The notes beneath the pieces are model-generated. The model saw nothing but the letters and a program-made list of their open reading frames with translations, searched no databases and was not told the origin of the DNA. 64,000 nucleotides of DNA from Pseudomonadota bacterium (lineage in GTDB: Bacteria > Desulfobacterota > Desulfovibrionia > Desulfovibrionales > Desulfovibrionaceae). Positions 1 to 64,000 of this stretch are shown here, in pieces (within the stretch, counting starts at the first letter, position 1; the number at the start of each line of letters is the position of its first letter). The DNA lies in the NCBI GenBank assembly GCA_018816865.1, contig JAHIUW010000016.1, forward strand, positions 124,001 to 188,000. The letters are read 5' to 3'. The position numbers were made by a program, and so were the translations under genes.

Positions 1-1055
1 TCGGGGGTGTGGGCGTAGTCCACAAAGATATTCAGGCCACGGGCATTGGCGATGCGCTCCAGGCGACCAGGGACACCCATGAACTTTTCCAAGGACTTGA
101 GTTTCTTGGGCTTCAGCCCAAGAGCCAGGCCCACGCCCTGGACGGCCAGCAGATTGGAGGCGTTGTGCCGTCCGATAAGCGGCGAAGACAGCTCCCAGGT
201 CTCGTCCCCGAACCTCATCTTCAGGACAAGCCCGCTGGAATCCATGGACTTGATGGCCCCGGACAATCCCGGTCCCTGACCCACATTGGGATAACGCAGC
301 CCAAAGCCGATGGAGGGGTTGTAGCGCTGCAGCAGCATGCGCCCGTAGGAATCGTCGCCGTTCAGGACCGCGACCTTACCGGGCTTGGACATGACCTCGA
401 AAAGCTTGGCCTTGGCCCGGAAGTAGCTGTCCATGTTGCCGTGGTAATCCAAGTGGTCCTGGGTGACGTTGGTCAGCACGGCCACATCAAAGTCCAGTCC
501 CCAGACACGGTCCTGGTCCAGGGCATGGGAGGAGACCTCCATGACCACGGTGTCCACGCCGCTGCCCGCCATATTGGCGATCAGTTCGTGCAGCTGCCAG
601 CAATCCGGGGTCGTCAGCCGGGCTTCCAGGGTGAATCCGGGCCAGCGGTAGCTCACCGTGCCGATGACGCCCACCTTGTGTCCGGCCTGAACCAGCAGAT
701 GCTCCAGCATGTAACTGATGGTGGTTTTGCCATTGGTGCCAGTGACGCCGATGACCGTCAGGCCCTTGTCGGGGGTCTTGAAATACGCGGCCGCCAGTTC
801 GCCAAGGGCGCGGCGGGGATGGTCGTGCAGGATCAGCTTGGCCCGTGTACCGGCAGGCATCTGATCGGCACTGCGGGCCACCACATAGGCGGCACCCCGG
901 GCCACGGCGTCGGGCACGAAGGCCGCGGCATCCGCATTGGCTCCGGGGATGGCCACAAAGACCTCACCGGGACGAACGGCCCGGGAGTCCGAGCGGACCA
1001 TCAGCCCGCCCGCCACTTCGGCAAGCAGTTCATCCCAGGTGTGTTCAGACTTCAT
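1..1055 (-). CDS. murE: UDP-N-acetylmuramoyl-tripeptide synthetase MurE (3' end beyond the window)
   Basis: Cytoplasmic ligase that adds the third residue (normally meso-diaminopimelate) to UDP-MurNAc-L-Ala-D-Glu in peptidoglycan synthesis. The start ATG lies 1 bp after the ftsI stop codon. About 351 codons are visible and the C-terminal part runs off the left edge. The Mur-ligase ATP loop GTNGKTT sits near residues 106-112, followed by the conserved TTPD and EVSSHALDQ stretches and the NVTQDHLDYHG segment. The visible part ends in the VDYAHTP motif that opens the C-terminal domain. It is the last visible gene of the leftward dcw run. The amino acid added cannot be settled because the specificity motif is not in view. 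Confidence 0.96.
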   Translation of the reverse strand, partial: MKSEHTWDELLAEVAGGLMVRSDSRAVRPGEVFVAIPGANADAAAFVPDAVARGAAYVVARSADQMPAGTRAKLILHDHPRRALGELAAAYFKTPDKGLTVIGVTGTNGKTTISYMLEHLLVQAGHKVGVIGTVSYRWPGFTLEARLTTPDCWQLHELIANMAGSGVDTVVMEVSSHALDQDRVWGLDFDVAVLTNVTQDHLDYHGNMDSYFRAKAKLFEVMSKPGKVAVLNGDDSYGRMLLQRYNPSIGFGLRYPNVGQGPGLSGAIKSMDSSGLVLKMRFGDETWELSSPLIGRHNASNLLAVQGVGLALGLKPKKLKSLEKFMGVPGRLERIANARGLNIFVDYAHTP

Positions 1056-1056
1056 A

Positions 1057-3045
1057 TCAACCCCGGCCCGGTTGTTTTCCGAGCCATAATACGCAACGTT
1101 TGTCCCCAGTGGGCCAAGACCCGCCCGGCCGGGGTTCCTGCCGCCGGACGACAACGCCTTCTCCCTCGAGATCGGGAACGGTTCCGGCAGCTGCGAGAAT
1201 CTCAATTGCCCGCCTGAGGGACAGGCCCACAACATCTGGTACGGTCGAATCCGCCTGCCGAATCGCACCGCGCAGCCGACCATCTTCATGCACTCCAAAA
1301 GCTGATCTGCGAACAGTCCCATCCTTCCCACTCCTTGCTGCCGATGCCAGGGACGACCCCTCCGCCAAGTCCGGGAGCTTTCCCAGATAAGCCAGCGTCT
1401 GCACGACGATTTCCCTGACGGCCGGGGCTGCAACCACACTTCCGTAGTGGCTGGGTTCCGGCTCATCCACCATGACAAGGATCAAATATTCCGGCTTTCC
1501 GGCCGGAACCAGACCCACGAACGAGGCCACATACTTGTCGCCGTATCCGCCACTGGAAGAAGCCTTTTGCGCCGTCCCGGTCTTGCCGCCGATCTGGAGC
1601 CCCTCGATGCGCACCACCTGGCCCGTGCCATCTTCCTGGACGACATCGCGCATCATGGACAGCACTTCACGGGCCACGTCGGCATCAAAGACCTTTCTTT
1701 CAGGCTCCTGGGGCTCAGCGTCCTGCAGCAGCCTCAGCGAGGCCGTCACGCCACCCCTGGCCAGACAGAGGTATCCGCCGGCCACCTGCAACGGACTGGA
1801 GGAGACCCCCTGACCAAAGGCGATGTTGGCCAGGTCAACCCGTTGCCAAGTCCCGGGATCGCGCAAGATGCCCTTGGTCTCTCCGGGCAGGGGCAACCCG
1901 GGACGAATCCCGAACCCAAGCTGCGTCAAATAGGAATGCAACCGCGTGGCTCCCAGTTCGAGCCCGATCTTGGCGACGCCGATGTTCGATGAATAGCGAA
2001 GGATCTTATGCACGGGCAGGACACCGTATTCATGGGTGTCGCGGATCGTGGCTCCGGGCATCTCCCATTTGCCGTTCTCGCAGTCAAAGCGGGAGTCCCG
2101 GGTCACGGTCTTTTCCTGCAAGGCCGCCGCAATGAGAAACGGCTTCATGGTCGAGCCGGGCTCCAGAGCATCCAGGGCGATGCGGTTGCGCCAGGCCGAG
2201 GGGGCATACTGCCCGTAGATGTTCGGATTGAAGAAAGGATACTGGGCCCAGGCCAGGATCTCGCCGCTGGCGACCTTGACAACCAAACAGGTACCGTTGG
2301 CGGCCTTGTTGTTGACGACGGCCTTTTCCAGGGCCTGCTCCGACACGGCCTGGATATCTGCGTCAATGGTCAGCCGGACGTCCTCGCCGCTGACGTCGCT
2401 GTCGTTGTCGGTCCCATCCAGGTAGAGCTTGTAGCCCCGGGCATCACGCTGGACCACGTTGGTGTCTTTCCTGCCCACCAAGCGGGCTTGCAGCGAACGC
2501 TCCAAGCCCTCCAGTCCCTGCCCGTCGTATCCGGTGAAGCCCAGAAGCTGCCCCGCCAGATGGCCGTTGGGATAGAAGCGTTTGTATTCCTCCACCAGCA
2601 CGATGCCCGGCAGGTCCAGCGCCTCCACCAGAGAGGCCTCCCTGTCATTGACCTGCCGTGCCAGCCAGGTGAAAGGCCGCGTGGAATTGAGCTTCTGCTC
2701 GATCTGTCTGCGCGGAAGGCCCATAACCCGGCCCAATTCCCTCGCTGCCCGGGACGGATCCCGAACATCCATGGGTCGCGCATAGATGGAACGGCTCTGC
2801 ACGCTTTGCGCGAGCACCCGCCCCTGGCTGTCAAAGATCTTGCCCCGCTCACCGCTGATGGATTCGGACACCAGGTGCTGGCGCTTGGCCATCTGCGCCA
2901 GTTCCTCGCCCATGAGCACCTGGACCTGGAATGCCCTGCCCCACAGCACGAACCAAGTCGCTCCGAAGAGCAACGCAACAACCGTCAATCTGATGCCGGC
3001 CCAATCCCGGATCTTGACGTGTCGCGGTTCGTACTTGGTGGCCAT
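1057..3045 (-). CDS. ftsI: Septal peptidoglycan transpeptidase FtsI (PBP3) with C-terminal PASTA domain
   Basis: Class B penicillin-binding protein, 662 aa, that cross-links septal peptidoglycan. A single N-terminal membrane anchor lies at about residues 19-37, followed by the dimerisation domain. The transpeptidase domain shows SxxK (S298-T-M-K301), SSN (352-354) and KTG (488-490). After about residue 595 comes one PASTA repeat beginning VPDVVGLSLRRA. E. coli FtsI (588 aa) lacks this tail, whereas PASTA tails occur on this protein in several other phyla. It starts 3 bp after the ftsL stop and is followed after 1 bp by murE, so the genes are probably co-transcribed and translationally coupled. 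Confidence 0.95.
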   Translation of the reverse strand: MATKYEPRHVKIRDWAGIRLTVVALLFGATWFVLWGRAFQVQVLMGEELAQMAKRQHLVSESISGERGKIFDSQGRVLAQSVQSRSIYARPMDVRDPSRAARELGRVMGLPRRQIEQKLNSTRPFTWLARQVNDREASLVEALDLPGIVLVEEYKRFYPNGHLAGQLLGFTGYDGQGLEGLERSLQARLVGRKDTNVVQRDARGYKLYLDGTDNDSDVSGEDVRLTIDADIQAVSEQALEKAVVNNKAANGTCLVVKVASGEILAWAQYPFFNPNIYGQYAPSAWRNRIALDALEPGSTMKPFLIAAALQEKTVTRDSRFDCENGKWEMPGATIRDTHEYGVLPVHKILRYSSNIGVAKIGLELGATRLHSYLTQLGFGIRPGLPLPGETKGILRDPGTWQRVDLANIAFGQGVSSSPLQVAGGYLCLARGGVTASLRLLQDAEPQEPERKVFDADVAREVLSMMRDVVQEDGTGQVVRIEGLQIGGKTGTAQKASSSGGYGDKYVASFVGLVPAGKPEYLILVMVDEPEPSHYGSVVAAPAVREIVVQTLAYLGKLPDLAEGSSLASAARSGKDGTVRRSAFGVHEDGRLRGAIRQADSTVPDVVGLSLRRAIEILAAAGTVPDLEGEGVVVRRQEPRPGGSWPTGDKRCVLWLGKQPGRG

Positions 3046-3048
3046 GGC

Positions 3049-3354
3049 CTACTCCTTGGGAGGACCCTGTGGGTCTTTGTTCCCGTCGGTGAGTCGTCGC
3101 AGTTGCCCCTGGTCAGCGGGGCCGAGTCCGAGCTCCACCGCCTTGCTGCGCAGTTTGTGCGACGACAACAAATTATTGCGTTCCATTTCAAGCTTGGCGA
3201 TCAGGACTTCCGTGCGCTCCAGTTCCACCTGCTGCCTCTTCAGGCCATAGGCCAGGTCCATGCGTTCGATATTGCACCAGACCAGCCCCAACCCAAGCAG
3301 CAGCGCCAGCGCCAGAAGCGCCGCCGCCACCCAGGCCCACTTCTCCCCGGTCAT
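3049..3354 (-). CDS. ftsL: Cell division protein FtsL-like
   Basis: Small bitopic protein, 101 aa: a short cytoplasmic tail, one transmembrane helix at about residues 8-27 rich in Leu and Ala, then a periplasmic stretch (about 30-65) with the heptad character of a coiled coil (LKRQQVELERTEVLIAKLEMERNNL). FtsL forms a complex with FtsB and FtsQ in the divisome. Sequence conservation in this family is low, so the call rests on size, topology and its place between rsmH and ftsI. Its ATG overlaps the rsmH stop by 4 nt (ATGA), which implies translational coupling. Confidence 0.85.
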   Translation of the reverse strand: MTGEKWAWVAAALLALALLLGLGLVWCNIERMDLAYGLKRQQVELERTEVLIAKLEMERNNLLSSHKLRSKAVELGLGPADQGQLRRLTDGNKDPQGPPKE

Positions 3355-4340
3355 GATCCTACCGGGGAGGACACCGGCAGCTTCTCGGCAACCCTCAACT
3401 TGGCGCTGCGCGCCCTGGGATTGGTTTCAAGCTCACTGGGTCCTGCGGTCACAGGCTTCTTTGTTAGTATCTTCAGTAGCGGCACATGGCCGCACTGGCA
3501 GATCGGCACTTCCCGCGGGCAAAGACAGCCTTTCGACTCCCGCTGGAACATGTGCTTGACGATCCTGTCCTCCAACGAATGGAAACAGATGACCGCCAGT
3601 CGCCCCCCAGGCTTCAGGAAGGGTAGTATCCGATTGAGGTATTCCTGAAGCTCATCCAATTCCCTGTTCACTTCCATGCGCAGGGCCTGGAACGTCCGGG
3701 TGGCCGGGTGATTGCGCGCCGTGGCCCGCATCTTCGCGGGATAGGCCTTTTCCACAAGGGTCGCCAATTCCAGGGTCGTCTCGATGGGCTTGTTGAGCCG
3801 GGCCTCGATAATGGCCCGAGCAATCCGCCCGCCCTGGGGTTCCTCACCGTAGCGACCGATGATCATTTTCAAACGCTCGTACGACGCCTTGTTGACGATC
3901 GAACTCGCAGGGGCCAGCCCATCGGCATGGCCCATCCTCATGTCCAATGGACCATCCTGGATGAAGCTGAATCCCCGCTCGGGATTATCCAGCTGCAGGG
4001 ACGAAACCCCGATGTCGATCAGCGCTCCGTCCAGGGAGTCCCAACCCAGATCGCGCAATGGTCCCTCGAATTCGCTGAAGCAGCTCTGCGCAAACCTGAC
4101 ACGCTCGCCGAAGCGTTCCAGTCGCTCGCCCGCCAGCTCGAGGGCCTGCTGATCCCGATCCAGGCCCAATACTTCGGCCTTGCCGCCCGAGCGCATCATG
4201 ATGCCCTCGGTGTGCCCACCCATGCCCAGCGTGCCGTCCAGGTAACGACCGCCCGGGGCGGGCCTGAGATAGTCCATGACCTCTTCAAACAAGACAGGGA
4301 TATGTCGGTCAGCGGGGCATTTGTTGATTTGATCGCTCAT
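3351..4340 (-). CDS. rsmH: 16S rRNA (cytosine(1402)-N(4))-methyltransferase RsmH
   Basis: SAM-dependent methyltransferase (formerly MraW), 329 aa, that modifies C1402 in the ribosomal P site. Visible family features are the N-terminal HIPVLFEEVM motif, the SAM-binding segment YLDGTLGMGGHT, the LIDIGVSSLQLDNPERGFSF block, the ARNHPATRTFQALRMEVN block and the near-C-terminal ICFHSLEDRIVKHMF. Length and order match the family. It lies 12 bp downstream of mraZ and overlaps ftsL by 4 nt in the conserved mraZ-rsmH-ftsL-ftsI-murE order. Confidence 0.98.
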   Translation of the reverse strand: MSDQINKCPADRHIPVLFEEVMDYLRPAPGGRYLDGTLGMGGHTEGIMMRSGGKAEVLGLDRDQQALELAGERLERFGERVRFAQSCFSEFEGPLRDLGWDSLDGALIDIGVSSLQLDNPERGFSFIQDGPLDMRMGHADGLAPASSIVNKASYERLKMIIGRYGEEPQGGRIARAIIEARLNKPIETTLELATLVEKAYPAKMRATARNHPATRTFQALRMEVNRELDELQEYLNRILPFLKPGGRLAVICFHSLEDRIVKHMFQRESKGCLCPREVPICQCGHVPLLKILTKKPVTAGPSELETNPRARSAKLRVAEKLPVSSPVGS

Positions 4341-4352
4341 CCCCGCTCCTCC

Positions 4353-4823
4353 CTACAAGTGAAGCTCGAATCCCTTTTCAGCGAGCTCGGCCATGTCTTG
4401 ATCAAAGGCCTCCTCCATCTCACGACGCTTGGCCTCGAACACATCCTGATTCCAGATCTCAAATTTCTTCCCCACTCCAGCGACCACAACGTCCTTATCG
4501 AGACCAGCATACGCACGAAGGTGGGGAGGTATGAGAATTCGCCCCTGCTTGTCCAGCGAGACTTCCATGGCTCCCGAAATGAAGAACCGCTGGAAATTCC
4601 TGAGGCGCTTATCCAAGACGTTGATACGGTTGAAGCTTTCTTCGATGCGCTCCCACTCGGGCAGGGGATAGCCCACCACGCAACCATCGAAATTGGTCAG
4701 CATCAGAGCCCCATCGGACCCCAGGGAAGCCGCAGCCGTCCTGAAATCCGTAGGAATCATCAGCCGGCCTTTCGGATCCAGGCTGCGGTTGGAATGACCT
4801 CTGAACATGCGCATCGTTTTCAC
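4353..4823 (-). CDS. mraZ: Transcriptional regulator MraZ
   Basis: 156 aa member of the AbrB-like MraZ family, first gene of the dcw cluster and known in other bacteria to repress its own promoter. Two copies of the MraZ fold are visible, each with the DxKGRxxxP-type core: SLDPKGRLMIPTDFR near the N terminus and SLDKQGRILIPPHLR in the second half. The longest frame starts at GTG 4823. ATG codons at 4814 and 4808 (giving MRMFRGHS or MFRGHS) are equally plausible, since the upstream sequence is occupied by the operator boxes and no clear ribosome-binding site decides. Three GTGG-type boxes lie immediately upstream. Confidence 0.95.
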   Translation of the reverse strand: MKTMRMFRGHSNRSLDPKGRLMIPTDFRTAAASLGSDGALMLTNFDGCVVGYPLPEWERIEESFNRINVLDKRLRNFQRFFISGAMEVSLDKQGRILIPPHLRAYAGLDKDVVVAGVGKKFEIWNQDVFEAKRREMEEAFDQDMAELAEKGFELHL

Positions 4824-4828
4824 TTATT

Positions 4829-4853
4829 CCCACTTTTTACCACCTTCTACCAC
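4829..4853 (-). promoter_or_regulatory. Three tandem MraZ operator boxes
   Basis: On the minus strand, GTGGT, GTGGT and GTGGG occur at 4849-4853, 4839-4843 and 4829-4833, each separated by 5 nt and so exactly 10 bp apart. MraZ in other bacteria binds direct GTGG[T/G] repeats with 5-nt spacers ahead of its own gene. The boxes lie just upstream of the mraZ start and overlap the likely -10 and transcription start, which fits autorepression. Confidence 0.85.
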
Positions 4854-4874
4854 CAAGAGGCAGGAGCATGTCAA
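4846..4874 (-). promoter_or_regulatory. Candidate sigma-70 promoter of the dcw cluster
   Basis: A perfect TTGACA lies at 4869-4874 on the minus strand. With a 17-bp spacer the -10 would be GGTAGA (4846-4851), a modest match that sits inside the MraZ boxes. The -35 is convincing; the -10 is inferred from spacing. Confidence 0.55.
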
Positions 4875-4896
4875 GGAGAATTCAAATCGAGACGCT

Positions 4897-4925
4897 GTAT
4901 ATTCTAGAGATACTCTAGAATATAC
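4897..4925. repeat. Perfect 13-bp inverted repeat, AT-rich palindrome
   Basis: GTATATTCTAGAG is followed by a 3-bp ATA centre and its exact reverse complement. It lies in the 410-bp divergent spacer between mraZ and the HD-GYP gene, about 20 bp upstream of the mraZ -35. There is no T-tract in keeping with a terminator. The symmetry suggests a site for a dimeric DNA-binding protein. The rest of this spacer (4926-5233) shows no convincing feature. Confidence 0.7.
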
Positions 4926-5233
4926 TTAAAAAAGTAAAGGCAGGCAGTTGACAAGGTATTCAAAAAAACGAAGGACTGTTGTGGCAGACACGTGGAACCC
5001 GGAAATGGGCAAAGGCATTGCTGATTTTTCAAGTACCAACGCACATTAGCGCGGGAAGGGAAGTCCCAGGCAGGCCCTGAATGCAGTGCCGATCCACGCT
5101 TGCTGGGGGCCGACATGGGCCTCTCAAGGACTGGCAAAGACCCGGCTTCCGGGCCTCAAAAGTTTGTGATAGATTCAAAGGCGTAAGCAACGCTAAGGGC
5201 TGAAATCCGGCATTACAGAGAGAAGGAATTGAC

Positions 5234-6241
5234 ATGAGCTCCATGAAGTCCAAGCTCAAAAGCAACATCATCGATAACCTCGATGAAGAATATTATCAGA
5301 TCAGCACGGATATTCTCTCCAGTTTCCCGAAGTTCAGGCCGCCCCTTGATCTATTCATTTTCAAGGAAGAGACCACACAGATCCAGTTGCTCAAGAAAAA
5401 GGGCGATCGGATGGACAAGGACGAGCAGGAACGAGTCGCCGAGCTGTGCAAGGAAGGCAATATCTTCGTGGCGCGTAGCGACCATGCCGTCTACTCCAAG
5501 CATATCGCCAAGCAGCTGGACCTGGTGCTGGTGGATGAGAACCTGAAAGAGGCGGAAATCGCAGAGATCTTCTGCTACGCCCTGACAGACCGCATCGCAG
5601 AATTCATGGAGCAACCGGTCAAGGCCGTGTTCACCCAGATCTACAACGACCTGATGGTGCTCACTGAATACCTGTGGGAAGACAGAAACCGCATCAAGAG
5701 CCTCGTGCGCCGCCTGCACACGGACGAACACTCCCTGGCCAAGCACTCCTACAACACCGGTGCCCTGGGCTTGTGGCTGTTCGGCAGGATGCATCCCGGC
5801 GGCATCAACCGTCGTATCTACGACAAGGCCGCTCTGGCCCTGTTCCTCCACGATATGGGCATGGGCAAGATCCCGGCCTTCATCCGCGACAAGGACAAAC
5901 CGCTGACCCAGGACGAACGATCCAAGGTCAACATGCATCCCTTGCTGGGGTCCAAGATCGCCCTGAAACTGGGCTTGAAGTTCGACGAGATGCAGCAATG
6001 CGTCATGGAACACCATGAACGTCTGGACGGCAGCGGCTACCCCGGCAAGATCAAAGACGTCTCGCCGCTGGGGGCCATCTGTGCGGTGGCGGATTCCTAC
6101 AGTGCCATGATCAGCAAACGTCCCTACGCCGAAGCCATGGAACCACTGGCCGCGGCCAAGGAACTGGGTCAGGCCACAAAGGCCTACGACGCCAAGGCCA
6201 CCAAGCTCCTTCTGGAGGCCGTGGTCACCAACCGCTGGTAG
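5234..6241 (+). CDS. HD-GYP domain protein (putative c-di-GMP phosphodiesterase)
   Basis: 335 aa cytosolic protein with no membrane segment. Residues 1 to about 140 are an unassigned N-terminal region. From about 165 an HD-GYP domain follows: HSLAKHSYNTG, then LHDMGMGKIP, then HHERLDGSGYP. The GYP signature is intact. The metal-site motif reads HDMGMGKIP instead of the usual HDIGKI, so the lysine expected four residues after the histidine is displaced by two. HD-GYP proteins hydrolyse c-di-GMP, but activity is uncertain with this change. Start ATG 5234 is preceded by GAAGGAA. A second HD-GYP protein at 38571-39554 has the canonical motif. Confidence 0.88.
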   Translation: MSSMKSKLKSNIIDNLDEEYYQISTDILSSFPKFRPPLDLFIFKEETTQIQLLKKKGDRMDKDEQERVAELCKEGNIFVARSDHAVYSKHIAKQLDLVLVDENLKEAEIAEIFCYALTDRIAEFMEQPVKAVFTQIYNDLMVLTEYLWEDRNRIKSLVRRLHTDEHSLAKHSYNTGALGLWLFGRMHPGGINRRIYDKAALALFLHDMGMGKIPAFIRDKDKPLTQDERSKVNMHPLLGSKIALKLGLKFDEMQQCVMEHHERLDGSGYPGKIKDVSPLGAICAVADSYSAMISKRPYAEAMEPLAAAKELGQATKAYDAKATKLLLEAVVTNRW

Positions 6242-6276
6242 CACGCCTCGCAACCGATACTGATCGACCACAAGAC

Positions 6277-6297
6277 TCCCCTTAGGGGGCCTTTTCA
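6277..6297 (+). terminator. Weak terminator between convergent genes
   Basis: A short CCCC-TTA-GGGG hairpin followed by CCTTTTC lies after the HD-GYP gene, at the stop of the convergent lipoprotein gene. The stem is only 4-5 bp. Confidence 0.35.
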
Positions 6298-7089
6298 TGC
6301 CCCTCGCGCAGAAACCCTGTAGATCCTGCCCTGCCGGGTACAGAAAAACAGCGCCCCATCCCGATCACAGCCCAGGCCCGTCACATCCTGCCCATCGGGG
6401 ATCGAAATCCTGCCAAGCCTGCTCCCAAGCCGGGTGCAGATGCCCTGGTTCTCCCGGTCCATGATGTATTCCGTGCCGGACGGGGCCACAGCCAATGTCA
6501 GGCCGGGCATCCCTGGACCAGAGGCAGACGCCGAGGCAACCTCCCGTACCGGAATCGCGCGCGCGACGCAGGCGGTTGCACGACCCGAGACCGCGCGAAC
6601 GGCGCCCCCGGGATTCCCCTGGCGCTCCACGACCACCCGCAGCCTTCCATCCCGGCCCAGGCGCAACACCCGACCCCGAGCGCCCTCGAAGATCAACAGC
6701 CCCCCGAACCGTTCGGCCAACAGGCCCTGCGGCTCACGCAGCCCCGCAGCCACGACCATCCGCTCACCCCGGGGACCGATGCGCAAGACCTCGCCCCGGG
6801 AGCGCGAGACCACATGCACCCTGTTGTCCCGGTCCACGGCCAGTCCGGCAAGTTGTTCAATATCCGAAGCCAGGACCGCGTGTTCGCCGCCCTGACCCAG
6901 CACCAGCACACGGCCCGTTCCGGCCTCGGCCACGTACAGCCGCCCCCGACCGTCAAAGCCCAGGCCGCACGGAGACTCGAAGCCTTCGGCCACGAGCACG
7001 GGCCCCTCGGCCCTCGTTTCCGTGCATCCCAACACCGCCAGGGCGCTGATCACTGCCAGCATTCCAATGGCCCATCCTTGTCTGCGCAT
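6295..7089 (-). CDS. Putative lipoprotein with NHL/beta-propeller-like repeats
   Basis: 264 aa from the chosen ATG at 7089, which has GGGGG just upstream; a longer frame to 7119 adds ten residues. The N terminus is a lipoprotein signal (positively charged MRRQ, hydrophobic core, lipobox LAVLGC), so export and lipidation are expected. The mature part has repeated blades of the form GLGFDGRGRLYVAEAGTGRVLVL, GLAVDRDNRVHVVSRSRGEVLRI and GLGCDRDGALFFCTRQGRIYRV, as in NHL/SMP-30-type propellers. About four to five blades are recognisable, fewer than a full six-bladed propeller. Ligand and function are unknown. Confidence 0.7.
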   Translation of the reverse strand: MRRQGWAIGMLAVISALAVLGCTETRAEGPVLVAEGFESPCGLGFDGRGRLYVAEAGTGRVLVLGQGGEHAVLASDIEQLAGLAVDRDNRVHVVSRSRGEVLRIGPRGERMVVAAGLREPQGLLAERFGGLLIFEGARGRVLRLGRDGRLRVVVERQGNPGGAVRAVSGRATACVARAIPVREVASASASGPGMPGLTLAVAPSGTEYIMDRENQGICTRLGSRLGRISIPDGQDVTGLGCDRDGALFFCTRQGRIYRVSARGA

Positions 7090-7148
7090 CACAACCCCCA
7101 CGCTTTCGTTGCACGTCAAATCAGATGGGTGTATTGCTAGCGCACAGA

Positions 7149-7163
7149 CTGTTCATTGAACAG
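7149..7163. promoter_or_regulatory. Perfect 7+1+7 palindrome upstream of the MocR-type gene
   Basis: CTGTTCATTGAACAG is perfectly symmetric about a single T and lies about 50 bp ahead of the regulator start, in the divergent spacer with the lipoprotein gene. Position and symmetry suggest an operator. It also resembles SOS-type boxes (CTGT-N-ACAG), but with a 7-bp rather than 8-bp core. Confidence 0.55.
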
Positions 7164-7210
7164 ATACAAAATTACACAATAGCAACCTTAACAAACATCG
7201 ACACTCCACT

Positions 7211-8641
7211 ATGCCAAACACGATCCAGCACTATCAGTACAAGAAGATTGAGGAACATGTCCTGAACCTCGTGGAGTCGGGGGTCCTGCAACCAGGTCAG
7301 CGTCTGCCCTCGCTCAGGAAGATGGCCACCAGCACCAGGGTCAGCGTACCCACCGTGGCCCAGGCCTATGCGGAGCTGGAAAGCCGAGGCTTGCTTGAAT
7401 CACGCGAGCGATCGGGTTTCTATGTCAGCCTGGACTACAAACGTCTGCCCGCCCCCAGCCTGTGCCCCAGGGCCAAGCCCGGACAGATGGACATGAGTCG
7501 CCCAGCCCTGTTGGAGGCGGCACTCAAATCCTGCCACAGCAACGTCTGCGACCCCATGAACCGCTACTACCCGGACCAGTCCCTGCTGGCGGGGCACTGT
7601 CTGGGCAAGATCCTACGTTCCGTGATCCTGGAGAACCCCGTTCGGGCGGCGTCCAACGTCCCCCCCCAGGGTTTTATCGAGTTGCGCAAGCAGATCGCCC
7701 TGCGCTGCATGAACGCCGATCTGGCCGTGTCGCCGGATGAGGTCGTGGTGACCCCGGGCACCATGAGCGGCATCGCCGCCCTGCTGGCCTGCATCACCCG
7801 CCCGGGAGACGCGGTGCTCATCCAGTCCCCGGCTTTCATCCTCTATTTGCGGGTCATTGAGACCCTGGGCCTGCGCGCCATCGAGATCCCCTCGTGTCCA
7901 CAGAACGGCATCCCCGTGCAGCACGTAGCCGACGCCATCCGCGACTTCGACGTCAAGGCCTGCCTGCTGATCCCCAATTTTCACATGGACGGCAGCCTGA
8001 CCCCGGACGAGGCCAAACGGCGCATCGTGAAGATGCTGACTGACAAGAACATCCCCCTGCTGGAGGACGACGTTTACGGCGAGTTGTATTTCGGCCAGGA
8101 ACGGCCCAGTCTGTTCAAGACCTTCGACACCACTGGCCTGGTGGCCACGGCCTCGTCCCTGACCCGGACCATCGCCCCGGGCTACCGCCTGGGCTGGCTG
8201 CTGCCCGGGCGCTTCAAGGACCAGGTCCTGGCCTACATGGCCATGACGGACTCCCGCCCTGCCACCCCGATCCAGCTTGCCCTGGCCGAATTCCTGCGCA
8301 AGGGGGAGTTCGAGAAGCACATGAAGGGCCTGCGCGCAGCCATGGCGTTGTCCATGGCCCGCATGCAGTGCGAAGTCGGGCGACGCTTCCCCGAGGGCAC
8401 CCAGGTCTCGCGGCCCCAAGGAGGCTTCTACCTCTGGGTCCAGATGCCCAGCCAGGTGGACTCCAAGGATGTCTTCCTGCGGGCCAGGGACAAAGGTGTG
8501 GTGATCTTTCCCGGAAGCCTGCTGTCCTTTTCCGACACCTTCAAAAACTGCATCCGCATCAACTGCCGTGGGGTCTGGAACGACAAGATCCGCGAAGCCC
8601 TGGGGGTTCTGGGCGGCATCGTCACGGAGCTGGCTGGATAG
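7211..8641 (+). CDS. MocR/PdxR-type regulator: GntR wHTH fused to an aminotransferase-like domain lacking the PLP lysine
   Basis: 476 aa. Residues 1-75 form a GntR-type winged helix (QRLPSLRKMATSTRVSVPTVAQAYAELESRGLLESRERSGFYV). Residues from about 110 form a fold-type I aminotransferase domain, with the conserved NP-type and DDVYGELYF regions. In this family the PLP Schiff-base lysine lies in S-x-x-K-T-x-A-P-G. Here the motif reads S-L-T-R-T-I-A-P-G, with Arg at residue 319 (codon CGG at 8165-8167). The rest of the motif, including the following R-L-G-W, is intact. The protein may therefore bind another ligand, or PLP without an aldimine. The start ATG has a weak upstream ribosome site. Targets are unknown; adjacent genes are candidates. 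Confidence 0.88.
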   Translation: MPNTIQHYQYKKIEEHVLNLVESGVLQPGQRLPSLRKMATSTRVSVPTVAQAYAELESRGLLESRERSGFYVSLDYKRLPAPSLCPRAKPGQMDMSRPALLEAALKSCHSNVCDPMNRYYPDQSLLAGHCLGKILRSVILENPVRAASNVPPQGFIELRKQIALRCMNADLAVSPDEVVVTPGTMSGIAALLACITRPGDAVLIQSPAFILYLRVIETLGLRAIEIPSCPQNGIPVQHVADAIRDFDVKACLLIPNFHMDGSLTPDEAKRRIVKMLTDKNIPLLEDDVYGELYFGQERPSLFKTFDTTGLVATASSLTRTIAPGYRLGWLLPGRFKDQVLAYMAMTDSRPATPIQLALAEFLRKGEFEKHMKGLRAAMALSMARMQCEVGRRFPEGTQVSRPQGGFYLWVQMPSQVDSKDVFLRARDKGVVIFPGSLLSFSDTFKNCIRINCRGVWNDKIREALGVLGGIVTELAG

Positions 8642-8732
8642 GGGGCACAAGGCACAACTCCCGAAGAAGGCGGCTCCGGGGCGGTCTTTCAACGGTGGGC
8701 AGACCTGGGCTGACGGTTCCAACCCTTTTACA

Positions 8733-8955
8733 GGCCATTCAAAAATAGTCAGATGCGAGGCGCAAGAAAAGTTCAAGCTCGCCGACCTGTTCGCCGTTAG
8801 GCGCGTCCTCGAGACTTACGGATACAGAGAGCAGAGCTGTATCCGCACGCCAGCGTTTGAACTGATTGCAGCACACCTAAGGCGTAAGTTCTTTGTAAGC
8901 TCGCGAACTCGCTAACAAGTCACTCAACAAAGCAGATGGTTGTTTAGGGGCGGCC
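8733..8955 (+). repeat. Interspersed palindromic repeat, copy A (long form)
   Basis: Fills the spacer between the convergent MocR-type and cyclodeaminase genes. The outer arms pair (GGCC...CAGATGC with GCAGATGG...GGCC). The inner arms AGTTCAAGC and GTTTGAACT pair. It contains both optional modules: the 'CGACCTGTTCGCCGTTAGGC...TACGGATACAGAGAGCAG' block and the 'ACACCTAAGGCGTAAG...CTAACAAGTCACT' block. No ORF of its own. Confidence 0.8.
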
Positions 8956-8965
8956 TCGAGGGCGA

Positions 8966-9892
8966 TCAGCGCCCCAGGGCCAGACGCCCGGCCGCCAGAT
9001 CGAACAGTGCGTGGCCCACGGACTTGAAGAGCACCGGTCTGTTGCCCGTCTGGCCCTGGGCCGGCCCATCACTGCCAAGGCCTGCGTTCAGGACATCACC
9101 CAGCAGCAGCACGCCATCCCAATCCACATCGGCCTGAATCAGGTCGCCCGCCTCGTGCCGGGTGTCCACGGTATCCACCACCACACGACAGGCGCGGACC
9201 AGCCGGGCGGGAATCTCCGCCGCCTGCGGCGTGAAGGCCCCCACGGCCGCGATGAAAGTCCCCGGAGTAACGTCCTCCGACAGCACCGGGGTATTGCTGG
9301 TGGTGGCCGTGACCACCAGCGAACAATCTCGCAGCACCGCTGCGGCAGAAGTCGCCACCGTGGCCTCGATGCCCAGAGTCCGGGCAAACTCGGCCAGGGC
9401 CACAGCGCTCTGCTCCGAACGCGCACAGCAAAAGACCCGATGAATACCGAGCCCATGGGCAAAGGCCTCCAGATGGGCCCGGGCCTGGACCCCAGCCCCC
9501 ACCACCAGCAGCGGACCCTCCTCGTGCGGGGCCAGGGTCTGCGCCGCCAGCAGAGACAAGGCCGCCGTGCGCCGCGAGGTCACGGTGGGACCGTCGAGGA
9601 TGCCCAGGCGCTCGCCGCTTGCGGCATCCATGACCACCATTTCGCCCTGGATGAGCGGCAAGCCCCGCGCCGGATTGCCCGGATGCACTGTCACCAGCTT
9701 GGTCACGGCAACGGCCTCGTCCGCGGCGGGCATCACCAACAGGACCCCGCCCCCGGGCAAGGGGCTGTGGATGCGCGCAGGGGCCGTCAGTTCGCCGCGC
9801 GCCATGCGGCGCAAAACACCAGCCAGGGCCTCGGCCAGTTCGGGATACGGCAACAGCTTCGCTGTCTCGGCAGCGGAATAGGTCCTCATCAT
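8966..9892 (-). CDS. Ornithine cyclodeaminase / mu-crystallin family protein
   Basis: 308 aa. The family contains NAD(P)-dependent ornithine cyclodeaminases, alanine dehydrogenases and ketimine reductases. Visible are the N-terminal substrate region (KLVTVHPGNPARGLPLIQGEMVVMDAASG), the family signature near DGPTVTSRRTAALSLLAA, and the Rossmann loop VVGAGVQARAHLEAF. A late TPGTFIAAVGAFTPQAAEIP segment is typical. Two adjacent ATGs (9892 and 9889) follow GGAGAG; the second has better spacing. The exact substrate cannot be read from the sequence. A repeat copy abuts the 3' end and two further copies lie upstream. Confidence 0.85.
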   Translation of the reverse strand: MMRTYSAAETAKLLPYPELAEALAGVLRRMARGELTAPARIHSPLPGGGVLLVMPAADEAVAVTKLVTVHPGNPARGLPLIQGEMVVMDAASGERLGILDGPTVTSRRTAALSLLAAQTLAPHEEGPLLVVGAGVQARAHLEAFAHGLGIHRVFCCARSEQSAVALAEFARTLGIEATVATSAAAVLRDCSLVVTATTSNTPVLSEDVTPGTFIAAVGAFTPQAAEIPARLVRACRVVVDTVDTRHEAGDLIQADVDWDGVLLLGDVLNAGLGSDGPAQGQTGNRPVLFKSVGHALFDLAAGRLALGR

Positions 9893-9981
9893 CTCTCCAA
9901 CGGTCAGATGGCGCTTAAAGAATCAGTTGAGGTGAAGGTTGTGGAGGGAATATTGATCAACTTCCACAGATGCAGGACACT

Positions 9982-10163
9982 CTTTCCAAGGGCGGCGCAG
10001 CGGTAGCTGGATGCAAGGCGCAAGAAAAATCGAAGCTCGACGCGTATATTGACATACGCGAGAGTTTGACTTTTTAGCGGCACACCTAAGGTGTAAGTTC
10101 CTTGTAAACTCGCGGACTCGCTAACAAGTCACTTAACAAAGCAAACAGCCGTTGAAGGAAAGC
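9982..10163 (+). repeat. Interspersed palindromic repeat, copy B
   Basis: Inner arms AAAAATCGAAGCTC and GAGAGTTTGACTTTTT are complementary around a small GCGTAT/ATACGC hairpin. It carries the 'ACACCTAAGGTGTAAG...CTAACAAGTCACTTAACAAAGC' module and lacks the long insert seen in copy A. The outer arms are less well matched than in copy C, so its left boundary is approximate. The 403-bp gap between the cyclodeaminase and CBS genes consists mainly of copies B and C. Confidence 0.72.
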
Positions 10164-10173
10164 ACCACGAGGC

Positions 10174-10294
10174 AAGGCGTTCATCAATGGTCGAATGCGA
10201 GGCGCAAGGAAAATGCAAGACCAAAGTGTATCTTAATACATGAGGGTTTGCATTTTCAGCAGCAACGAAGCAGACGGCCATTGAGGGACGCCTT
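10174..10294 (+). repeat. Interspersed palindromic repeat, copy C (short form)
   Basis: Compact copy, about 121 bp, directly following copy B and ending 1 bp before the CBS gene stop codon. The 25-nt outer arms pair almost fully (AAGGCGTTCATCAATGG with the complement of CCATTGAGGGACGCCTT). The inner arms GAAAATGCAAGACC and GGGTTTGCATTTTC pair as well. Neither optional module is present. Confidence 0.8.
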
Positions 10295-10295
10295 G

Positions 10296-10784
10296 CTAGC
10301 TGAGCTGGGCCAATACGTCCCGACTCACTTCCTTGAAAATATCACTCTTGAAGACCACGCCCAGGACTTGGTCGCCCTCGCGCACCAGGGCCCAGCCGCG
10401 GCGGTGCTTCAGAAACGATTCCACGACCAGCACCAGGGGATCGTTAGGCAGCACGGCGGGCGCATTCTCCTCCAGCAGGTCGTCGATGCCCTTGTCCGCG
10501 CAGGCCTTGCAGGCGCGGGTGAAGGCCCTGTCCCAGTCTCCGTCGCCGTACTTCAGGAGCATGTCCTCGCTGAACACGGACTGCTCCAGCTTGCGCATCA
10601 CGTTCCACATGGTGATCACGCCCTTGAACTTGCCGGCCGCATCGAAAACCACGGCGAGATGGTTGTCCGCGTCGTCGGCGACGGCGTCCTTGAGCTTATG
10701 GATCAGATCCACAAGGCCGGAGCCTTCCTGCACGCGGGTATAGTCGTCGCGCATGATATCCCAGGCACGCTTGCGCATCAGCAT
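10296..10784 (-). CDS. CBS-domain-pair protein
   Basis: 162 aa from ATG 10784, which is preceded by AAGGAG at suitable spacing; upstream codons to 10829 lack this. Two CBS motifs form a Bateman module: the first opens RKRAWDIMRDDYTRVQEGSGLVDLIHKL and ends FKGVITMWNVMRKL, the second opens IDDLLEENAPAVLPNDPLVLVVESFLKH and ends VLGVVFKSDIFKEV. A cysteine-containing linker (RACKACADKG) joins them. CBS pairs usually bind adenine nucleotides. No effector domain is fused, so the partner is unknown. Confidence 0.85.
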   Translation of the reverse strand: MLMRKRAWDIMRDDYTRVQEGSGLVDLIHKLKDAVADDADNHLAVVFDAAGKFKGVITMWNVMRKLEQSVFSEDMLLKYGDGDWDRAFTRACKACADKGIDDLLEENAPAVLPNDPLVLVVESFLKHRRGWALVREGDQVLGVVFKSDIFKEVSRDVLAQLS

Positions 10785-10998
10785 CAGGCATTCTCCTTTC
10801 TTTCTCGGCGACCGCTGCCGCCCATGCAACTATCCACAATTGTTTTGTATTTCATGTTCCGCCAGAGCGCAACACCCGCCAATCCTGCCCCGGCCCTTGC
10901 GCACCCCGTGGGATTTGCCTACATTCATGTGCTGGGGTTTCATCGCCGCCCCCTGAAACCTGGCGACCACACCGACAAATCATTAACTGGAGCATAGC

Positions 10999-11523
10999 AT
11001 GCAACCCTTGCAAGGCAAGCGCATCCTGATGTTTGTGGACGATATCTTCGAGGATCTGGAACTGCTGTATCCCCAGTTGCGGCTCATCGAGGCCGGGGCC
11101 GAGGTCGTGGTGGCCGGTCTGGAAAAGGGCCGCACCTACAAAGGCAAACACGGCTACCCCTTCACCTCGGACGCCTCCTTGGACGAGGTCCGAGCCGCCG
11201 ACTTCGACGCCCTAGTCGTGCCCGGGGGCTTCGCGCCGGACAAGCTGCGGCGTTATGACTCCGTGAAGAACCTGACGCGCGAGATCTTCGAGGCGGGCAA
11301 GCCCGTAGCGCATATCTGCCACGGGGGCTGGATTCCCATCTCGGCGAACATCATGCGCAACTACCGCTGCACCTCCACCCCCGGCATCAAGGACGACCTC
11401 GTCAACGCGGGCGCCACCTGGGTGAACGAGGAAGTGGTGGTGGACCGCACCATGATCTCCAGCCGCAAACCCGACGATCTCCCGGCCTTTTGCCGGGCCA
11501 TCATCCAGATGCTGACCGACTAG
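10999..11523 (+). CDS. DJ-1/PfpI family protein
   Basis: 174 aa, single domain. The nucleophile elbow reads HICHGGW, with the reactive cysteine followed by histidine as in PfpI/YhbO-type proteins, and an acidic residue in FVDDIFEDLELLYP near the N terminus could complete the site. Family members include intracellular proteases and glyoxal-handling or deglycase-like enzymes; which applies here is not decidable. The gene ends about 57 bp before the ArsS-like gene on the same strand, so the two may be co-transcribed. Confidence 0.88.
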   Translation: MQPLQGKRILMFVDDIFEDLELLYPQLRLIEAGAEVVVAGLEKGRTYKGKHGYPFTSDASLDEVRAADFDALVVPGGFAPDKLRRYDSVKNLTREIFEAGKPVAHICHGGWIPISANIMRNYRCTSTPGIKDDLVNAGATWVNEEVVVDRTMISSRKPDDLPAFCRAIIQMLTD

Positions 11524-11580
11524 TCATCACCAAACCTCTTGCCCCCCGCCGGGGCAGACCGATCATGGAGAACAAACGCA

Positions 11581-12522
11581 GTGAACGCCTTTGACAGCAA
11601 GCTCGACGGAGTGCTCCAGGCCGAAAAGGTCGACATCCTCCAGGTCAACGTGGGCCTGACGTGCAACCAGGCCTGCACCCACTGCCACCTGGAATGCTCG
11701 CCCGAGCGCACCGAGTGCATGAGTTGGGACACCATGGAAAAGATCATCCGTGTGGCCTGCACCCTGCGCCCCAGCCTGATGGACATCACCGGCGGGGCAC
11801 CCGAGCTGAACCCCAACCTGAAGCGCTTTGTCGCCGCCATGCTGGAGCAGGAGCTGCCCGTGCAGGTCCGCACCAACCTGACGGTCATGACCGAGGACTG
11901 CTGCACCAGCATGCCCCGTTTCTTCGCGGACAACGCGGTCAAGCTGGTGGCCTCACTACCCTGCTATCTGGACGAGAACGTCTGCAAGATGCGCGGCTCT
12001 GGCAGCTTCGAGAAGAGCCTCACCGTGTTCCGGGAACTGAACGCGCTGGGCTATGGCAGCAAGGGCGGGCCGATCATCGACCTGGTGTTCAACCATCCGC
12101 TGGGCCCCTATCTGCCGCCCGACCAGTGCGCCCTGGAGGCCGACTACAAGCGCGAGCTGCAGGACCGCTACGGTGTGGTCTTCAACCGCCTGCTGACCAT
12201 CACCAACATCCCCATCGGGCGCTACATGCAGGAGCTCAAGCGCCAGGGCAAGGACCAGGAATACATGGAGTTGCTTGTCAAATCCTTCAACCTGGACACC
12301 GTGCCGGGGCTGATGTGCCGCCACCAGGTCAACATCGGCTGGGACGGAATGCTCTATGACTGCGACTTCAACCAGGCCCTGAACCTGCCCATCAAGGACG
12401 GTCCGGCCACCATCGACGACTTCGACGCCTGGGACCTAGCCCTGCGCAATATCGCCACCGGTCAGCACTGCTTCGGCTGCACCGCCGGAGCTGGCTCGTC
12501 CTGCGGCGGCGCGCTGGCGTAG
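11581..12522 (+). CDS. arsS: ArsS-like radical SAM/Cys-rich domain protein
   Basis: About 313 aa from GTG 11581, which has GGAG about 12 nt upstream; a TTG at 11539 in the same frame is an alternative. The radical SAM cluster motif is CNQACTHC. The C-terminal Cys-rich domain contains MCRHQVNIGWDGMLYDCDFNQALNLP and ends HCFGCTAGAGSSCGGALA. This architecture is that of the ArsS family, linked to arsenosugar synthesis and sometimes carrying selenocysteine in the final SCGG position; here that codon is an ordinary cysteine. No arsM or ars operon is visible, so the arsenic role is inferred from family only. Confidence 0.85.
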   Translation: MNAFDSKLDGVLQAEKVDILQVNVGLTCNQACTHCHLECSPERTECMSWDTMEKIIRVACTLRPSLMDITGGAPELNPNLKRFVAAMLEQELPVQVRTNLTVMTEDCCTSMPRFFADNAVKLVASLPCYLDENVCKMRGSGSFEKSLTVFRELNALGYGSKGGPIIDLVFNHPLGPYLPPDQCALEADYKRELQDRYGVVFNRLLTITNIPIGRYMQELKRQGKDQEYMELLVKSFNLDTVPGLMCRHQVNIGWDGMLYDCDFNQALNLPIKDGPATIDDFDAWDLALRNIATGQHCFGCTAGAGSSCGGALA

Positions 12523-12565
12523 AAGAAAACGGAGACGATGGAGAGGAAGAAGAGTGAAAGACATT

Positions 12566-12605
12566 TTCGGGGAGGGGGCGTTTTAAAAAACGCCCCCTCC
12601 CCGAA
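12566..12605. repeat. 19-bp perfect hairpin after arsS
   Basis: TTCGGGGAGGGGGCGTTTT and its exact complement are separated by only AA. No T-tract follows on either strand beyond the internal TTTT/AAAA, so it is not a standard terminator. It could block 3' exonucleases or attenuate read-through. Confidence 0.7.
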
Positions 12606-12630
12606 CCCCTCCCCCCAAAACTTTTCCATC

Positions 12631-12660
12631 GCCCCGACCGCATGCGGCCGGGGCTTATTT
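12631..12660 (+). terminator. Rho-independent terminator downstream of arsS
   Basis: GCCCCGACCGCA pairs with TGCGGCCGGGGC with one mismatch, followed by TTATTT. From here to thiM (13116) the sequence is mainly repeat copies D and E. Confidence 0.7.
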
Positions 12661-12723
12661 GTGTCCAAAGATCAAGGCCATTGCGCCGGGCACACCACCC
12701 CCACCCAAGCCCATAGCTCCCCC

Positions 12724-12902
12724 CCAGGGCGTTCAGAGTGGTGTGGTGGCGAGGCACGAGGATGAACCGGGACCGAGTACTATCCCACATAGGCGAGGAT
12801 CCGGTTCATCCGAAGGACACCTAAGGCGTACGGTCTTGTATGGCTCGAAGACTCGCCAACAATTCACGTAACAAAGCCAACGTGCCGCTATGGGCGGCCT
12901 GG
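12724..12902 (+). repeat. Interspersed palindromic repeat, copy D
   Basis: Inner arms GGATGAACCGG and CCGGTTCATCC are exact complements around a loop beginning GACCGAGTACTATCC. The outer arms CCAGGGCGTTCAGAGTGG and CCGCTATGGGCGGCCTGG pair imperfectly. It contains the 'ACACCTAAGGCGTACGG...AACAAAGCC' module, diverged from copies A and B. It is the left member of a tandem pair with copy E. Confidence 0.75.
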
Positions 12903-12904
12903 AC

Positions 12905-13030
12905 CCAGGCCGTTCAGAGTGGTGCGAGAGCAAGGCGCAAAGGGGCATCGGGACCGAGTACTATCCAACATAGGCGAGGATCCGATGCCCCTGAAGCAAC
13001 GCCGCAATCGTGCCGCTCTGGACGGCCTGG
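12905..13030 (+). repeat. Interspersed palindromic repeat, copy E
   Basis: Shares with copy D the nearly identical loop GGACCGAGTACTATCC[A/C]ACATAGG but has different inner arms, AGGGGCATCGG and CCGATGCCCCT, again exact complements. Outer arms CCAGGCCGTTCAGAGTGG and CCGCTCTGGACGGCCTGG pair with two mismatches. The ACACCTAAGG module is absent. Confidence 0.8.
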
Positions 13031-13115
13031 ACGCCCTGGGCCCTTGCAATCGGAACCCTTTTGGGTATGACATATTAAATCAATCGATGATTTCTGAACC
13101 CAACGCGAGGCAGCC

Positions 13116-13967
13116 ATGACCGACATCAACACCGTTTTCGAGAATCTGGAGAAGGTCCGGGCCACCACGCCGCTGGTGCACAACATCACCAATTTCGTGG
13201 CAATGAACAGCTCGGCCAACGCCCTGCTCGCCCTGGGAGCCTCACCCATCATGGCCCACGCCCCCGAGGAGATTGACGACCTGATCGCCATCGTGGGCGG
13301 GCTGGTCATCAACATCGGCACCCTGAACGGCCCCTGGATCAAGAGCATGCTCCTGGCCGGGCGCGCGGCCTATGAGCGCGGCATCCCCGTGATCCTCGAT
13401 CCCGTGGGCGCGGGCGCGACCAAGCTGCGCACCGACACCTCGGTGCGCATCCTGAACGAATGCGCCCCGACCATCATCCGGGGCAACGCCTCCGAGATCC
13501 TGACCCTGGCCGCCGCCACCGGCGCCGCCGACAAGCAGCGCGTGGCCGCAGCCCTGGCAGCCGCAGGCGGTTCGACCCGAGGAGTGGACAGCTCACATTC
13601 CGGCCTGGGCATCGCCGACGTGGCCAGCGATCTGGCCAGCCAATACGACTGCACCGTGGTCCTCAGCGGTCCCACGGACACAGTCACCGACGGCGACAAC
13701 CTGATCACCGTCACAGGCGGCCACGAACTGATGTCCAAGGTCACGGGCATGGGTTGCACGGCCTCGGCCCTGTGCTGCGCCTTCTCCGTGGCCGTGGACG
13801 ACCCCTTCGAGGCCGCCGTCTCGGCCATGGCCGTGATGAGCGCCGCCGGAGCCGTTGCCGCCGCCAAGTCCCAAGGCCCTGGAACCCTGCAACTGCATTT
13901 CTACGACGCCCTGTATACCCTGACCCGGGAGCAAATCGAGCAGGCCATCCAGTTGGAAAACCTGTGA
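13116..13967 (+). CDS. thiM: Hydroxyethylthiazole kinase ThiM
   Basis: 283 aa ribokinase-fold enzyme that phosphorylates the thiazole alcohol in thiamine salvage. Recognisable segments are TPLVHNITNFVAMNSSANALLALGASPIMAHAPEE at the N terminus, PVILDPVGAGATKLRT, and the C-terminal TGMGCTASALCCAF catalytic region, where the family has a GxGC motif. The start ATG follows GAGGCAG. Its stop overlaps the start of thiE by 4 nt. No thiD is visible, and no THI-box/TPP riboswitch is seen in the leader. Confidence 0.95.
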   Translation: MTDINTVFENLEKVRATTPLVHNITNFVAMNSSANALLALGASPIMAHAPEEIDDLIAIVGGLVINIGTLNGPWIKSMLLAGRAAYERGIPVILDPVGAGATKLRTDTSVRILNECAPTIIRGNASEILTLAAATGAADKQRVAAALAAAGGSTRGVDSSHSGLGIADVASDLASQYDCTVVLSGPTDTVTDGDNLITVTGGHELMSKVTGMGCTASALCCAFSVAVDDPFEAAVSAMAVMSAAGAVAAAKSQGPGTLQLHFYDALYTLTREQIEQAIQLENL

Positions 13968-14605
13968 GCCGATTCGACGTTGATTATTCGCTCTACCTGG
14001 TCACGGACTCCACCCTGTGCGGATCACGCGGCGTGCCCGAAACCGCCCGCCTGGCCGTGGCCGGGGGTGCGACCGTGGTCCAGGTGCGCGAAAAATCGGC
14101 CTCGACTCCCGAATTCATCGCCCTGGCCAAGGCCGTCAAGACCGCCATCGCCGGGACCCGGGCCAGGCTGATCATCAACGACAACCTGGACGTGGCCCTG
14201 GCCGTGGAAGCCGATGGAGTGCACATCGGCCAGAGCGACACCCCCTATCCCGAGGCCCGGCGCATCATGGGCCCCGAGGCCATCATCGGCCTGTCCGTTG
14301 AGACCATGGACCAGATCGCCCAGGCCTCGGCCTGGGACGTAGACTACCTGGGCGTAAGCCCGGTCTTCGAGACCCCCACCAAGACGGACACGGCCCCGGC
14401 CTGGGGCCTGGACGGACTGCGGCGTTTGCGGAGCGCCACGCCCGTTGCACTGGTGGGTATCGGCGGCATCGGACCACTCAACGCCGCCGACGTCATCCGC
14501 GCCGGGGCCGATGGGGTGGCCGTGGTCTCCGCCATCTGTGCCACCCCGGACCCCGAAGCCGCCGCCCGCAGCCTGTTCGCCCAAGTCCGCTCTGCGCGGA
14601 TCTGA
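13964..14605 (+). CDS. thiE: Thiamine-phosphate synthase ThiE
   Basis: 213 aa TIM-barrel enzyme that joins hydroxymethylpyrimidine pyrophosphate to thiazole phosphate. The start is GTG at 13964, overlapping the thiM stop (GTGA), giving VSRFDVDYSLYLVTD. Family motifs are VVQVREK, LIINDNLDVALAVEADGVHIGQSD, GLSVET, DYLGVSPVFETPTKTDTAPAWGL and ALVGIGGI. Length is typical. The coupled thiM-thiE pair covers salvage of thiazole and condensation. Confidence 0.95.
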   Translation: MSRFDVDYSLYLVTDSTLCGSRGVPETARLAVAGGATVVQVREKSASTPEFIALAKAVKTAIAGTRARLIINDNLDVALAVEADGVHIGQSDTPYPEARRIMGPEAIIGLSVETMDQIAQASAWDVDYLGVSPVFETPTKTDTAPAWGLDGLRRLRSATPVALVGIGGIGPLNAADVIRAGADGVAVVSAICATPDPEAAARSLFAQVRSARI

Positions 14606-14659
14606 GCCGTTTGATCACCAATAGTGGAACCTCAACAACGATATTTCATATTCGTCAAA

Positions 14660-14831
14660 GGCTGCTCAATAAGGGTCGAGTGCTAGAAGCCAGGAAAAAT
14701 TGAAATCGACAGCTCATAGCCGTTGGGCGAATTTTCGAGCCTTACGGATATGGAGAGCAGCGCTGTATTAATCATACGCGAGATTTCGATTTTCCCGCAG
14801 CGACAACGCAATCGGCCGTTTGTCAGCAGCC
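14660..14831 (+). repeat. Interspersed palindromic repeat, copy F
   Basis: Inner arms GGAAAAATTGAAATCG and CGAGATTTCGATTTTCC pair. It carries the long insert 'CATAGCCGTTGGGCG...TTACGGATATGGAGAGCAG' but not the ACACCTAAGG module. Outer arms GGCTGCTCAATAAGG and the complement of CCGTTTGTCAGCAGCC pair. The copy ends within 10 bp of the ribosome-binding site of the downstream aminotransferase gene. Confidence 0.8.
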
Positions 14832-14846
14832 GCTGAAGGAGAAAAC

Positions 14847-16031
14847 ATGTCCCTCAACTTCGCCAAACGCATGCAAACCGTGCCCCGCTCGTTCATCCGC
14901 GAGATCCTCAAAGTCACCCAGGACCCCAGCGTGATCTCCTTTGCCGGTGGCCTGCCCAACCCCAGGCTGTTCCCCTGCGGCCCGCTGGCCGAGGCCGCCC
15001 GCGCCGTCATCGCCGATGAAGGTGCCGAAGCCCTGCAGTATTCCACCACCGAGGGGCACCCCCCGCTACGCGAGTGGATCGCGGCCCGCTACCGTGAACG
15101 CGACGGGCTGAATGTCACAGCCGATGACATCCTCATCACCACCGGCTCGCAGCAGGCCCTGGACCTGATGGGCAAGGTGCTCATCGACCCCGGCGACACC
15201 GTGGTCATGGAATCTCCGGGCTATCTGGGAGCCATCCAGGCCTTCTCCATCTTCGAACCCAACTACGTGGCCGTGCCCCTGACCGAGGACGGCCCGGACC
15301 TGGACGCCCTGGAACGCGCCCTGGCGGGGAATCCCAAGCTGTTCTATGCGGTCACCAGTTTCCAGAACCCCTCGGGCCTGACCTATTCGGACGAGAAACG
15401 CCGCGCCGTGGCCGAGCTGCTCAAGGGCACCGATGTCGTCTTTGCCGAAGACAACCCCTACGGCGATCTGCGCTTTGCCGGAGAACGGCAAAGCCCGCTG
15501 TTTGCCTACCGCCCCGAGAACAGCCTGCTTATGGGTTCCTTCTCCAAGATCGCCGCCCCGGGCTTCCGTATCGGCTGGGTCGTGGCCGAGCCCGACCTGC
15601 GTCACAAGCTGGTCACCGCCAAGCAGGCCTCAGACCTGCACACCTCCACCGTTTGCCAGCGCGTGGTGCATCGCTGGCTCCTGGACAACGATCTGGACGA
15701 GCACATCGCCAAGATCTGCGATTGCTACGGGACCCAGTGCCAGGCCATGCGCGACGCCGCCAAGGAATTCTTCCCCGAGGAAGTCACCCTGACCCGCGCC
15801 GAGGGCGGCATGTTCCTCTGGGCAGAGATGCCCGAGGGCTGCTCATCCATGAAGCTCTTCGACCTGGCCATCAAGGAGAAGGTCGCCTTCGTGCCCGGCA
15901 ACCCCTTCTATGTGGACGGCCGCGAAGCCAATACCCTGCGCCTGAACTATTCCAACGCCGCCCCCGAAACCATCACCGAGGGCATGAAACGCCTCGGGCA
16001 ATGCATGAAGGAATACATCGCCGGCCGGTAG
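14847..16031 (+). CDS. PLP-dependent aminotransferase (class I/II, aminoadipate-aminotransferase-like)
   Basis: 394 aa from ATG 14847, preceded by GAAGGAGAAAAC. Fold-type I enzyme without a regulator domain. It shows the N-terminal VISFAGGLPNPRLFP block, LQYSTTEGHPPLREW, the VTSFQNPSGLTY region containing the substrate-loop Asn-Pro, and the intact PLP lysine motif GSFSKIAAPGFRIGW. This resembles LysN/2-aminoadipate and multi-substrate aminotransferases. The amino acid handled is not readable from sequence. A terminator follows. Confidence 0.88.
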   Translation: MSLNFAKRMQTVPRSFIREILKVTQDPSVISFAGGLPNPRLFPCGPLAEAARAVIADEGAEALQYSTTEGHPPLREWIAARYRERDGLNVTADDILITTGSQQALDLMGKVLIDPGDTVVMESPGYLGAIQAFSIFEPNYVAVPLTEDGPDLDALERALAGNPKLFYAVTSFQNPSGLTYSDEKRRAVAELLKGTDVVFAEDNPYGDLRFAGERQSPLFAYRPENSLLMGSFSKIAAPGFRIGWVVAEPDLRHKLVTAKQASDLHTSTVCQRVVHRWLLDNDLDEHIAKICDCYGTQCQAMRDAAKEFFPEEVTLTRAEGGMFLWAEMPEGCSSMKLFDLAIKEKVAFVPGNPFYVDGREANTLRLNYSNAAPETITEGMKRLGQCMKEYIAGR

Positions 16032-16082
16032 CGCAGCATTGACTATCCCGGCCCCGTCCATCACGCGCTGATCCTGAATCGT

Positions 16083-16114
16083 ACAGGGAGGAGCTCAACG
16101 CTCCTCCCTGTTTT
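16083..16114 (+). terminator. Rho-independent terminator
   Basis: ACAGGGAGGAGC pairs fully with GCTCCTCCCTGT around a 5-nt loop, followed by TTTTA. It ends the aminotransferase transcript. The remaining sequence to 16359 shows no further feature. Confidence 0.9.
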
Positions 16115-16359
16115 ACATCCTGCACCTGACCGGGAACTGTTGCCTGAGCTCGGCGCTGTCGAAGCCGACGGCCTGGAGGGGCTGCTTTCCACGATGCCAA
16201 CCCGGCTCCGACCCTCCGGAATATCGCTCTGGCGTATCCTGTGTTCCATTTTTCCCATTCAGTTGCCTCGCACCCAACTCCCTGCTATATATTCATTATG
16301 AGAGTTGTATTGATCGTCGGCCTGCCCGTTGCCTGGGCGCTATGAACAGGAGAAACGTA

Positions 16360-17115
16360 ATGCGCATCCTCTGCGCAACGATCATCGCCATCGTACTGGT
16401 GCTGCCGTGGCAGGCCACAGCCCAGGAACAGAGTGTGCTGGTCGTGGCGCTCAGCACGCTGCCGCCCTGGAAAATGATGTTGGATACGGGTCCGACAGGC
16501 ATCGACGTGGACATCCTGCACGAGGCCGCAGCCCGGATGCGTGTCGGCCTCGAGTTCCGGGACGGGGACTTCGCCACCTGCCTGAACTGGATGGAAAGCG
16601 GCCAGGCCGATATCATGACCGGCCTGCGCATGATCCCGGAGCGGGAACGATACCTGAACTACGTCACACCGCCCTATGTCACCCAGACGGCCTCGGCCTT
16701 CTATGCCATGAGGCGCAACGCCCCGGGCATCACCCGCTACGAGCACCTGCGCGGCATCCGCGTGGGGGTCAAGCGCGGCGAAAACCACTTCCCGCAATTC
16801 GACATCGACCCCGTGCTGCGCAAGTCCCTGGTGGCGTCCCTGGACGACGGATTCAAGAGGTTGAAGGGCAACCGCATCCAGGCCCTGATCGCCAATGAGA
16901 TGCAGGCCGACTGGTGGCTGGCCGAGCATCCCGGGACCGAGGCCCTGGTGGCCAAGACCCCGCTCAAGTACCAGGGGTACCAGCCCATGCACTTTGCCTT
17001 CTCCAGGAAGTCCCTCTACGTGGACCGCGCCGGTCAGCTGGGCAAGATCCTGGCCGGGCTCATCCAGGACGGCACCATCGATGCCATACTGCGCCGCTAC
17101 ACCTCCAGACACTAG
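16360..17115 (+). CDS. Periplasmic solute-binding protein, family 3 (polar amino acid type)
   Basis: 251 aa from ATG 16360, chosen over ATG 16342 because AGGAG precedes it at 8 nt. A Sec signal peptide covers residues 1-21 (MRILCATIIAIVLVLPWQATA). The mature part has the SBP_bac_3 pattern: LSTLPPWKMM, GIDVDILHEAAARM, a DIMTGLRMIPERERYLNYVTPPYVTQTASAFYAMR stretch and a C-terminal LGKILAGLIQDGTIDAILRRY. No permease or ATPase gene is adjacent, so it is either an orphan binding protein or acts as an extracellular sensor. The ligand is unknown. Confidence 0.85.
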   Translation: MRILCATIIAIVLVLPWQATAQEQSVLVVALSTLPPWKMMLDTGPTGIDVDILHEAAARMRVGLEFRDGDFATCLNWMESGQADIMTGLRMIPERERYLNYVTPPYVTQTASAFYAMRRNAPGITRYEHLRGIRVGVKRGENHFPQFDIDPVLRKSLVASLDDGFKRLKGNRIQALIANEMQADWWLAEHPGTEALVAKTPLKYQGYQPMHFAFSRKSLYVDRAGQLGKILAGLIQDGTIDAILRRYTSRH

Positions 17116-17130
17116 CATGAACAGTCCATG

Positions 17131-17172
17131 CGCGAGCAGCCCCCGAAGACCTTCGGGGGCTGCTCGCGTTTT
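17131..17172 (+). terminator. Strong terminator
   Basis: 18-bp perfect stem CGCGAGCAGCCCCCGAAG with a 2-nt loop, followed by TTTT. It may also act for the convergent MBL gene. Confidence 0.9.
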
Positions 17173-17201
17173 CAACCAAAAAATACAGAAAAGGTGGTTC
17201 C

Positions 17202-18158
17202 CTAGATCTCGACCACCAGACCGTCAAAGGCCATCAGGACCTCCAGCTTCTGCTCGGGCATGAACAGCTGCGCATAGCGCGCGGTGTCGCGATGGAAGCT
17301 CTCGATGGAGGCGTCGTCCAAAGTGGGTTCCTGATGAAACAGGCAGATGCGTTTGACCCCGGCACGTTTGGCAAGCTCCACGCCCACGATGTTCGAGGAG
17401 TGGCCCCAGTCCTTCTTGCTGGTATTGGCCGCATGGAAGGTATACTGCGCGTCGTAGATCATCAGGTCCGCGCCCTGCACATGCTTGAGGAAGGGATAGT
17501 CGGGGTCGTCAGCGCCCTCGCGGTGCTCGCTGTCCGTGGACATGACAAAGGTCTTGCCGTCCTGCTCAAAGCGATAACCGTAGGACCGGCCCGGATGGTC
17601 CTGCTCGAAGGGGGTCACCAGGGCTCCGTCGATCTTGACGCTTTTGCCCGGTTCCAGGGCATGGAACTCCACCTGCGCGCCCAGGTCGTTGAAGGTCACG
17701 GGAAAGAACGGTTCGGACTGCTGGGTGCGAAACACGTACTCGATCTGCTCGTGGCAGCCCCAGAAACGAATCACGTTGCCCGGGATGTAGGCGGGGATGA
17801 AGAACGGGAAGCCCATCAGGTGATCCCAGTGCAGGTGGGGCATCAGGATATTGTAGACCTGCGGGCGCGGCCCTTTGGTGGCAATGACGCGGTTGCCGAA
17901 ATCGCGCAACCCGGACCCGGCGTCCACCAGCAAGTATTCCTCGCTCCCGGCGGCCACCTGCACGCAGCAGGTGTTGGAGCCGTATGACCCCCAGACCGAG
18001 AACGGCAGTTCCTTGTCGATAAAGGCCTGGATATCCGTGGATTCATCCACCCCGCGCTTCACGGCGGTCTCCAGGGCGCTGACAATCTTGGCGCGGATCA
18101 GGGGCACATTGCTGGATGCCGGCAGTGAACCCCGGCAGCCCCACAGTGTCACTTGCAT
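17202..18158 (-). CDS. MBL-fold metallo-hydrolase
   Basis: 318 aa from ATG 18158, preceded by GGAGG at 7 nt; an in-frame TTG six bases upstream is too close to that site. It opens with the beta-strand MQVTLWGCRGSLP and a Gly-Ser-Asn-Thr segment, then VDAGSGLRDFG, and the metal motif HLHWDHLMG (HxHxDH). Later ligands fall in STDSEHRE and HSSN. This arrangement is like the cyclic-nucleotide phosphodiesterase/RNase Z-like branch of the superfamily, but the substrate is not determinable. The XRE and HD-domain genes lie upstream on the same strand. Confidence 0.85.
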   Translation of the reverse strand: MQVTLWGCRGSLPASSNVPLIRAKIVSALETAVKRGVDESTDIQAFIDKELPFSVWGSYGSNTCCVQVAAGSEEYLLVDAGSGLRDFGNRVIATKGPRPQVYNILMPHLHWDHLMGFPFFIPAYIPGNVIRFWGCHEQIEYVFRTQQSEPFFPVTFNDLGAQVEFHALEPGKSVKIDGALVTPFEQDHPGRSYGYRFEQDGKTFVMSTDSEHREGADDPDYPFLKHVQGADLMIYDAQYTFHAANTSKKDWGHSSNIVGVELAKRAGVKRICLFHQEPTLDDASIESFHRDTARYAQLFMPEQKLEVLMAFDGLVVEI

Positions 18159-18269
18159 GAACAATCCTCCCGGTCTCGGGGACCATGTGATTCATGTGGT
18201 CGTCCATGATATACACGGCCCGCCGGGGCAGGTCAAAAACCCAAGGACGGGGGCAGGATGGGGAAGGGG

Positions 18270-18611
18270 CTAAAGAGCAGGGCTTTCGTCCAGGGCCTTG
18301 CGGACCCGCGCAAGGGTCTTCACGGCCTGGTCGCGTTCCTGGCGCAGCTGCTCGATGCCGGACAGACCGTCCCTGGCAAAGAGGACATCGAAGACTTTGG
18401 CTGGATCAATCTGGAAGGCTTCAATGATTCTCAAGACGCTGACCAATTGCACATGGTCACGTCGCTGACCATCAAGCCACTTACTAATAGATCCTTGAGA
18501 GACACCTATCTTCTTGGCCAATGAATCCTGGCTTTCCCCACTGCGCAGGGCTCTCTGGAAATACCGCTCAAAAAGAACCCACAGCTCGTCTTGATTGCGT
18601 TCGATATCCAT
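18270..18611 (-). CDS. XRE-family HTH transcriptional regulator
   Basis: 113 aa. A helix-turn-helix of the Cro/CI type covers residues 28-48 (DSLAKKIGVSQGSISKWLDGQ). The C-terminal part (LRQERDQAVKTLARVRKALDE) is a short predicted coiled coil and may mediate dimerisation. It lies 18 bp downstream of the HD-domain gene on the same strand, so the two are probably co-transcribed. Targets are unknown. Confidence 0.82.
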   Translation of the reverse strand: MDIERNQDELWVLFERYFQRALRSGESQDSLAKKIGVSQGSISKWLDGQRRDHVQLVSVLRIIEAFQIDPAKVFDVLFARDGLSGIEQLRQERDQAVKTLARVRKALDESPAL

Positions 18612-18629
18612 CGCCCCCCCAAGGGTTGA

Positions 18630-19871
18630 TCAGTCGAAATCCGCCAGCAACGCGCCCACGTGCAGGTCTCCGAAGGAATAGGAGTTGTAACGCTTGCGGA
18701 TGCGCCAGATGGCCTGTTGCAACTGGTCCGAGGAGATGCCGTTGCGCAGGGCGGTGTAGGCCTCCACAAAGGCGGCCAGACTGTCGCAGGCCTTGAGCAT
18801 GCGCCCGTCCTTGGGGTCGAAGCGATCCTCATTACAGCGCTGCTGCAGGGTCTCGAAGTCCACGGCCTGGGGCCGCCCGCCGCGGATGATGGCCGATTTG
18901 AATTCGCTGCCCACCTCCACACCCAGAAAATACGACAGCCGCTCGGCCACGTCGCCGTAGCCCCCCTGGGTTAAAGGGCCAAAGACCCGGCTTTCCAGCT
19001 CGCTGTCCTCGTACTGACGGATCATGTCGGCAATGAGTTGCACGGACTTCTTGACCGGTGAGATGATGTCTCGGGTCAGGACCTCGGGCAGATCGTGAAA
19101 CAGGCCGGTGAAGAAGTTGTTCTGACGGCGCATGGGGCAGGCGTCCACCGCCAGGCTGAAGAAGTAGGAATAGGCGGCCACGATGAACAAATGGCCCAGG
19201 ACCGAAGTCTCGGGGATGCGCGGGGTCTGGGACCAGCGGGTCTGGAACCGGAGTTGCCCGCAGAGGTGCGCGAAGCGGCCCAGGGTCGTGCCCGGCCCCT
19301 GGCGCAGTTCCTTGACTCCCACCAGGTGGTCGTAGCGCTTCAAGCCGTCGATGAAGGACTGGCCGATGCTTTCCTTCTCGTGGTCCCAGGGGCCAAGGTC
19401 CTTGATCAGGTCGAATTCCCAGCTGGAGGCATAGGTGTGCGCCGCCTCCAGGATCTCGTCCGCCAGCCCATGGGTGCCGGGGTTCTTGAGCCGGTTCTTC
19501 AGCTTGTTCCAAAATTCCTGCCCCAGGGGCTGCAAGGTGGGCCGCAGTTGATCCAGGACCCACGTGGTCAAGAGGGAGTAATGCTCCGCATTGCCCTTGA
19601 TGCGGTAATAGATGGGCGGTTTGATGTCCGTGATCACCAAGCGGTAGAAATAATCGAAGATGCCACCCTCGACCACGGATTCGCCCAGATCGCGCTTCTG
19701 CTCGGCAGTCATGCCGCGCGAGTTGAGCATCATCAACAGCCAGGCGACCATCATCTTATGGGCCTGCTTATCCACCTCCAGGAGCGGAACGGGCCGCAAT
19801 TTGTCATTCCAGCGCTGCATGTACGCACCGGAGAATATGAACTGAAGCAGACTTTTCCTGATAATGGGCAT
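18630..19871 (-). CDS. HD-domain protein (hydrolase-like, unknown substrate)
   Basis: 413 aa from ATG 19871, preceded by GGAGGGA. A large helical protein with an HD phosphohydrolase core in the middle: ETSVLGHLFIVAAYSYFF, then FFTGLFHDLPEVLTRDIISPVKK, which gives the H...HD metal site as in YfbR-like and other single-HD proteins. A third of the protein precedes the core (FSGAYMQRWNDKLRPVPLLEVDKQAHKMMVAWLL...) and is not recognised. No GYP motif is present. It starts the unit that continues with the XRE gene. Confidence 0.78.
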   Translation of the reverse strand: MPIIRKSLLQFIFSGAYMQRWNDKLRPVPLLEVDKQAHKMMVAWLLMMLNSRGMTAEQKRDLGESVVEGGIFDYFYRLVITDIKPPIYYRIKGNAEHYSLLTTWVLDQLRPTLQPLGQEFWNKLKNRLKNPGTHGLADEILEAAHTYASSWEFDLIKDLGPWDHEKESIGQSFIDGLKRYDHLVGVKELRQGPGTTLGRFAHLCGQLRFQTRWSQTPRIPETSVLGHLFIVAAYSYFFSLAVDACPMRRQNNFFTGLFHDLPEVLTRDIISPVKKSVQLIADMIRQYEDSELESRVFGPLTQGGYGDVAERLSYFLGVEVGSEFKSAIIRGGRPQAVDFETLQQRCNEDRFDPKDGRMLKACDSLAAFVEAYTALRNGISSDQLQQAIWRIRKRYNSYSFGDLHVGALLADFD

Positions 19872-20035
19872 GATCCCTCCCTGATTGGCCGACGTTACCC
19901 CGCGCCGAACCAAAGCTCAAGGCCCGGAATGACTGGGTTTTGAGACATTAAAAAAAAGGGGTTCACAAACCTTTCCATTTTGTTTATATTCCGCGCCCCC
20001 GTGATGATTTTCGGCAAAACAAAAAGGTTTTGTCA

Positions 20036-20064
20036 TTGACAGCCGGTGCGATACAGTCTATCGA
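20036..20064 (+). promoter_or_regulatory. Sigma-70 promoter of rplM-rpsI
   Basis: TTGACA at 20036-20041, a 17-bp spacer, then TATCGA at 20059-20064, about 30 bp before the rplM ribosome site. Confidence 0.75.
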
Positions 20065-20100
20065 CTCTCGTTCCGACACCGATTTTCAGGAGCAACAGAA

Positions 20101-20529
20101 TGAAGACATATACCCCCAAAGAAGGCGAAGTCGCACGTGATTGGTACGTGGTCGACGCAGAGGACAAGATCCTCGGCCGTTTGGCAACTGAGATCACCAC
20201 TCGCCTGCGCGGCAAACACAAGCCTGAATTCGCCCCCCACACCGATGTGGGTGATTTCATCGTTGTGATCAATGCCGAGAAAATCAAGGTCACCGGCAAT
20301 AAGCTGGAAGCCAAAAAGTACTACAGCCACTCTGGCTATCCGGGCGGTCTGCGCGAGATTACCTTGAAGGATCTGCTCGCCACCAAGCCCGAGATGGTCC
20401 TTGAAAAGGCCGTGCGCGGCATGTTGCCCAAGAACAAGATCGGTCGCGCCCAGCTGAAGAAGCTCAAGGTCTACGCAGGGACCGACCATCCCCATGCCGC
20501 CCAGAACCCCAAAGAGCTGCATTTTTAAG
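20101..20529 (+). CDS. rplM: 50S ribosomal protein L13
   Basis: 142 aa, full length. It opens [32 protein letters not shown] and contains the L13 signature region [27 protein letters not shown]. The chosen ATG follows AGGAG; the longer upstream frame is not needed. It is followed after about 22 bp by rpsI, the usual L13-S9 operon. Confidence 0.98.
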
Positions 20530-20551
20530 CACCGCCAAGGAGTAGTATAAG

Positions 20552-20944
20552 ATGACTGAATTTTATTACGGTACAGGCAGGAGAAAGGCCGCAGTCGCCC
20601 GAACCCGCATGTATGAGAACGGTACCGGCCAGATCACCGTCAACGGTCGCCCCTACGAGGAATACTTTCCCCGCGCGACCCTGCAGATGATCATCCGTCA
20701 GCCCCTGAACCTGACCAAGACCCTTGGCAAGTTCGACATCAAGGTCAACGTCGCCGGCGGCGGCATTGCCGGTCAGGCCCAGGCCATTCGTCACGGCATT
20801 ACCCGCGCCCTGCTTGAGTTCGACATCGACACTCGCCCAGCGCTCAAAAAAGCCGGTTTTGTCACCCGCGACGCTCGCGTCAAGGAACGCAAAAAGTACG
20901 GCCAGAAGGGCGCACGAGCCCGCTTCCAGTACTCCAAGCGTTAG
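20552..20944 (+). CDS. rpsI: 30S ribosomal protein S9
   Basis: 130 aa, full length. [29 protein letters not shown] at the N terminus and the basic C-terminal tail ending [10 protein letters not shown], which reaches the ribosomal P site, are diagnostic. The start ATG follows AAGGAG. A strong terminator follows. Confidence 0.98.
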
Positions 20945-20970
20945 ACAATACGCTTCCTGCGGTGCTATTC

Positions 20971-21005
20971 AAGGGCGGACCTGCTATGCGGGTCCGCCTT
21001 TTTTC
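20971..21005 (+). terminator. Terminator of rplM-rpsI
   Basis: GGCGGACC pairs with GGTCCGCC, flanked by AA/TT, followed by a six-base T-run. Confidence 0.9.
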
Positions 21006-21046
21006 TATGCAGAGGCGCAGCCCACAAGACAAGGAGAGCCCCGTCC

Positions 21047-22312
21047 ATGGCCAGCACAGTTCAACCCAATCTGCTTTTTGCCGACGAAAAAGGCCAGATC
21101 TATGACGATCCAGGCCTGCTCATGCTCTGCCGCCGCGGCGACGAGTTGGCCTTGCCGCGCCCCCAGGACCTGACGCCCCTGCCCCCGGGGTCCGACGTCT
21201 TCCTGCTGCCGGGCCGCCATGCCGTGGGCATGGACCCCGACTCGGGCGAAGCCATCGCCCTGCCCGAGAACGCCGTCTCCGCCTTTGTCTGCCCAGGCTA
21301 CACCATCACCGGCATCACGGCCTACAACACCCAGGACGGCGCGCCACGCCTGCCGCTGATGGCCTATGGGGCCGTGGGCTACGCCAATGGCCAGTTCTGG
21401 GTCTGCGCCAAGAAGGTGGACGAAGACAAGCGCCAGGTCTTCAGCAACGTGCCCCAGGAACGCATCGACCAGGGTGCTCACGCCTGGCTGCGCAAGTTCC
21501 CGGACAACCGCCTGGTGGCGCATCTGGCCAAGTGCGCCCTGACCTACTGCTGCCCGGCGGCCAAGAACCTGGCCCTGGGCCGATTCGAGGCCCCGCTGCC
21601 CACCTCCCAGGTCTGCAACGCACGCTGCGTCGGCTGCATCTCGCACCAGCCCGAGGACTCGGGCTTCAAGGCCCCGCAGAACCGCATCAGCTTCCGCCCC
21701 AAGCCCCAAGAGGTGGCCGAGATCATGGCCGAGCACTCCCGGCGCGAAAACAGACGCCCGGTCTATTCCTTTGGCCAGGGCTGCGAGGGCGAGCCCCTGA
21801 CCGAGGCCAAGCTCATCGAAAAAGCCGTTTCACTGTTCCGGGAGAGCGGCGGCAAGGGCACCGTGAACGTGAACACCAACGCCAGCCTGCCGGAGGCCAT
21901 CGCTCCGCTGGCGGCCTCCGGTGTCTCGTCCATCCGTGTGTCCATGAACAGCGCCAACCCGGACCTGTATGCGGCCTACTACCGCCCCAACGGCTACGAT
22001 GGCCTCACGGCCGTCAAGAACAGCATCCGCGAGGCCAAGGCCGCAGGGCTGTTCGTGTCCCTGAACTATCTCTTCTTTCCCGGGGTGTCGGACAACGAAG
22101 ACGAGTTGGACAAGCTCCAGGCCTTTGTGGGCGACCTGAAGGTGGATTTCATCCAGTTGCGCAACCTGAATCTGGACCCCGAGCTGTATCTGGACCTGTC
22201 GGCCCCGCATATCAGCGGCCCGAGCACTGGCTTCGCCAATTTCAAGAAGCGCCTCAAGAAACAGAACCCCTGGCTGGAGTTCGGTTATTTCAACCCCTAT
22301 CTCGAAAAATAA
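21047..22312 (+). CDS. Radical SAM protein of unknown function
   Basis: 421 aa. The iron-sulfur motif CNARCVGCISHQ lies near residue 190, unusually deep in the protein, after a long N-terminal region with no recognised motif. Downstream are FGQGCEGEP, VNVNTNASLPEAI and IRVSMNSANPDLYAAYYRP, as in radical SAM TIM barrels. The start ATG 21047 is preceded by AAGGAG. It stands alone between ribosomal genes and convergent purM, which gives no functional clue. Confidence 0.82.
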   Translation: MASTVQPNLLFADEKGQIYDDPGLLMLCRRGDELALPRPQDLTPLPPGSDVFLLPGRHAVGMDPDSGEAIALPENAVSAFVCPGYTITGITAYNTQDGAPRLPLMAYGAVGYANGQFWVCAKKVDEDKRQVFSNVPQERIDQGAHAWLRKFPDNRLVAHLAKCALTYCCPAAKNLALGRFEAPLPTSQVCNARCVGCISHQPEDSGFKAPQNRISFRPKPQEVAEIMAEHSRRENRRPVYSFGQGCEGEPLTEAKLIEKAVSLFRESGGKGTVNVNTNASLPEAIAPLAASGVSSIRVSMNSANPDLYAAYYRPNGYDGLTAVKNSIREAKAAGLFVSLNYLFFPGVSDNEDELDKLQAFVGDLKVDFIQLRNLNLDPELYLDLSAPHISGPSTGFANFKKRLKKQNPWLEFGYFNPYLEK

Positions 22313-22334
22313 GCCTTCGCGCCCTGGCGCACGA

Positions 22335-22374
22335 CAAAGGCGGCCGCCGGATATTCCGGCAGCCGCCTTTGTTC
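22335..22374 (+). terminator. Terminator after the radical SAM gene
   Basis: AAAGGCGGCCGCCGG pairs with CCGGCAGCCGCCTTT with one mismatch, followed by GTTCTTTG. Confidence 0.75.
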
Positions 22375-22506
22375 TTTGTGACCCCTCAATCTGAAAGTCG
22401 AGGGGAACATGCCAGCTAGAACTTCAGCAGGTTCAGCCCCACGGTCTCGCTGAATGGAGTGCAACGATCAACGCACCTTCTGACCTGCTCCCCCCCCTGG
22501 ATGCAC

Positions 22507-22540
22507 AAAAAAAGCCCCGTCCAGATGACCGGACGAGGCT
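22507..22540 (-). terminator. Terminator of purM
   Basis: On the minus strand AGCCTCGTCC pairs with GGACGGGGCT, followed by a seven-base T-run. Confidence 0.88.
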
Positions 22541-22589
22541 GATAAACAATTCACAGCAACAATGCAGATGATTGTTTTGGGACAGCCTG

Positions 22590-23654
22590 CTAGCAGGCGG
22601 CATCCTCGAAATTGATGACCACCTGTTCGGTCTCGTCGTCCTTCAGCAGGCCAACAGTGCCGATGATGGCGGCCGTTTCGCCCATGCTCTGCACGCGAGA
22701 GACCACATCTTCGGCCTGTTCCTGCGGGACCACCACGATGTAGCCGATGCCGCAGTTGAAGATCTGCAGCATCTCGGGCCAGGTCAGCTTGCCCTGATTC
22801 ATGAGCCAGGTGAACACGGGCAGCATCTCCCAGGAGCCAAAGTCGATCTCGGCCTTGGTGCCCCGGGGCAGGATGCGCGGGATATTGTCGTAGAACCCGC
22901 CGCCAGTGACGTGGCACATGCCATGGATGTCCATCTCGCGCAGCAGGGCGCGTACGGCCTTGACGTAGATCCGGGTGGGCTCCAGGAGCACCTGGGATGC
23001 GGTCTTGTCCGTTCCCGGGAAGGGGCTGTCCTTAGCCAGGCCCGCTTCCTTGGCCAGCTTGCGCACCAGGGAATAGCCGTTGGAGTGCACGCCCGAGGAG
23101 GCCAGACCCACGATGGCGTCACCGGCGCGAATGGCCGAGCCATCCACGATGCGCGAGTTGTCCACCACACCCACGCAGAATCCGGACAAATCGTATTCTC
23201 CAGGCTTGTAGAAGTCGGGCATCTCGGCGGTTTCGCCGCCCAGAAGCGCGCATTCGCTCTGCTTGCAGCCATCGACGATTCCGGCCAGCACCTGGGTGGC
23301 GCGATCGCCCTCCAGCTTGCCAGTTGCGAAATAGTCCAGAAAAAACAGTGGCTTCGCGCCCTGAACCAGAATATCGTTGACACTCATGGCCACAAGATCG
23401 ATACCGATGGTATCGTGGATGTCATACTCGAAGGCCAGGTTCAGCTTGGTGCCCACGCCGTCGGTCCCGGCCACCAGCACGGGCTCTTCCATGGTGCTGG
23501 TATCCAGCTTGAACAGCCCGCCAAAGCCGCCGATGTCGGTGATGACCCCGCCTGTGAAGGTGGAGGCCACCATGCTCTTGATGCGCGAGACGAACGCATT
23601 TCCGGCGTGGATGTCCACACCGGCTGCGGTATAGGCTTTGGCCCTGTCAGTCAT
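22590..23654 (-). CDS. purM: Phosphoribosylformylglycinamidine cyclo-ligase
   Basis: 354 aa from ATG 23654, preceded by AAGGAGC. PurM closes the imidazole ring to give AIR in purine synthesis. Family features are DRAKAYTAAGVDIHAGNAFV, the LVAGTDGVGTKLNLAFEYDIHDTIGIDLVAMSVNDILVQGAKPLFFLDYFATGKL region, GCKQSECALLGGETAEMPDFY, and HVTGGGFYDNIPRILP. Length is normal. It is monocistronic here, with its own terminator. Confidence 0.97.
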   Translation of the reverse strand: MTDRAKAYTAAGVDIHAGNAFVSRIKSMVASTFTGGVITDIGGFGGLFKLDTSTMEEPVLVAGTDGVGTKLNLAFEYDIHDTIGIDLVAMSVNDILVQGAKPLFFLDYFATGKLEGDRATQVLAGIVDGCKQSECALLGGETAEMPDFYKPGEYDLSGFCVGVVDNSRIVDGSAIRAGDAIVGLASSGVHSNGYSLVRKLAKEAGLAKDSPFPGTDKTASQVLLEPTRIYVKAVRALLREMDIHGMCHVTGGGFYDNIPRILPRGTKAEIDFGSWEMLPVFTWLMNQGKLTWPEMLQIFNCGIGYIVVVPQEQAEDVVSRVQSMGETAAIIGTVGLLKDDETEQVVINFEDAAC

Positions 23655-23746
23655 GGGGTATGCTCCTTGCAAATGAAAAACGTACGGCTTGCGCCGAGGT
23701 CTGCTTTATAGGGATTTCCGGCCCGAAATTCAAGGGAGCAATTACA

Positions 23747-24085
23747 ATGATCAAATCCAGGCGACTATGCATGTTTCTTGTGGTGGGACTGATCCTTGCC
23801 GTGGCCCTGGTTGCCGCGCCCACCTTTGCGGCGCAGGACCAGCCCACGAAGGACCAGCAGCCCACGAGCAAAACCTTCGGCACAGCCGGTCAGGGCGCCG
23901 GCGACCGTCAGGACAACGTCTTCGGCACCGTGGACGAGAACATGCAGCTGGGCCGCGACCCGCAAACGGGCGACAACGTGATCAGAGTGCAGCCCAAACC
24001 CAAGCCCAAGCAGGACTACGAACTGCCGCCCATCACCGTGGAACCACAGATCAACCTGCCCGCGCGCCAGGGCGGCGGCGACTAG
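23747..24085 (+). CDS. Small exported hypothetical protein
   Basis: 112 aa from ATG 23747, preceded by GGGAG. A clear Sec signal peptide (about residues 1-29, ending PTFAAQ) is followed by a hydrophilic, low-complexity region rich in Gln, Pro and Lys, including PKPKPKQDYELPPI. No cysteine in the mature part and no known domain. It lies 94 bp upstream of amrS on the same strand; a functional link is not shown. Confidence 0.65.
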   Translation: MIKSRRLCMFLVVGLILAVALVAAPTFAAQDQPTKDQQPTSKTFGTAGQGAGDRQDNVFGTVDENMQLGRDPQTGDNVIRVQPKPKPKQDYELPPITVEPQINLPARQGGGD

Positions 24086-24179
24086 ACTCAGCGACTTGCC
24101 ACCGCGAGGCGGGCTGCCGAGACCGGTGGCTTCACGGCACCACGGGCCGACCAGCAACCCATGACTCGGGGAGACCCCC

Positions 24180-25193
24180 ATGCGCGAAGCACAGCTCTAC
24201 AAAACATTGACGGACCACCGGGTCCAGTGCCGCCTGTGCAGCCACTTCTGCATCGTGGCCGATGGTGCAGCCGGGACCTGCGGGGTACGCATCAACCGCG
24301 GGGGCAAGTTCTTCACCCTGGTGGACGACAAGGTGGCCGCCCTGGGCGTGGACCCCGTGGAAAAGAAGCCCCTGTTCCATTTTCTGCCCGCCACCAGCAC
24401 CCTGTCCTTCGCCACCATGGGCTGCAACCTGCGCTGCTCGTTCTGCCAGAACTTTTCCCTCTCCCAGCCGCCGCGCAATGGTCGCGAGCCCTCGGGCCGC
24501 AGCGCAACACCCGAGCAGTTGGTGCAGAGCGCCCTGGACCAGGGGTGCAAGTCCATCTCCTACACCTATTCCGAACCCACGATCTTCTTCGAGCTGATGG
24601 AACCCACCGCGACCCTGGCCATGGAAAAAGGCCTGAAGAACATCATGGTCTCCAACGGCTTCATGAGCCCCGACTGCCTGGACAGGCTGGGACCCATCAT
24701 CCACGCTGCCAACATCGACCTCAAAAGCTTTTCCGAGGACTTTTACAAGGACCAGTGCGGGGCGCGTCTGGCACCAGTGCTGGACAACCTGAAGCGCATC
24801 CGCGAGCTGGGCTGGTGGCTGGAGGTGACCACCCTGATCATCCCGGGCCTCAACGACTCCGAGCAGGAGCTGGCCGCCATCGCCGGATTCATCGCGGGTG
24901 AGATGGGGGTCGAAGTGCCGTGGCACGTCTCGCGCTTCCACCCGGATTTCGAGAAGCAGGACATCGGCCCCACCCCGGTGGCGACCCTGGAACGGGCCTG
25001 GGCCATCGGCGAGGCCGCCGGACTGCAGTATGTCTATACGGGCAACGTACCGGGACACGACGCCGAGTCCACGCGCTGCCCGGGCTGTGGGGCCGTGGTC
25101 GTCAGTCGGCGCGGGTTCGCGGTCACCGGCAGCAGGCTGAAGAACGGGGCTTGCGCGGGGTGCGGCATGACCATCGCCGGGGTTGGGCTGTAG
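24180..25193 (+). CDS. amrS: AmmeMemoRadiSam system radical SAM enzyme AmrS
   Basis: 337 aa, start ATG 24180 with GGGGAG upstream. It has an N-terminal Cys pair (CRLCSHFC) and CGVRINRGGKFFTLV, then the radical SAM motif CNLRCSFCQN and SISYTYSEPTIFFELM, NIDLKSFSEDFYKD and VTTLIIPGLNDSE. A C-terminal zinc-ribbon-like segment has two CxGCG pairs. This is the AmrS pattern. In most genomes amrS is near AMMECR1 and MEMO genes; neither is visible here. The product of the system is not established. Confidence 0.9.
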   Translation: MREAQLYKTLTDHRVQCRLCSHFCIVADGAAGTCGVRINRGGKFFTLVDDKVAALGVDPVEKKPLFHFLPATSTLSFATMGCNLRCSFCQNFSLSQPPRNGREPSGRSATPEQLVQSALDQGCKSISYTYSEPTIFFELMEPTATLAMEKGLKNIMVSNGFMSPDCLDRLGPIIHAANIDLKSFSEDFYKDQCGARLAPVLDNLKRIRELGWWLEVTTLIIPGLNDSEQELAAIAGFIAGEMGVEVPWHVSRFHPDFEKQDIGPTPVATLERAWAIGEAAGLQYVYTGNVPGHDAESTRCPGCGAVVVSRRGFAVTGSRLKNGACAGCGMTIAGVGL

Positions 25194-25377
25194 AGTTCCA
25201 ACCGCTCCAGGCAGTGGCTTTGCGCAAAGATTGACGCAGATGTCATCCCCAGGGATTGGCGCAGTAGATGTGCGCAGACAGTCCGCAGAGCCGGTTTGCC
25301 GTCGAACGCCCCCCTTCAGGAGGGAAGATGGTAGTGGACAAGCCCACAGGGTTGACGTAAGTAATTTTTCCTTCAAT

Positions 25378-25454
25378 CGGGGCGTGGCGCAGTCTGGTAG
25401 CGCGCCTGCTTTGGGAGCAGGATGCCGGGAGTTCAAATCTCTCTGCCCCGACCA
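25378..25454 (+). tRNA. tRNA-Pro (UGG)
   Basis: 77-nt cloverleaf. The acceptor arm CGGGGCG pairs with TGCCCCG (one G-T), the D arm contains AGTCTGGTAG, the anticodon stem CCTGC/GCAGG encloses loop TTTGGGA with anticodon TGG, and the T arm contains GTTCAAATC. The CCA end is encoded. Confidence 0.97.
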
Positions 25455-25462
25455 GAAAAATC

Positions 25463-25499
25463 AGGGACTTGTGGTGAATCACCGCAAGTCCCTTTTTTT
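25463..25499 (+). terminator. Terminator after tRNA-Pro
   Basis: AGGGACTTG...CAAGTCCCT stem with inner GGTGAATCACC, then seven Ts. It also lies between the tRNA and the convergent sodB gene. Confidence 0.9.
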
Positions 25500-25521
25500 A
25501 TTGTCCGTCTCAATTCACATG

Positions 25522-26112
25522 CTACAGATTCGCGTTGGCGAAATCCCAGTTCAGCAGGTGCGCCAGGAAGGCAGCCAAGAAGTCTGGCCGCCGGTTCTGG
25601 TAGTCCAGGTAATAGGCGTGTTCCCAGACGTCGCAGGTGAGCAGCGGTTTGATGCCCAACGCCAAGGGGATTTCCGCATTGGGTGTCTTCATAACTTCCA
25701 GCTGGCCGCTTTTTTCCACCAGCCAGACCCAGCCGCTGCCGAACTGCGTGACCCCGGCGGTCTTGAAGGCCTCGGCGAACTTGTCGTAGCCGCCAAAGTC
25801 GGCCTCGATGCGCTTGGCGATGGCCCCTTTGGGTTTGCCGCCCCCGCCGGGCTTCATGGAGTTCCAGAAAAACGTGTGGTTCCAGACCTGGGCCGCGTTG
25901 TTGAAAAGCCCAAATTGGGCGGCATCCCCAGCTGTCTTCATAACGATGTCCTCAAGCGACAACTCAGCCAGGTCCGTGCCCGCGATCATGTTGTTGACGT
26001 TGGTCACGTAGGCGTTGTGGTGCTTACCGTAGTGAAAATCCAACGTATTGGCGCTGATATGCGGGGCCAGGGCGTCCTTTGTATAGGGCAGTGGTGGCAG
26101 TGTGATGGGCAT
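25522..26112 (-). CDS. sodB: Superoxide dismutase (Fe type)
   Basis: 196 aa, no signal peptide, so cytoplasmic. Fe/Mn-SOD ligands are visible in LDFHYGKHHNAYV, AAQVWNHTFFWNSM and the signature DVWEHAYYLDYQNR. The residues AQFGLFNNAAQVWNHTFFW are those of the iron-type branch, though cambialistic use cannot be excluded. The start ATG follows GGATAGGAGG. It lies 82 bp downstream of the diguanylate cyclase gene on the same strand with no terminator seen between, so both may come from the Fur-type promoter at 27264-27292. Confidence 0.93.
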   Translation of the reverse strand: MPITLPPLPYTKDALAPHISANTLDFHYGKHHNAYVTNVNNMIAGTDLAELSLEDIVMKTAGDAAQFGLFNNAAQVWNHTFFWNSMKPGGGGKPKGAIAKRIEADFGGYDKFAEAFKTAGVTQFGSGWVWLVEKSGQLEVMKTPNAEIPLALGIKPLLTCDVWEHAYYLDYQNRRPDFLAAFLAHLLNWDFANANL

Positions 26113-26194
26113 GATGAGTTCCTCCTATCCATCGTATACCCTGTTTTCCGGCATGACTCCAGATTGTCCTCCAATTGCCAGACGCTGCCTGGAT

Positions 26195-27163
26195 TCAGCC
26201 ATTGCCGACCAGAACCCTCGGGCTAAAGCTGGTCACAGGTCGCTGCGCGTTCCTGTCCTCCCGGGTAAAGGCCGACTCCCTGGCCAGGACGACACGGTCC
26301 TTGCCGCCGTTCTTGGCGGCGTACACGGCCAGATCAACTCGCTTCTTCAAACCTTCAACCCCCATCGCCACATCGGAGGCAGCCTCGAACCGCCCCACCC
26401 CGATGGAAAGCGACGCCTCGCCGATGCGCACGTCATGGAAACGCTCGCGGATGCGCTCGGTCACGCGCAACACCGCATCCTGCTCCATGCAGGTAAAGAT
26501 CACGCCGAATTCATCCCCCCCATAGCGAAAGGGGTAGTCCACCCCGTCGCGGGTGAAGCGTTGCAGAATTCCCGCCAGCCGGACCAGCAGCGCATCCCCG
26601 GACTGGTGCCCATACACGTCGTTCACGGCCTTGAATTCGTCGCAATCCAGCAGCATCAGATAAATGCTCTCGCCCTTGCCCACCGCCTCCCCGGCAAGCT
26701 CCAGAAGACGCTCGTCGAAAAACCGCCGATTATAGATGCCTGTCAGCCCGTCGATGTACGACAGGCGCTCGAACCGCGCCATGCTCTCGGAGGTCTCACT
26801 CAACCGGCTTTGCAGCCAGTCCTCGCGGCTGGCAATGGCGTGCACCATCCAGAACAGATTGCGCTTGAGTTGCAGCAACTCATGTTCGTCCTCCTGCTCG
26901 TCAGGCAAGGGCCACGCAGCATTGTATTCGCCCTGCTTCACCTGCAGGCAAAAGCGGTTCATGGCCTTGATGTCGCGCATGAAGATCACGTTGGCCATCA
27001 GACCGGCTAATGGCTTGAGCAGCATAAACGAGGCGATCACGCTCACGGACAAGAACAGCTCGACAAGCTCCACGTGCCCCTTGTGCGTCAACACAAGGGC
27101 CGTGCCCAGCGGAACCGTGATCAGACAAAAGAGAATCAGGATTAATTTGGTATCGACTTTCAT
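26195..27163 (-). CDS. Membrane-anchored diguanylate cyclase (GGDEF)
   Basis: 322 aa. Two hydrophobic helices at about residues 6-27 and 33-57, then a linker, then a GGDEF domain. The active-site motif is intact (FRYGGDEFGV), with DGLTGIYNRRFFDERL and LLDCDEFKAVNDVYGH upstream as in active cyclases. The inhibitory RxxD site is not in place: the residues before the motif read DGVD. It would synthesise c-di-GMP at the membrane. Its upstream region carries a Fur-like box inside the promoter spacer. Confidence 0.92.
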   Translation of the reverse strand: MKVDTKLILILFCLITVPLGTALVLTHKGHVELVELFLSVSVIASFMLLKPLAGLMANVIFMRDIKAMNRFCLQVKQGEYNAAWPLPDEQEDEHELLQLKRNLFWMVHAIASREDWLQSRLSETSESMARFERLSYIDGLTGIYNRRFFDERLLELAGEAVGKGESIYLMLLDCDEFKAVNDVYGHQSGDALLVRLAGILQRFTRDGVDYPFRYGGDEFGVIFTCMEQDAVLRVTERIRERFHDVRIGEASLSIGVGRFEAASDVAMGVEGLKKRVDLAVYAAKNGGKDRVVLARESAFTREDRNAQRPVTSFSPRVLVGNG

Positions 27164-27263
27164 TGGGCAGGGATCTCCAAGAGTATGGTTCAGAAATCAG
27201 ACGGGCTCATGGTGGATCAACACCCCCCCTGAGAGGCCATGGCTGCCATGCCTTATTCGGCCT

Positions 27264-27292
27264 TCCCTATTGAAAATGAGAATCATAGTCAA
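27264..27292 (-). promoter_or_regulatory. Candidate promoter with Fur-like box, driving the diguanylate cyclase and sodB
   Basis: On the minus strand TTGACT (27287-27292), a 17-bp spacer and TAGGGA (27264-27269). The spacer ATGATTCTCATTTTCAA is a Fur-box-like sequence. Layout matches the divergent feoA promoter. Confidence 0.5.
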
Positions 27293-27374
27293 CCTGCATT
27301 CCTGATCACTGTTCACGCGGTATTTCAAATCAACAGCGAACCAGATGGCCGGAACGCAACCACAATATTTCAGG

Positions 27375-27405
27375 TTGACACTGAAATCGATACTCATTAT
27401 CAGTC
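27375..27405 (+). promoter_or_regulatory. Promoter of feoAB with overlapping Fur box
   Basis: TTGACA (27375-27380), 17-bp spacer, TATCAG (27398-27403). The spacer and -10 contain TGAAATCGATACTCATTATC, in which GATACTCATTATC is a good palindromic Fur-type core. Iron-dependent repression of feoAB is expected. The remaining 210 bp to feoA show no other clear feature. Confidence 0.7.
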
Positions 27406-27618
27406 GAACTCGGTGACGATACTCCCTGCATCCGACCCTTCACCACTCGCATTTTTTGTAGAATAGCGGCCCGTTTCTTCCGGCCCTGCCCCAGGCAGAA
27501 CCCGGATCATGATCCGCTTTTTTTAAAACACTTTGACTGATAATGAAACTCAACTTCACGCTCGCCGGTTGTCTTGGGCTCAAGCCCCGCGAGCAAAGAA
27601 CCAAGGAGGAGGACAACA

Positions 27619-27861
27619 ATGTCACATGAAATCGGGCTGCGCCAACTCAAGGTGGAAACCAACGCCACCATCGCCACCATCACCGCCCAGGGCGAACTGG
27701 GTCGCCGTATCCGCGATCTGGGGCTGGTGGCCGGAACACACATCCAGGTCATCGGCAAAGCGCCCCTGCGCGACCCTGTCGCCATTCGGCTGAGGGACTT
27801 CACCCTCACCCTGCGCAACAACGAAGCCGACCATATCACCGTCACCATCATGGAGGCCTAG
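27619..27861 (+). CDS. feoA: Ferrous iron transport protein FeoA
   Basis: 80 aa SH3-like cytoplasmic protein from ATG 27619, preceded by AAGGAGGAGG. Typical features: GLRQLKVETNATIATI, the GRRIRDLGLVAGTHIQVIGKAPLRDPVAIRLRDFTLTLR core. It is thought to modulate FeoB. It ends 3 bp before feoB. Confidence 0.93.
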   Translation: MSHEIGLRQLKVETNATIATITAQGELGRRIRDLGLVAGTHIQVIGKAPLRDPVAIRLRDFTLTLRNNEADHITVTIMEA

Positions 27862-27864
27862 CGC

Positions 27865-30051
27865 ATGTCCGACAAACTCACCATTGCCCTGGCGGGTAAC
27901 CCCAACTCCGGCAAGACGACCATGTTCAACGCCCTGACCGGTGCGCGGCAGCATGTGGGCAACTACCCCGGCGTCACCGTCACCAAGAAGGAAGGCAGCA
28001 TGAAGGCCTTAGGCCGCGATCTGCGCATCGTGGATCTACCCGGAACTTACTCCCTGAGCCCCTACACCGAGGAAGAACTGGCGGCACGAAATTTTCTGAT
28101 CAACGAGAAGCCGCACGCCGTAATCGACATCCTGGACGCCAACACCCTGGAGCGCAGCCTGTATCTGGCCGTGCAGTTTCTGGAGCTTGGCGCGCCCCTG
28201 GTCCTGGCCCTGAATATGATGGACGAGGTCAAACGCCGCAAGATGGACATCGACACCAAGCTGCTCTCTCGGCTGATGGGTGTGCCCGTGGTTGAGACCG
28301 TGGCCCGCACAGGCGCGGGCAAGGACGAAATGCTTGGGGCTGCCGTGGAGTTCGCGACCAACAACCGCGGCAAGGTCAAGCCGCTGTCCATTTCCTACGG
28401 TCCGGACGTGGACAGCGCCCTGAATGATATGGAACCGCTGATCTCGGCCGACCGTTTCCTTACGGACCGGGTCCCGGCCCGCTGGGTGGCCCTGAAATAC
28501 CTGGAAGGCGACGAAGAGGTCCTGGCGCTCGGACGCAAGACGGGTGCCCTGTCCAAGGAACTGGAGCTCATCGCCACACGCGTCAGCGACCACCTGCAAA
28601 AGACCTTTGGCTCCAGCCCGGAGTCGGTCATCGCTGACCAGCGCTACGGCTACATCGCCACCCTGATGCGCGAGGGCGTCATCACCAAGGACGTCACGGC
28701 GGACCGTATCCGCACCTCGGACCGCGTGGACAAGGTGCTGACCAACGCCTTTCTAGGGCCCATCATCATGCTCGCCGTGCTCTACGGCATGTTTCAGATG
28801 ACCTTTGCCGTGGGCGAGGTTCCCATGGGCTGGCTCGAAACCTTCTTTGGCTGGCTGGGCGGCGTGGCCGAGGCCGCCATCCCCGAAGGGCTGTTCCAGT
28901 CGCTGGTGGTCTCGGGCATGATCGACGGCGTGGGCGGTGTGATCGGCTTTCTGCCACTGATCCTGGTCATGTTCTTCACCCTCTCCTTTCTGGAAGACCT
29001 GGGCTACATGGCCCGCATGGCCTACATGCTGGACAAGGTCTTCAAGATCTTCGGGCTGCACGGCAGCTCGGTCATGCCGTTCATCATCTCGGGCGGCATC
29101 CCGGGCGGCTGCGCCGTGCCCGGCGTCATGGCCGCACGCACCTTGCGCAGCCCGCGCGAAAAGCTGGCCACCATCCTCACCGCGCCCTTCATGCCCTGCG
29201 GGGCCAAGGTGCCCGTCTTCATTCTGCTCATCGCGGCCTTCTTCCCCGAGAGCGGCGGCAACGCCCTGTTCCTGATCACCTTGGGAGCCTGGGCCGTGGC
29301 CCTGCTGGTGGCCAAGGGCCTGCGCATGACCTGCATCAAGGGCGACGCGACCCCCTTCCTGATGGAATTGCCGCCGTACCGCATCCCCACCCTGCGCGGC
29401 GTGCTGATCCATACCTGGGAGCGCGGCTGGCAGTATGTGAAAAAGGCCGGGACCGTGATCCTGGCCATCTCCATCCTGCTCTGGGCCGCCATGACCTTCC
29501 CCGGACTGCCGGAGCAGACCATCGACCAGTTCGAGGCCCAGCGTCAGGCAGTGCAGGCCGAGATGACCCTGGCCCAGCAGAGTGGTGCCTCCGAAGGCAC
29601 CCTGGTCGCCTTTGAGGACCGCCTGAGCGACGTGGACAATGGTGAGGCCGAAGAAGCCCTGAGAAACTCGCTGGCCGGACGTGTGGGCGTGGCCCTGGAA
29701 AGCGTAACCCGCTACGCGGGCTTTGACTGGCGCACCAACATCGCCCTGGTGGGCGGTTTCGCGGCCAAGGAAGTCATCGTCTCCACCCTGGGAACATCCT
29801 ATTCCCTGGGCGAGGTCGACCCCGAGGAGTCCGAAAGCCTGTCCAACAGGCTGGCCGCAGACCCGGGCTTCTCGTCCTGGAGCGCCATCGCGCTGATCAT
29901 CTTCACCCTGCTCTACGCGCCCTGCTTCGTGGCCGTGGTGGCCATGGCCAAGGAAAGCTCATGGAAATGGGCGGGCTTCTCCGTAGTCTTCAACACGCTC
30001 CTGGCCTACGGACTGGCCGTGGCGGCGTATCAGATCGGCACCGCACTGTAA
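27865..30051 (+). CDS. feoB: Ferrous iron transporter FeoB
   Basis: 728 aa inner-membrane Fe(II) transporter. The N-terminal G domain shows GNPNSGKTT (G1), NYPGVTVTKKEG (G2), DLPGTYSLSPYTEEE (G3) and NMMD (G4), then a helical spacer. From about residue 290 there are multiple transmembrane helices, with two Gly-rich gate regions around GGIPGGCAVPGVMAARTL and PFMPCGAKVPVFILL. The late YAPCFVAVVAMAKE segment is typical. No FeoC is visible downstream. Confidence 0.97.
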   Translation: MSDKLTIALAGNPNSGKTTMFNALTGARQHVGNYPGVTVTKKEGSMKALGRDLRIVDLPGTYSLSPYTEEELAARNFLINEKPHAVIDILDANTLERSLYLAVQFLELGAPLVLALNMMDEVKRRKMDIDTKLLSRLMGVPVVETVARTGAGKDEMLGAAVEFATNNRGKVKPLSISYGPDVDSALNDMEPLISADRFLTDRVPARWVALKYLEGDEEVLALGRKTGALSKELELIATRVSDHLQKTFGSSPESVIADQRYGYIATLMREGVITKDVTADRIRTSDRVDKVLTNAFLGPIIMLAVLYGMFQMTFAVGEVPMGWLETFFGWLGGVAEAAIPEGLFQSLVVSGMIDGVGGVIGFLPLILVMFFTLSFLEDLGYMARMAYMLDKVFKIFGLHGSSVMPFIISGGIPGGCAVPGVMAARTLRSPREKLATILTAPFMPCGAKVPVFILLIAAFFPESGGNALFLITLGAWAVALLVAKGLRMTCIKGDATPFLMELPPYRIPTLRGVLIHTWERGWQYVKKAGTVILAISILLWAAMTFPGLPEQTIDQFEAQRQAVQAEMTLAQQSGASEGTLVAFEDRLSDVDNGEAEEALRNSLAGRVGVALESVTRYAGFDWRTNIALVGGFAAKEVIVSTLGTSYSLGEVDPEESESLSNRLAADPGFSSWSAIALIIFTLLYAPCFVAVVAMAKESSWKWAGFSVVFNTLLAYGLAVAAYQIGTAL

Positions 30052-30087
30052 CGACCCCAAACCTCCCATCACCCTCCCCCTCAACCA

Positions 30088-30128
30088 GGACCCCGTGCAC
30101 CACTGTGGCGTACGGGGTCCCTGTTGTG
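30088..30128 (+). terminator. Probable terminator after feoB
   Basis: GGACCCCGT pairs with ACGGGGTCC around a 15-nt loop, followed by CTGTTGT. The T-tract is poor. The remaining spacer to 30364 shows no known riboswitch motif. Confidence 0.55.
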
Positions 30129-30364
30129 CACATCATGACAATCCAGTACCGGCTGATGCAGGCTGTTTTTACAATTTTGTCAGCGCAGATGAGGGGCGCA
30201 AGTTTGTAACAGCCTAAAAATACAACACTTTTCTCGGGGCTTTCCCTGGCGGGACAGTTGCTGTATTGATGCTTCAGTCTGCGTCGCTTGCAGCGAGTCG
30301 CGGTGGTCGGGGGAGTCCGCAAGGCCATCGTCCCCTCAAATTTCAACCCATGTGGAGTGGAGTG

Positions 30365-31363
30365 ATGATCAAGTCCCGTCTGGTTCGTTTCCTCTGTCTT
30401 GCCCTGGTGGCGACGGCCCTGCTGCTGCCCGGAACGGCCTTCGCCAAGAAGCTCAAGGTCGCCGGCATCTACACCCAGCCCATTCAACAGAAATGGGATG
30501 CCTGCCTGCACAAGGCCCTGGTAAAATACGCCGAGCAAGGCAAAATCGAGTACGTTTACTCCGAGAAAGTCTCCAACACCGACTACATCCGCGTGTTGCG
30601 CGAATACTCCGAAGCCGGCGTGAACCTCATCGTGGGCGAGGCCTTCGGCATCTCCCGCGACGTGCGCAAGGTGGCCGACGACTATCCCGAAGTGGCCTTC
30701 CTGATGGGCGACTCCTTCGGCCCCCACGGCAAGAACATGGCCGTGTTCGACAACTACATCCACGAACCCTGCTACCTGATGGGCATGATCGCGGGCAAGA
30801 TGACCAAGACCAACCGAATCGGCATGGTCGGCGGCTATCCCATTGGTGAGGTCAACCGCCTGTTCAACGCCTTCATGGCCGGCGCCAAATCCGTGAACCC
30901 GGCCGTGGAATTCAAGGTTTCCTTCATCGGCTCCTGGTATGATCCGCCGAAGGCCAAGGAATTCGCCTATGCCCAGGTCGAGTCCGGTGTGGACGTGCTC
31001 TACGCCGAACGCGCAGGCGTGGTCGACTCCGCCCGCGAGAAGGGCATCATCGCCTTCGGCAACGTCAATGACATGAACAAGGAAGAGAACGGCGCCAATG
31101 TGGTCGTGACCTCCGCCCTGTGGCACATGGACGCCGCCATCGGCCAAGCCATCGAGCGTGTCCAGGCTGGCACCTTCGCCGCCGAGGACTACAAGGAATG
31201 GACCATGATGGCCAAGGGCGGCGCGTCCCTGGCCCCGTTCTACGGCTTCGAGGACAAGATCCCCGCCGATCTGAAGGCCGAGGTCACCAAGACCGCCGCC
31301 GCCATCAAGGCCGGTTCCTTCACCGTGGAGATCAACGACAACGAGCCCAAGTCCACCTTCTAG
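30365..31363 (+). CDS. BMP-family (Bmp/PnrA-like) ABC transporter substrate-binding protein
   Basis: 332 aa from ATG 30365, with GTGGAGTGGAG upstream. The signal peptide ends LLLPGTAFA; there is no lipobox, so the protein is probably free in the periplasm. The BMP pattern is clear: VAGIYTQPIQQKWDACLHKAL, REYSEAGVNLIVGEAFGISRDVRKVADDYPEVAFLMGD, and RIGMVGGYPIGEVNRLFNAFMAGA. BMP proteins bind nucleosides, and the downstream ATPase and permeases form the rest of the importer. Confidence 0.9.
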   Translation: MIKSRLVRFLCLALVATALLLPGTAFAKKLKVAGIYTQPIQQKWDACLHKALVKYAEQGKIEYVYSEKVSNTDYIRVLREYSEAGVNLIVGEAFGISRDVRKVADDYPEVAFLMGDSFGPHGKNMAVFDNYIHEPCYLMGMIAGKMTKTNRIGMVGGYPIGEVNRLFNAFMAGAKSVNPAVEFKVSFIGSWYDPPKAKEFAYAQVESGVDVLYAERAGVVDSAREKGIIAFGNVNDMNKEENGANVVVTSALWHMDAAIGQAIERVQAGTFAAEDYKEWTMMAKGGASLAPFYGFEDKIPADLKAEVTKTAAAIKAGSFTVEINDNEPKSTF

Positions 31364-31374
31364 GCACCGAATCC

Positions 31375-31406
31375 AAGGGCCGCCTCTTTGCGGGGCGGCC
31401 CTTTTT
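31375..31406 (+). terminator. Terminator after the binding-protein gene
   Basis: AAGGGCCGCC pairs with GGCGGCCCTT, followed by a T-run. Partial termination here would give more binding protein than transporter. Confidence 0.85.
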
Positions 31407-31439
31407 GCGTATCCAACAGTTACTACTTCTCATTTTTTC

Positions 31440-31562
31440 TGGTCGTTCAAAAATAGTCAGATGCAAGGCATGAGAATCATTCAAACTCGAAGCGTATTAA
31501 CACATACGTGAGAGCTTGAATGATTCGTGATAACGAAGCAGATGGCTGATTTTCAACGACCA
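31440..31562 (+). repeat. Interspersed palindromic repeat, copy G (short form)
   Basis: Clearest short copy. Outer arms TGGTCGTTCAAAAATAG and CTGATTTTCAACGACCA pair over almost their whole length. Inner arms GAATCATTCAAACTC and GAGAGCTTGAATGATTC pair. The loop is a GCGTAT/ATACGT mini-hairpin. It sits inside the nucleoside-importer gene set and ends 14 bp before the ATPase start. Confidence 0.85.
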
Positions 31563-31575
31563 GCTCAGGAGACTA

Positions 31576-33162
31576 ATGTACACCCCAAAACCCGCCCTGA
31601 AACTGAGCAACATCACCAAGCGCTTCGGTTCGTTGGTGGCCAACGACGCCATCTCCCTGGAGCTGGCCCACGGCGAGATGTTGGCCCTCTTGGGCGAGAA
31701 CGGCGCGGGCAAGACCACGCTGATGAACATCCTGTTCGGGCATTACGTGCCCGACGAGGGCCGGGTGCAGATCCACGGCAAGACGATCCCCCAGGGCTCC
31801 CCGCGCGAGGCCCTGCACGCCGGAGTGGGCATGGTGCACCAGCACTTCACCCTGGGCGAAAATATGACCGTACTCGAAAACATCATCCTGGGCACCGAAC
31901 CCACCTTGAGCCTGTCCCTGGACACGGCCACGGCCAGAGGGCGACTGACCACGCTGATGGAGCAGTTCGGGCTCGCCGTCACCCCCGACGCCCTGGTACG
32001 CGACCTGTCGGTGGGCCAGCGCCAACGCGTGGAAATCTTGAAGGCCCTGTACCGCGACACCAACATCCTCATCCTGGACGAACCCACCGCCGTGCTCACC
32101 CCCCAGGAAAGCGACCACCTGTTCGAAACCCTGCGCCTGTTGGTGGACAAGGGCCTGTCCGTGATCTTCATCACCCACAAGCTGCGCGAAGTCATGACCG
32201 CCAGCGACCGCTGCGTGGTCCTGCGCCACGGCAAGGTGGTCCTGGCCACCAGGACCGACGAGACCGACATCGAGACCCTGGCCCGAGCCATGGTGGGCGG
32301 TGAGGTGCCGAGGGCCGAGCGCGTCCCCGGGAAGACGGGCGAGGAACTGCTGCGTCTCAAGGGCATCACGGTGGACGGCCCTCAGGGCCGGGCGCTGTTG
32401 GACGGGCTGGACCTGTCCCTGCGCGCCGGGGAGATCCTGGGCATCGCCGGCGTGTCCGGCAACGGTCAGGCCCAGCTGGCCGATCTGGTCTGCGGGCTGT
32501 TGACTCCCGCTGCCGGAACCATGGCCGTGGGCGGGCAACCCGTCCCCCGGCCCACCCCCGCGGGGATGGTGGCGCTCGGCGTGGGCCGCGTCCCCGAGGA
32601 CCGCACCGGAACCGGGCTCATCGGCGACATGACCGTGCAGGAGAACCTGGCCAGCGAGGTTTACCGCGACAATGAATTTTCACGCTTCGGCCTGCTGAAT
32701 TTCGCCAACCTACGCCGCCGGGCCAAGGCACTCATCGAACGCTTCGACGTGCGCTGCCCAGGTCCTGGCGCGACCACGCGCAAGCTCTCGGGCGGCAACA
32801 TGCAAAAGCTCATCCTGGCCCGGGTGCTCTCGGGCCAGCCCTCGGTCATCCTGGTCAACCAGCCCACCTGGGGCCTGGACGTGGGTGCTGCGGCCTTCGT
32901 ACACCGTCGGCTGATGGAAGCCGCCGAACGTGGCGCCGGGGTGCTGCTGATCTCCGAGGACCTGGACGAGCTGTTCCAGGTCACCGACCGCATTCAGGTC
33001 ATGTACCGCGGACGCCTCTCGGCCCCGGTACGACCCTGCGACGTGGACGCCGCCCAACTTGGCCTGGCCATGAGCGGGCAGACGATGAACCTCGCCCAGG
33101 CCACGCCCCCTGCCCAGATCCCATATCCAGCAACCTGTACCCACCGGGAGACACGGTCGTGA
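31576..33162 (+). CDS. Nucleoside-type ABC transporter ATP-binding protein (two ABC domains)
   Basis: 528 aa. Domain 1 has Walker A GENGAGKTT, a Q-loop at GMVHQHFTLGENM, signature LSVGQRQRVEIL and Walker B ILILDEPTAVLTPQE. Domain 2, from about residue 255, has a degenerate Walker A GVSGNGQAQLAD, signature LSGGNMQK and Walker B-like VILVNQPTWGLDVGA, in which the usual glutamate is Gln. This asymmetry is normal for the sugar/nucleoside importers of the BMP type. The start ATG follows AGGAG. The stop overlaps the first permease gene by 4 nt. Confidence 0.92.
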   Translation: MYTPKPALKLSNITKRFGSLVANDAISLELAHGEMLALLGENGAGKTTLMNILFGHYVPDEGRVQIHGKTIPQGSPREALHAGVGMVHQHFTLGENMTVLENIILGTEPTLSLSLDTATARGRLTTLMEQFGLAVTPDALVRDLSVGQRQRVEILKALYRDTNILILDEPTAVLTPQESDHLFETLRLLVDKGLSVIFITHKLREVMTASDRCVVLRHGKVVLATRTDETDIETLARAMVGGEVPRAERVPGKTGEELLRLKGITVDGPQGRALLDGLDLSLRAGEILGIAGVSGNGQAQLADLVCGLLTPAAGTMAVGGQPVPRPTPAGMVALGVGRVPEDRTGTGLIGDMTVQENLASEVYRDNEFSRFGLLNFANLRRRAKALIERFDVRCPGPGATTRKLSGGNMQKLILARVLSGQPSVILVNQPTWGLDVGAAAFVHRRLMEAAERGAGVLLISEDLDELFQVTDRIQVMYRGRLSAPVRPCDVDAAQLGLAMSGQTMNLAQATPPAQIPYPATCTHRETRS

Positions 33163-34208
33163 GACTCGAACCACGCGAAAACGTCTCCCTAGCGCTCAAG
33201 GCCCTGGCCCCAACCCTGGCCATCGGAATGGCCATGGGCTTCTGCTCCCTGCTCATCATCTGGTCCGGGGCCTCGCCCCTTGAAGCCTGGGGGCTGCTGC
33301 TCAAGGGTTCCCTGGGGTCGACCTTTGCCCTGACTGAGACCCTGACCCGCGCCACGCCCCTGATCTTCACCGGACTGGCGGCGGCCGTGGCCTTCCGGGC
33401 CAAGCTCTGGAACATCGGCGGCGAAGGCCAGTTGTATGCCGGGGCCTGCATGGCCACCTGGCTGGGCACGGGCCTGCTCGACCTGCCCGCCTGGCTGATG
33501 CTGCCCCTGCTGTTCCTAACCGGGGCCCTGGCCGGGGGCCTCTTGCTGCTCGGCCCGACCCTGCTCAAGACCAAACTGGCCGTGGACGAGGTGGTCACCA
33601 CCCTGCTCCTGAATTTCATCGTGCTGCTGTTCGTGAACTGGCTGGTCTTCGGCCCCTGGAAGGACCCCATGGCCATGGGCTGGCCCCAGGCGGCGCCCGT
33701 GGTCGATTCCGCCGTGCTGGGACAGATGATCGCCAAGACCCGCCTGCACTGGGGCTTCATCATCGCCCTGGCCTGTGCCGTGGGTGCCTGGGCGCTGATG
33801 CGCTTCACCACCTGGGGCTTCGAGATCCGCGCCGTGGGCCACAGCCCGCAGGCCAGCCGCTTCGCCGGCATCCCGGTCAACGCCGCCATCGTACGTACGG
33901 CCCTGCTTTCGGGCGGACTGGCGGGTTGCGCGGGCGTGGCCGAACTCTGCGGCCTGAAGGGCTACCTGACCCTGGACCTGTCCCCGGGCTTCGGCTACTC
34001 GGGCATCGTAGTGGCCATGCTCGCAGCCCTGCATCCCCTGGGGGTCGTGGCCTCGGCCATGTTCGTGGCCGTGGTCTCCATCGGTGCGGACTCCATGAGC
34101 CGCGCCCTGAATATCTCCAACTACATTGCGGACGTGGCCACCTCCACCGCGCTGCTGGCCGTGCTGGTCAGCATGCTCGTCTCGCGCTACCGCATCAGGT
34201 GGAGATAA
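33159..34208 (+). CDS. Nucleoside-type ABC transporter permease 1
   Basis: 349 aa, GTG start overlapping the ATPase stop (GTGA). Many transmembrane helices; the family core KLWNIGGEGQLYAGA (BPD_transp_2 type) is near residue 85, and GFEIRAVGHSPQASRFAGI forms the coupling region. It is the larger permease partner of the following gene. Confidence 0.9.
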   Translation: MRLEPRENVSLALKALAPTLAIGMAMGFCSLLIIWSGASPLEAWGLLLKGSLGSTFALTETLTRATPLIFTGLAAAVAFRAKLWNIGGEGQLYAGACMATWLGTGLLDLPAWLMLPLLFLTGALAGGLLLLGPTLLKTKLAVDEVVTTLLLNFIVLLFVNWLVFGPWKDPMAMGWPQAAPVVDSAVLGQMIAKTRLHWGFIIALACAVGAWALMRFTTWGFEIRAVGHSPQASRFAGIPVNAAIVRTALLSGGLAGCAGVAELCGLKGYLTLDLSPGFGYSGIVVAMLAALHPLGVVASAMFVAVVSIGADSMSRALNISNYIADVATSTALLAVLVSMLVSRYRIRWR

Positions 34209-34211
34209 CTC

Positions 34212-35153
34212 ATGGATATCCTGAACTTCATGCTTGAGACGGGCTTCTGGCTGGCCACGGTGCGCATGGCCACCCCGCTGATCTTCGGCACCCTGGGCGA
34301 ACTGATCTGCGAACGCGCCGGCGTGCTCAACCTGGGCATCGAGGGCATCATGTCCGCAGGCTGCATGTCCGGCTGGATATGGGTCTACATGGGTGGCAGT
34401 CTGTGGGGCGGCGTGCTCTTCGCCGCGTTGGTGGGGGGCGCCTTTGGCCTGCTGCACGCGGCCTTCACTGTGCAGCTGGGCCTATCGCAGCACGTCACCG
34501 GCCTGGGCATCACCATGCTGGCCTCAAGCTGCTCGTCCTTCGTCTTCCGGATGCTGCTGCCCAAGGCCACCACCCCGCCCAAGATCGTGCCCTTTCAGAA
34601 CATGGACATTCCCGGCCTGTCAGACATCCCGTTCATCGGACCGGTGTTCTTCCAGCAGTCGCCGCTGACCGTGCTGGCCGTGGTGGCCGTTGTCGTGGTC
34701 AGCTACGTGCTCTACCGCACCCCGGCGGGGCTGGCCCTGCGCATGAGCGGGGAAAACCCCATGGCCGTGGAGTCACAGGGCCTGTCGGTGTTCTCCATCC
34801 GCACCTGGGCCGTGGTCACGGGCAGCGCTCTGATGGCCGTGGGCGGTGCGTTTTTGACCCTCTCGGCCTTTGACGCCTACTATATTGGCATGGTCAACGG
34901 CCGCGGCTGGATCTGCATCGCGCTGGTGGTCTTCGCCTCGTGGCGGCCGGGCAAGGCGCTGTTGGGCGCAACCCTGTTCGCGGCCTTCGACGCCATTCAG
35001 ATGCGCGTGCAGCAACAGGCGGCCATGGCCGTATCGTACCAGTTCTACCTGATGATGCCCTATGTGTTCTCCATCATCGCGTTGATCGTCATGTCGCGCC
35101 GCGCGGCCTATCCCAAGGCCCTGCTGGTGCCATTCAGAAAGGGCGAACGCTAA
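34212..35153 (+). CDS. Nucleoside-type ABC transporter permease 2
   Basis: 313 aa polytopic membrane protein, 3 bp after the first permease. It contains GTLGELICERAGVLNLGIEGIMSAGCMSG, the characteristic motif of the second permease in this class, and a long hydrophobic run of helices to the end. Together with the binding protein and ATPase it completes one importer. Confidence 0.9.
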   Translation: MDILNFMLETGFWLATVRMATPLIFGTLGELICERAGVLNLGIEGIMSAGCMSGWIWVYMGGSLWGGVLFAALVGGAFGLLHAAFTVQLGLSQHVTGLGITMLASSCSSFVFRMLLPKATTPPKIVPFQNMDIPGLSDIPFIGPVFFQQSPLTVLAVVAVVVVSYVLYRTPAGLALRMSGENPMAVESQGLSVFSIRTWAVVTGSALMAVGGAFLTLSAFDAYYIGMVNGRGWICIALVVFASWRPGKALLGATLFAAFDAIQMRVQQQAAMAVSYQFYLMMPYVFSIIALIVMSRRAAYPKALLVPFRKGER

Positions 35154-35240
35154 GCTCAATACTTTGCGCACGATCCGAGGCGCAGACCGTGTCCCGAATC
35201 AACAAGGACCAACAAGGATCAACCCAAGAGGTCAAACGCC

Positions 35241-36533
35241 ATGCTGGATCTGCTCGTCAAAAACGCCTCCCTCCACGGTCAGACCGGGACAAGGGACATC
35301 GCCGTTGCGGGCGGCAAGTTCGTGGAGATCGCCCCGAACATCGAGGCCCAGGCCGCCCGGACCATCGACGCCACGGGACGGCTGGTCACTCCTCCCTTCG
35401 TGGACAGCCACTTCCACATGGACGCCACCCTGTCCATGGGCCTGCCACGTCTGAACGAGAGCGGCACCCTGCTGGAAGGCATCAAGATCTGGGGCGAACT
35501 GAAGCCCACCCTCACGCCCGAGGCCATCAAGGCCCGCGCCCTGGAACTGCTTTCCTGATCCGTGGCGCGCGGCACCCTGGCCGTGCGCACCCACGTGGAC
35601 GTGACCGACCCCACCCTGATGGCCGTGGATGTGCTACTGGACGTGCGCGAAGAGATGAAGGATTTCGTGGATATCCAGCTGGTGGCCTTCCCCCAGGACG
35701 GGGTGTTGCGCACCCCGGGCGGCCAGGAATTGCTGCTGCGCGCCCTGGACAAGGGTGTGGACGTGGTGGGCGGCATCCCGCATTTCGAACGCACCATGGA
35801 TGCGGGACGAGAGTCCGTGACGTGGCTGTGCGAGGTCGCGGCCCAGCGCGGACTGCTGGTGGACATGCACTGCGACGAATCCGACGATCCCCTGTCGCGC
35901 CATGTGGAGACCCTGGCCTGTGAGACGCAGCGCCTGGGGTTGCAGGGCCGGGTCACGGGTTCGCACCTGACGAGCATGCATTCCATGGACAACTACTACG
36001 TCTCCAAGCTGATCCCGCTGATGGCCGAGGCCCGGCTGCACGTGGTCTGCAACCCGCTGGTGAACATCACCCTCCAGGGCCGCCACGACACCTATCCCAA
36101 GCGCCGGGGCCTGACCCGCGTGCCGGAACTAATGGCCGCCGGGCTGAACGTGGCCTTGGGCCAAGACGATATCATGGACCCCTGGTACCCCATGGGCAGC
36201 CACGATATGCTGGAGGTGGCCCATATGGGCGCACACTGCCTGCAGATGATGGGTGTGGCGCAACTGAATTCCCTGTTCGACGCGGTCACGGCCAACGCCG
36301 CGCGGGTCATGCATTTGAACGGCTACGGTCTGAAGCCGGGCACGGACGCCGATTTCGTGATCCTCCAGGCCGTGGACGCCATGGAGGCCATCCGCCTGCG
36401 CGCGCCGCGCCTGGCCGTGGTGCGCCGGGGCAAGGTCGTGGCCGAGACCCCCGAGGTGGTTGCCCAGCTGCGCCTGGGCGAGACCTGCCGACGGGTGGAT
36501 TTTTCCCTTCATCACCCTGGGTATACAAGGTAA
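35241..36533 (+). pseudogene. Cytosine-deaminase-like amidohydrolase interrupted by an in-frame TGA
   Basis: Reads as a single 430-codon amidohydrolase except for TGA at codon 106 (35556-35558). Codons on both sides are in the same frame, so this is a nonsense-type change and not a frameshift. The N part has the metal motif VDSHFHMDATLS. The C part has GTLAVRTHVDVTDPTLMAVDVLLDVREEM, VDMHCDESDDPLSRHVETLA, VTGSHLTSMH and ALGQDDIMDPWYPMGSHDM, as in CodA-type deaminases. Homologues typically have Trp (TGG) at the equivalent position, from memory of the family. Possibilities are a dead gene, restart at GTG 35562, read-through, or a base-call error. It follows a nucleoside importer, which suits a nucleobase deaminase. 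Confidence 0.85.
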
Positions 36534-36574
36534 ACCTGGGCAAAAGACTCCAGCCGCTGACGTTTTTTTGGCAC

Positions 36575-36612
36575 TGAAACTCATGGTAATTTTCTCCATG
36601 AGTTTCATTTTT
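36575..36612 (+). terminator. Terminator of the importer/deaminase set
   Basis: TGAAACTCATGG pairs exactly with CCATGAGTTTCA, followed by TTTTTAG. Confidence 0.88.
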
Positions 36613-36811
36613 AGCTTTTGATTACAGGCTACTAAAATTTTATCTAGACTTTATCACATGAACTCTTCCCATCCGGAACGGGCCTTGCTTCCTCCCCTCA
36701 ATGCACTTCGGAACAAGGAAGATGTTTCCCCCCCCGAGGGTGCCACGCACAGGGACTGCGCAGCGGATTTCCCAGCAGCCCGGAAACGATCACCGAGGAG
36801 GAGACCCGACC

Positions 36812-37009
36812 ATGAGCCACGGCAATGGCCGCAGCGGCGGCCGCCCCCTGAATCTCGACATCAGCACTCCCCATCCGTCGGACTACTCCAGGCGCTACCA
36901 CATGGAGCTTTCCGACAGAGCCGACACCTGCAAGATCGAGGATATCTTCGGCATGCTCGTGTTCACCTTAAGCGTTTTGTGCTTTGCACTCGGGGTCTAC
37001 CTGCTCTAG
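36812..37009 (+). CDS. Small single-helix membrane protein, unknown
   Basis: 65 aa from ATG 36812 with GAGGAGGAG upstream. A hydrophilic N-terminal half (SHGNGRSGGRPLNLDISTPHPSDYSRRYHM) and a C-terminal hydrophobic helix (FGMLVFTLSVLCFALGVYLL). The strong ribosome site and a following terminator support a real gene. No known family recognised. Confidence 0.6.
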   Translation: MSHGNGRSGGRPLNLDISTPHPSDYSRRYHMELSDRADTCKIEDIFGMLVFTLSVLCFALGVYLL

Positions 37010-37036
37010 CCCAACCAGCCCCGCACCAAGCCAAAA

Positions 37037-37067
37037 ACGGCCCGCCTCCCCCTGGCGGGCCGTTTTG
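37037..37067 (+). terminator. Terminator after the small membrane gene
   Basis: ACGGCCCGCC pairs with GGCGGGCCGT, followed by TTTTGA. Confidence 0.88.
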
Positions 37068-37144
37068 ATAACCGGGATTGACCCTTGAACCGGAACTCCC
37101 TATATTCGCGCAGCTCTGACATATCTGGAACATGCGAAGGACCT

Positions 37145-38251
37145 ATGAACCATCTCGACGAACTCGTTGCCCTGACCTCGAAACTTATCCGCTTCAAATC
37201 CACAGCTTCCCGTGCGCAAGAACTCGACTCCTGCGCGGCGTTCATCCACGCCTGGCTCAAGGCCAACGGCATCTTCAGTCAGTTGACCCACAACCAGGGC
37301 GTGCCCTGTGTTGCCGTCCTGCCTGCCGATGGGGTCGTACCCGTGCTGCTGATGACCCATTTCGACGTGGTGGAGGCCGAGGACGAGTCCCTGTTCGAAC
37401 CCAGGGTGGAAAAAGGCTCCCTCTGGGGCCGAGGCAGCCTGGATGACAAGTACGGGGTGGCCCTATCCATGCTCCAGTACCGCGACGCACTGCAGGACCT
37501 CAAGGCCCGGGGAGGCACCCAGGCGGACATGTCCTTCGGGCTGTTGATGACCGGGGACGAAGAATCCGGCGGGCAGCTCGGGGCCAAGGCCCTTCTGGAT
37601 CATGTTCAGACACGGTTCTGCATCGCCCTGGACGGGGGTGCCCCCGACGAAGTGGTGATCAAGCAAAAGGGCATCCTCAACCTGCGCCTGACGACCCACG
37701 GTCGGACGGCCCACGGGGCCCGCCCCTGGCTGGGCATCAATGCAGCCGACCAGCTCCTTGACGACTGCCTGAAACTGAGGGAGCTGTTCCCGGACCGGGG
37801 AGGCGAACACTGGCACCGGACCCTGAACCTGAGCAGTCTGCGCGCAGGCACGGGTTCCATCAACCAAGTCCCGGCCAAGGCCGAGGCCCTGTTCGACCTC
37901 CGCTATACCGAAGCCGACGACCCCGACGAACTCGTGACCGTCATGCGCGGCCAGATCCGGGGAGACCTGGAGGTACTGGCCAAGGAGCCGCAACTGACCC
38001 CACAAGACAGCCCCTACCTCGCCCAGCTGCTCCAGCAACATCCCGACATGCAGACCGGTTGCGCTCATGGCGCCAGCGACGCCCGCTTCCTGACCCGGCG
38101 CGGTATCCCCGGCGTGGTCTGGGGTGCCTGGGGCAATTCCTCAGCCCACGGTCTGGGCGAACACGTGACCCTGGAGAGCCTGGACAGCCTTTCCCTGCGT
38201 CTGCAATCCTTCCTAAGGGCCCTACCCACCAGCGAATCAATACCTCAATAA
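37145..38251 (+). CDS. M20-family metallopeptidase (DapE/ArgE/CPG2-like)
   Basis: 368 aa from ATG 37145, preceded by GAAGGA. Di-zinc site residues are visible: THFDVV (first His), WGRGSLDDKYG (bridging Asp), GDEESGG (catalytic Glu and next Glu), and a late SSAHGLGEH His. The dimerisation domain (RTAHGARPWLGINAAD) has the conserved histidine. Family members cleave peptides or N-acyl amino acids; no neighbour fixes the substrate. Confidence 0.88.
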   Translation: MNHLDELVALTSKLIRFKSTASRAQELDSCAAFIHAWLKANGIFSQLTHNQGVPCVAVLPADGVVPVLLMTHFDVVEAEDESLFEPRVEKGSLWGRGSLDDKYGVALSMLQYRDALQDLKARGGTQADMSFGLLMTGDEESGGQLGAKALLDHVQTRFCIALDGGAPDEVVIKQKGILNLRLTTHGRTAHGARPWLGINAADQLLDDCLKLRELFPDRGGEHWHRTLNLSSLRAGTGSINQVPAKAEALFDLRYTEADDPDELVTVMRGQIRGDLEVLAKEPQLTPQDSPYLAQLLQQHPDMQTGCAHGASDARFLTRRGIPGVVWGAWGNSSAHGLGEHVTLESLDSLSLRLQSFLRALPTSESIPQ

Positions 38252-38382
38252 AACTCCGCGCAGACGATCCTGCAACGATCCGTAGCAATATGACGCTGTT
38301 CTGGGCTTTTCCCCTAGCTCCAGATCTTTTCCTTTGCAAAAAGCACTGTACTTTTGTTGCCATCACCTATATACAAAGCTTG

Positions 38383-38464
38383 CTTTTTCAGGCAAGGTAT
38401 TGAGTTGCCTGCAATTGCACCGGGAGTTGTGGAGAACACATCGCCGTTCCAAACGGCTTTTTTT
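38383..38464 (+). ncRNA. Possible small RNA or leader ending in a terminator
   Basis: The 319-bp spacer between the M20 and HD-GYP genes contains a hairpin CAGGCAA...TTGCCTG (38391-38412) and then GCCGTT-CCA-AACGGC with seven Ts (38443-38464). A TATATA element lies at 38372-38377. The start is inferred only from this. It may equally be the terminator of an upstream transcript; no known riboswitch consensus is recognised. Confidence 0.3.
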
Positions 38465-38570
38465 ATGAACCAAGCGCATGACCGCGGCGGCAGCAACGAC
38501 TGTTTGTGGCGGCTTTGGTTCGGTGCCCACTCCTCCCTCTGTCTCGGCAATACACCGGACCAGAGGAACC

Positions 38571-39554
38571 ATGCACAACAAAAACGACGCCCAGCTCCAA
38601 GAGAGCTACATTTCCATCTCCCCGCTGATGCTCGTGCCGGGGAAACGTGGGCGTTTTGATGTGCACCTGCTGCAGGGCAACGGGTTCGTGCTGTACACCA
38701 AGGCCGACGAGCATTTCACCAGCGCCCACCGCTCCAGGCTCTGCGAGGGTGGCGTCTGCGAGGTCTACATCCAGAAAGAGCAGGAAATCTTCTACAAGGA
38801 ATATGTGGAGGACAACCTGGGCCTTGTTCTGCTGGATGACAACGCCTCCCTGATAGACCGGGCGCGCCTGTTGCACGAGGCCTCCCTGGGCATCGTCCAG
38901 GAAGCCTTTGAGCGCCGCCTGCCTGAACACATCGTCCGCCAAAAGGATTTCCAGCGCGTTGTCCTGGCCGTGCAGCAGACCGTCCGCCTGCTGGCAGAAG
39001 GACAATCCTTCAAGGCCCTGGCACAGTTCATCTCCCACGATTACCGCACCTTCTCGCATTGCGTGCATGTCTTCCTCTATTCCTCGGCCTTGCTGCAGGC
39101 ATACAAGCTGGATGAAGAGACCATGATCCAGGCCGGGGTCGGGGCCATGCTGCACGACATCGGCAAGACGGTGATCCCCAGCGAAATTCTCCTGAAGCCA
39201 GGGGCGCTTTCCAATCAGGAAAGAAGCATTATCCAGACCCATGCCGACCACGGAATAATGCTCTGCAACCACTTCCCCCTCGGCCAAGTCACCATGGACT
39301 GCATCCTGCACCATCACGAAAAGCTCGACGGCAGCGGCTACCCCATGGGCCTGACCAAGGAACTGATCTCGCTCCCGGTGCGCGCGGTGACCATCGCCGA
39401 CATCTACGATGCCATGACCACCAACCGTTCCTACTGCAAGGCCATGAACCCTTTTCAGGTGCTGCGGATCATGCGCGACGAGATGTTCGGTGAACTGGAC
39501 ATCGAGATGTTCAAGAACTTCGTCAAGGTACTCTCCGGCGCGGACCTCCTCTAG
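38571..39554 (+). CDS. HD-GYP domain protein (c-di-GMP phosphodiesterase)
   Basis: 327 aa from ATG 38571, preceded by AGAGGA; the longer frame to 38478 lacks such a site. The N-terminal 130 residues are an unassigned domain (ISPLMLVPGKRGRFDVHLLQGNGFVLYTK). The HD-GYP domain has HCVHVFLYSSAL, LHDIGKTVIP (canonical HD site), ADHGIMLCNHF, HHHEKLDGSGYP and DIYDAMTTNRSY. All residues expected for c-di-GMP hydrolysis appear present. No membrane segment. Confidence 0.9.
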   Translation: MHNKNDAQLQESYISISPLMLVPGKRGRFDVHLLQGNGFVLYTKADEHFTSAHRSRLCEGGVCEVYIQKEQEIFYKEYVEDNLGLVLLDDNASLIDRARLLHEASLGIVQEAFERRLPEHIVRQKDFQRVVLAVQQTVRLLAEGQSFKALAQFISHDYRTFSHCVHVFLYSSALLQAYKLDEETMIQAGVGAMLHDIGKTVIPSEILLKPGALSNQERSIIQTHADHGIMLCNHFPLGQVTMDCILHHHEKLDGSGYPMGLTKELISLPVRAVTIADIYDAMTTNRSYCKAMNPFQVLRIMRDEMFGELDIEMFKNFVKVLSGADLL

Positions 39555-39638
39555 CCGTTCCCCTTCAACGACCGTCTTTCCCCCAGCAATCCCCTCTCCC
39601 TCAGTTCATAAATTCTTCGAGAAGCCCCCTGCCGGCCC

Positions 39639-39667
39639 TTGACTTTTTGCCTGGCCCACCATAGTAG
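39639..39667 (+). promoter_or_regulatory. Candidate sigma-70 promoter of the trmB-lysA pair
   Basis: TTGACT (39639-39644), 17-bp spacer, TAGTAG (39662-39667), about 29 bp before the regulator start. Confidence 0.5.
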
Positions 39668-39695
39668 TCCTTTTTAGTACCACCATGGAGGCCAC

Positions 39696-40388
39696 ATGGA
39701 CATCATCGAGGCACTCAAGACATTTGGTTTGAACGGACAAGAAGCGTTGCTCTACGTCACCCTGCTGACCCATGGCCCGCTCAGCGGCTACGAGGCCGCC
39801 AAGCGTGCCGGAATCTCCCGTTCCAATGCCTACGCAGCCCTGGCCGGGCTGGCCGAAAAAGGCGGCGCCATGCGCAGCGAACAGAAGACCAGCAAGCACC
39901 TGCCCACGCCCAAGGCTGAATTCCTGGACGTGCTCGCGAGGCGCAGCGCAGAGACCCTGAAGATGCTGGACAGGGAACTGCCGGACCGCGTCAGCGAGAG
40001 CGCCCCCTACCTCACCGTCACAGGTCATGAGAGCGTTGTGCAGCGGATGCGGGCCATGCTCGACGGGGCCACAAGCCACGTCTATGTCTCCGTGCACTCC
40101 TGCGAGTTGCCCACCATTGCCACGGCCCTTCAGGACTGCGTGACCCGGGGGGTCAAGACCGTGCTCATCTCCGATGCCTGCCCGGCCCCCGGAGTTCACC
40201 ATCATCCCAAGCCCAGGGAACGCGGCCAAGTGAATATCATCGCCGATACCAGCGCGGTCCTGACGGGCTCCCTGTTCCCGGAGGCAGGCGCGCAATGCCT
40301 CTATTCCAGGAACAACCAACTGGTCCGGCTGATGCGCGAAGCCTTCCTGAACGAACTGGAACTCATCAAGCGAGACACCCCATCGTGA
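39696..40388 (+). CDS. TrmB-family transcriptional regulator
   Basis: 230 aa. The N-terminal winged helix of the TrmB type is clear: LKTFGLNGQEALLYVTLLTHGPLSGYEAAKRAGISRSNAYAALAGLAEKGGAM. The rest has the phospholipase-D-like regulatory fold common in this family (VTGHESVVQRMRAMLDGATSHVYVSVHS). The start ATG is preceded by GGAGG. It overlaps lysA by 4 nt, which makes it likely that it regulates, or is regulated with, diaminopimelate decarboxylase. Confidence 0.88.
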   Translation: MDIIEALKTFGLNGQEALLYVTLLTHGPLSGYEAAKRAGISRSNAYAALAGLAEKGGAMRSEQKTSKHLPTPKAEFLDVLARRSAETLKMLDRELPDRVSESAPYLTVTGHESVVQRMRAMLDGATSHVYVSVHSCELPTIATALQDCVTRGVKTVLISDACPAPGVHHHPKPRERGQVNIIADTSAVLTGSLFPEAGAQCLYSRNNQLVRLMREAFLNELELIKRDTPS

Positions 40389-41659
40389 GCAACAAGCAAG
40401 ACCAGAATCACGGCGGGTTCACCGCCGAAACCGGCTTCTTTGGCGGCAACCTGCCTGCCGGACTGCTGGCGGACTACGGCAGCCCTCTGTATGTCTACAA
40501 CGAAGACATCCTGCGCCGCCGCTGCCGTGAGCTGACAGCCCTGGTGGACCTCACGCGATTCGAGGTCAACTACTCGGCCAAGGCCAACAGCAACCCACAG
40601 CTGCTCTCCATCGTGCGCGAGGAAGGCCTGCTCGTGGACGCCATGAGCCCCGGCGAGATCCACCTCGAACTGGCCGCCGGTTTTCGGCCCCAGGACATCC
40701 TCTACATCTGCAACAACGTCTCCGCCCAGGAGATGCGCTTCGCCACGGAGCGCGGTATCCGGGTCTCCGTGGATTCCCTGTCCCAGCTGGAACTGTTTGG
40801 CCAGGCCAATGCGGGAGGCCAAGTGGCCATCCGCTTCAACCCTGGGGCCGGCGCCGGACACCACGCCAAGGTGGTCACCGCCGGCAAGGACACAAAGTTC
40901 GGCGTTTCCCCGGACGATATCCCCTTGGTCAAGGAGATCCTGGCGCGGCACAGGATACGCCTGATAGGCGTGAACCAACACATCGGCTCGCTGTTCATGA
41001 CCACGGAGACGTATCTGCAGGCCGCCCAAACCCTCTTGTCCATCGCCACAAGCTTCGACGAACTGGAGTTCATCGACTTCGGGGGCGGGTTTGGCGTGCC
41101 CTATAAGAAACTCTCGGGGCAGCCCAGGCTTGATCTGGAAGCACTGGGCCGGGGCCTGACCCGGATCATCGCAGAGTTCGAGGCCGAGACCGGATGGTCC
41201 CCGCGCTACCACGTGGAACCGGGCCGCTACATCTGCGCGGAGTGCGGGGTGCTGCTGGGTACGGTGCATGCCGTGAAAACCGTGGCGGGGACCGCCTATG
41301 CGGGGACGGACCTGGGATTCAACGTGCTCTCGCGCCCTGTGCTCTATGATTCGCACCACGACATCGAGGTCTACCGCACCGCCGGAGCCCCCTTTGGCCT
41401 GCCCACCCCCGTCACCGTGGTGGGCAACATCTGCGAGACCGGGGACATCATCACCCGCGACAGGATGCTGCCGGAACTGACGGAGAATGATGTCCTGGCT
41501 GTGCTTGACGCCGGAGCCTACGGCTCTGCCATGAGTTCCAACTACAACTGCCGCCTGCGCCCGGCCGAGGTGCTTATCCAGTCCGACGGGCAGCCGCGGC
41601 TCATTCGCCGTGCGGACACCCTGGACGATCTGCTGGCACCTTACGGCCAGGCGAGCTGA
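40385..41659 (+). CDS. lysA: Diaminopimelate decarboxylase
   Basis: 424 aa from GTG 40385, overlapping the regulator stop (GTGA). PLP enzyme of the alanine-racemase fold that converts meso-DAP to lysine. PLP lysine in NYSAKANSN, SPGEIHLELAAGF, GVNQHIGS, the Gly-rich FIDFGGGFGVPY, EPGRYICAECG, and the late VVGNICETGD (active-site Cys) and GAYGSAMSSNYN. All are expected for LysA. The related carboxynorspermidine decarboxylases are shorter and differ in these regions. Confidence 0.92.
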   Translation: MSNKQDQNHGGFTAETGFFGGNLPAGLLADYGSPLYVYNEDILRRRCRELTALVDLTRFEVNYSAKANSNPQLLSIVREEGLLVDAMSPGEIHLELAAGFRPQDILYICNNVSAQEMRFATERGIRVSVDSLSQLELFGQANAGGQVAIRFNPGAGAGHHAKVVTAGKDTKFGVSPDDIPLVKEILARHRIRLIGVNQHIGSLFMTTETYLQAAQTLLSIATSFDELEFIDFGGGFGVPYKKLSGQPRLDLEALGRGLTRIIAEFEAETGWSPRYHVEPGRYICAECGVLLGTVHAVKTVAGTAYAGTDLGFNVLSRPVLYDSHHDIEVYRTAGAPFGLPTPVTVVGNICETGDIITRDRMLPELTENDVLAVLDAGAYGSAMSSNYNCRLRPAEVLIQSDGQPRLIRRADTLDDLLAPYGQAS

Positions 41660-41726
41660 GGCATACATCTTTCCATTGTTCGAGTGATCGGGGGGCCAGG
41701 CAGCCCCTCATCGGACGCCTCCGTGG

Positions 41727-41762
41727 AAAGCCCCGGCCCCATTGTGGGACCGGGGCTTTTCT
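41727..41762. terminator. Bidirectional terminator between lysA and mscS
   Basis: AAAGCCCCGG pairs with CCGGGGCTTT, with T-rich flank on the plus strand and AAA giving Ts on the minus strand. Confidence 0.88.
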
Positions 41763-41784
41763 GCGCCTCGAAGAAGAACCGGAC

Positions 41785-43080
41785 TTATTGCTTTTCGGGG
41801 ATGAGATGCACATCCCGCTGCGGGAAGGGAATCACGATGCCCTTGGCCCGGAAGGCATCCAGAATGGCAAGATTGACGACACTCACGATGTTAGTCACGC
41901 CGTTTCGCGGGTCATCGATCCAGACCCTGAGCTCCAGGTCCAGGGAGCTGTCGCCAAAGCCCAAGAACAGGGCCACCGGCGCGGGAGTATCTAGGATGCG
42001 GGGCAACCCGGCGGCGGCCTGTTTCATCAACGCCAGGGCCTGGTGCACATCCGTGCCGTAGGAGACCCCGACAGGCACCTTCAGGCGCACCTTGTTGTCC
42101 GAAAATGACCAGTTCACGACCTGGCTGGTGATCAGATCCTCATTGGGGATCAGGTATTCCTTGCCGTCACGGGTCACAACGGAGACGAACCTGCCCCGCA
42201 GCTCGGTGATCCAGCCGTAGACGCCCCCAATCTCGATGACATCCCCGGGCTTGATGGACTTGTCCATGAGCAGGATCACGCCGCTGATCAGGTTGGCAAA
42301 GACGTTGCGCAAGCCGAAACCAACTCCCACACCCACCGCGCCGCTGAACACCGTCAGGGCCGTCAAGTCGATGCCCACGCTGTTCAGGGCCAGGAGGACG
42401 GCCAGGACGTAGATGCCGATCCTGGCGGTCTTGGCAAGCAGCACGCGCGTTGAAGGCGTCAGATCCGGCGCACCTTCCAGGCGACGCTCGACAAAGACCG
42501 AGGACATCCCCCCCAGCCGGAAAAAGACCAACAGCAGGATCGTCGCCTTGATCAGAACCAGCAACGTCACGCGGGTTCCGCCCAGATCAAGGCCGATGGC
42601 GTCGAGCAACCGCAACACGGGCTCCAGAATCCCCAGCACGTGGAACGCGGCGGCAATGACGGACAAGGTGGCGAAACAGCGCCGCCAGAATTGGGAACGG
42701 ATCACAGAAGACCCGAGAATGATCACGGAAGAGGCTACCAACAGGGCCAGGACCGGATCGGCCAGCACACTGCCCTGTCCATACAGCCTAAGCCCCTCGC
42801 GGGCAGAGGCGACCAGCAGGGCGGAGATCATGGCCGGCAGGGCCCGCACCACGCTGCGCCCGAAACGGGACAGGGGCAACTCCCCTGCCAATCCCGTAGC
42901 GAAATGGCTGCGGACGGCACGCTTTAGGGGAAACGCCAGCAGCCAGCCCAAAACCACGGCCCCCAAGATGACGGCGGCCTGGAGTCCTCCGCCGCCGGTT
43001 GTCAGCCAGAGCCAAGCCCGCAACGGCAGCTCCTGGCCCCAGGCCGCGAATGTTTCAAAGGCGAGAGGCAGCTGTGCCAT
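41785..43080 (-). CDS. MscS-family mechanosensitive channel
   Basis: 431 aa from ATG 43080, preceded by AGGAGC. Several N-terminal hydrophobic helices (about residues 20-200) precede the MscS core. The pore-helix region reads LTALTVFSGAVGVGVGFGLRNVFANLISGVILLMDKSIKPGDVIEI, followed by the beta domain YGWITELRGRFVSVVTRDGKEYLIPNEDLITSQVVNWS. The carboxy-terminal cytoplasmic cage region is present. It is larger than E. coli MscS (286 aa). It lies 10 bp upstream of no further plus gene; the two-component genes precede it on the same strand. Confidence 0.92.
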   Translation of the reverse strand: MAQLPLAFETFAAWGQELPLRAWLWLTTGGGGLQAAVILGAVVLGWLLAFPLKRAVRSHFATGLAGELPLSRFGRSVVRALPAMISALLVASAREGLRLYGQGSVLADPVLALLVASSVIILGSSVIRSQFWRRCFATLSVIAAAFHVLGILEPVLRLLDAIGLDLGGTRVTLLVLIKATILLLVFFRLGGMSSVFVERRLEGAPDLTPSTRVLLAKTARIGIYVLAVLLALNSVGIDLTALTVFSGAVGVGVGFGLRNVFANLISGVILLMDKSIKPGDVIEIGGVYGWITELRGRFVSVVTRDGKEYLIPNEDLITSQVVNWSFSDNKVRLKVPVGVSYGTDVHQALALMKQAAAGLPRILDTPAPVALFLGFGDSSLDLELRVWIDDPRNGVTNIVSVVNLAILDAFRAKGIVIPFPQRDVHLIPEKQ

Positions 43081-43090
43081 GACCTTGCTC

Positions 43091-44125
43091 CTAGGAGGGA
43101 ATGCGGACAGTGAAGCGCGTACCACCGGAACGGGACAGTTCCAGAGTACCGCCGACCTGGGCCACCAGCCCCCGGACAAGCTCCAGCCCCAGGGACTTGG
43201 GATGGTTCATGTCCACCTCGGCGGCCAGGCCAACGCCGTCATCCGAGACCACAAGCTCGTAGTTGCCCACGCCCTTGCTGAAGACGATGGTGATGGTACC
43301 CGGCCCACCCTCGGGGAAGGCGTACTTCAACGAATTGGTCAGGAACTCGGTCACAATCAGACCCACGGGCATGACCTTGTCGGGTTCCAATTCCAGTTCC
43401 TCGCAGTCCAGCTTCAACTCCACTCCCGGAGGAAAGACGTAGGACCGCGACAGAGAATCCGTCAGGCTCTCAAAATAATCCCGAGCGGCGATGGTGTCGA
43501 GATGTTCTGAACTGTAAAGCTTCTCATGGACCTTGGCGATGGAAACCACGCGACTGCGTACGGCCTTCAAGGCTTCCACGCAGGCCTCGTTCTCGATGTG
43601 CATGGATTGCAGGGCCAAGAGTCCACAGATCATATTCAGGTTGTTCTTGATGCGATGGTGGATTTCCTTGAGCTGCAACTCGCGGTCCTCTGCCTGGGAG
43701 CGGAACCCGACCATCATGTCGTCCAGGTTGCGCTCCATGGCCTTCTTCTCGAGCACGATCTCAATCACGGCCTTGATCTGGTCGTTCTGACTGGGCTTCA
43801 AGATATAGCCATAAGGATGCACGACCTTGGCGCGGTCCACATGGGCGTCGTCCCCGTAGGCCGTGAGCAGAATGACCGGGATATCCAGCTTGTCCTGAAT
43901 CTCCCCGCAGGCGGTGATGCCATCCTTTTCACCCGGCATGACAACGTCCATCAGCACCAGGTCCGGGCGCAATTCCCCGGCCAGACGCACGGCATCGTCT
44001 CCAGTGGACGCCTTGCAGATCACATCGTATCCCAGCGTTGTGAGCAATTCTTCCAGTTGGGTGATGATCACGGCCTCATCATCAACGACCATAATCTTGT
44101 ATTGGTTCCTATCGGAGGTGCTCAT
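43091..44125 (-). CDS. Receiver-histidine kinase hybrid (REC + HisKA_2 + HATPase)
   Basis: 344 aa, soluble. Residues 8-125 are a receiver domain with the acidic pair VDDE, phospho-acceptor Asp in LVLMDVVMPGEKDG and the conserved Lys in YILKPSQ. A coiled linker leads to a HisKA_2 phospho-acceptor helix, LQLKEIHHRIKNNLNMICGLLALQ, and then an ATPase domain with TNSLKYAFPEGG and SDDGVGL. It overlaps the large PAS kinase by 4 nt and ends 10 bp before mscS, so the three may be one unit. It is probably phosphorylated on the receiver by that kinase. Confidence 0.9.
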   Translation of the reverse strand: MSTSDRNQYKIMVVDDEAVIITQLEELLTTLGYDVICKASTGDDAVRLAGELRPDLVLMDVVMPGEKDGITACGEIQDKLDIPVILLTAYGDDAHVDRAKVVHPYGYILKPSQNDQIKAVIEIVLEKKAMERNLDDMMVGFRSQAEDRELQLKEIHHRIKNNLNMICGLLALQSMHIENEACVEALKAVRSRVVSIAKVHEKLYSSEHLDTIAARDYFESLTDSLSRSYVFPPGVELKLDCEELELEPDKVMPVGLIVTEFLTNSLKYAFPEGGPGTITIVFSKGVGNYELVVSDDGVGLAAEVDMNHPKSLGLELVRGLVAQVGGTLELSRSGGTRFTVRIPS

Positions 44126-47100
44126 GGACTGGATTCTCCCTTCTCGTCATGTGCAAAAGATATGGTCACTGTAGTGCCATGGTCCGACTCAATCCGCAAC
44201 TCGCCTGAAAGCTGAAACTTTACTATATTTTTCAGTAGCTTGAGCCCAACAGAATCCAGTTCGCTTTCCAGGACGCCCGGCGGAATGCCTTGGCCCTTGT
44301 CAGCCACCTGGATCATGACCCTGCCGCCAGGGCAATTCTTGACACTCAGGCTCAGCGCTCCGCCCTGGTCCTCAGGGTAGGCGTGCTTGAAGACGTTGGC
44401 CAGCATCTCCGAAAGCACCAATCCGCATGGGATGGCCTTGCTGAGCGGCAGCTGGATATCATCAAGATCGAACTGCGGCTGGATAAATGAGGCTCCGTAC
44501 ATCTGGGCCAGCTGCCCCGTGAGCTGCCGGGCGTAGGTGGCCATGTCGATGGAGTCGAAGCGCTCGAAGCCATAGAGTTGCAAGTGGATCATGGCCATGC
44601 CGTGGATCTTGGACTGGGTGTCGCGCATGACCTCGCGGGCCTTGGTGTCCTTGATGCGCCGCCCCGCCATGTCCAGCAAACCGGTGATGATCTGCAGGTT
44701 GTTCTTGACCCGGTGATGGACCTCTTGCAGCAGTAATTCCTTTTCCTTCAGGGAACGGCGAATCTCTTCCTCGGCCTGGCGGCGCTCGGTGATATCGATG
44801 GTGATGCCCGCCAGCCATTCCATCTCGCCATCCTCGCCCAACACCGGAAAAGCGCGCTCACGCACCCAGAGCCAGTCCCCCTGCCTGCGCCTAACCCGGT
44901 ATTCGATCTCGCGAATCTGTGGACGAGGCCTGGCATAGGCCCGCTGAATCGTGCGCCAGTCATCGGGATGAACGACCTTGGCGAAGGCCAGAGGATTGCG
45001 GTACAACTCATCGCGCGGGCCAACCTGGCGCTCGAAGGCAGGGCTCAGGTAGAGCACATGACTTCGGTCCGGGGTACTGATCCAGAACACATCCTGGACC
45101 GCGTCGGCAATGATCCGGAACTTGCGCTCGGACTCGCGCAGGGCCAACTCGGTTCGCTTGCGGGCGATGGCGCTGCCCACGATATTGGCGGCAGCCACCA
45201 GGGCCTCGATCTCGGCATCCAGCCAGCGCCGTTCGGTCCTGCAATCGTCGAAGCCGATGAATCCCCACCATTCGTTCCCGGCATGGACCGGGACCAGAGC
45301 CAGCGACTTGATTCCCTGGGGCTCGAGCAACGCGCGGGCGGCCCCGGGCAGATCGCGCACCCGGCCATGCATGGTGCCCCGGGCCGCAAGAATCCCCGCC
45401 AGGGTATCGATACCGCACTCGGCATAGGGCAACCCCTTCGTGACCTGGGCATCAAGCAGGGCCTCAACCCCCGCGGCGCACCATTCACAGCGCTGGCTCA
45501 TACACAATTGGCCTGCTTCATTAAAATCATTCTCGAATACATAGGCCCGACAGGTGCCCGCAGCAGCTCCCAAGTTGGAGAGCACCTCCTGAATGCATTC
45601 GGTCCACTCGCTGGTCTGCAGGAATTTTTCGGCGGCAAGGCCCACGGCCTCCAGCACCGCATCCCGACGCAGCAGGGACGCCTCAATCTGCTTGCGTGGG
45701 GCGATATCCTCCACGACGCACGAAAAATACTTGGCCTGGCCTTGCTCATCCTTGATGCAAGCCGCGGTCACATTGATCCAGGTGCACGTCCCGTCCCTAA
45801 GCATGTAGCGTTGTTCCCGGCAAAAGGACGGCATCTCACCCCTGAGCATCTGGTCGCGCAGCGTTAAACTCTCCTCCAGGTGGTCGGGATGGACGACCTC
45901 GCTGAAATGTCTGCCAAGCAGTTCTTCACGCGCGTAGCCCGTGATGTCGCACAGCTTGTCGTTGACGCGCAGCCAATTGCCCTCCACCGAGATGTGGGCC
46001 ATGCCCACCGCGGCCTGCTCAAAAGTCGTCCGGAAGCGCTCCTCGCTCTCCGCCAGCTTGCGCTCGGCAAGCAAGGCCTCGGTAATATCCCTGGTGAACA
46101 CCGCCAAGCGCGCCACCTCTCCGAATTCATCAAGCACGGGATAGACACGGTGTTCCAGGCTGCGCTCCCCACGCTGTTCGGTGAAGCCCACGGGCTCGTC
46201 GGCACGGCGGACCTGCATCAGGCGCTGCCAGCGGTCATGCTGCCGGGGACTGTCATGCAGGTCCTTGATCCGCCTGCCCACCATCTCCTGCGGCGTCAGG
46301 CCAAAAGCCACTGCGGCCTTGGCGTTGGCAGCCAGAACCAGGCCTTCGCTATCCAGGAGCACCATCATGTCGCTGGTGGCGTCGGACAGGGCTCGCAGGG
46401 TCCGCTCGCTCTGGCGCAGGGAATCCTGGGCGGTCATGCGGCGCTCTTCCACGGCAATGGCCGATGACACCACGGACAGCAGCCACTCGTCTTCCTCCGT
46501 CAGCAGACGGTCTTTGGTATAGACCACGCACAGACTGCCCACGATGGTTCCGCCCGTGCGCACCGGGGAGCCGATATAGGTCTGCAACCCATAGGCCCGG
46601 ACATTGGGATCGCTCTCGGCGTAGGAAGAATCCTGAAGGTTGCGCACCACCAGAATGCTGTCCAGGCCGCGGCTAATGACATCCCCGCAGAGATGGCCCT
46701 CGGCGGCATCCATCGTGGGCATGTCCGGCGGCGCGTTCCACTGCCCGGCGGCGATCAACTGTCTGCCCTCGCGGCGATTGTACAGGGCGCAGGTTCCGCC
46801 CAGCATCTCGCCGCACAGGGCCACCAGACTGGTGATGTTCTCCTCGGGCTCGCTGCCGAAATGCAGCAGGCAGTCGTTGAAACGCTCCAGGCGCAGGCGC
46901 ATGTCCTCACGGCTGGTGACGTCGGTGCACACCCCCAACACCACGCGGCCCGGCACATCTGCCGGAAAGGGCACTGCCGAATACTCCAGGTGGCGGGTTC
47001 TGCCAAAAGCGTCCTGGAGGCTCAACTCCGTAACCTGGAAGGGCTTCACGCCGCTGAGCACCGGCCCCTCCAGACGGGCAAGAGAGCGCTGCACGCGCTC

Positions 47101-48087
47101 AGTCCCTGGATCGTCGTGGCCTCCCCTGACCAGCTCCTCCCTAGAACACCCAAAGAGTTCGGTGGCGGCCTTGTTGGCCATCAGGAACCGGCCATCCTCG
47201 TGGCGGGCGTAAATGGCGTGGGGGACCAAATCGACAACCCGGCGCAACCGGCTTTCGCTTCTGGCCAACGCGGCCTCGGCCTGCTTCTGTTCGCTCAAAT
47301 CCACGATGAACGTCAGGCTCGCGGGTTCGCCATCCCAGTCCACGAGCGAGCCGTAGACCCCCACCCAACGGTAATCCCCCTGCTTCTTCAATAACCGAAA
47401 ACAGTAGTAGACCTCTCCAAGCCATTTCCCGAATCTCTTGGCCAACTTGTCTGCCACCAGGGCGCGATCCTCGGGGTGCACAAAATCAAGCACCGGGTGC
47501 CCAACCACCTCGTGTGCCGCAAACCCGCTCCGTTCCAGCATCACCGGGTTGGTGTAGACGATGCCATCCCTGCGCGAAACCACCACACCCACCCGGGACA
47601 TGTTGAGGATGGAGCGCAGCCGGCCCTCGCTCTCACGCAGGGCGCGCTGAATCTGCTTGATCTCGGTGACGTCCTGCATCACCCCCACGAGATACCGCTC
47701 CCCGCCCGGGGCGGTAAAACGACTCTTCAGGGTCAGGCAATGGGTCTTGCCCCCGGGCCAGGGCGGTGAGACCTCGTAGGAAATGGTCTTACCGGTACTC
47801 AGGACGTATTCGTCTTTGTTCCAGAGAAAATCCACGTATTCTGGAGGATAGACAGCAGAATCCGTGCGCCCGAGCATCTCGTCCCGGGACTTGCCCACCA
47901 CGTCCGTAGCCGCCTGGTTCAGATAGATCCAGCGATGCTGTTCGTCCTTGATGAAGATTGGTGTGCGCAGCCCATCAAGCACAGCCCGCAGATCAAACCC
48001 TTCGGAGGAAGGGGTCTCGGCAAGGCGACAGCGCAATGCGCACAGCTCTTCAATCAACTGTTGCTTTGTTTTTTTGGAATCGTCCAC
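44122..48087 (-). CDS. Soluble multi-PAS/GAF sensor histidine kinase (HisKA_2)
   Basis: 1321 aa, GTG start at 48087 with AGGA upstream. No transmembrane segment. Order read from sequence: PAS (about 35-145), PAS (158-278), PAS (283-400), GAF-like (405-555), PAS (570-690), PAS (695-820), GAF-like (825-985), PAS (990-1110), then HisKA_2 helix LLQEVHHRVKNNLQIITGLLDM and an ATPase domain with ANVFKHAYPEDQ and DKGQGIPPG. The second GAF contains a CMSQRCEWCAAG Cys cluster that could sense redox or bind metal. Unlike membrane kinases this one reads the cytoplasm. The 4-nt overlap with the receiver-kinase gene gives an obvious partner. Confidence 0.9.
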   Translation of the reverse strand: MDDSKKTKQQLIEELCALRCRLAETPSSEGFDLRAVLDGLRTPIFIKDEQHRWIYLNQAATDVVGKSRDEMLGRTDSAVYPPEYVDFLWNKDEYVLSTGKTISYEVSPPWPGGKTHCLTLKSRFTAPGGERYLVGVMQDVTEIKQIQRALRESEGRLRSILNMSRVGVVVSRRDGIVYTNPVMLERSGFAAHEVVGHPVLDFVHPEDRALVADKLAKRFGKWLGEVYYCFRLLKKQGDYRWVGVYGSLVDWDGEPASLTFIVDLSEQKQAEAALARSESRLRRVVDLVPHAIYARHEDGRFLMANKAATELFGCSREELVRGGHDDPGTERVQRSLARLEGPVLSGVKPFQVTELSLQDAFGRTRHLEYSAVPFPADVPGRVVLGVCTDVTSREDMRLRLERFNDCLLHFGSEPEENITSLVALCGEMLGGTCALYNRREGRQLIAAGQWNAPPDMPTMDAAEGHLCGDVISRGLDSILVVRNLQDSSYAESDPNVRAYGLQTYIGSPVRTGGTIVGSLCVVYTKDRLLTEEDEWLLSVVSSAIAVEERRMTAQDSLRQSERTLRALSDATSDMMVLLDSEGLVLAANAKAAVAFGLTPQEMVGRRIKDLHDSPRQHDRWQRLMQVRRADEPVGFTEQRGERSLEHRVYPVLDEFGEVARLAVFTRDITEALLAERKLAESEERFRTTFEQAAVGMAHISVEGNWLRVNDKLCDITGYAREELLGRHFSEVVHPDHLEESLTLRDQMLRGEMPSFCREQRYMLRDGTCTWINVTAACIKDEQGQAKYFSCVVEDIAPRKQIEASLLRRDAVLEAVGLAAEKFLQTSEWTECIQEVLSNLGAAAGTCRAYVFENDFNEAGQLCMSQRCEWCAAGVEALLDAQVTKGLPYAECGIDTLAGILAARGTMHGRVRDLPGAARALLEPQGIKSLALVPVHAGNEWWGFIGFDDCRTERRWLDAEIEALVAAANIVGSAIARKRTELALRESERKFRIIADAVQDVFWISTPDRSHVLYLSPAFERQVGPRDELYRNPLAFAKVVHPDDWRTIQRAYARPRPQIREIEYRVRRRQGDWLWVRERAFPVLGEDGEMEWLAGITIDITERRQAEEEIRRSLKEKELLLQEVHHRVKNNLQIITGLLDMAGRRIKDTKAREVMRDTQSKIHGMAMIHLQLYGFERFDSIDMATYARQLTGQLAQMYGASFIQPQFDLDDIQLPLSKAIPCGLVLSEMLANVFKHAYPEDQGGALSLSVKNCPGGRVMIQVADKGQGIPPGVLESELDSVGLKLLKNIVKFQLSGELRIESDHGTTVTISFAHDEKGESSP

Positions 48088-48290
48088 GTCAAGTCCTGGT
48101 GGAAAGAACCACAGGACCGGTCAACTCAACCGGGTCCCGCAAGATATCGTCTGCTTGTAGCAGGTTGCCATTCCCCCTACAACCTGAACGACATCCGGGC
48201 ACCGGGCTGGATCGCCTCGCTGATAACAATTAAAGTATTCGGCGCCTCCCCCATTGTCTCCCCCTTTCTTTTTAAGTACAAACGGTTGAA

Positions 48291-50627
48291 ATGATCGATC
48301 ATAATTTTCACATAAAGTACCTCTGGCCCAACCTGTCCGCACGGGCCGTCCTGGCTACGGCCATCCTGACTACGGCCATCCTGGCCTTGTCCCAGGCCGA
48401 GGCCTTGGCGGGCAATGCCCTGACCCTAGGGTCCCCTTCCCCGGACTCACCCTCCCTGCTGTTCACCCTGGTCATGGGGCTTGCGGCCATCGCGACCCTG
48501 GCCCTTCTGACCATGGCCCTTCGCCGATACAAGAACCGCAACAGCGATCTGCAACACGAATACGACGCCTTGGTGGACGCCTTCAACGGTCAGCTCTACA
48601 TCTGCGCCCCGGACGGCACGTTGGAATTCATGAACTCAGCCATGATCAAGCAGATCGGGCGCGACGCCACCGGGGAACCCTGCCACAAGGCCCTGTTCGA
48701 CCTGGAGCAAACCTGTCCCTGGTGCGTCAACGTCAATCTCTTCGTGAACGAAGCCGCCCGCTACGAATTTCATCCCAACGGGCAGGACAGATGGCTTGAG
48801 GCCGTCTGTGCACCGGTCAAGCGTCAGGTCGGCGGCGTCTCCAAACTGGTGATGCTGACCGACATCACCGCGCGCAAGGAAATCGAAGCGCAGTTCCGGC
48901 TCTCCGAAGAGCGTTACCGCACCATCGCCGAACACACCCACGCCATGGAGATCTGGCTCGGACCACAGGGCGAGCACCGCTACACCAGCCCGGCCTGCCT
49001 GCACATTACAGGCTACGAGAACGAGGCCTTTGAGAAACAGCCCCAGCTCATCTCCACGCTGCTGCACCGGGACGACCTACCTGACTGGGAGGCCTTTCTG
49101 GCGGGCGAGGCAAGCGAATCCCTGGACTTTCGGATCTTCCGCCGCGACGGGGCCATGCGTTGGATGAACGCCGCCCGCCACGAGGTCTGCGCAGAGAATG
49201 GCGAAGCCCTGGGCCTGCGCCTGTCGGTGCGCGACATCACCGAACGCAAGCAGTTGGAAATCCAGCTCCGCTATCAGGCACTGCACGACCCCATGACAGG
49301 GCTGGCCAACCGGGTGCTGGCCTCGGACCGCATCGCCCAGGCCGTCGAACGCGCCAAGCGCCGCGATGATTATCACTTCGCCCTGGCCTTCGCCGACATC
49401 GACCGCCTGAAGGTCATCAACGACAGCTTCGGCCACCGCGTGGGGGACAAGGCCCTGGAACAGATCGCCGCTCGGATGCACAAGAGCGTGCGCAGCCTGG
49501 ACATGGTCGCCCGCTATGGTTCCGACCAATTCATCTTCCTACTGGAGGAGCTGGACAAGCCGCGCAAGGCCATCAACATCATCAACCGCGCCCGCGCCGC
49601 CATTGAGGAACCTCTAATCATCGACGGTCATGAGTTAAACATGTCCGCCTGCTTCGGGGCAGTGCTCTTTCCCCCGCCCGAAGACGACGACGCCGAACTG
49701 ATCCGCAAGGCCAATATCGCCCTGCACCTGGCCAAAAAAGCGGGCTACGGAAAACTCAAGGTCTTCGTGCCGCACATGCTGGACAAGGCCGTGGAGCTGA
49801 TGACCCTGGAAAACGATCTGCGCCGGGCCGTGCACGGGGGCGAGTTCTTCGTCGAGTACCAGCCCATCCTGACCCTGCATGACTCCAAACTCATCGGATT
49901 CGAGGCCCTGGTGCGCTGGAACCATCCCCAGCGCGGAGTGGTCTCGCCTGCGGAATTCATCCCCCTGGCCGAGGAAACGGGCCTGATCACGCGCCTGGGC
50001 CACTTCGTGTTGGAAGAGGCCTGCCAGACCATGAGCACTTGGCGAGAGACCATGCCCGAAGCCCAGGGACTGATGCTCTCGGTGAACCTTTCGGCGCGCC
50101 AGTTCACCCAGCCCGATCTGGTGGACTCTGTGCGCGAGATCCTGAAAAAAACCGGGATGCCCGCAAACAAACTCAAGCTGGAGATCACAGAGACCACCAT
50201 CATGGAAAATGCCGATGCCGCTACGGACAAGCTGAACCGCCTGAAATCACTGGGCATCCAGATTTCCATCGACGATTTCGGCACCGGCTACTCATCCATG
50301 AGCTATCTCCAGAAATTCCCTTTGGACCACCTGAAGATCGATCTGTCCTTCATCAATCGCATGGATACCACCCCCGGGAACCAGGAGATCGTCAAGGCCA
50401 TCATCAATCTGGCCCATAACCTGGGTTTGGAGGTGGTGGCCGAGGGTGTGGAAAAATCGAGCCAACAGGATATCCTGAACTCCCTGAACTGCGAATACGG
50501 GCAGGGATTCCTCTTCTCGCACGCCGTGTCCGCAGTCAACGCCAAGGCCTACATTCTCGGCGACGCCCAGGCCCAACCCGAAGGCCCGGCCCAATTGATC
50601 ATCACCCGTTCAGACAGCAAGACCTAG
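48291..50627 (+). CDS. Membrane PAS-PAS-GGDEF-EAL protein (probable c-di-GMP phosphodiesterase)
   Basis: 778 aa. Two hydrophobic helices near residues 17-40 and 57-77 enclose a short periplasmic loop. Two PAS domains follow (about 92-200 and 205-325). The GGDEF domain is degenerate: GSDQF replaces GGDEF in VARYGSDQFIF, so cyclase activity is unlikely. The EAL domain looks complete: FEALVRWNHP, SVNLSARQF, LEITETTIMEN, IDDFGTGYSSMSYLQKFPLDHLKID and EVVAEGVEKSSQQ. A degenerate GGDEF often binds GTP to activate the EAL domain. Start ATG 48291 lacks a strong ribosome site. Confidence 0.9.
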   Translation: MIDHNFHIKYLWPNLSARAVLATAILTTAILALSQAEALAGNALTLGSPSPDSPSLLFTLVMGLAAIATLALLTMALRRYKNRNSDLQHEYDALVDAFNGQLYICAPDGTLEFMNSAMIKQIGRDATGEPCHKALFDLEQTCPWCVNVNLFVNEAARYEFHPNGQDRWLEAVCAPVKRQVGGVSKLVMLTDITARKEIEAQFRLSEERYRTIAEHTHAMEIWLGPQGEHRYTSPACLHITGYENEAFEKQPQLISTLLHRDDLPDWEAFLAGEASESLDFRIFRRDGAMRWMNAARHEVCAENGEALGLRLSVRDITERKQLEIQLRYQALHDPMTGLANRVLASDRIAQAVERAKRRDDYHFALAFADIDRLKVINDSFGHRVGDKALEQIAARMHKSVRSLDMVARYGSDQFIFLLEELDKPRKAINIINRARAAIEEPLIIDGHELNMSACFGAVLFPPPEDDDAELIRKANIALHLAKKAGYGKLKVFVPHMLDKAVELMTLENDLRRAVHGGEFFVEYQPILTLHDSKLIGFEALVRWNHPQRGVVSPAEFIPLAEETGLITRLGHFVLEEACQTMSTWRETMPEAQGLMLSVNLSARQFTQPDLVDSVREILKKTGMPANKLKLEITETTIMENADAATDKLNRLKSLGIQISIDDFGTGYSSMSYLQKFPLDHLKIDLSFINRMDTTPGNQEIVKAIINLAHNLGLEVVAEGVEKSSQQDILNSLNCEYGQGFLFSHAVSAVNAKAYILGDAQAQPEGPAQLIITRSDSKT

Positions 50628-50701
50628 CGCCACGGTCGAAACTGGCCCCGAACTTGCTGTTGGTGGATATTGCCATCCACCATTACAACGACAGGTGACC
50701 C

Positions 50702-52387
50702 ATGTTTCGACGCACCCTCGCCCTTCTTTCCCTGCCTCTTGTGCTCACAGCCACCCTGCTGATCGCCCTCACATTCGCTGGCCCCAGTCCCGCGGATGGA
50801 GCTAACTTCATCAATGATTACAGCATATACCAACGGACTCTGCTGGGGTTGACCCTGGCCAGTCTCCTGGCACTGGCTGCAGGCGGAGCTTCCCTGGCGC
50901 TCACGGCCCGCCAGCGTGAGGCAGCCCTAGCGGCCATGCTGAACGGAGGTGTGCAGAGCCATAAAAAATCCAAATTTGTTGAAATACAATCATCCATCAA
51001 AGACATTATTGTCGAAAACAACGCTATCATTCAATCTCTTTCCGAGGCCACGACGGAGACCGATCAGCTCCGGAGGGAGCTGTCGGCAGCCCAGGCCCTG
51101 ACCCTGGATGCCCGTCGCCAGGGTGAAGCCTCACGCTGCCAGAACCTGCGCAACGCCTCCGGGACCCTGCGCACCGCCATCGGCGACATCCACAATGCGG
51201 CCAGGGAACTCCAGACCAACACCGGTGACGCAAGCAAAGGCGCGCGCGCTCAGCGCCGCCTGTCCAGCGAATCGGCCACGGCCATGGAACAGATGAACGC
51301 CTCGGTGGCCCAGGTGGCCGAAAGCGCCGAGGCGGCGGCCACGGCGGCGGACCGGGCCATGGAACAGGCCCATGCCGGAGCAGAGACAGTGGACGAGACC
51401 GTGACCGCCATCCTTGCCGTGAATCAGCGCACCGCAGAACTGTCCTCAGTGATTTCGGGCCTGGGGGTGCAGGCCGAAGGCATCGGACTCATCATGAACG
51501 TCATCGCCGACATTGCCGACCAGACCAACCTACTGGCGCTGAACGCCGCCATCGAGGCGGCCCGTGCAGGCGACGCCGGACGCGGCTTTGCCGTGGTGGC
51601 CGACGAAGTGCGCAAACTGGCCGAAAAGACCATGCAGGCCACCCGCGACGTTGGTCAGCAGGTGCAGGCCATCCAGGGCGGCATGGAACGGACCCGCAAC
51701 GGCATGGCCGAGGCCAGCGCCATGGTGGAGCAGGCCACGGAAGTGGCCCGACGTTCGGGCCAGATGCTGGTCGCCATCGTCGACCTGGCAGGCGAGAACG
51801 CCGATCAGATCCGTTCCATCGCCGCGGCGGCGACCCAGCAGTCCGCAGCCAGCGAGCAGGTCACCCGTGCCGTGACCGAGGTGGACGGCATCTCCCAACG
51901 CACCGACGAGGAGATGGCCGCGTCCTCCCTGGCCCTGGAGCGGTTGCTCAGTGGGGTGGAGGGCCTGAATGGCCTGAACAAGGCCTTCGAGCTGATGGGC
52001 ACGGGCAAGGTCCAGCAGGTCCTCGCCGCACTGGCCGAATCAGCCGACATCCTGTCCATGGCCCCGGAGCGGATAGAGGGCGTCATGCGCTCCGCCATGG
52101 CTGAAAACAACTTCCTGGAGCTGTTGTACCTGACCGACGCCCAGGGCACCCAGCCCTGCTCGAACATCCCGCGCCCGGGACTGGAATCAGCCCAGGACGC
52201 CCGGGTTCGTGGCAAGAACTGGTCCACGCGCCCCTGGTTCACCGCAGCCATGGAGACCGGAACAATGGCCATCTCCGAGGTCTACATCTCCCAGGCCAGC
52301 GGCAAACCCTGCCTCACCGTGTCCTCACCCTTTGGCCGGCAGGGAACGCCCACAGGGGTCATCGCAGCCGACGTGACCCTGGGATAA
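50702..52387 (+). CDS. Methyl-accepting chemotaxis protein with C-terminal Cache-like domain
   Basis: 561 aa. Two closely spaced N-terminal hydrophobic helices (about 6-26 and 44-66) leave almost no periplasmic sensor. The MCP signalling domain (about 170-420) has the intact hairpin tip [42 protein letters not shown]. After it comes an extra region, about 445-561, containing [59 protein letters not shown] and a final GVIAADVTL, the pattern of a Cache/PDC sensor. The sensor would therefore be cytoplasmic and C-terminal, the reverse of the usual order. Confidence 0.88.
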
Positions 52388-52468
52388 GACAGGGCTCCGG
52401 GTGCTCAGCGCGAGTCTGGACGGCAACGGGGTTCTCGCGTATCCCGTGCCGACGGAGGGCCGCACACC

Positions 52469-53260
52469 ATGGCCGACGGATTCGTTCTTTCACAGCTTGA
52501 ATGGGAATCCATCCCCGGTGCCTACGAGACGGAACTGGCCGCCGTGTTGCATCCGGATGCGCCTTTGCGCTGCAACACCTACCTGATGCGCTCCCCGGAA
52601 TACGTGATGCTGACGGACCCCGGCACGGACAATGATCAGACCGACGCCCTGGCCGGGCTGATGCTGCAATGGACACGCAAGATCCCGCGTCAGGCCGTGG
52701 TCTGCCTGACCCACTGCCATGCGGATCACTGCCTTTCGGCCTCGCGCATCCTGGAAAAGCCTGGATTCATGGCCTCGCTGGTCTGCCACAAGCTGGCAGC
52801 CGACGCCCTGCGCAGCGGCGATGCCAGCATGACCGGCGCAACGATCCTGGGCACCGTGAACCCTCACGCGGCCGCGGCCATCGCCCTATTCGCCCTGCCC
52901 ACCTCGGCGGGGGTCTCGCGAGACATGGACACCCCCGGGGGAAAGCTGCGCTGCCTGACCATCCCCATCGGTCCGCGCGACGCCTTGCAGGTCTATCACA
53001 CCCCGGGACACAGCCCGGACGGACTCAGCTTCCGCGTGGGCGGGGCCCTGATGATCGGGGACGTGCTGTGCGCCGAGGGACCGCACTGCACGAGGCTTCC
53101 GGGATACCAAGCCAAGGAACTGGGCCACACCCTGGACAAACTGCTCTGGCTGCTTGATAATGCCAATATCGTCACCGTGTATCCGGGTCACGGCGAACCC
53201 ATGGACAGGACCCTTGCGGGGGAACGCTTGCGCACTCTGCGGGGCGAACTGAACGGCTGA
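52469..53260 (+). CDS. MBL-fold metallo-hydrolase
   Basis: 263 aa. Metal motif THCHADHCLS (HxHxDH) near residue 80, a later His in VYHTPGHSPDGLSF, and HGEPMDRTLAGERL at the end. This is the glyoxalase II/LACTB2-like branch. The start ATG has GGAGG some 12 nt upstream. The substrate is unknown; it follows the chemoreceptor by 81 bp. Confidence 0.82.
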   Translation: MADGFVLSQLEWESIPGAYETELAAVLHPDAPLRCNTYLMRSPEYVMLTDPGTDNDQTDALAGLMLQWTRKIPRQAVVCLTHCHADHCLSASRILEKPGFMASLVCHKLAADALRSGDASMTGATILGTVNPHAAAAIALFALPTSAGVSRDMDTPGGKLRCLTIPIGPRDALQVYHTPGHSPDGLSFRVGGALMIGDVLCAEGPHCTRLPGYQAKELGHTLDKLLWLLDNANIVTVYPGHGEPMDRTLAGERLRTLRGELNG

Positions 53261-53351
53261 CACGAAGGGCGCAACGCCTGCCCCCACTCATGGGCCTGTG
53301 GCCCCTGGGCAACTTGCAATGACTTTACATACCATTCCCGAGGATGAGCAT

Positions 53352-53885
53352 ATGGGCCAGCACGACAACGAAGATGATTTCGACGAGTATCAGGACGACG
53401 ACGGCTACAAGAGCAAGTCGCAGCTCAAACGTGAAATGAGTGAGCTTCAGGCCATGGGCGAACGGCTGTGCAGCATGCCCGCCGAGAAGATCAAAGCCAT
53501 GGACCTTCCCGAAGCCATCCGCGAGGCCGCGCTCTTCGCCCTGACCATCAAAAAGTATGAGGCTGTGCGCCGCCATCGCCAGTACGTGGGCAAACTGATG
53601 CGCGCCGAGGAAGTGGACATCGACGCCCTGCGTCAGGTCCTCGACTCCGTGGACCAGAAGAAACGCAAGTACGACGAACGCTTCCACCGCGTCGAGGAAT
53701 GGCGGGATCGGCTGATGGCCGGCGACGATGCCCTGGTCGAGGAGATCGTGACGATCCACCCGGAGGTCGATCGCCAGCATCTGCGCACCCTGGTTCGCAA
53801 TGCGATCATTGAGCGCAAGGCCGAGAAACCGCCCAAGGCCTTCCGCACGCTGTTCAAGTTCCTGCGCAAGGTCGCCGGGCATTAA
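53352..53885 (+). CDS. darP: Ribosome-associated protein DarP (YjgA, DUF615)
   Basis: 177 aa from ATG 53352, preceded by GAGGATGAG; an in-frame ATG at 53319 has no such site. The acidic N terminus (GQHDNEDDFDEYQDDDGYKSKSQLKREM) and the helical body (AIREAALFALTIKKYEAVRRHRQYVGKLMR, HHRVEEWRDRLM-type region, HLRTLVRNAIIERKAEKPPKAFRTLFKFLR) match the YjgA family. In E. coli DarP associates with immature 50S subunits. Confidence 0.9.
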   Translation: MGQHDNEDDFDEYQDDDGYKSKSQLKREMSELQAMGERLCSMPAEKIKAMDLPEAIREAALFALTIKKYEAVRRHRQYVGKLMRAEEVDIDALRQVLDSVDQKKRKYDERFHRVEEWRDRLMAGDDALVEEIVTIHPEVDRQHLRTLVRNAIIERKAEKPPKAFRTLFKFLRKVAGH

Positions 53886-53923
53886 GCGACGCACATCCCC
53901 ACGCTCTTTTTTTAGCTTTCCCG

Positions 53924-53960
53924 CAGGCCGTCTGACCCCGTTCAGCGGCCTGTTTTTTTT
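53924..53960 (+). terminator. Terminator after darP
   Basis: CAGGCCGTCTGA pairs with TCAGCGGCCTG, followed by eight Ts. Confidence 0.92.
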
Positions 53961-54121
53961 GCTTGCTTTCCTATCGAAGGCGTGAAAATGACAATTAAGG
54001 GTTCTGCGCGCTTTTGTCGGCGCGCGTTGAAATACCTTGGCCGGGCGCAAGATACCCGGCCGCACGCGGCTGCCCCAACCCCATCGATTTCCGGCAGCCG
54101 CCCCAGGAGCACTACTAATTA

Positions 54122-55525
54122 ATGGCACCACAGAAGACCCAGAAGCACTATGACGTGATCATTGTTGGCGGCGGACCGGCCGGACTCTTCTCCGCCTGGT
54201 ATCTGGCCAACAACTCCAAACTCAAGATCCTGATCCTGGAAAAGGGCAAGCAGCCCTTGAAGCGCCGCTGCCCCATCGGCCAGGGCCAGGAATGCATCAA
54301 ATGCCGCCCCTGCAACATCCTGGCGGGCATGGGCGGAGCGGGCCTGTTCTCCGACGGCAAGCTGAATTTCATCCCCATCCTGGGCAAGACGGACCTGACC
54401 CAGTTCCTGCCCATTGCCGAGGCCCAGGCCCTGATCGACGAGACCGAGGCCATCTTCAACGCCTACGGCATGGACGGGCAGGTCTACCCCACGGACATGG
54501 ACAAGGCCAAGGACATCCGCAAGAACGCGCTCAAGCACGGCGTGGACCTGTTGATCATCAAGCAGAAGCACCTGGGCAGCGACAACCTGCCCGGCCACAT
54601 CAACGGCATGGTGGAAGATCTGAAGGCCAAGGGCGTGACCATCCACACCTCCGAGGAGGTCAAGGACATCATCGTGGACGGCGACCACGTCACCGGCGTG
54701 CTCACCGCGCGCGGCGGCTACTATGCCGACAACGTGATCCTGGCCCCGGGCCGGGTGGGCGCGGAATGGACCGCCAAGGTCGTGCAGCAGCACGGCGTGG
54801 GCGTGACCCAGCGCGGCATCGAGGTCGGCGTGCGCGTGGAGGTCCACAACGACATCATGAAGGACCTCTGCGAGATCGTCTACGACCCGACGTTCTTTAT
54901 TCGGACCCGCAAATACGACGACCAGACCCGCACCTTCTGCACCAACTACGGGGGGTTCGTGGCCCTGGAGAACTATCAGGACTTCGTATGCGTCAACGGC
55001 CACGCCCACATGAACCGCAAGAGCCAGAACACCAACTTCGCCTTCCTGTCCAAGGTGGTGCTCACCGAGCCGGTGTCGGACAACCAGGCCTACGGCGAAT
55101 CCATCGGGCGACTGGCGAGCATCATCGGCGGCGGCAAGCCCATCCTGCAACGCTTCGGCGACCTGAAGCGTGGACGCCGCAGCACCTGGGACCGCATCCG
55201 CAACTCCTACATCGACCCCACCATGAAGGACGTGGTGCCCGGTGACATCGCCATGGCCCTGCCCGAGCGCATCGTGACCAACCTGGTGCAGGGCCTGGAG
55301 CAGCTGAACTTCGCCGTGCCCGGCGTGGCCAACGACGAGACCCTGCTCTACGCCCCGGAGATCAAGTTCTTCGCCACCCAGGTCAGGACCAGCAAGGAAC
55401 TGGAGACCTCCATCAAAGGCCTGTTCGTGGCGGGCGACGGCCCTGGAGTGGCGGGCAACATCGTCTCGGCCTCGGCGACGGGCATCCTCCCGGCCAAGGA
55501 GATCGTACGCCGGGCAGGGCGTTGA
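54122..55525 (+). CDS. FAD-dependent oxidoreductase (COG2509-like)
   Basis: 467 aa. The Rossmann FAD motif DVIIVGGGPAGLFSAWYLA opens the protein, and the C terminus has GLFVAGDGPGVAGNIVSASATGILPAKEI, the second FAD-contact segment. An unusual Cys run, RCPIGQGQECIKCRPCNILAGMGGAGLFSDGK, follows the first motif, as in the uncharacterised FAD dehydrogenases of this group. No membrane or signal segment. The reaction is unknown. Repeat copy H begins within the last codons of this gene. Confidence 0.85.
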   Translation: MAPQKTQKHYDVIIVGGGPAGLFSAWYLANNSKLKILILEKGKQPLKRRCPIGQGQECIKCRPCNILAGMGGAGLFSDGKLNFIPILGKTDLTQFLPIAEAQALIDETEAIFNAYGMDGQVYPTDMDKAKDIRKNALKHGVDLLIIKQKHLGSDNLPGHINGMVEDLKAKGVTIHTSEEVKDIIVDGDHVTGVLTARGGYYADNVILAPGRVGAEWTAKVVQQHGVGVTQRGIEVGVRVEVHNDIMKDLCEIVYDPTFFIRTRKYDDQTRTFCTNYGGFVALENYQDFVCVNGHAHMNRKSQNTNFAFLSKVVLTEPVSDNQAYGESIGRLASIIGGGKPILQRFGDLKRGRRSTWDRIRNSYIDPTMKDVVPGDIAMALPERIVTNLVQGLEQLNFAVPGVANDETLLYAPEIKFFATQVRTSKELETSIKGLFVAGDGPGVAGNIVSASATGILPAKEIVRRAGR

Positions 55526-55691
55526 AAAACAGCCATCTGCTTCGTTCCTGCGGCAGGCCCAAACTCTCGCGTATGTCTCAATACAGCTCTGCTCTCTGTA
55601 TCCGTAAGGCTCGCAATCTCGCCTAACGGCTACAGGTCGTCGAGCTTGGGCCTGTTTTGTTCCTCGTATCCAGCCACTTCTGAGCGACCTG
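55515..55691 (-). repeat. Interspersed palindromic repeat, copy H (long form, inverted)
   Basis: Opposite orientation to the other seven copies. Its outer arm starts inside the last codons of the FAD oxidoreductase gene, so the stop codon lies in the repeat. On the minus strand it reads ...CAGGCCCAAGCTCGACGACC..., the 'TAGCCGTTAGGCGAGATTG' and 'TTACGGATACAGAGAGCAG' insert, a GTATTGAGACATACGCGAG loop, then GTTTGGGCCTG and a final ACGAAGCAGATGGCTG. The rest of the spacer to 55966 holds a terminator and no gene. Confidence 0.8.
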
Positions 55692-55811
55692 CACGCAATG
55701 CGTCGCGCGTCTGGACATTTTTGGGCGACCTGCGGACTTGGCTCAAGCGCTCCTTGGCCTCGCACCCCATCGCTCCTGAGTGCCCTGCGACTTACCCATC
55801 CATGAAACCCC

Positions 55812-55848
55812 AAACGGGCCGCCCCACCAGGGGCGGCCCGTTTCATTT
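55812..55848 (+). terminator. Terminator, probably for the FAD oxidoreductase gene
   Basis: AAACGGGCCGCCCC pairs exactly with GGGGCGGCCCGTTT, followed by CATTT. It lies beyond repeat H. Confidence 0.8.
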
Positions 55849-55966
55849 GCAGCCGAGTATCGCCCCTAAATTGTTCCAACCCTTGATCCCCCCCGGCGCA
55901 ACTGGTACGAACTCCATAGGAATCTCAATCCTGCAACTGTCCAAGCAGCTCTGAGGGGGGACTCGG

Positions 55967-56197
55967 ATGATCATCATCTACGCTCTGGCCATTTTTCTGG
56001 TCGTCTTTCTGGCATGGCATTTCTATGTACACAAGCTGCTGAAGGACATGGTCTTTTCGAGAATGACACAGCAGCCGATCATCGTTACGGTGCTCTCGAC
56101 GGTTTCGTTCCTCGCCGCACTGCTCATCATCTGGGCCATTTCCGGCATCTCGGTGCTGCAATACCTGTCTGCCGTCCTGAGCCAGACCGGCCCCTGA
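55967..56197 (+). CDS. Small membrane protein, unknown
   Basis: 76 aa, start ATG 55967 with GAGGGGGGA upstream. Two hydrophobic helices: MIIIYALAIFLVVFLAWHFYV (1-21) and IIVTVLSTVSFLAALLIIWAISG (38-60). A short basic loop (HKLLKDMVFSRM) lies between. No family recognised. It begins a plus-strand run with the next two genes. Confidence 0.6.
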   Translation: MIIIYALAIFLVVFLAWHFYVHKLLKDMVFSRMTQQPIIVTVLSTVSFLAALLIIWAISGISVLQYLSAVLSQTGP

Positions 56198-56285
56198 CAC
56201 GGCCCGTGAACGAGAACGCCCTGACCACCACAAGCAGACGCCAACCCAGCTTGCACCACAACATTCAGGAGGAGTCCCTCACGCC

Positions 56286-56765
56286 ATGTCCGGACCAAGC
56301 CCCACCGCCCCCATGATCAAGACCATGATGGACAGCATCGAATCCGCCCGTGAACTCGCCCAAGAGGAGATCAAGGCCCTGAAAAAGGACCTGACCGAAC
56401 TGGAGCGCATCCTCAGCGGACGTAAGAAGGATTCGGAATTCCCGCTCATCGACATCGCCCACAGCGCCTTCGAGATCTTTCGCACCTCGTCGGTGGTTCT
56501 GGAAAACGAACGACTGCTGGACGAGATGCAGGACACCGTGGACCAGGTCCTGGCCGAAGACTTCCTGACCTCCAATGGCGCGACTTTGTTGACCGAACCC
56601 GAAGGCTGGCACTACTTCTCCCCCAAGGGTGTGATGCGTTTCCTGGGTGCACCGGACGAGACCATCGCCGCAGCCGCCAAGATCAAGCGCTATCTGCCCA
56701 AGACTCCCGTGGCGTCAAAAACGTCGGCCGGGGCCAAGCCCAAGGCCGACGAAAACGAAGACTAA
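56286..56765 (+). CDS. Hypothetical cytosolic protein
   Basis: 159 aa. The N-terminal 45 residues look like a charged helix (SIESARELAQEEIKALKKDLTELERIL). A central segment (FPLIDIAHSAFEIFRTSSVVLENERLLDEMQDTVDQVLAEDF) and a Lys/Ala-rich tail follow. GGAGG precedes the ATG. No known domain recognised. It ends 24 bp before the methyltransferase gene. Confidence 0.6.
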   Translation: MSGPSPTAPMIKTMMDSIESARELAQEEIKALKKDLTELERILSGRKKDSEFPLIDIAHSAFEIFRTSSVVLENERLLDEMQDTVDQVLAEDFLTSNGATLLTEPEGWHYFSPKGVMRFLGAPDETIAAAAKIKRYLPKTPVASKTSAGAKPKADENED

Positions 56766-56789
56766 GCCCGCACCGGGGAGGCATCCCTC

Positions 56790-57338
56790 ATGCGCCAGCG
56801 CATCGTCGCCATCCTGCTGCGCCTGGCCCGGCACAAGCCCGGCCCGCTGCGCAAGGCCCTGTCCCTTGCCGTGGGGGCGGCCATGTTCCTGTGCGGAATC
56901 CCGCTCGGGCTGTTGATGATTCTGGAACCGTTGATCAAGCCCTTGGGCAACCCCTGGCCCCGCGGGCTTGAAGTCCTGGTGGGCGCACCGTCGCTCATCG
57001 GCAGCATCCTGCTACTGAGCTGGGCCGTGCGCACCCAATGGCGGCACGGCGGCACCCCTGCGCCCACGGCCCCGACCCAGCGGCTGATCACCACCGGTCC
57101 TTACGCCCACACCCGCAATCCCATCCAACTCGGGGCCATGTTCTATTACCTTGGGCTGATGACGCTCATTTCCTCACTCACGGCAGGGCTTGGGGGCTTC
57201 CTGTTCGGATTGATCGCAGGCAGCTTCTGGCATCGGCGCGTCGAAGAACAGGAGCTCACCGCACGCTTCGGCCCGGACTACGAACGCTACCGCCGCGAGG
57301 TTCCCTTCCTGTTCCCCCGGCTGCGCCGCCGGCCCTGA
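56790..57338 (+). CDS. Isoprenylcysteine-carboxyl-methyltransferase-like membrane protein
   Basis: 182 aa with GGGGAGG upstream. Several hydrophobic helices and the conserved ICMT/PEMT core: LITTGPYAHTRNPIQLGAMFYYLGLM, then HRRVEEQELTARFGPDYERYRREVPFLFPR. In bacteria such proteins methylate lipids or small molecules, not prenylated proteins; the substrate is unknown. Confidence 0.8.
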   Translation: MRQRIVAILLRLARHKPGPLRKALSLAVGAAMFLCGIPLGLLMILEPLIKPLGNPWPRGLEVLVGAPSLIGSILLLSWAVRTQWRHGGTPAPTAPTQRLITTGPYAHTRNPIQLGAMFYYLGLMTLISSLTAGLGGFLFGLIAGSFWHRRVEEQELTARFGPDYERYRREVPFLFPRLRRRP

Positions 57339-57446
57339 ACCCGCGCGCGCCACTCCACCATCCGATTCGACCAGCGCTTGCCAGTAGCCAAGCTTCACCT
57401 TATCCCCGCGACAATCCATACGCGGCCCGTCCTTGCCTCGCGCCAC

Positions 57447-57477
57447 AAGAAAAGCCCCGGACAGTTGCCCGGGGCTT
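57447..57477 (-). terminator. Terminator of the cytochrome gene set
   Basis: On the minus strand AAGCCCCGG...CCGGGGCTT followed by TTCTTG. Also in range of the convergent methyltransferase gene. Confidence 0.8.
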
Positions 57478-57502
57478 GACCTTCCTGGTTTTCAACCTTT
57501 TC

Positions 57503-58306
57503 TCACCATGTAACCCTGGGGGCGTTGATCAGGGCATAGATCACAAGCACGACCCCGCAGACAACCACCGCATAGCCCAGCACGAAGTAGACGGCCCGCA
57601 TTGCTGCCGGGGCGCCGCTCGCGGCATGGCCTTCCAGCCCGCCTGTGGCCCTGAGCCGTTCTATCCAGGCAGGCCGCTGCTCTTGAGCGTCTTCCACTTC
57701 CACTGCGCCCTCGAACATGGCCCTATCCATGGGGAAATGGGTCCGGCGCAGATGTGCCACGAAGAAGTGGATCAGAACCACATGCAGAATCGCAAGGATA
57801 GCCTCCACCCGGTGGACCCACAAGGCCACATTGATTCCCCAGCCGAAGATCACCCGACTGGAAGCCACAGAATCATAGAGGATGAGACCCGTTCCGCCAA
57901 GGATGACCATGCCCCAGAACACCGCCCAGTAGTCGAACTTCTCCCACCAGGTCCAACGGTCGAACCGTGGCTGACGGGCCAGTCCAAATATCCAGGCAGT
58001 ATGCTGGAGGAATTCACCCACATCCGATAGTCGTGGCAGCAGCGAATCCCGTCCGCGCACCTTGCCTCGGGCGATCTGCACCACCGCATAAACAATATGC
58101 AGCAGGAACAGCACAAGCATCAGGATGCCAACCCATTTGTGCACTGCCAGACATCCGGTATATCCCCCGAACACGCCGGCAAGGGACTTGCCCCAGGCGG
58201 TTTCGATATACAGCCGTCCGAATCCGGTTGCGGCCTGGATCATGAATGTCAAAATCAACAACAAATGAAAGAGCCGTTGCACGGGAGTAAAGCGTCGTAT
58301 CATCAT
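57503..58306 (-). CDS. Cytochrome b-type integral membrane subunit
   Basis: 267 aa from ATG 58306 (a second ATG at 58303 follows directly). It has four to five hydrophobic helices with histidines placed as in the di-haem cytochrome b of formate dehydrogenases and hydrogenases: VQRLFHLLLILTFMIQAATGF, VHKWVGILMLVLFLLHIVYAV, FDYWAVFWGMVILGGTGLILY and HRVEAILAILHVVLIHFFVAHLRRTHFP. It probably exchanges electrons with the menaquinone pool. The gene overlaps the trihaem cytochrome gene by 4 nt. Confidence 0.87.
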   Translation of the reverse strand: MMIRRFTPVQRLFHLLLILTFMIQAATGFGRLYIETAWGKSLAGVFGGYTGCLAVHKWVGILMLVLFLLHIVYAVVQIARGKVRGRDSLLPRLSDVGEFLQHTAWIFGLARQPRFDRWTWWEKFDYWAVFWGMVILGGTGLILYDSVASSRVIFGWGINVALWVHRVEAILAILHVVLIHFFVAHLRRTHFPMDRAMFEGAVEVEDAQEQRPAWIERLRATGGLEGHAASGAPAAMRAVYFVLGYAVVVCGVVLVIYALINAPRVTW

Positions 58307-58977
58307 GGCTCGTCCCCCCCGTTCTTCTTGCTGCCGGTGATCAGTTCCCGAAGCCCCCACAGCACCGTATGCGGCAGGAAAATCGCCAATGTGCCACCCG
58401 CCAGGGCAATCATTGCCCAGAACGCGTAGAACAGCATGGGGAAAGTCTCGCGCGTGGAAGCCATGGCCGGGTTCGGCTCATGCACCAGATACGAGGCGAA
58501 CGAGATGCCCCCCCCCTGATGACACTTGGCACAGATATAGGCATGCCGCCTGATCTTGTTCAACGGCGAATAGTAGTGATTCACGCTGGCGATGGGCTCA
58601 CCACCGTGACATTGACGACAGACCAGATCATTGCGCACCACATGCAGATTGTCCGTGCCCTGCTGGCGGTGACAATCCACACAGGTCCTGCCCTCGTAGA
58701 ACAAAAGCCCTGCATGGGCATCCTCAAGGCGCGTTCTGATCCTGACCGTCGCCTTCCCGGGACCATGGGACAGAATCCCCTGGCGGGTTGGTGTTTCATC
58801 CATGATCAATGGCCTGTTCAAACCGGGCCTGACCTCATACCGCTCGTAATACCCCGTACTGAGCTCGTAGTTCCGGTAGCGGTGCACGTCGGATTTCACC
58901 TCCATACACCAGACTGGTCCGGGCAACGCCCACAGAGAGAACAGGAGCAGCCCCATTATTATTTTGGCAGGGTGCAT
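58303..58977 (-). CDS. Trihaem c-type cytochrome, membrane-anchored
   Basis: 224 aa from ATG 58977, with AAAGGAGG upstream. A signal peptide at the N terminus and one hydrophobic helix near the C terminus (FPMLFYAFWAMIALAGGTLAIFLPHTVLW) leave most of the protein outside the cytoplasm. Three CxxCH haem sites: CVDCH, CRQCH and CAKCH, with further histidines available as axial ligands. It sits between octahaem cytochrome and cytochrome b, so it is the likely electron bridge between them. Confidence 0.88.
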   Translation of the reverse strand: MHPAKIIMGLLLFSLWALPGPVWCMEVKSDVHRYRNYELSTGYYERYEVRPGLNRPLIMDETPTRQGILSHGPGKATVRIRTRLEDAHAGLLFYEGRTCVDCHRQQGTDNLHVVRNDLVCRQCHGGEPIASVNHYYSPLNKIRRHAYICAKCHQGGGISFASYLVHEPNPAMASTRETFPMLFYAFWAMIALAGGTLAIFLPHTVLWGLRELITGSKKNGGDEP

Positions 58978-59000
58978 ACCGCCTCCTTTCAATCTCTGCG

Positions 59001-60266
59001 TTACTTGCCCATGGCCTCGACATTCTCAATGACCTTACCTTGCGGCTTGGGCAACTGCGCCAGGGCATCAAAGCGCATTTGCAGCTTCTTGAGATCCTGA
59101 TCCTTGTGTTCATGACAGGTCTGACATGAATTGGGGACCACAGGATTGGCCAATGTATCCTCGGGCAAAAGCGCCTTGAATACATGGCTGTGAATGTCGC
59201 CAGACTCTGCGCTCTTGGCGATGCGAGGCATGTGGCAGCCAACGCAATTTCCAAAGGAATGGATGGCATGCGCCTGGTTGTTGTTGATCATGGAGTGACA
59301 ACTCAGACATTGGGACGATCCGGAAGCACGAGTCTGGTAACGAGTGCTGGGAACGCCCAACTGGTGCACGTAATGGCAGGAGTTGCAGGTCACGCCCTCA
59401 AGGTAGTGCTTCGACTGCTGCCAATCGATGTACTGCTGGTGATGGCCCTTGGAGAACTCGTTGGCATAGACATGTTGCTTGTCACCGGCTGCATAGGACG
59501 TCGACTCGTAATATGAGGAAAGAGCCTTGCCGGGTCTGTAACCCACGGGCCAGCCGCCTCCCTTGACCATGGTCGACTTGCCGCGGTTATGGCATGAACC
59601 ACAGATCTGCACGGCCACCCCCGGCGTCAGCTTGGCCGGATTGATGATGGTCGAACGCTTGTCGAAAACAGCGGTCTTGGGCAACGCCACATGATGCGAA
59701 CCGGGACCATGACAGGATTCACAACCTACACCCGGCTCGGTCAGGGTCTTGGCTTCAAGATCGAGTCCTGTCGCATGGCAGCCACCGCACTTCAGCATCC
59801 AGGGACGCTTGTCCCAATCCTGTTCATGATAGTTTACGAAGCGCCCGGTCTCGAGGTTGTACTGCACAGGGCTGATATACAATTCACCATTCTTATTGAC
59901 GATATAGCGCTGCTTCCACTGACTGCCGATGGTGTAGAGAACCTCATCCTCGCGGGGGATGTAGATTTCATCGGGTGGAACCTTGAGCTTATCCGCAATC
60001 ATCCTGAAGTCCGCCCTGATTATTTCGGGGTCAAGCTTCACGACCAGGACGTCCTTGTTTGCCTTGGCGTCCTGAAGCATGCGGCTATGCAGGGTTGCCT
60101 TCCAGGAATCGTAGTGTTCAAGGTGGCAGTATTTGCATTCATCCGATCCGACATAGGTTTTTTCAGCAGAGGTGATCGCTTTGATATCGTAGCTTGGCTC
60201 GCCTCCACTGCACCCATAAATAGCCAATAAAACAACACATAACGCTAACAATACACTCAATCGCAT
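59001..60266 (-). CDS. Octahaem c-type cytochrome lipoprotein
   Basis: 421 aa from ATG 60266, preceded by GGGAGGG. A lipoprotein signal (hydrophobic LLALCVVLLAIYGC lipobox) places it on a membrane surface outside the cytoplasm. Eight CxxCH motifs: CKYCH, CGGCH, CESCH, CGSCH, CNSCH, CLSCH, CVGCH and CQTCH. The CHGPGSHH segment is typical of this broad multihaem family. No catalytic (CxxCK or Lys-ligated) haem is seen, so it is most likely an electron-transfer protein. It starts the three-gene set, 24 bp before the trihaem gene. Confidence 0.92.
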   Translation of the reverse strand: MRLSVLLALCVVLLAIYGCSGGEPSYDIKAITSAEKTYVGSDECKYCHLEHYDSWKATLHSRMLQDAKANKDVLVVKLDPEIIRADFRMIADKLKVPPDEIYIPREDEVLYTIGSQWKQRYIVNKNGELYISPVQYNLETGRFVNYHEQDWDKRPWMLKCGGCHATGLDLEAKTLTEPGVGCESCHGPGSHHVALPKTAVFDKRSTIINPAKLTPGVAVQICGSCHNRGKSTMVKGGGWPVGYRPGKALSSYYESTSYAAGDKQHVYANEFSKGHHQQYIDWQQSKHYLEGVTCNSCHYVHQLGVPSTRYQTRASGSSQCLSCHSMINNNQAHAIHSFGNCVGCHMPRIAKSAESGDIHSHVFKALLPEDTLANPVVPNSCQTCHEHKDQDLKKLQMRFDALAQLPKPQGKVIENVEAMGK

Positions 60267-60439
60267 CGCACCCTCCCACGCAAGACCAGCCAAAAAGACT
60301 TCACACCTCCTATATTAGTCATATTATTCCATCAAAAATGCAACACTTTTCCATATCCATCCGACCCATTGCAACAACCAAACCATCAATGCAAGAATGT
60401 ATAACAAAAAATAATGACCCATTTTCCGTACTGTTAGAT

Positions 60440-60472
60440 AAAAAAGCCCCAAGCATCACGCTCGGGGCTTCC
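60440..60472 (-). terminator. Terminator after the chemoreceptor gene at 60527-62851
   Basis: On the minus strand AAGCCCC...GGGGCTT with a flanking T-run of six. The A/T-rich stretch 60300-60430 ahead of the cytochrome genes shows no certain promoter. Confidence 0.82.
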
Positions 60473-60526
60473 CATGATCACACAGTGTTGTGATCCGGCC
60501 TTACCGGATCACAAAACCGGAAAGGA

Positions 60527-62851
60527 TCAATCCTGCATCTCTTCGATGGCGGTCTTCAGGTCCCCTGCGATGCGGGCCAGATCCGCGATGGCCAGCTGTG
60601 ATTCACCCATGGACTGGGCCGTCTCCATGGCAATCTGGTTGATCTCGCCCGTGGCCCGGCTGATCTCTTCGCTGGTGGCGGATTGCTGTTCCGAGGCCGT
60701 GGCAATGCTCCGGACCTGATCAGCCGTGCGCTCCACCAAGTCCACGATCTCCTCTAGGGCCCGACCGGACTGATCCGCCATTTCGGTGGAGAGATCGATG
60801 GCCTTGGTGGCCGACTCGGTATTGGCAATATTTTTCTGGGCGCTCTGCTGGATGGTGGTGATGAATCCGCCCACCTCGTTGGTGGCGGCCATGGTCTTTT
60901 CGGCCAGCTTGCGCACCTCGTCGGCGACCACGGCAAACCCGCGCCCGGCGTCACCCGCCCGCGCAGCCTCAATGGCCGCGTTGAGCGCCAGCAGGTTGGT
61001 CTGATCCGCAATGTCGGTGATCACGGTCATGATCTGGCCGATGCCCTCGGCCTGGGTCCCCAGTTCGGCCATATCTTCGCGCAGCTGGGACGCGTGGGTG
61101 TGGATCTCCTGGATTGTGCCCACCATCTTGCGCACAATCTGTGCCCCGTCCTGGGCCTTTTCCTTGGAGCGGTCAGCCAGGGAGGCGGCTTCCCCGGCAT
61201 TCTGGGCCACCTCCAGCACCGTGGCATTCATTTCTTCCATGGCCGTGGCGGCCTCACCCGCACGCTCGCGCTGGATATCCGCACCACTGGAGGATTGCTC
61301 GATCTGGGCCGAAAGCTCGTCGCTGGCGGCCGCCACCTGCTCGGCGACCTCATCGGCCCTGGCGGCGGCGCGCTCGATCTTGACGTTCTTCTCCTCAATC
61401 AGGGCCTGGCTCTTCTTGATCTGCGTCAGGTCGAAGAACAGCAGAAACACGCCAATGGTGTTGCCGTCGATATCGGTGAGCGGGGCCATGTCGTAACGCA
61501 CGAAGAGTTCCGTGCCCTTGGCACTCTTGGTCCCCGTCTCATGGTCCAGAACCACGCAGCTGTCGCGCAGGCATTTGCTGGCCATGGTCTCACGACCTTC
61601 CTCGCCATAATAGAACTTGGACAGGGTCAGGCCCAGGGCCTGTTCGGTCGTCTCGTCGCGCTCAAACAGTTTCAGGTAGGGCTCGTTGACAAACGTGATC
61701 CGCTCATCAACATCCAGGACCATGCAGGGCTGCGTCAGCCCGGTGAGTATGCTCTCCGAGAATCCGAGCTTCTGTTTCAATTCTGAAACCATATGCGAGA
61801 TATGCCCGGCCAGATGCTGCAATTCATAGCGGAATCTGCCTTCCAGCTGGGCGGACATGTTGCCTTTGGATATCTCCCCGGCAAAGACTTCGATGATCGC
61901 CAGAGGTTTGAACACCTGGGTTCGCAAGGCCACGAGAATGATGCCGGCCACGAGCAGCACGATCGCGACACCCGCCGCAACCATCACCCGACGTTGCGCC
62001 AGCGCACCAGAGGCCAGATCGTCCTCGTAGACGCTCATGCAAACCAGCCAGCCCGTGCGCTCGTTCTCGCGCACGGCCATGACTTTCTTACGGCCCTGCC
62101 AATCGTACTGGAATAAACCATTCTTCAGCTTCAGGGCCTGCTGCACGAAGGCCTGCTCGGACAGGTCCTGAAGCATCAGTTCCTTATCCACACCATGGGC
62201 CACGATCCGCCCCTTGCCGTCAAAAATGAACCCGTAGCCGTCCTTGCCAATGCGCACCGGATCGATGAACTGCTCGGTGAAGACCTCCCAGCGCGGAAAC
62301 ACCGCCAACCCACCCATGACAGTGCCGCTAGGGTCCTTGATGCCTTTGACCACCCCGAAGATATAGATGCCGCCGCCGCTCTTGGACAACAGGATATCGG
62401 GCGTGATGTGCAGGTCCTCGCCACCCAGAACGGCCTTGACGTAACCGCGCGAGGCCCGGTCCATGCCCTGCATGTCTTCGCCCTTGGCGTTCTGTCCGGC
62501 AACGATCTTGCCCTCGCGATCAAAGACGAACATGGCCCAGTAGTCCTTATACGAGGTCATGAGTTCCACAAACAGGCCCTGAGCCAGTGCGGTCGAGGAC
62601 CCCGGCATCAGGGCCTCGGCAAAGACCTTTTGGGCCGCAAGACCCTCGGTCAGGGCCACGGCATTATTCAGATAGCTCCCCAGGGATTTAGCCGTGAGTT
62701 CAGCGGACTGGTTGGCGGACTGGGTCCCCAGGTCCGCGGCGACCTTGAAGGTCGATGAGTTCACGTACAGGACAAGCCCGGTGATGGCCGCGACGATGAC
62801 CGCAGTGACGAACAGCGACAACTGCACATTGATGCTTTTCAACCTATCCAT
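60527..62851 (-). CDS. Methyl-accepting chemotaxis protein (dCache, HAMP-like, PAS)
   Basis: 774 aa from ATG 62851, preceded by GGGAGTGGG. First helix at 8-30, then a large periplasmic double-Cache sensor region (about 35-295), second helix [18 protein letters not shown] at about 305-325, HAMP-like linker, a PAS domain (about 380-490, [21 protein letters not shown]), then the MCP signalling domain with hairpin [42 protein letters not shown]. No CheR-tethering pentapeptide at the end. A candidate sigma-28 promoter lies upstream. Confidence 0.93.
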
Positions 62852-62894
62852 GCCCACTCCCGATTTGAAACCCTTTCTCCCAGACAGCAAAGTC

Positions 62895-62922
62895 TTATCG
62901 ACCCTTGATGATTGCTCCTTTA
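62895..62922 (-). promoter_or_regulatory. Candidate sigma-28 (FliA-type) promoter of the chemoreceptor
   Basis: On the minus strand TAAA (62919-62922), 16-bp spacer, GTCGATAA (62895-62902), close to the consensus TAAA-N15-GCCGATAA. It lies 44 bp before the start codon. Sigma-28 commonly drives chemoreceptor genes. Confidence 0.5.
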
Positions 62923-62998
62923 GATACTTGCATTATCCCAAAAAATCCAGACACCAGCCCAAATGCCAAACGATTTCCGATCAACAGCAAAGAAACCA

Positions 62999-63035
62999 TA
63001 AAAAAAACGGCCCCGGGGGGATCCCCCGGGGCCGT
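62999..63035 (-). terminator. Terminator of the chemoreceptor gene at the right edge
   Basis: On the minus strand ACGGCCCCGGGGG pairs with CCCCCGGGGCCGT, followed by seven Ts. Confidence 0.92.
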
Positions 63036-63062
63036 TGCTGCACTCTCAATGGATTCCTTTCG

Positions 63063-64000
63063 CTACGAGGAGCGCATGTCCTCAATGATCCCGCGCAAGG
63101 CCTGGGCCTGCTCGGCGAGATCACTCACGGCCCTGGCCGCTTCGGTCATGGCTTGCGCCGTCTCGGTGGCGATGGAATTGATTTCCTCCGTGGAGCGAGT
63201 GATCTGCTCGGAGGTGGCCGACTGCTCTTCCGCCGCCGTGGCGATGGAGCGGACCTGGTCGGCGGTTCTCTCCACCATGCTCAGGATCTCCATCAGGGCC
63301 TCGCCCGAGACATGGGCCCTCTCACGGCTCTGCTGCACGGAGGCAACGGCCTCCTCGGTGCTGGCCACACTGGCCTTGGCACTGTTCTGGATTGTCAGGA
63401 TGGACCGGGTCACCTCCTGGGTGGCATTCATGGTCCGCTCGGCCAGTTTGCGCACCTCGTCGGCCACCACTGCGAACCCTCGTCCGGCATCGCCCGCACG
63501 GGCGGCCTCGATGGCGGCGTTCAGGGCCAACAGGTTGGTCTGGTCGGCGATGTCGGTAATGACCTCGACGATACGGCCCACATCCTCGGCCTGAGCACCC
63601 AATTCCTTCATGCTTTCCTGCAAGGCCATGGCCTGCGAAGCAACGCGCTCGGCGATGGTCACGGCCTTGCCCTCCTGGGCCTTGACCTTGGTGCTGTCAG
63701 CCAATTCGGCGGCGCCGTCGGCGTTCTGGGCGACTTCCAGCACAGTGGCGTTCATCTGTTCCATGGCTGTGGCCACCTCAGAGGTCCGCGCCAACTGGCC
63801 GTCGGAACCACGACTGGCCTCCTCGACCTGGGCGGCCAATTCATCCGCCGAGGAAGAGACGTTGGCCGACACCTTTTCCGCATCAGCGGCAGCCTTGGCG
63901 ATGCGCTCGTTCTGCGCCTCGATCATCCGCTCGTTCTTGACGATGGCGGTCAGATCCATGACCAGGGCGAACGCGCCGATGAGGTTGCCGTCCAGGTCGT
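63063..64000 (-). CDS. Methyl-accepting chemotaxis protein (5' part beyond the window)
   Basis: About 312 codons visible; the frame is open to the right edge, where [18 protein letters not shown] marks the end of a PAS domain. After it are a coiled linker and a full MCP signalling domain with hairpin [42 protein letters not shown]. It is closely similar to the neighbouring chemoreceptor at 60527-62851 in the same orientation, which suggests a tandem duplication with sensor divergence. The sensory domain cannot be seen. Confidence 0.92.

What the first reader, a model, noticed from the sequence alone, without database searches (positions are those of the whole stretch)
8162..8170. MocR-type regulator with the PLP lysine replaced by arginine
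The motif expected as S-x-x-K-T-x-A-P-G reads S-L-T-R-T-I-A-P-G, Arg319 from codon CGG at 8165-8167. All flanking residues are conserved, so alignment is unambiguous. Arginine cannot form the internal aldimine, so the domain cannot be a normal transaminase or PLP-aldimine sensor. It may be a repurposed ligand-binding domain.
Basis: partly seen in the sequence, partly recalled or inferred. Interest (0 to 1): 0.6.

Follow-up and report, generated by a model that had tools for sequence, protein, structure and literature searches.

The report
Gene regulator missing its vitamin-B6 lysine
This is a bacterial gene regulator built like the vitamin-B6-sensing MocR proteins whose cofactor-anchoring lysine is arginine; the swap is kept in the only other species of the genus examined, so it is a real, selected paralogue that must work without the usual covalent vitamin-B6 switch, although what it senses, if anything, is unknown.

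Summary
ORF 7211-8641 (+, 476 aa) is a MocR protein (GntR wHTH + aminotransferase fold) with Arg319 (CGG, 8165-8167) where the PLP lysine belongs. It is not an error. The only other genome of the genus held encodes the same protein (87% identical), with Arg from a different codon (AGA) in the same setting. The gene is under purifying selection (dN/dS 0.10). All 37 relatives aligned have Lys. In 297 genomes of the class, the Arg motif occurs only in these two; the Lys motif occurs in 113. The Lys-type family is a MocR divergent from azlCD with a conserved operator. The same genome keeps such a Lys paralogue, and the Arg gene carries a diverged copy of the operator, beside a lipoprotein gene seen only in this genus among the loci held. 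Best reading: a duplicated, neofunctionalised MocR that keeps DNA binding but cannot form the internal aldimine. Whether it senses a non-covalent ligand or is ligand-blind is undecided. "Cannot be a PLP-aldimine sensor" is too strong: free PLP or an external aldimine is not excluded. A second, independent Arg-MocR lineage exists (Bradyrhizobium, a MAG). New variant of a known kind.

The parts
7211..8641 (+). MocR-type regulator with Arg in place of the PLP lysine (476 aa)
   Evidence: ORF and Pfam GntR + Aminotran_1_2; AF2 model pLDDT 89.6, pTM 0.87, GabR top Foldseek hit
7238..7426 (+). GntR winged helix-turn-helix, residues 10-72
   Evidence: Pfam PF00392 E 7.8e-16; dN/dS 0.054 for residues 1-75, the most constrained part
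7658..8605 (+). fold type I aminotransferase-like domain, residues 150-465
   Evidence: Pfam PF00155 E 1.9e-28; Z up to 47 to aminotransferases, 39 to GabR; dN/dS 0.11 for residues 131-476
8165..8167 (+). Arg319 (CGG) at the position of the PLP-binding lysine (GabR Lys312, AspAT Lys258)
   Evidence: AGA (Arg) in genus-mate
7976..7993 (+). N-F-H-M-D-G (residues 256-261): conserved N-F-N-N-P-D-G with the PLP-contacting Asn replaced by Met and the Pro deleted
   Evidence: N and P are 37/37 in Lys-type relatives; lesion shared with genus-mate
8237..8239 (+). Met343 in place of a lysine invariant in all 37 Lys-type relatives
7149..7194 (+). predicted operator: CTGTTC-ATT-GAACAG palindrome overlapping ACAGATACA-N15-AACCTTAACA, the family MocR operator with changes specific to this gene
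   Evidence: Core matched with 0 mismatches at -51; same motif upstream of 37 Lys-type homologues; 2 of 1060 shuffled sequences match; only two sites in own genome within 3 mismatches
6295..7089 (-). divergently transcribed predicted lipoprotein with repeats resembling NHL/SMP-30 propellers; candidate target sharing the intergenic operator
   Evidence: 56% identical orthologue at the same place in the genus-mate, not found next to the other family members examined; no Pfam hit; lipoprotein call from the leader ...LAVLGC, by eye

Best explanation
A duplicated, neofunctionalised MocR regulator. A Lys-bearing MocR of the kind that sits divergent from azlCD and has a CTGT...TACAGATACAG...ATAACAG operator was duplicated. 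One copy (still in the genome, contig C6) kept the Lys, the operator and azlCD. The other, in the window, lost the PLP lysine (Arg319) and the PLP-site Asn-Pro, then became fixed under purifying selection. Shown: the substitutions, their conservation in two species, the purifying selection, the shared operator core and the changed neighbour gene. Inferred: it still binds DNA as a dimer through its wHTH and controls its own promoter and the divergent lipoprotein gene, with no internal aldimine. Leading guess for sensing (about 50%): a small molecule bound non-covalently in the old substrate/PLP pocket between Arg449, Arg326 and Arg319, such as an amino or keto acid, or PLP/PMP. The alternative (about 30%) is that it is locked and ligand-blind.
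For: Arg319 is kept in both species although the codon changed CGG/AGA; dN/dS 0.10 overall, wHTH 0.054, AAT 0.11. Other lesions are shared. The pair sits on a long stem (1.32 changes/site) inside the Lys-type clade (95/99), with short tips 0.05-0.1: a burst, then constraint. The Lys paralogue is in the same genome and next to azlC. The operator core matches exactly upstream of both paralogues and nowhere else in the own genome within 3 mismatches. The lipoprotein neighbour is conserved in the genus-mate. The model keeps the MocR/aminotransferase fold at high confidence.
Against: No functional data. Only two species of the genus are held, so conservation rests on one divergence. The attachment point of the pair within the Lys clade is unresolved, so duplication inside this genus versus an older origin or transfer is open. 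Constraint on the AAT domain could come from dimerisation alone. Several positions conserved in the operators of Lys-type genes differ in this one, so binding of the Arg protein to it is predicted, not shown.
Confidence: 0.6

Rival explanations
1. Ligand-blind locked regulator: the AAT-like domain is only a dimerisation scaffold, and the protein permanently represses (or antagonises the Lys paralogue at shared operators).
For: EnuR Lys302His cannot hold PLP, stays dimeric and is a constitutive repressor (PMC8739950). Operator cores of the two paralogues are the same.
Against: Pocket residues Asp286, Tyr289, Ser316, Arg326 and Arg449 are retained, which a scaffold does not need; the operator in front of the Arg gene has diverged.
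Confidence: 0.3
2. PLP or PMP is still used, bound non-covalently; a PLP-amino-acid external aldimine is the sensed species.
For: Asp286, Tyr289, Ser316, Arg326 and aromatic Phe209 are kept. Position 250 of GabR (Phe) shows the Asn contact is dispensable in MocRs (PMC6677901). From memory, not checked here: the AspAT K258R mutant still binds cofactor and substrate.
Against: EnuR Lys302His loses PLP. Loss of the lysine, Asn-Pro and Ser318 together points away from keeping the cofactor.
Confidence: 0.15
3. Decaying paralogue on its way to a pseudogene.
For: Several catalytic-site positions are lost at once.
Against: Intact frame, dN/dS 0.10, conserved operator and synteny in two species.
Confidence: 0.05
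4. Sequencing or assembly error.
For: None.
Against: Independent genome with Arg from a different codon.
Confidence: 0.01

Closest known systems
Lys-type MocR divergent from azlCD in the same order (own-genome copy G000:C6:10621-12030; no characterised member found)
   Same: Architecture, 38-45% identity, operator core ACAGATACA-N15-AACCWTAACA, divergent promoter arrangement
   Different: Has Lys, N-N-P-D-G and K343, and is next to azlC; the window gene has none of these
GabR (Bacillus subtilis)
   Same: wHTH + fold type I AAT domain; top Foldseek hit; Asp279 equivalent kept
   Different: Lys312 forms the internal aldimine and GABA the external one; here Arg319
PdxR / EnuR MocR regulators
   Same: wHTH + AAT architecture; NF052282 PdxR is the best NCBIfam model, below cut-off (202 vs 320 bits)
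   Different: PLP lysine essential; EnuR Lys strictly conserved in 278 proteins (PMC8739950)
GabR-like MocRs with S-F-S-R-S in Bradyrhizobium (L063, L064) and a proteobacterial MAG (L065)
   Same: Natural Lys to Arg at the same position, conserved across 58-82% identity
   Different: Other MocR subfamily (25% identity); the Q-F-P-T-G motif (equivalent of NPxG) is kept, the C-terminal substrate Arg appears lost

Membership tests
MocR subfamily of GntR regulators | N-terminal GntR winged helix-turn-helix | tested here: met
   PF00392, E 7.8e-16
MocR subfamily of GntR regulators | C-terminal fold type I aminotransferase-like domain | tested here: met
   PF00155, E 1.9e-28; AF2 model, Z 39 to GabR
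MocR subfamily of GntR regulators | PLP-binding lysine, stated to be conserved across all MocR clusters (PMC6677901) | tested here: not met
   Arg319
MocR subfamily of GntR regulators | Asp contacting the pyridine nitrogen | tested here: met
   Asp286 invariant
MocR subfamily of GntR regulators | Phosphate/carboxylate Arg residues (AspAT R266, R386) | tested here: met
   Arg326 and Arg449 invariant
MocR subfamily of GntR regulators | Operator made of direct and/or inverted repeats in a divergent promoter | tested here: met
   Predicted operator 7149-7194; binding itself not tested
MocR subfamily of GntR regulators | Binds PLP / responds to an effector | not testable with these tools
   Needs purified protein
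PdxR equivalog (NF052282) | Score above curated cut-off | tested here: not met
   202.5 vs 320 bits
Active class I/II aminotransferase | Catalytic lysine | tested here: not met
   Arg319

The most novel reading that the evidence does not exclude
A MocR switch that has been freed from PLP chemistry: Arg319 takes part in a new non-covalent effector site, and the protein has split the ancestral operator with its Lys paralogue, so that the two copies form a PLP-dependent/PLP-independent regulatory pair. The window operator has a perfect inverted repeat (CTGTTC-ATT-GAACAG) and weakened direct boxes. This could mean that the Arg protein is fixed in the conformation that holo-PdxR adopts (holo prefers inverted, apo direct repeats; PMC5320631).
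Probability: 0.25. Interest if true: 0.65.

Novelty: new variant of a known kind. Interest (0 to 1): 0.45.

Why it matters
MocR regulators are the textbook case of an enzyme fold turned into a switch through PLP-aldimine chemistry, and how far they can drift from that chemistry is open. A natural, selected Lys-less MocR in the same genome as a Lys-bearing paralogue, with both predicted operators in hand, gives a clean pair for asking whether the aldimine is essential for MocR signalling. A second Arg lineage in Bradyrhizobium says this has happened more than once.

Tried and rejected
Close relatives by protein in genome contigs: no hits, so that collection gave no names. Sequencing error: rejected by the second genome with AGA. 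Pseudogene: rejected by dN/dS. Arg common in the family: rejected, 37/37 Lys and 113 vs 2 genomes. Chance hits in the collection-wide Arg-motif scan: L066 has a stop inside the motif and is chance; L067 (Variovorax) is a MocR fragment in a short, broken frame. Literature: no description of natural Lys-less MocRs found in the held library, but Bramucci et al. 2011 and Tramonti et al. 2018 were not seen there. A link of MocR to azlC was not found in the literature. Side-chain geometry could not be measured because model coordinates are not exposed; statements on pocket residues rest on alignment. The aminotransferase at 14820-16031 was considered as a partner, but it is 6 kb away.

Full report
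Observation. The 476-residue ORF 7211-8641 (+) has a GntR wHTH (10-72) and an aminotransferase class I/II domain (150-465). Its best NCBIfam model is PdxR, below the curated cut-off.

Not an error, not common. The one other genome of the genus held, G001, has the orthologue at the same place (87% identity; the aligned flanking DNA within the first 16 kb of the window is 74-90% identical in pieces). It reads S-L-T-R-T-V-A-P-G, with Arg from AGA. CGG and AGA differ at two bases and can be joined by synonymous steps only, so Arg itself appears to be maintained. In the family (288 genomes) the next best matches are 42-45% identical, and all 37 relatives aligned have Lys. A degenerate DNA motif for S-[LF]-[ST]-R-[ST]-x-x-P-G-x-R-x-G occurs in 2 of 297 genomes of the class (the two of this genus); the same motif with Lys occurs in 113. 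The pattern covers only part of the codon space (serine as TCN at the first position), so these are relative, not absolute, frequencies.

A second lesion. The conserved N-F-N-N-P-D-G is N-F-H-M-D-G: the Asn that contacts PLP and the next Pro are 37/37 in the Lys-type proteins, and here are Met and a gap. S318T, K343M, Y209F and E186S are further shared departures. Thirty of 123 conserved columns depart. Kept are Asp286, Tyr289, Ser316, Arg326 and Arg449 (AspAT D222, Y225, S255, R266, R386; this numbering equivalence is from established knowledge of the fold). GabR itself has Phe at the Asn position (PMC6677901), so that loss alone does not exclude PLP.

Selection and history. Nei-Gojobori dN/dS between the two species is 0.10 (wHTH 0.054, AAT part 0.11), against 0.066 for the Lys paralogue pair and 0.069 for a flanking gene. 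The tree puts the Arg pair inside the Lys-type clade (support 95/99; midpoint root) on a stem of 1.32 changes per site with short tips; the exact attachment is unresolved. This is the pattern of a duplicate that changed fast and then settled. The parsimonious ancestor had Lys.

The Lys-type family and its operator. The own-genome Lys copy lies at C6:10621-12030 and is divergent from an AzlC-type gene (identified from its sequence). AzlC is encoded next to most Lys-type homologues fetched (the 47 loci counted include repeat fetches of the two genus genomes). Upstream of 37 Lys-type genes there is a conserved element, TG-n-n-A-n-C-A-GTACAGATACAG ... ACCATAACAG-n-T. Its core, ACAGATACA-N15-AACC[AT]TAACA, is found without mismatch at -51 of the Arg gene in both species; up to four mismatches were reached in 2 of 1060 shuffles. 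In each genome the only perfect sites are in front of the two paralogues, and none has 1 or 2 mismatches. Own genome: no further site within three mismatches. G001: two weak 3-mismatch sites. In the Arg gene's operator, bases nearly invariant in the others have changed (G10 to A, A29 to T, T37 to C) and the left part is a perfect inverted repeat CTGTTC-ATT-GAACAG (CTGCTC in G001). The promoter region is shared with a predicted lipoprotein gene (start about 7089, minus strand), 56% identical in G001 and not seen beside the other homologues.

Structure. The AF2 model is confident (pLDDT 89.6, pTM 0.87). Foldseek's top hit is GabR 4N0B, and PdxR 7ZLA is in the list. VIA-align gives Z 46-47 to aminotransferases of the LysN/AGT group and 39.3 to GabR. 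The Foldseek rmsd of 26-28 A to full-length GabR most likely reflects a different arrangement of the two domains; the domains themselves match. The fold is therefore predicted to be intact.

Mechanism. Internal-aldimine formation at this position is excluded by chemistry. Published precedent: EnuR Lys302His has no PLP, stays dimeric and represses constitutively (PMC8739950). PdxR without PLP prefers direct repeats and with PLP inverted repeats (PMC5320631). Both show that a MocR without bound PLP can bind DNA. The best reading is a paralogue that keeps DNA binding and dimerisation, controls itself and the lipoprotein gene, and either senses a non-covalent ligand (my preference, about 50%) or is locked (about 30%). 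The retained pocket arginines and Asp favour some ligand; nothing here shows one.

Wider occurrence. A scan of 84,980 species genomes for the Arg motif gave five stretches. Three are GabR-like MocRs from Bradyrhizobium (two, one cut by the end of the stretch held) and a proteobacterial MAG, S-F-S-R-S-[LI]-G-P-G, with Arg codons CGC/CGT, 58-82% identical to each other and 25% to the window protein. They represent an independent Lys to Arg event. One is a broken MocR fragment (Variovorax) and one is chance.

Verdict. A real and conserved exception to a residue described as conserved in all MocR clusters, with a testable paralogue pair. It is a new variant of a known kind, not a new kind.

Noticed in passing
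L033 4757-7064 and about 40 loci (L003-L062): A MocR family in this order sits divergent from azlC with a strongly conserved operator CTGTTAcCAGTACAGATACAG...ACCATAACAG; no literature link between MocR and azlC was found, so this looks like an undescribed amino-acid-export regulon.
   Followed up: partly
L063 around 4578, L064 around 317, L065 around 2990: Independent Lys to Arg MocRs of the GabR-like type in Bradyrhizobium and a MAG, Arg conserved across 58% identity; the C-terminal substrate-carboxylate Arg also appears lost.
   Followed up: partly
L067 2072-2111: Variovorax MocR fragment with S-F-S-R-C-L-A-P-G in a short broken frame, probably a pseudogene.
   Followed up: no
window 14820-16031: Stand-alone aminotransferase that scores best against MocR/YczR/PdxR models although it has no helix-turn-helix domain.
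   Followed up: no
window 6242-6320 versus L031 7704-9440: The genus-mate carries about 1.7 kb of extra DNA between the HD-domain gene and the lipoprotein gene.
   Followed up: no
window 8966-9892 (-): Delta1-pyrroline-2-carboxylate reductase-type gene (ornithine cyclodeaminase family) convergent with the regulator, 70% identical in the genus-mate at the same place.
   Followed up: partly
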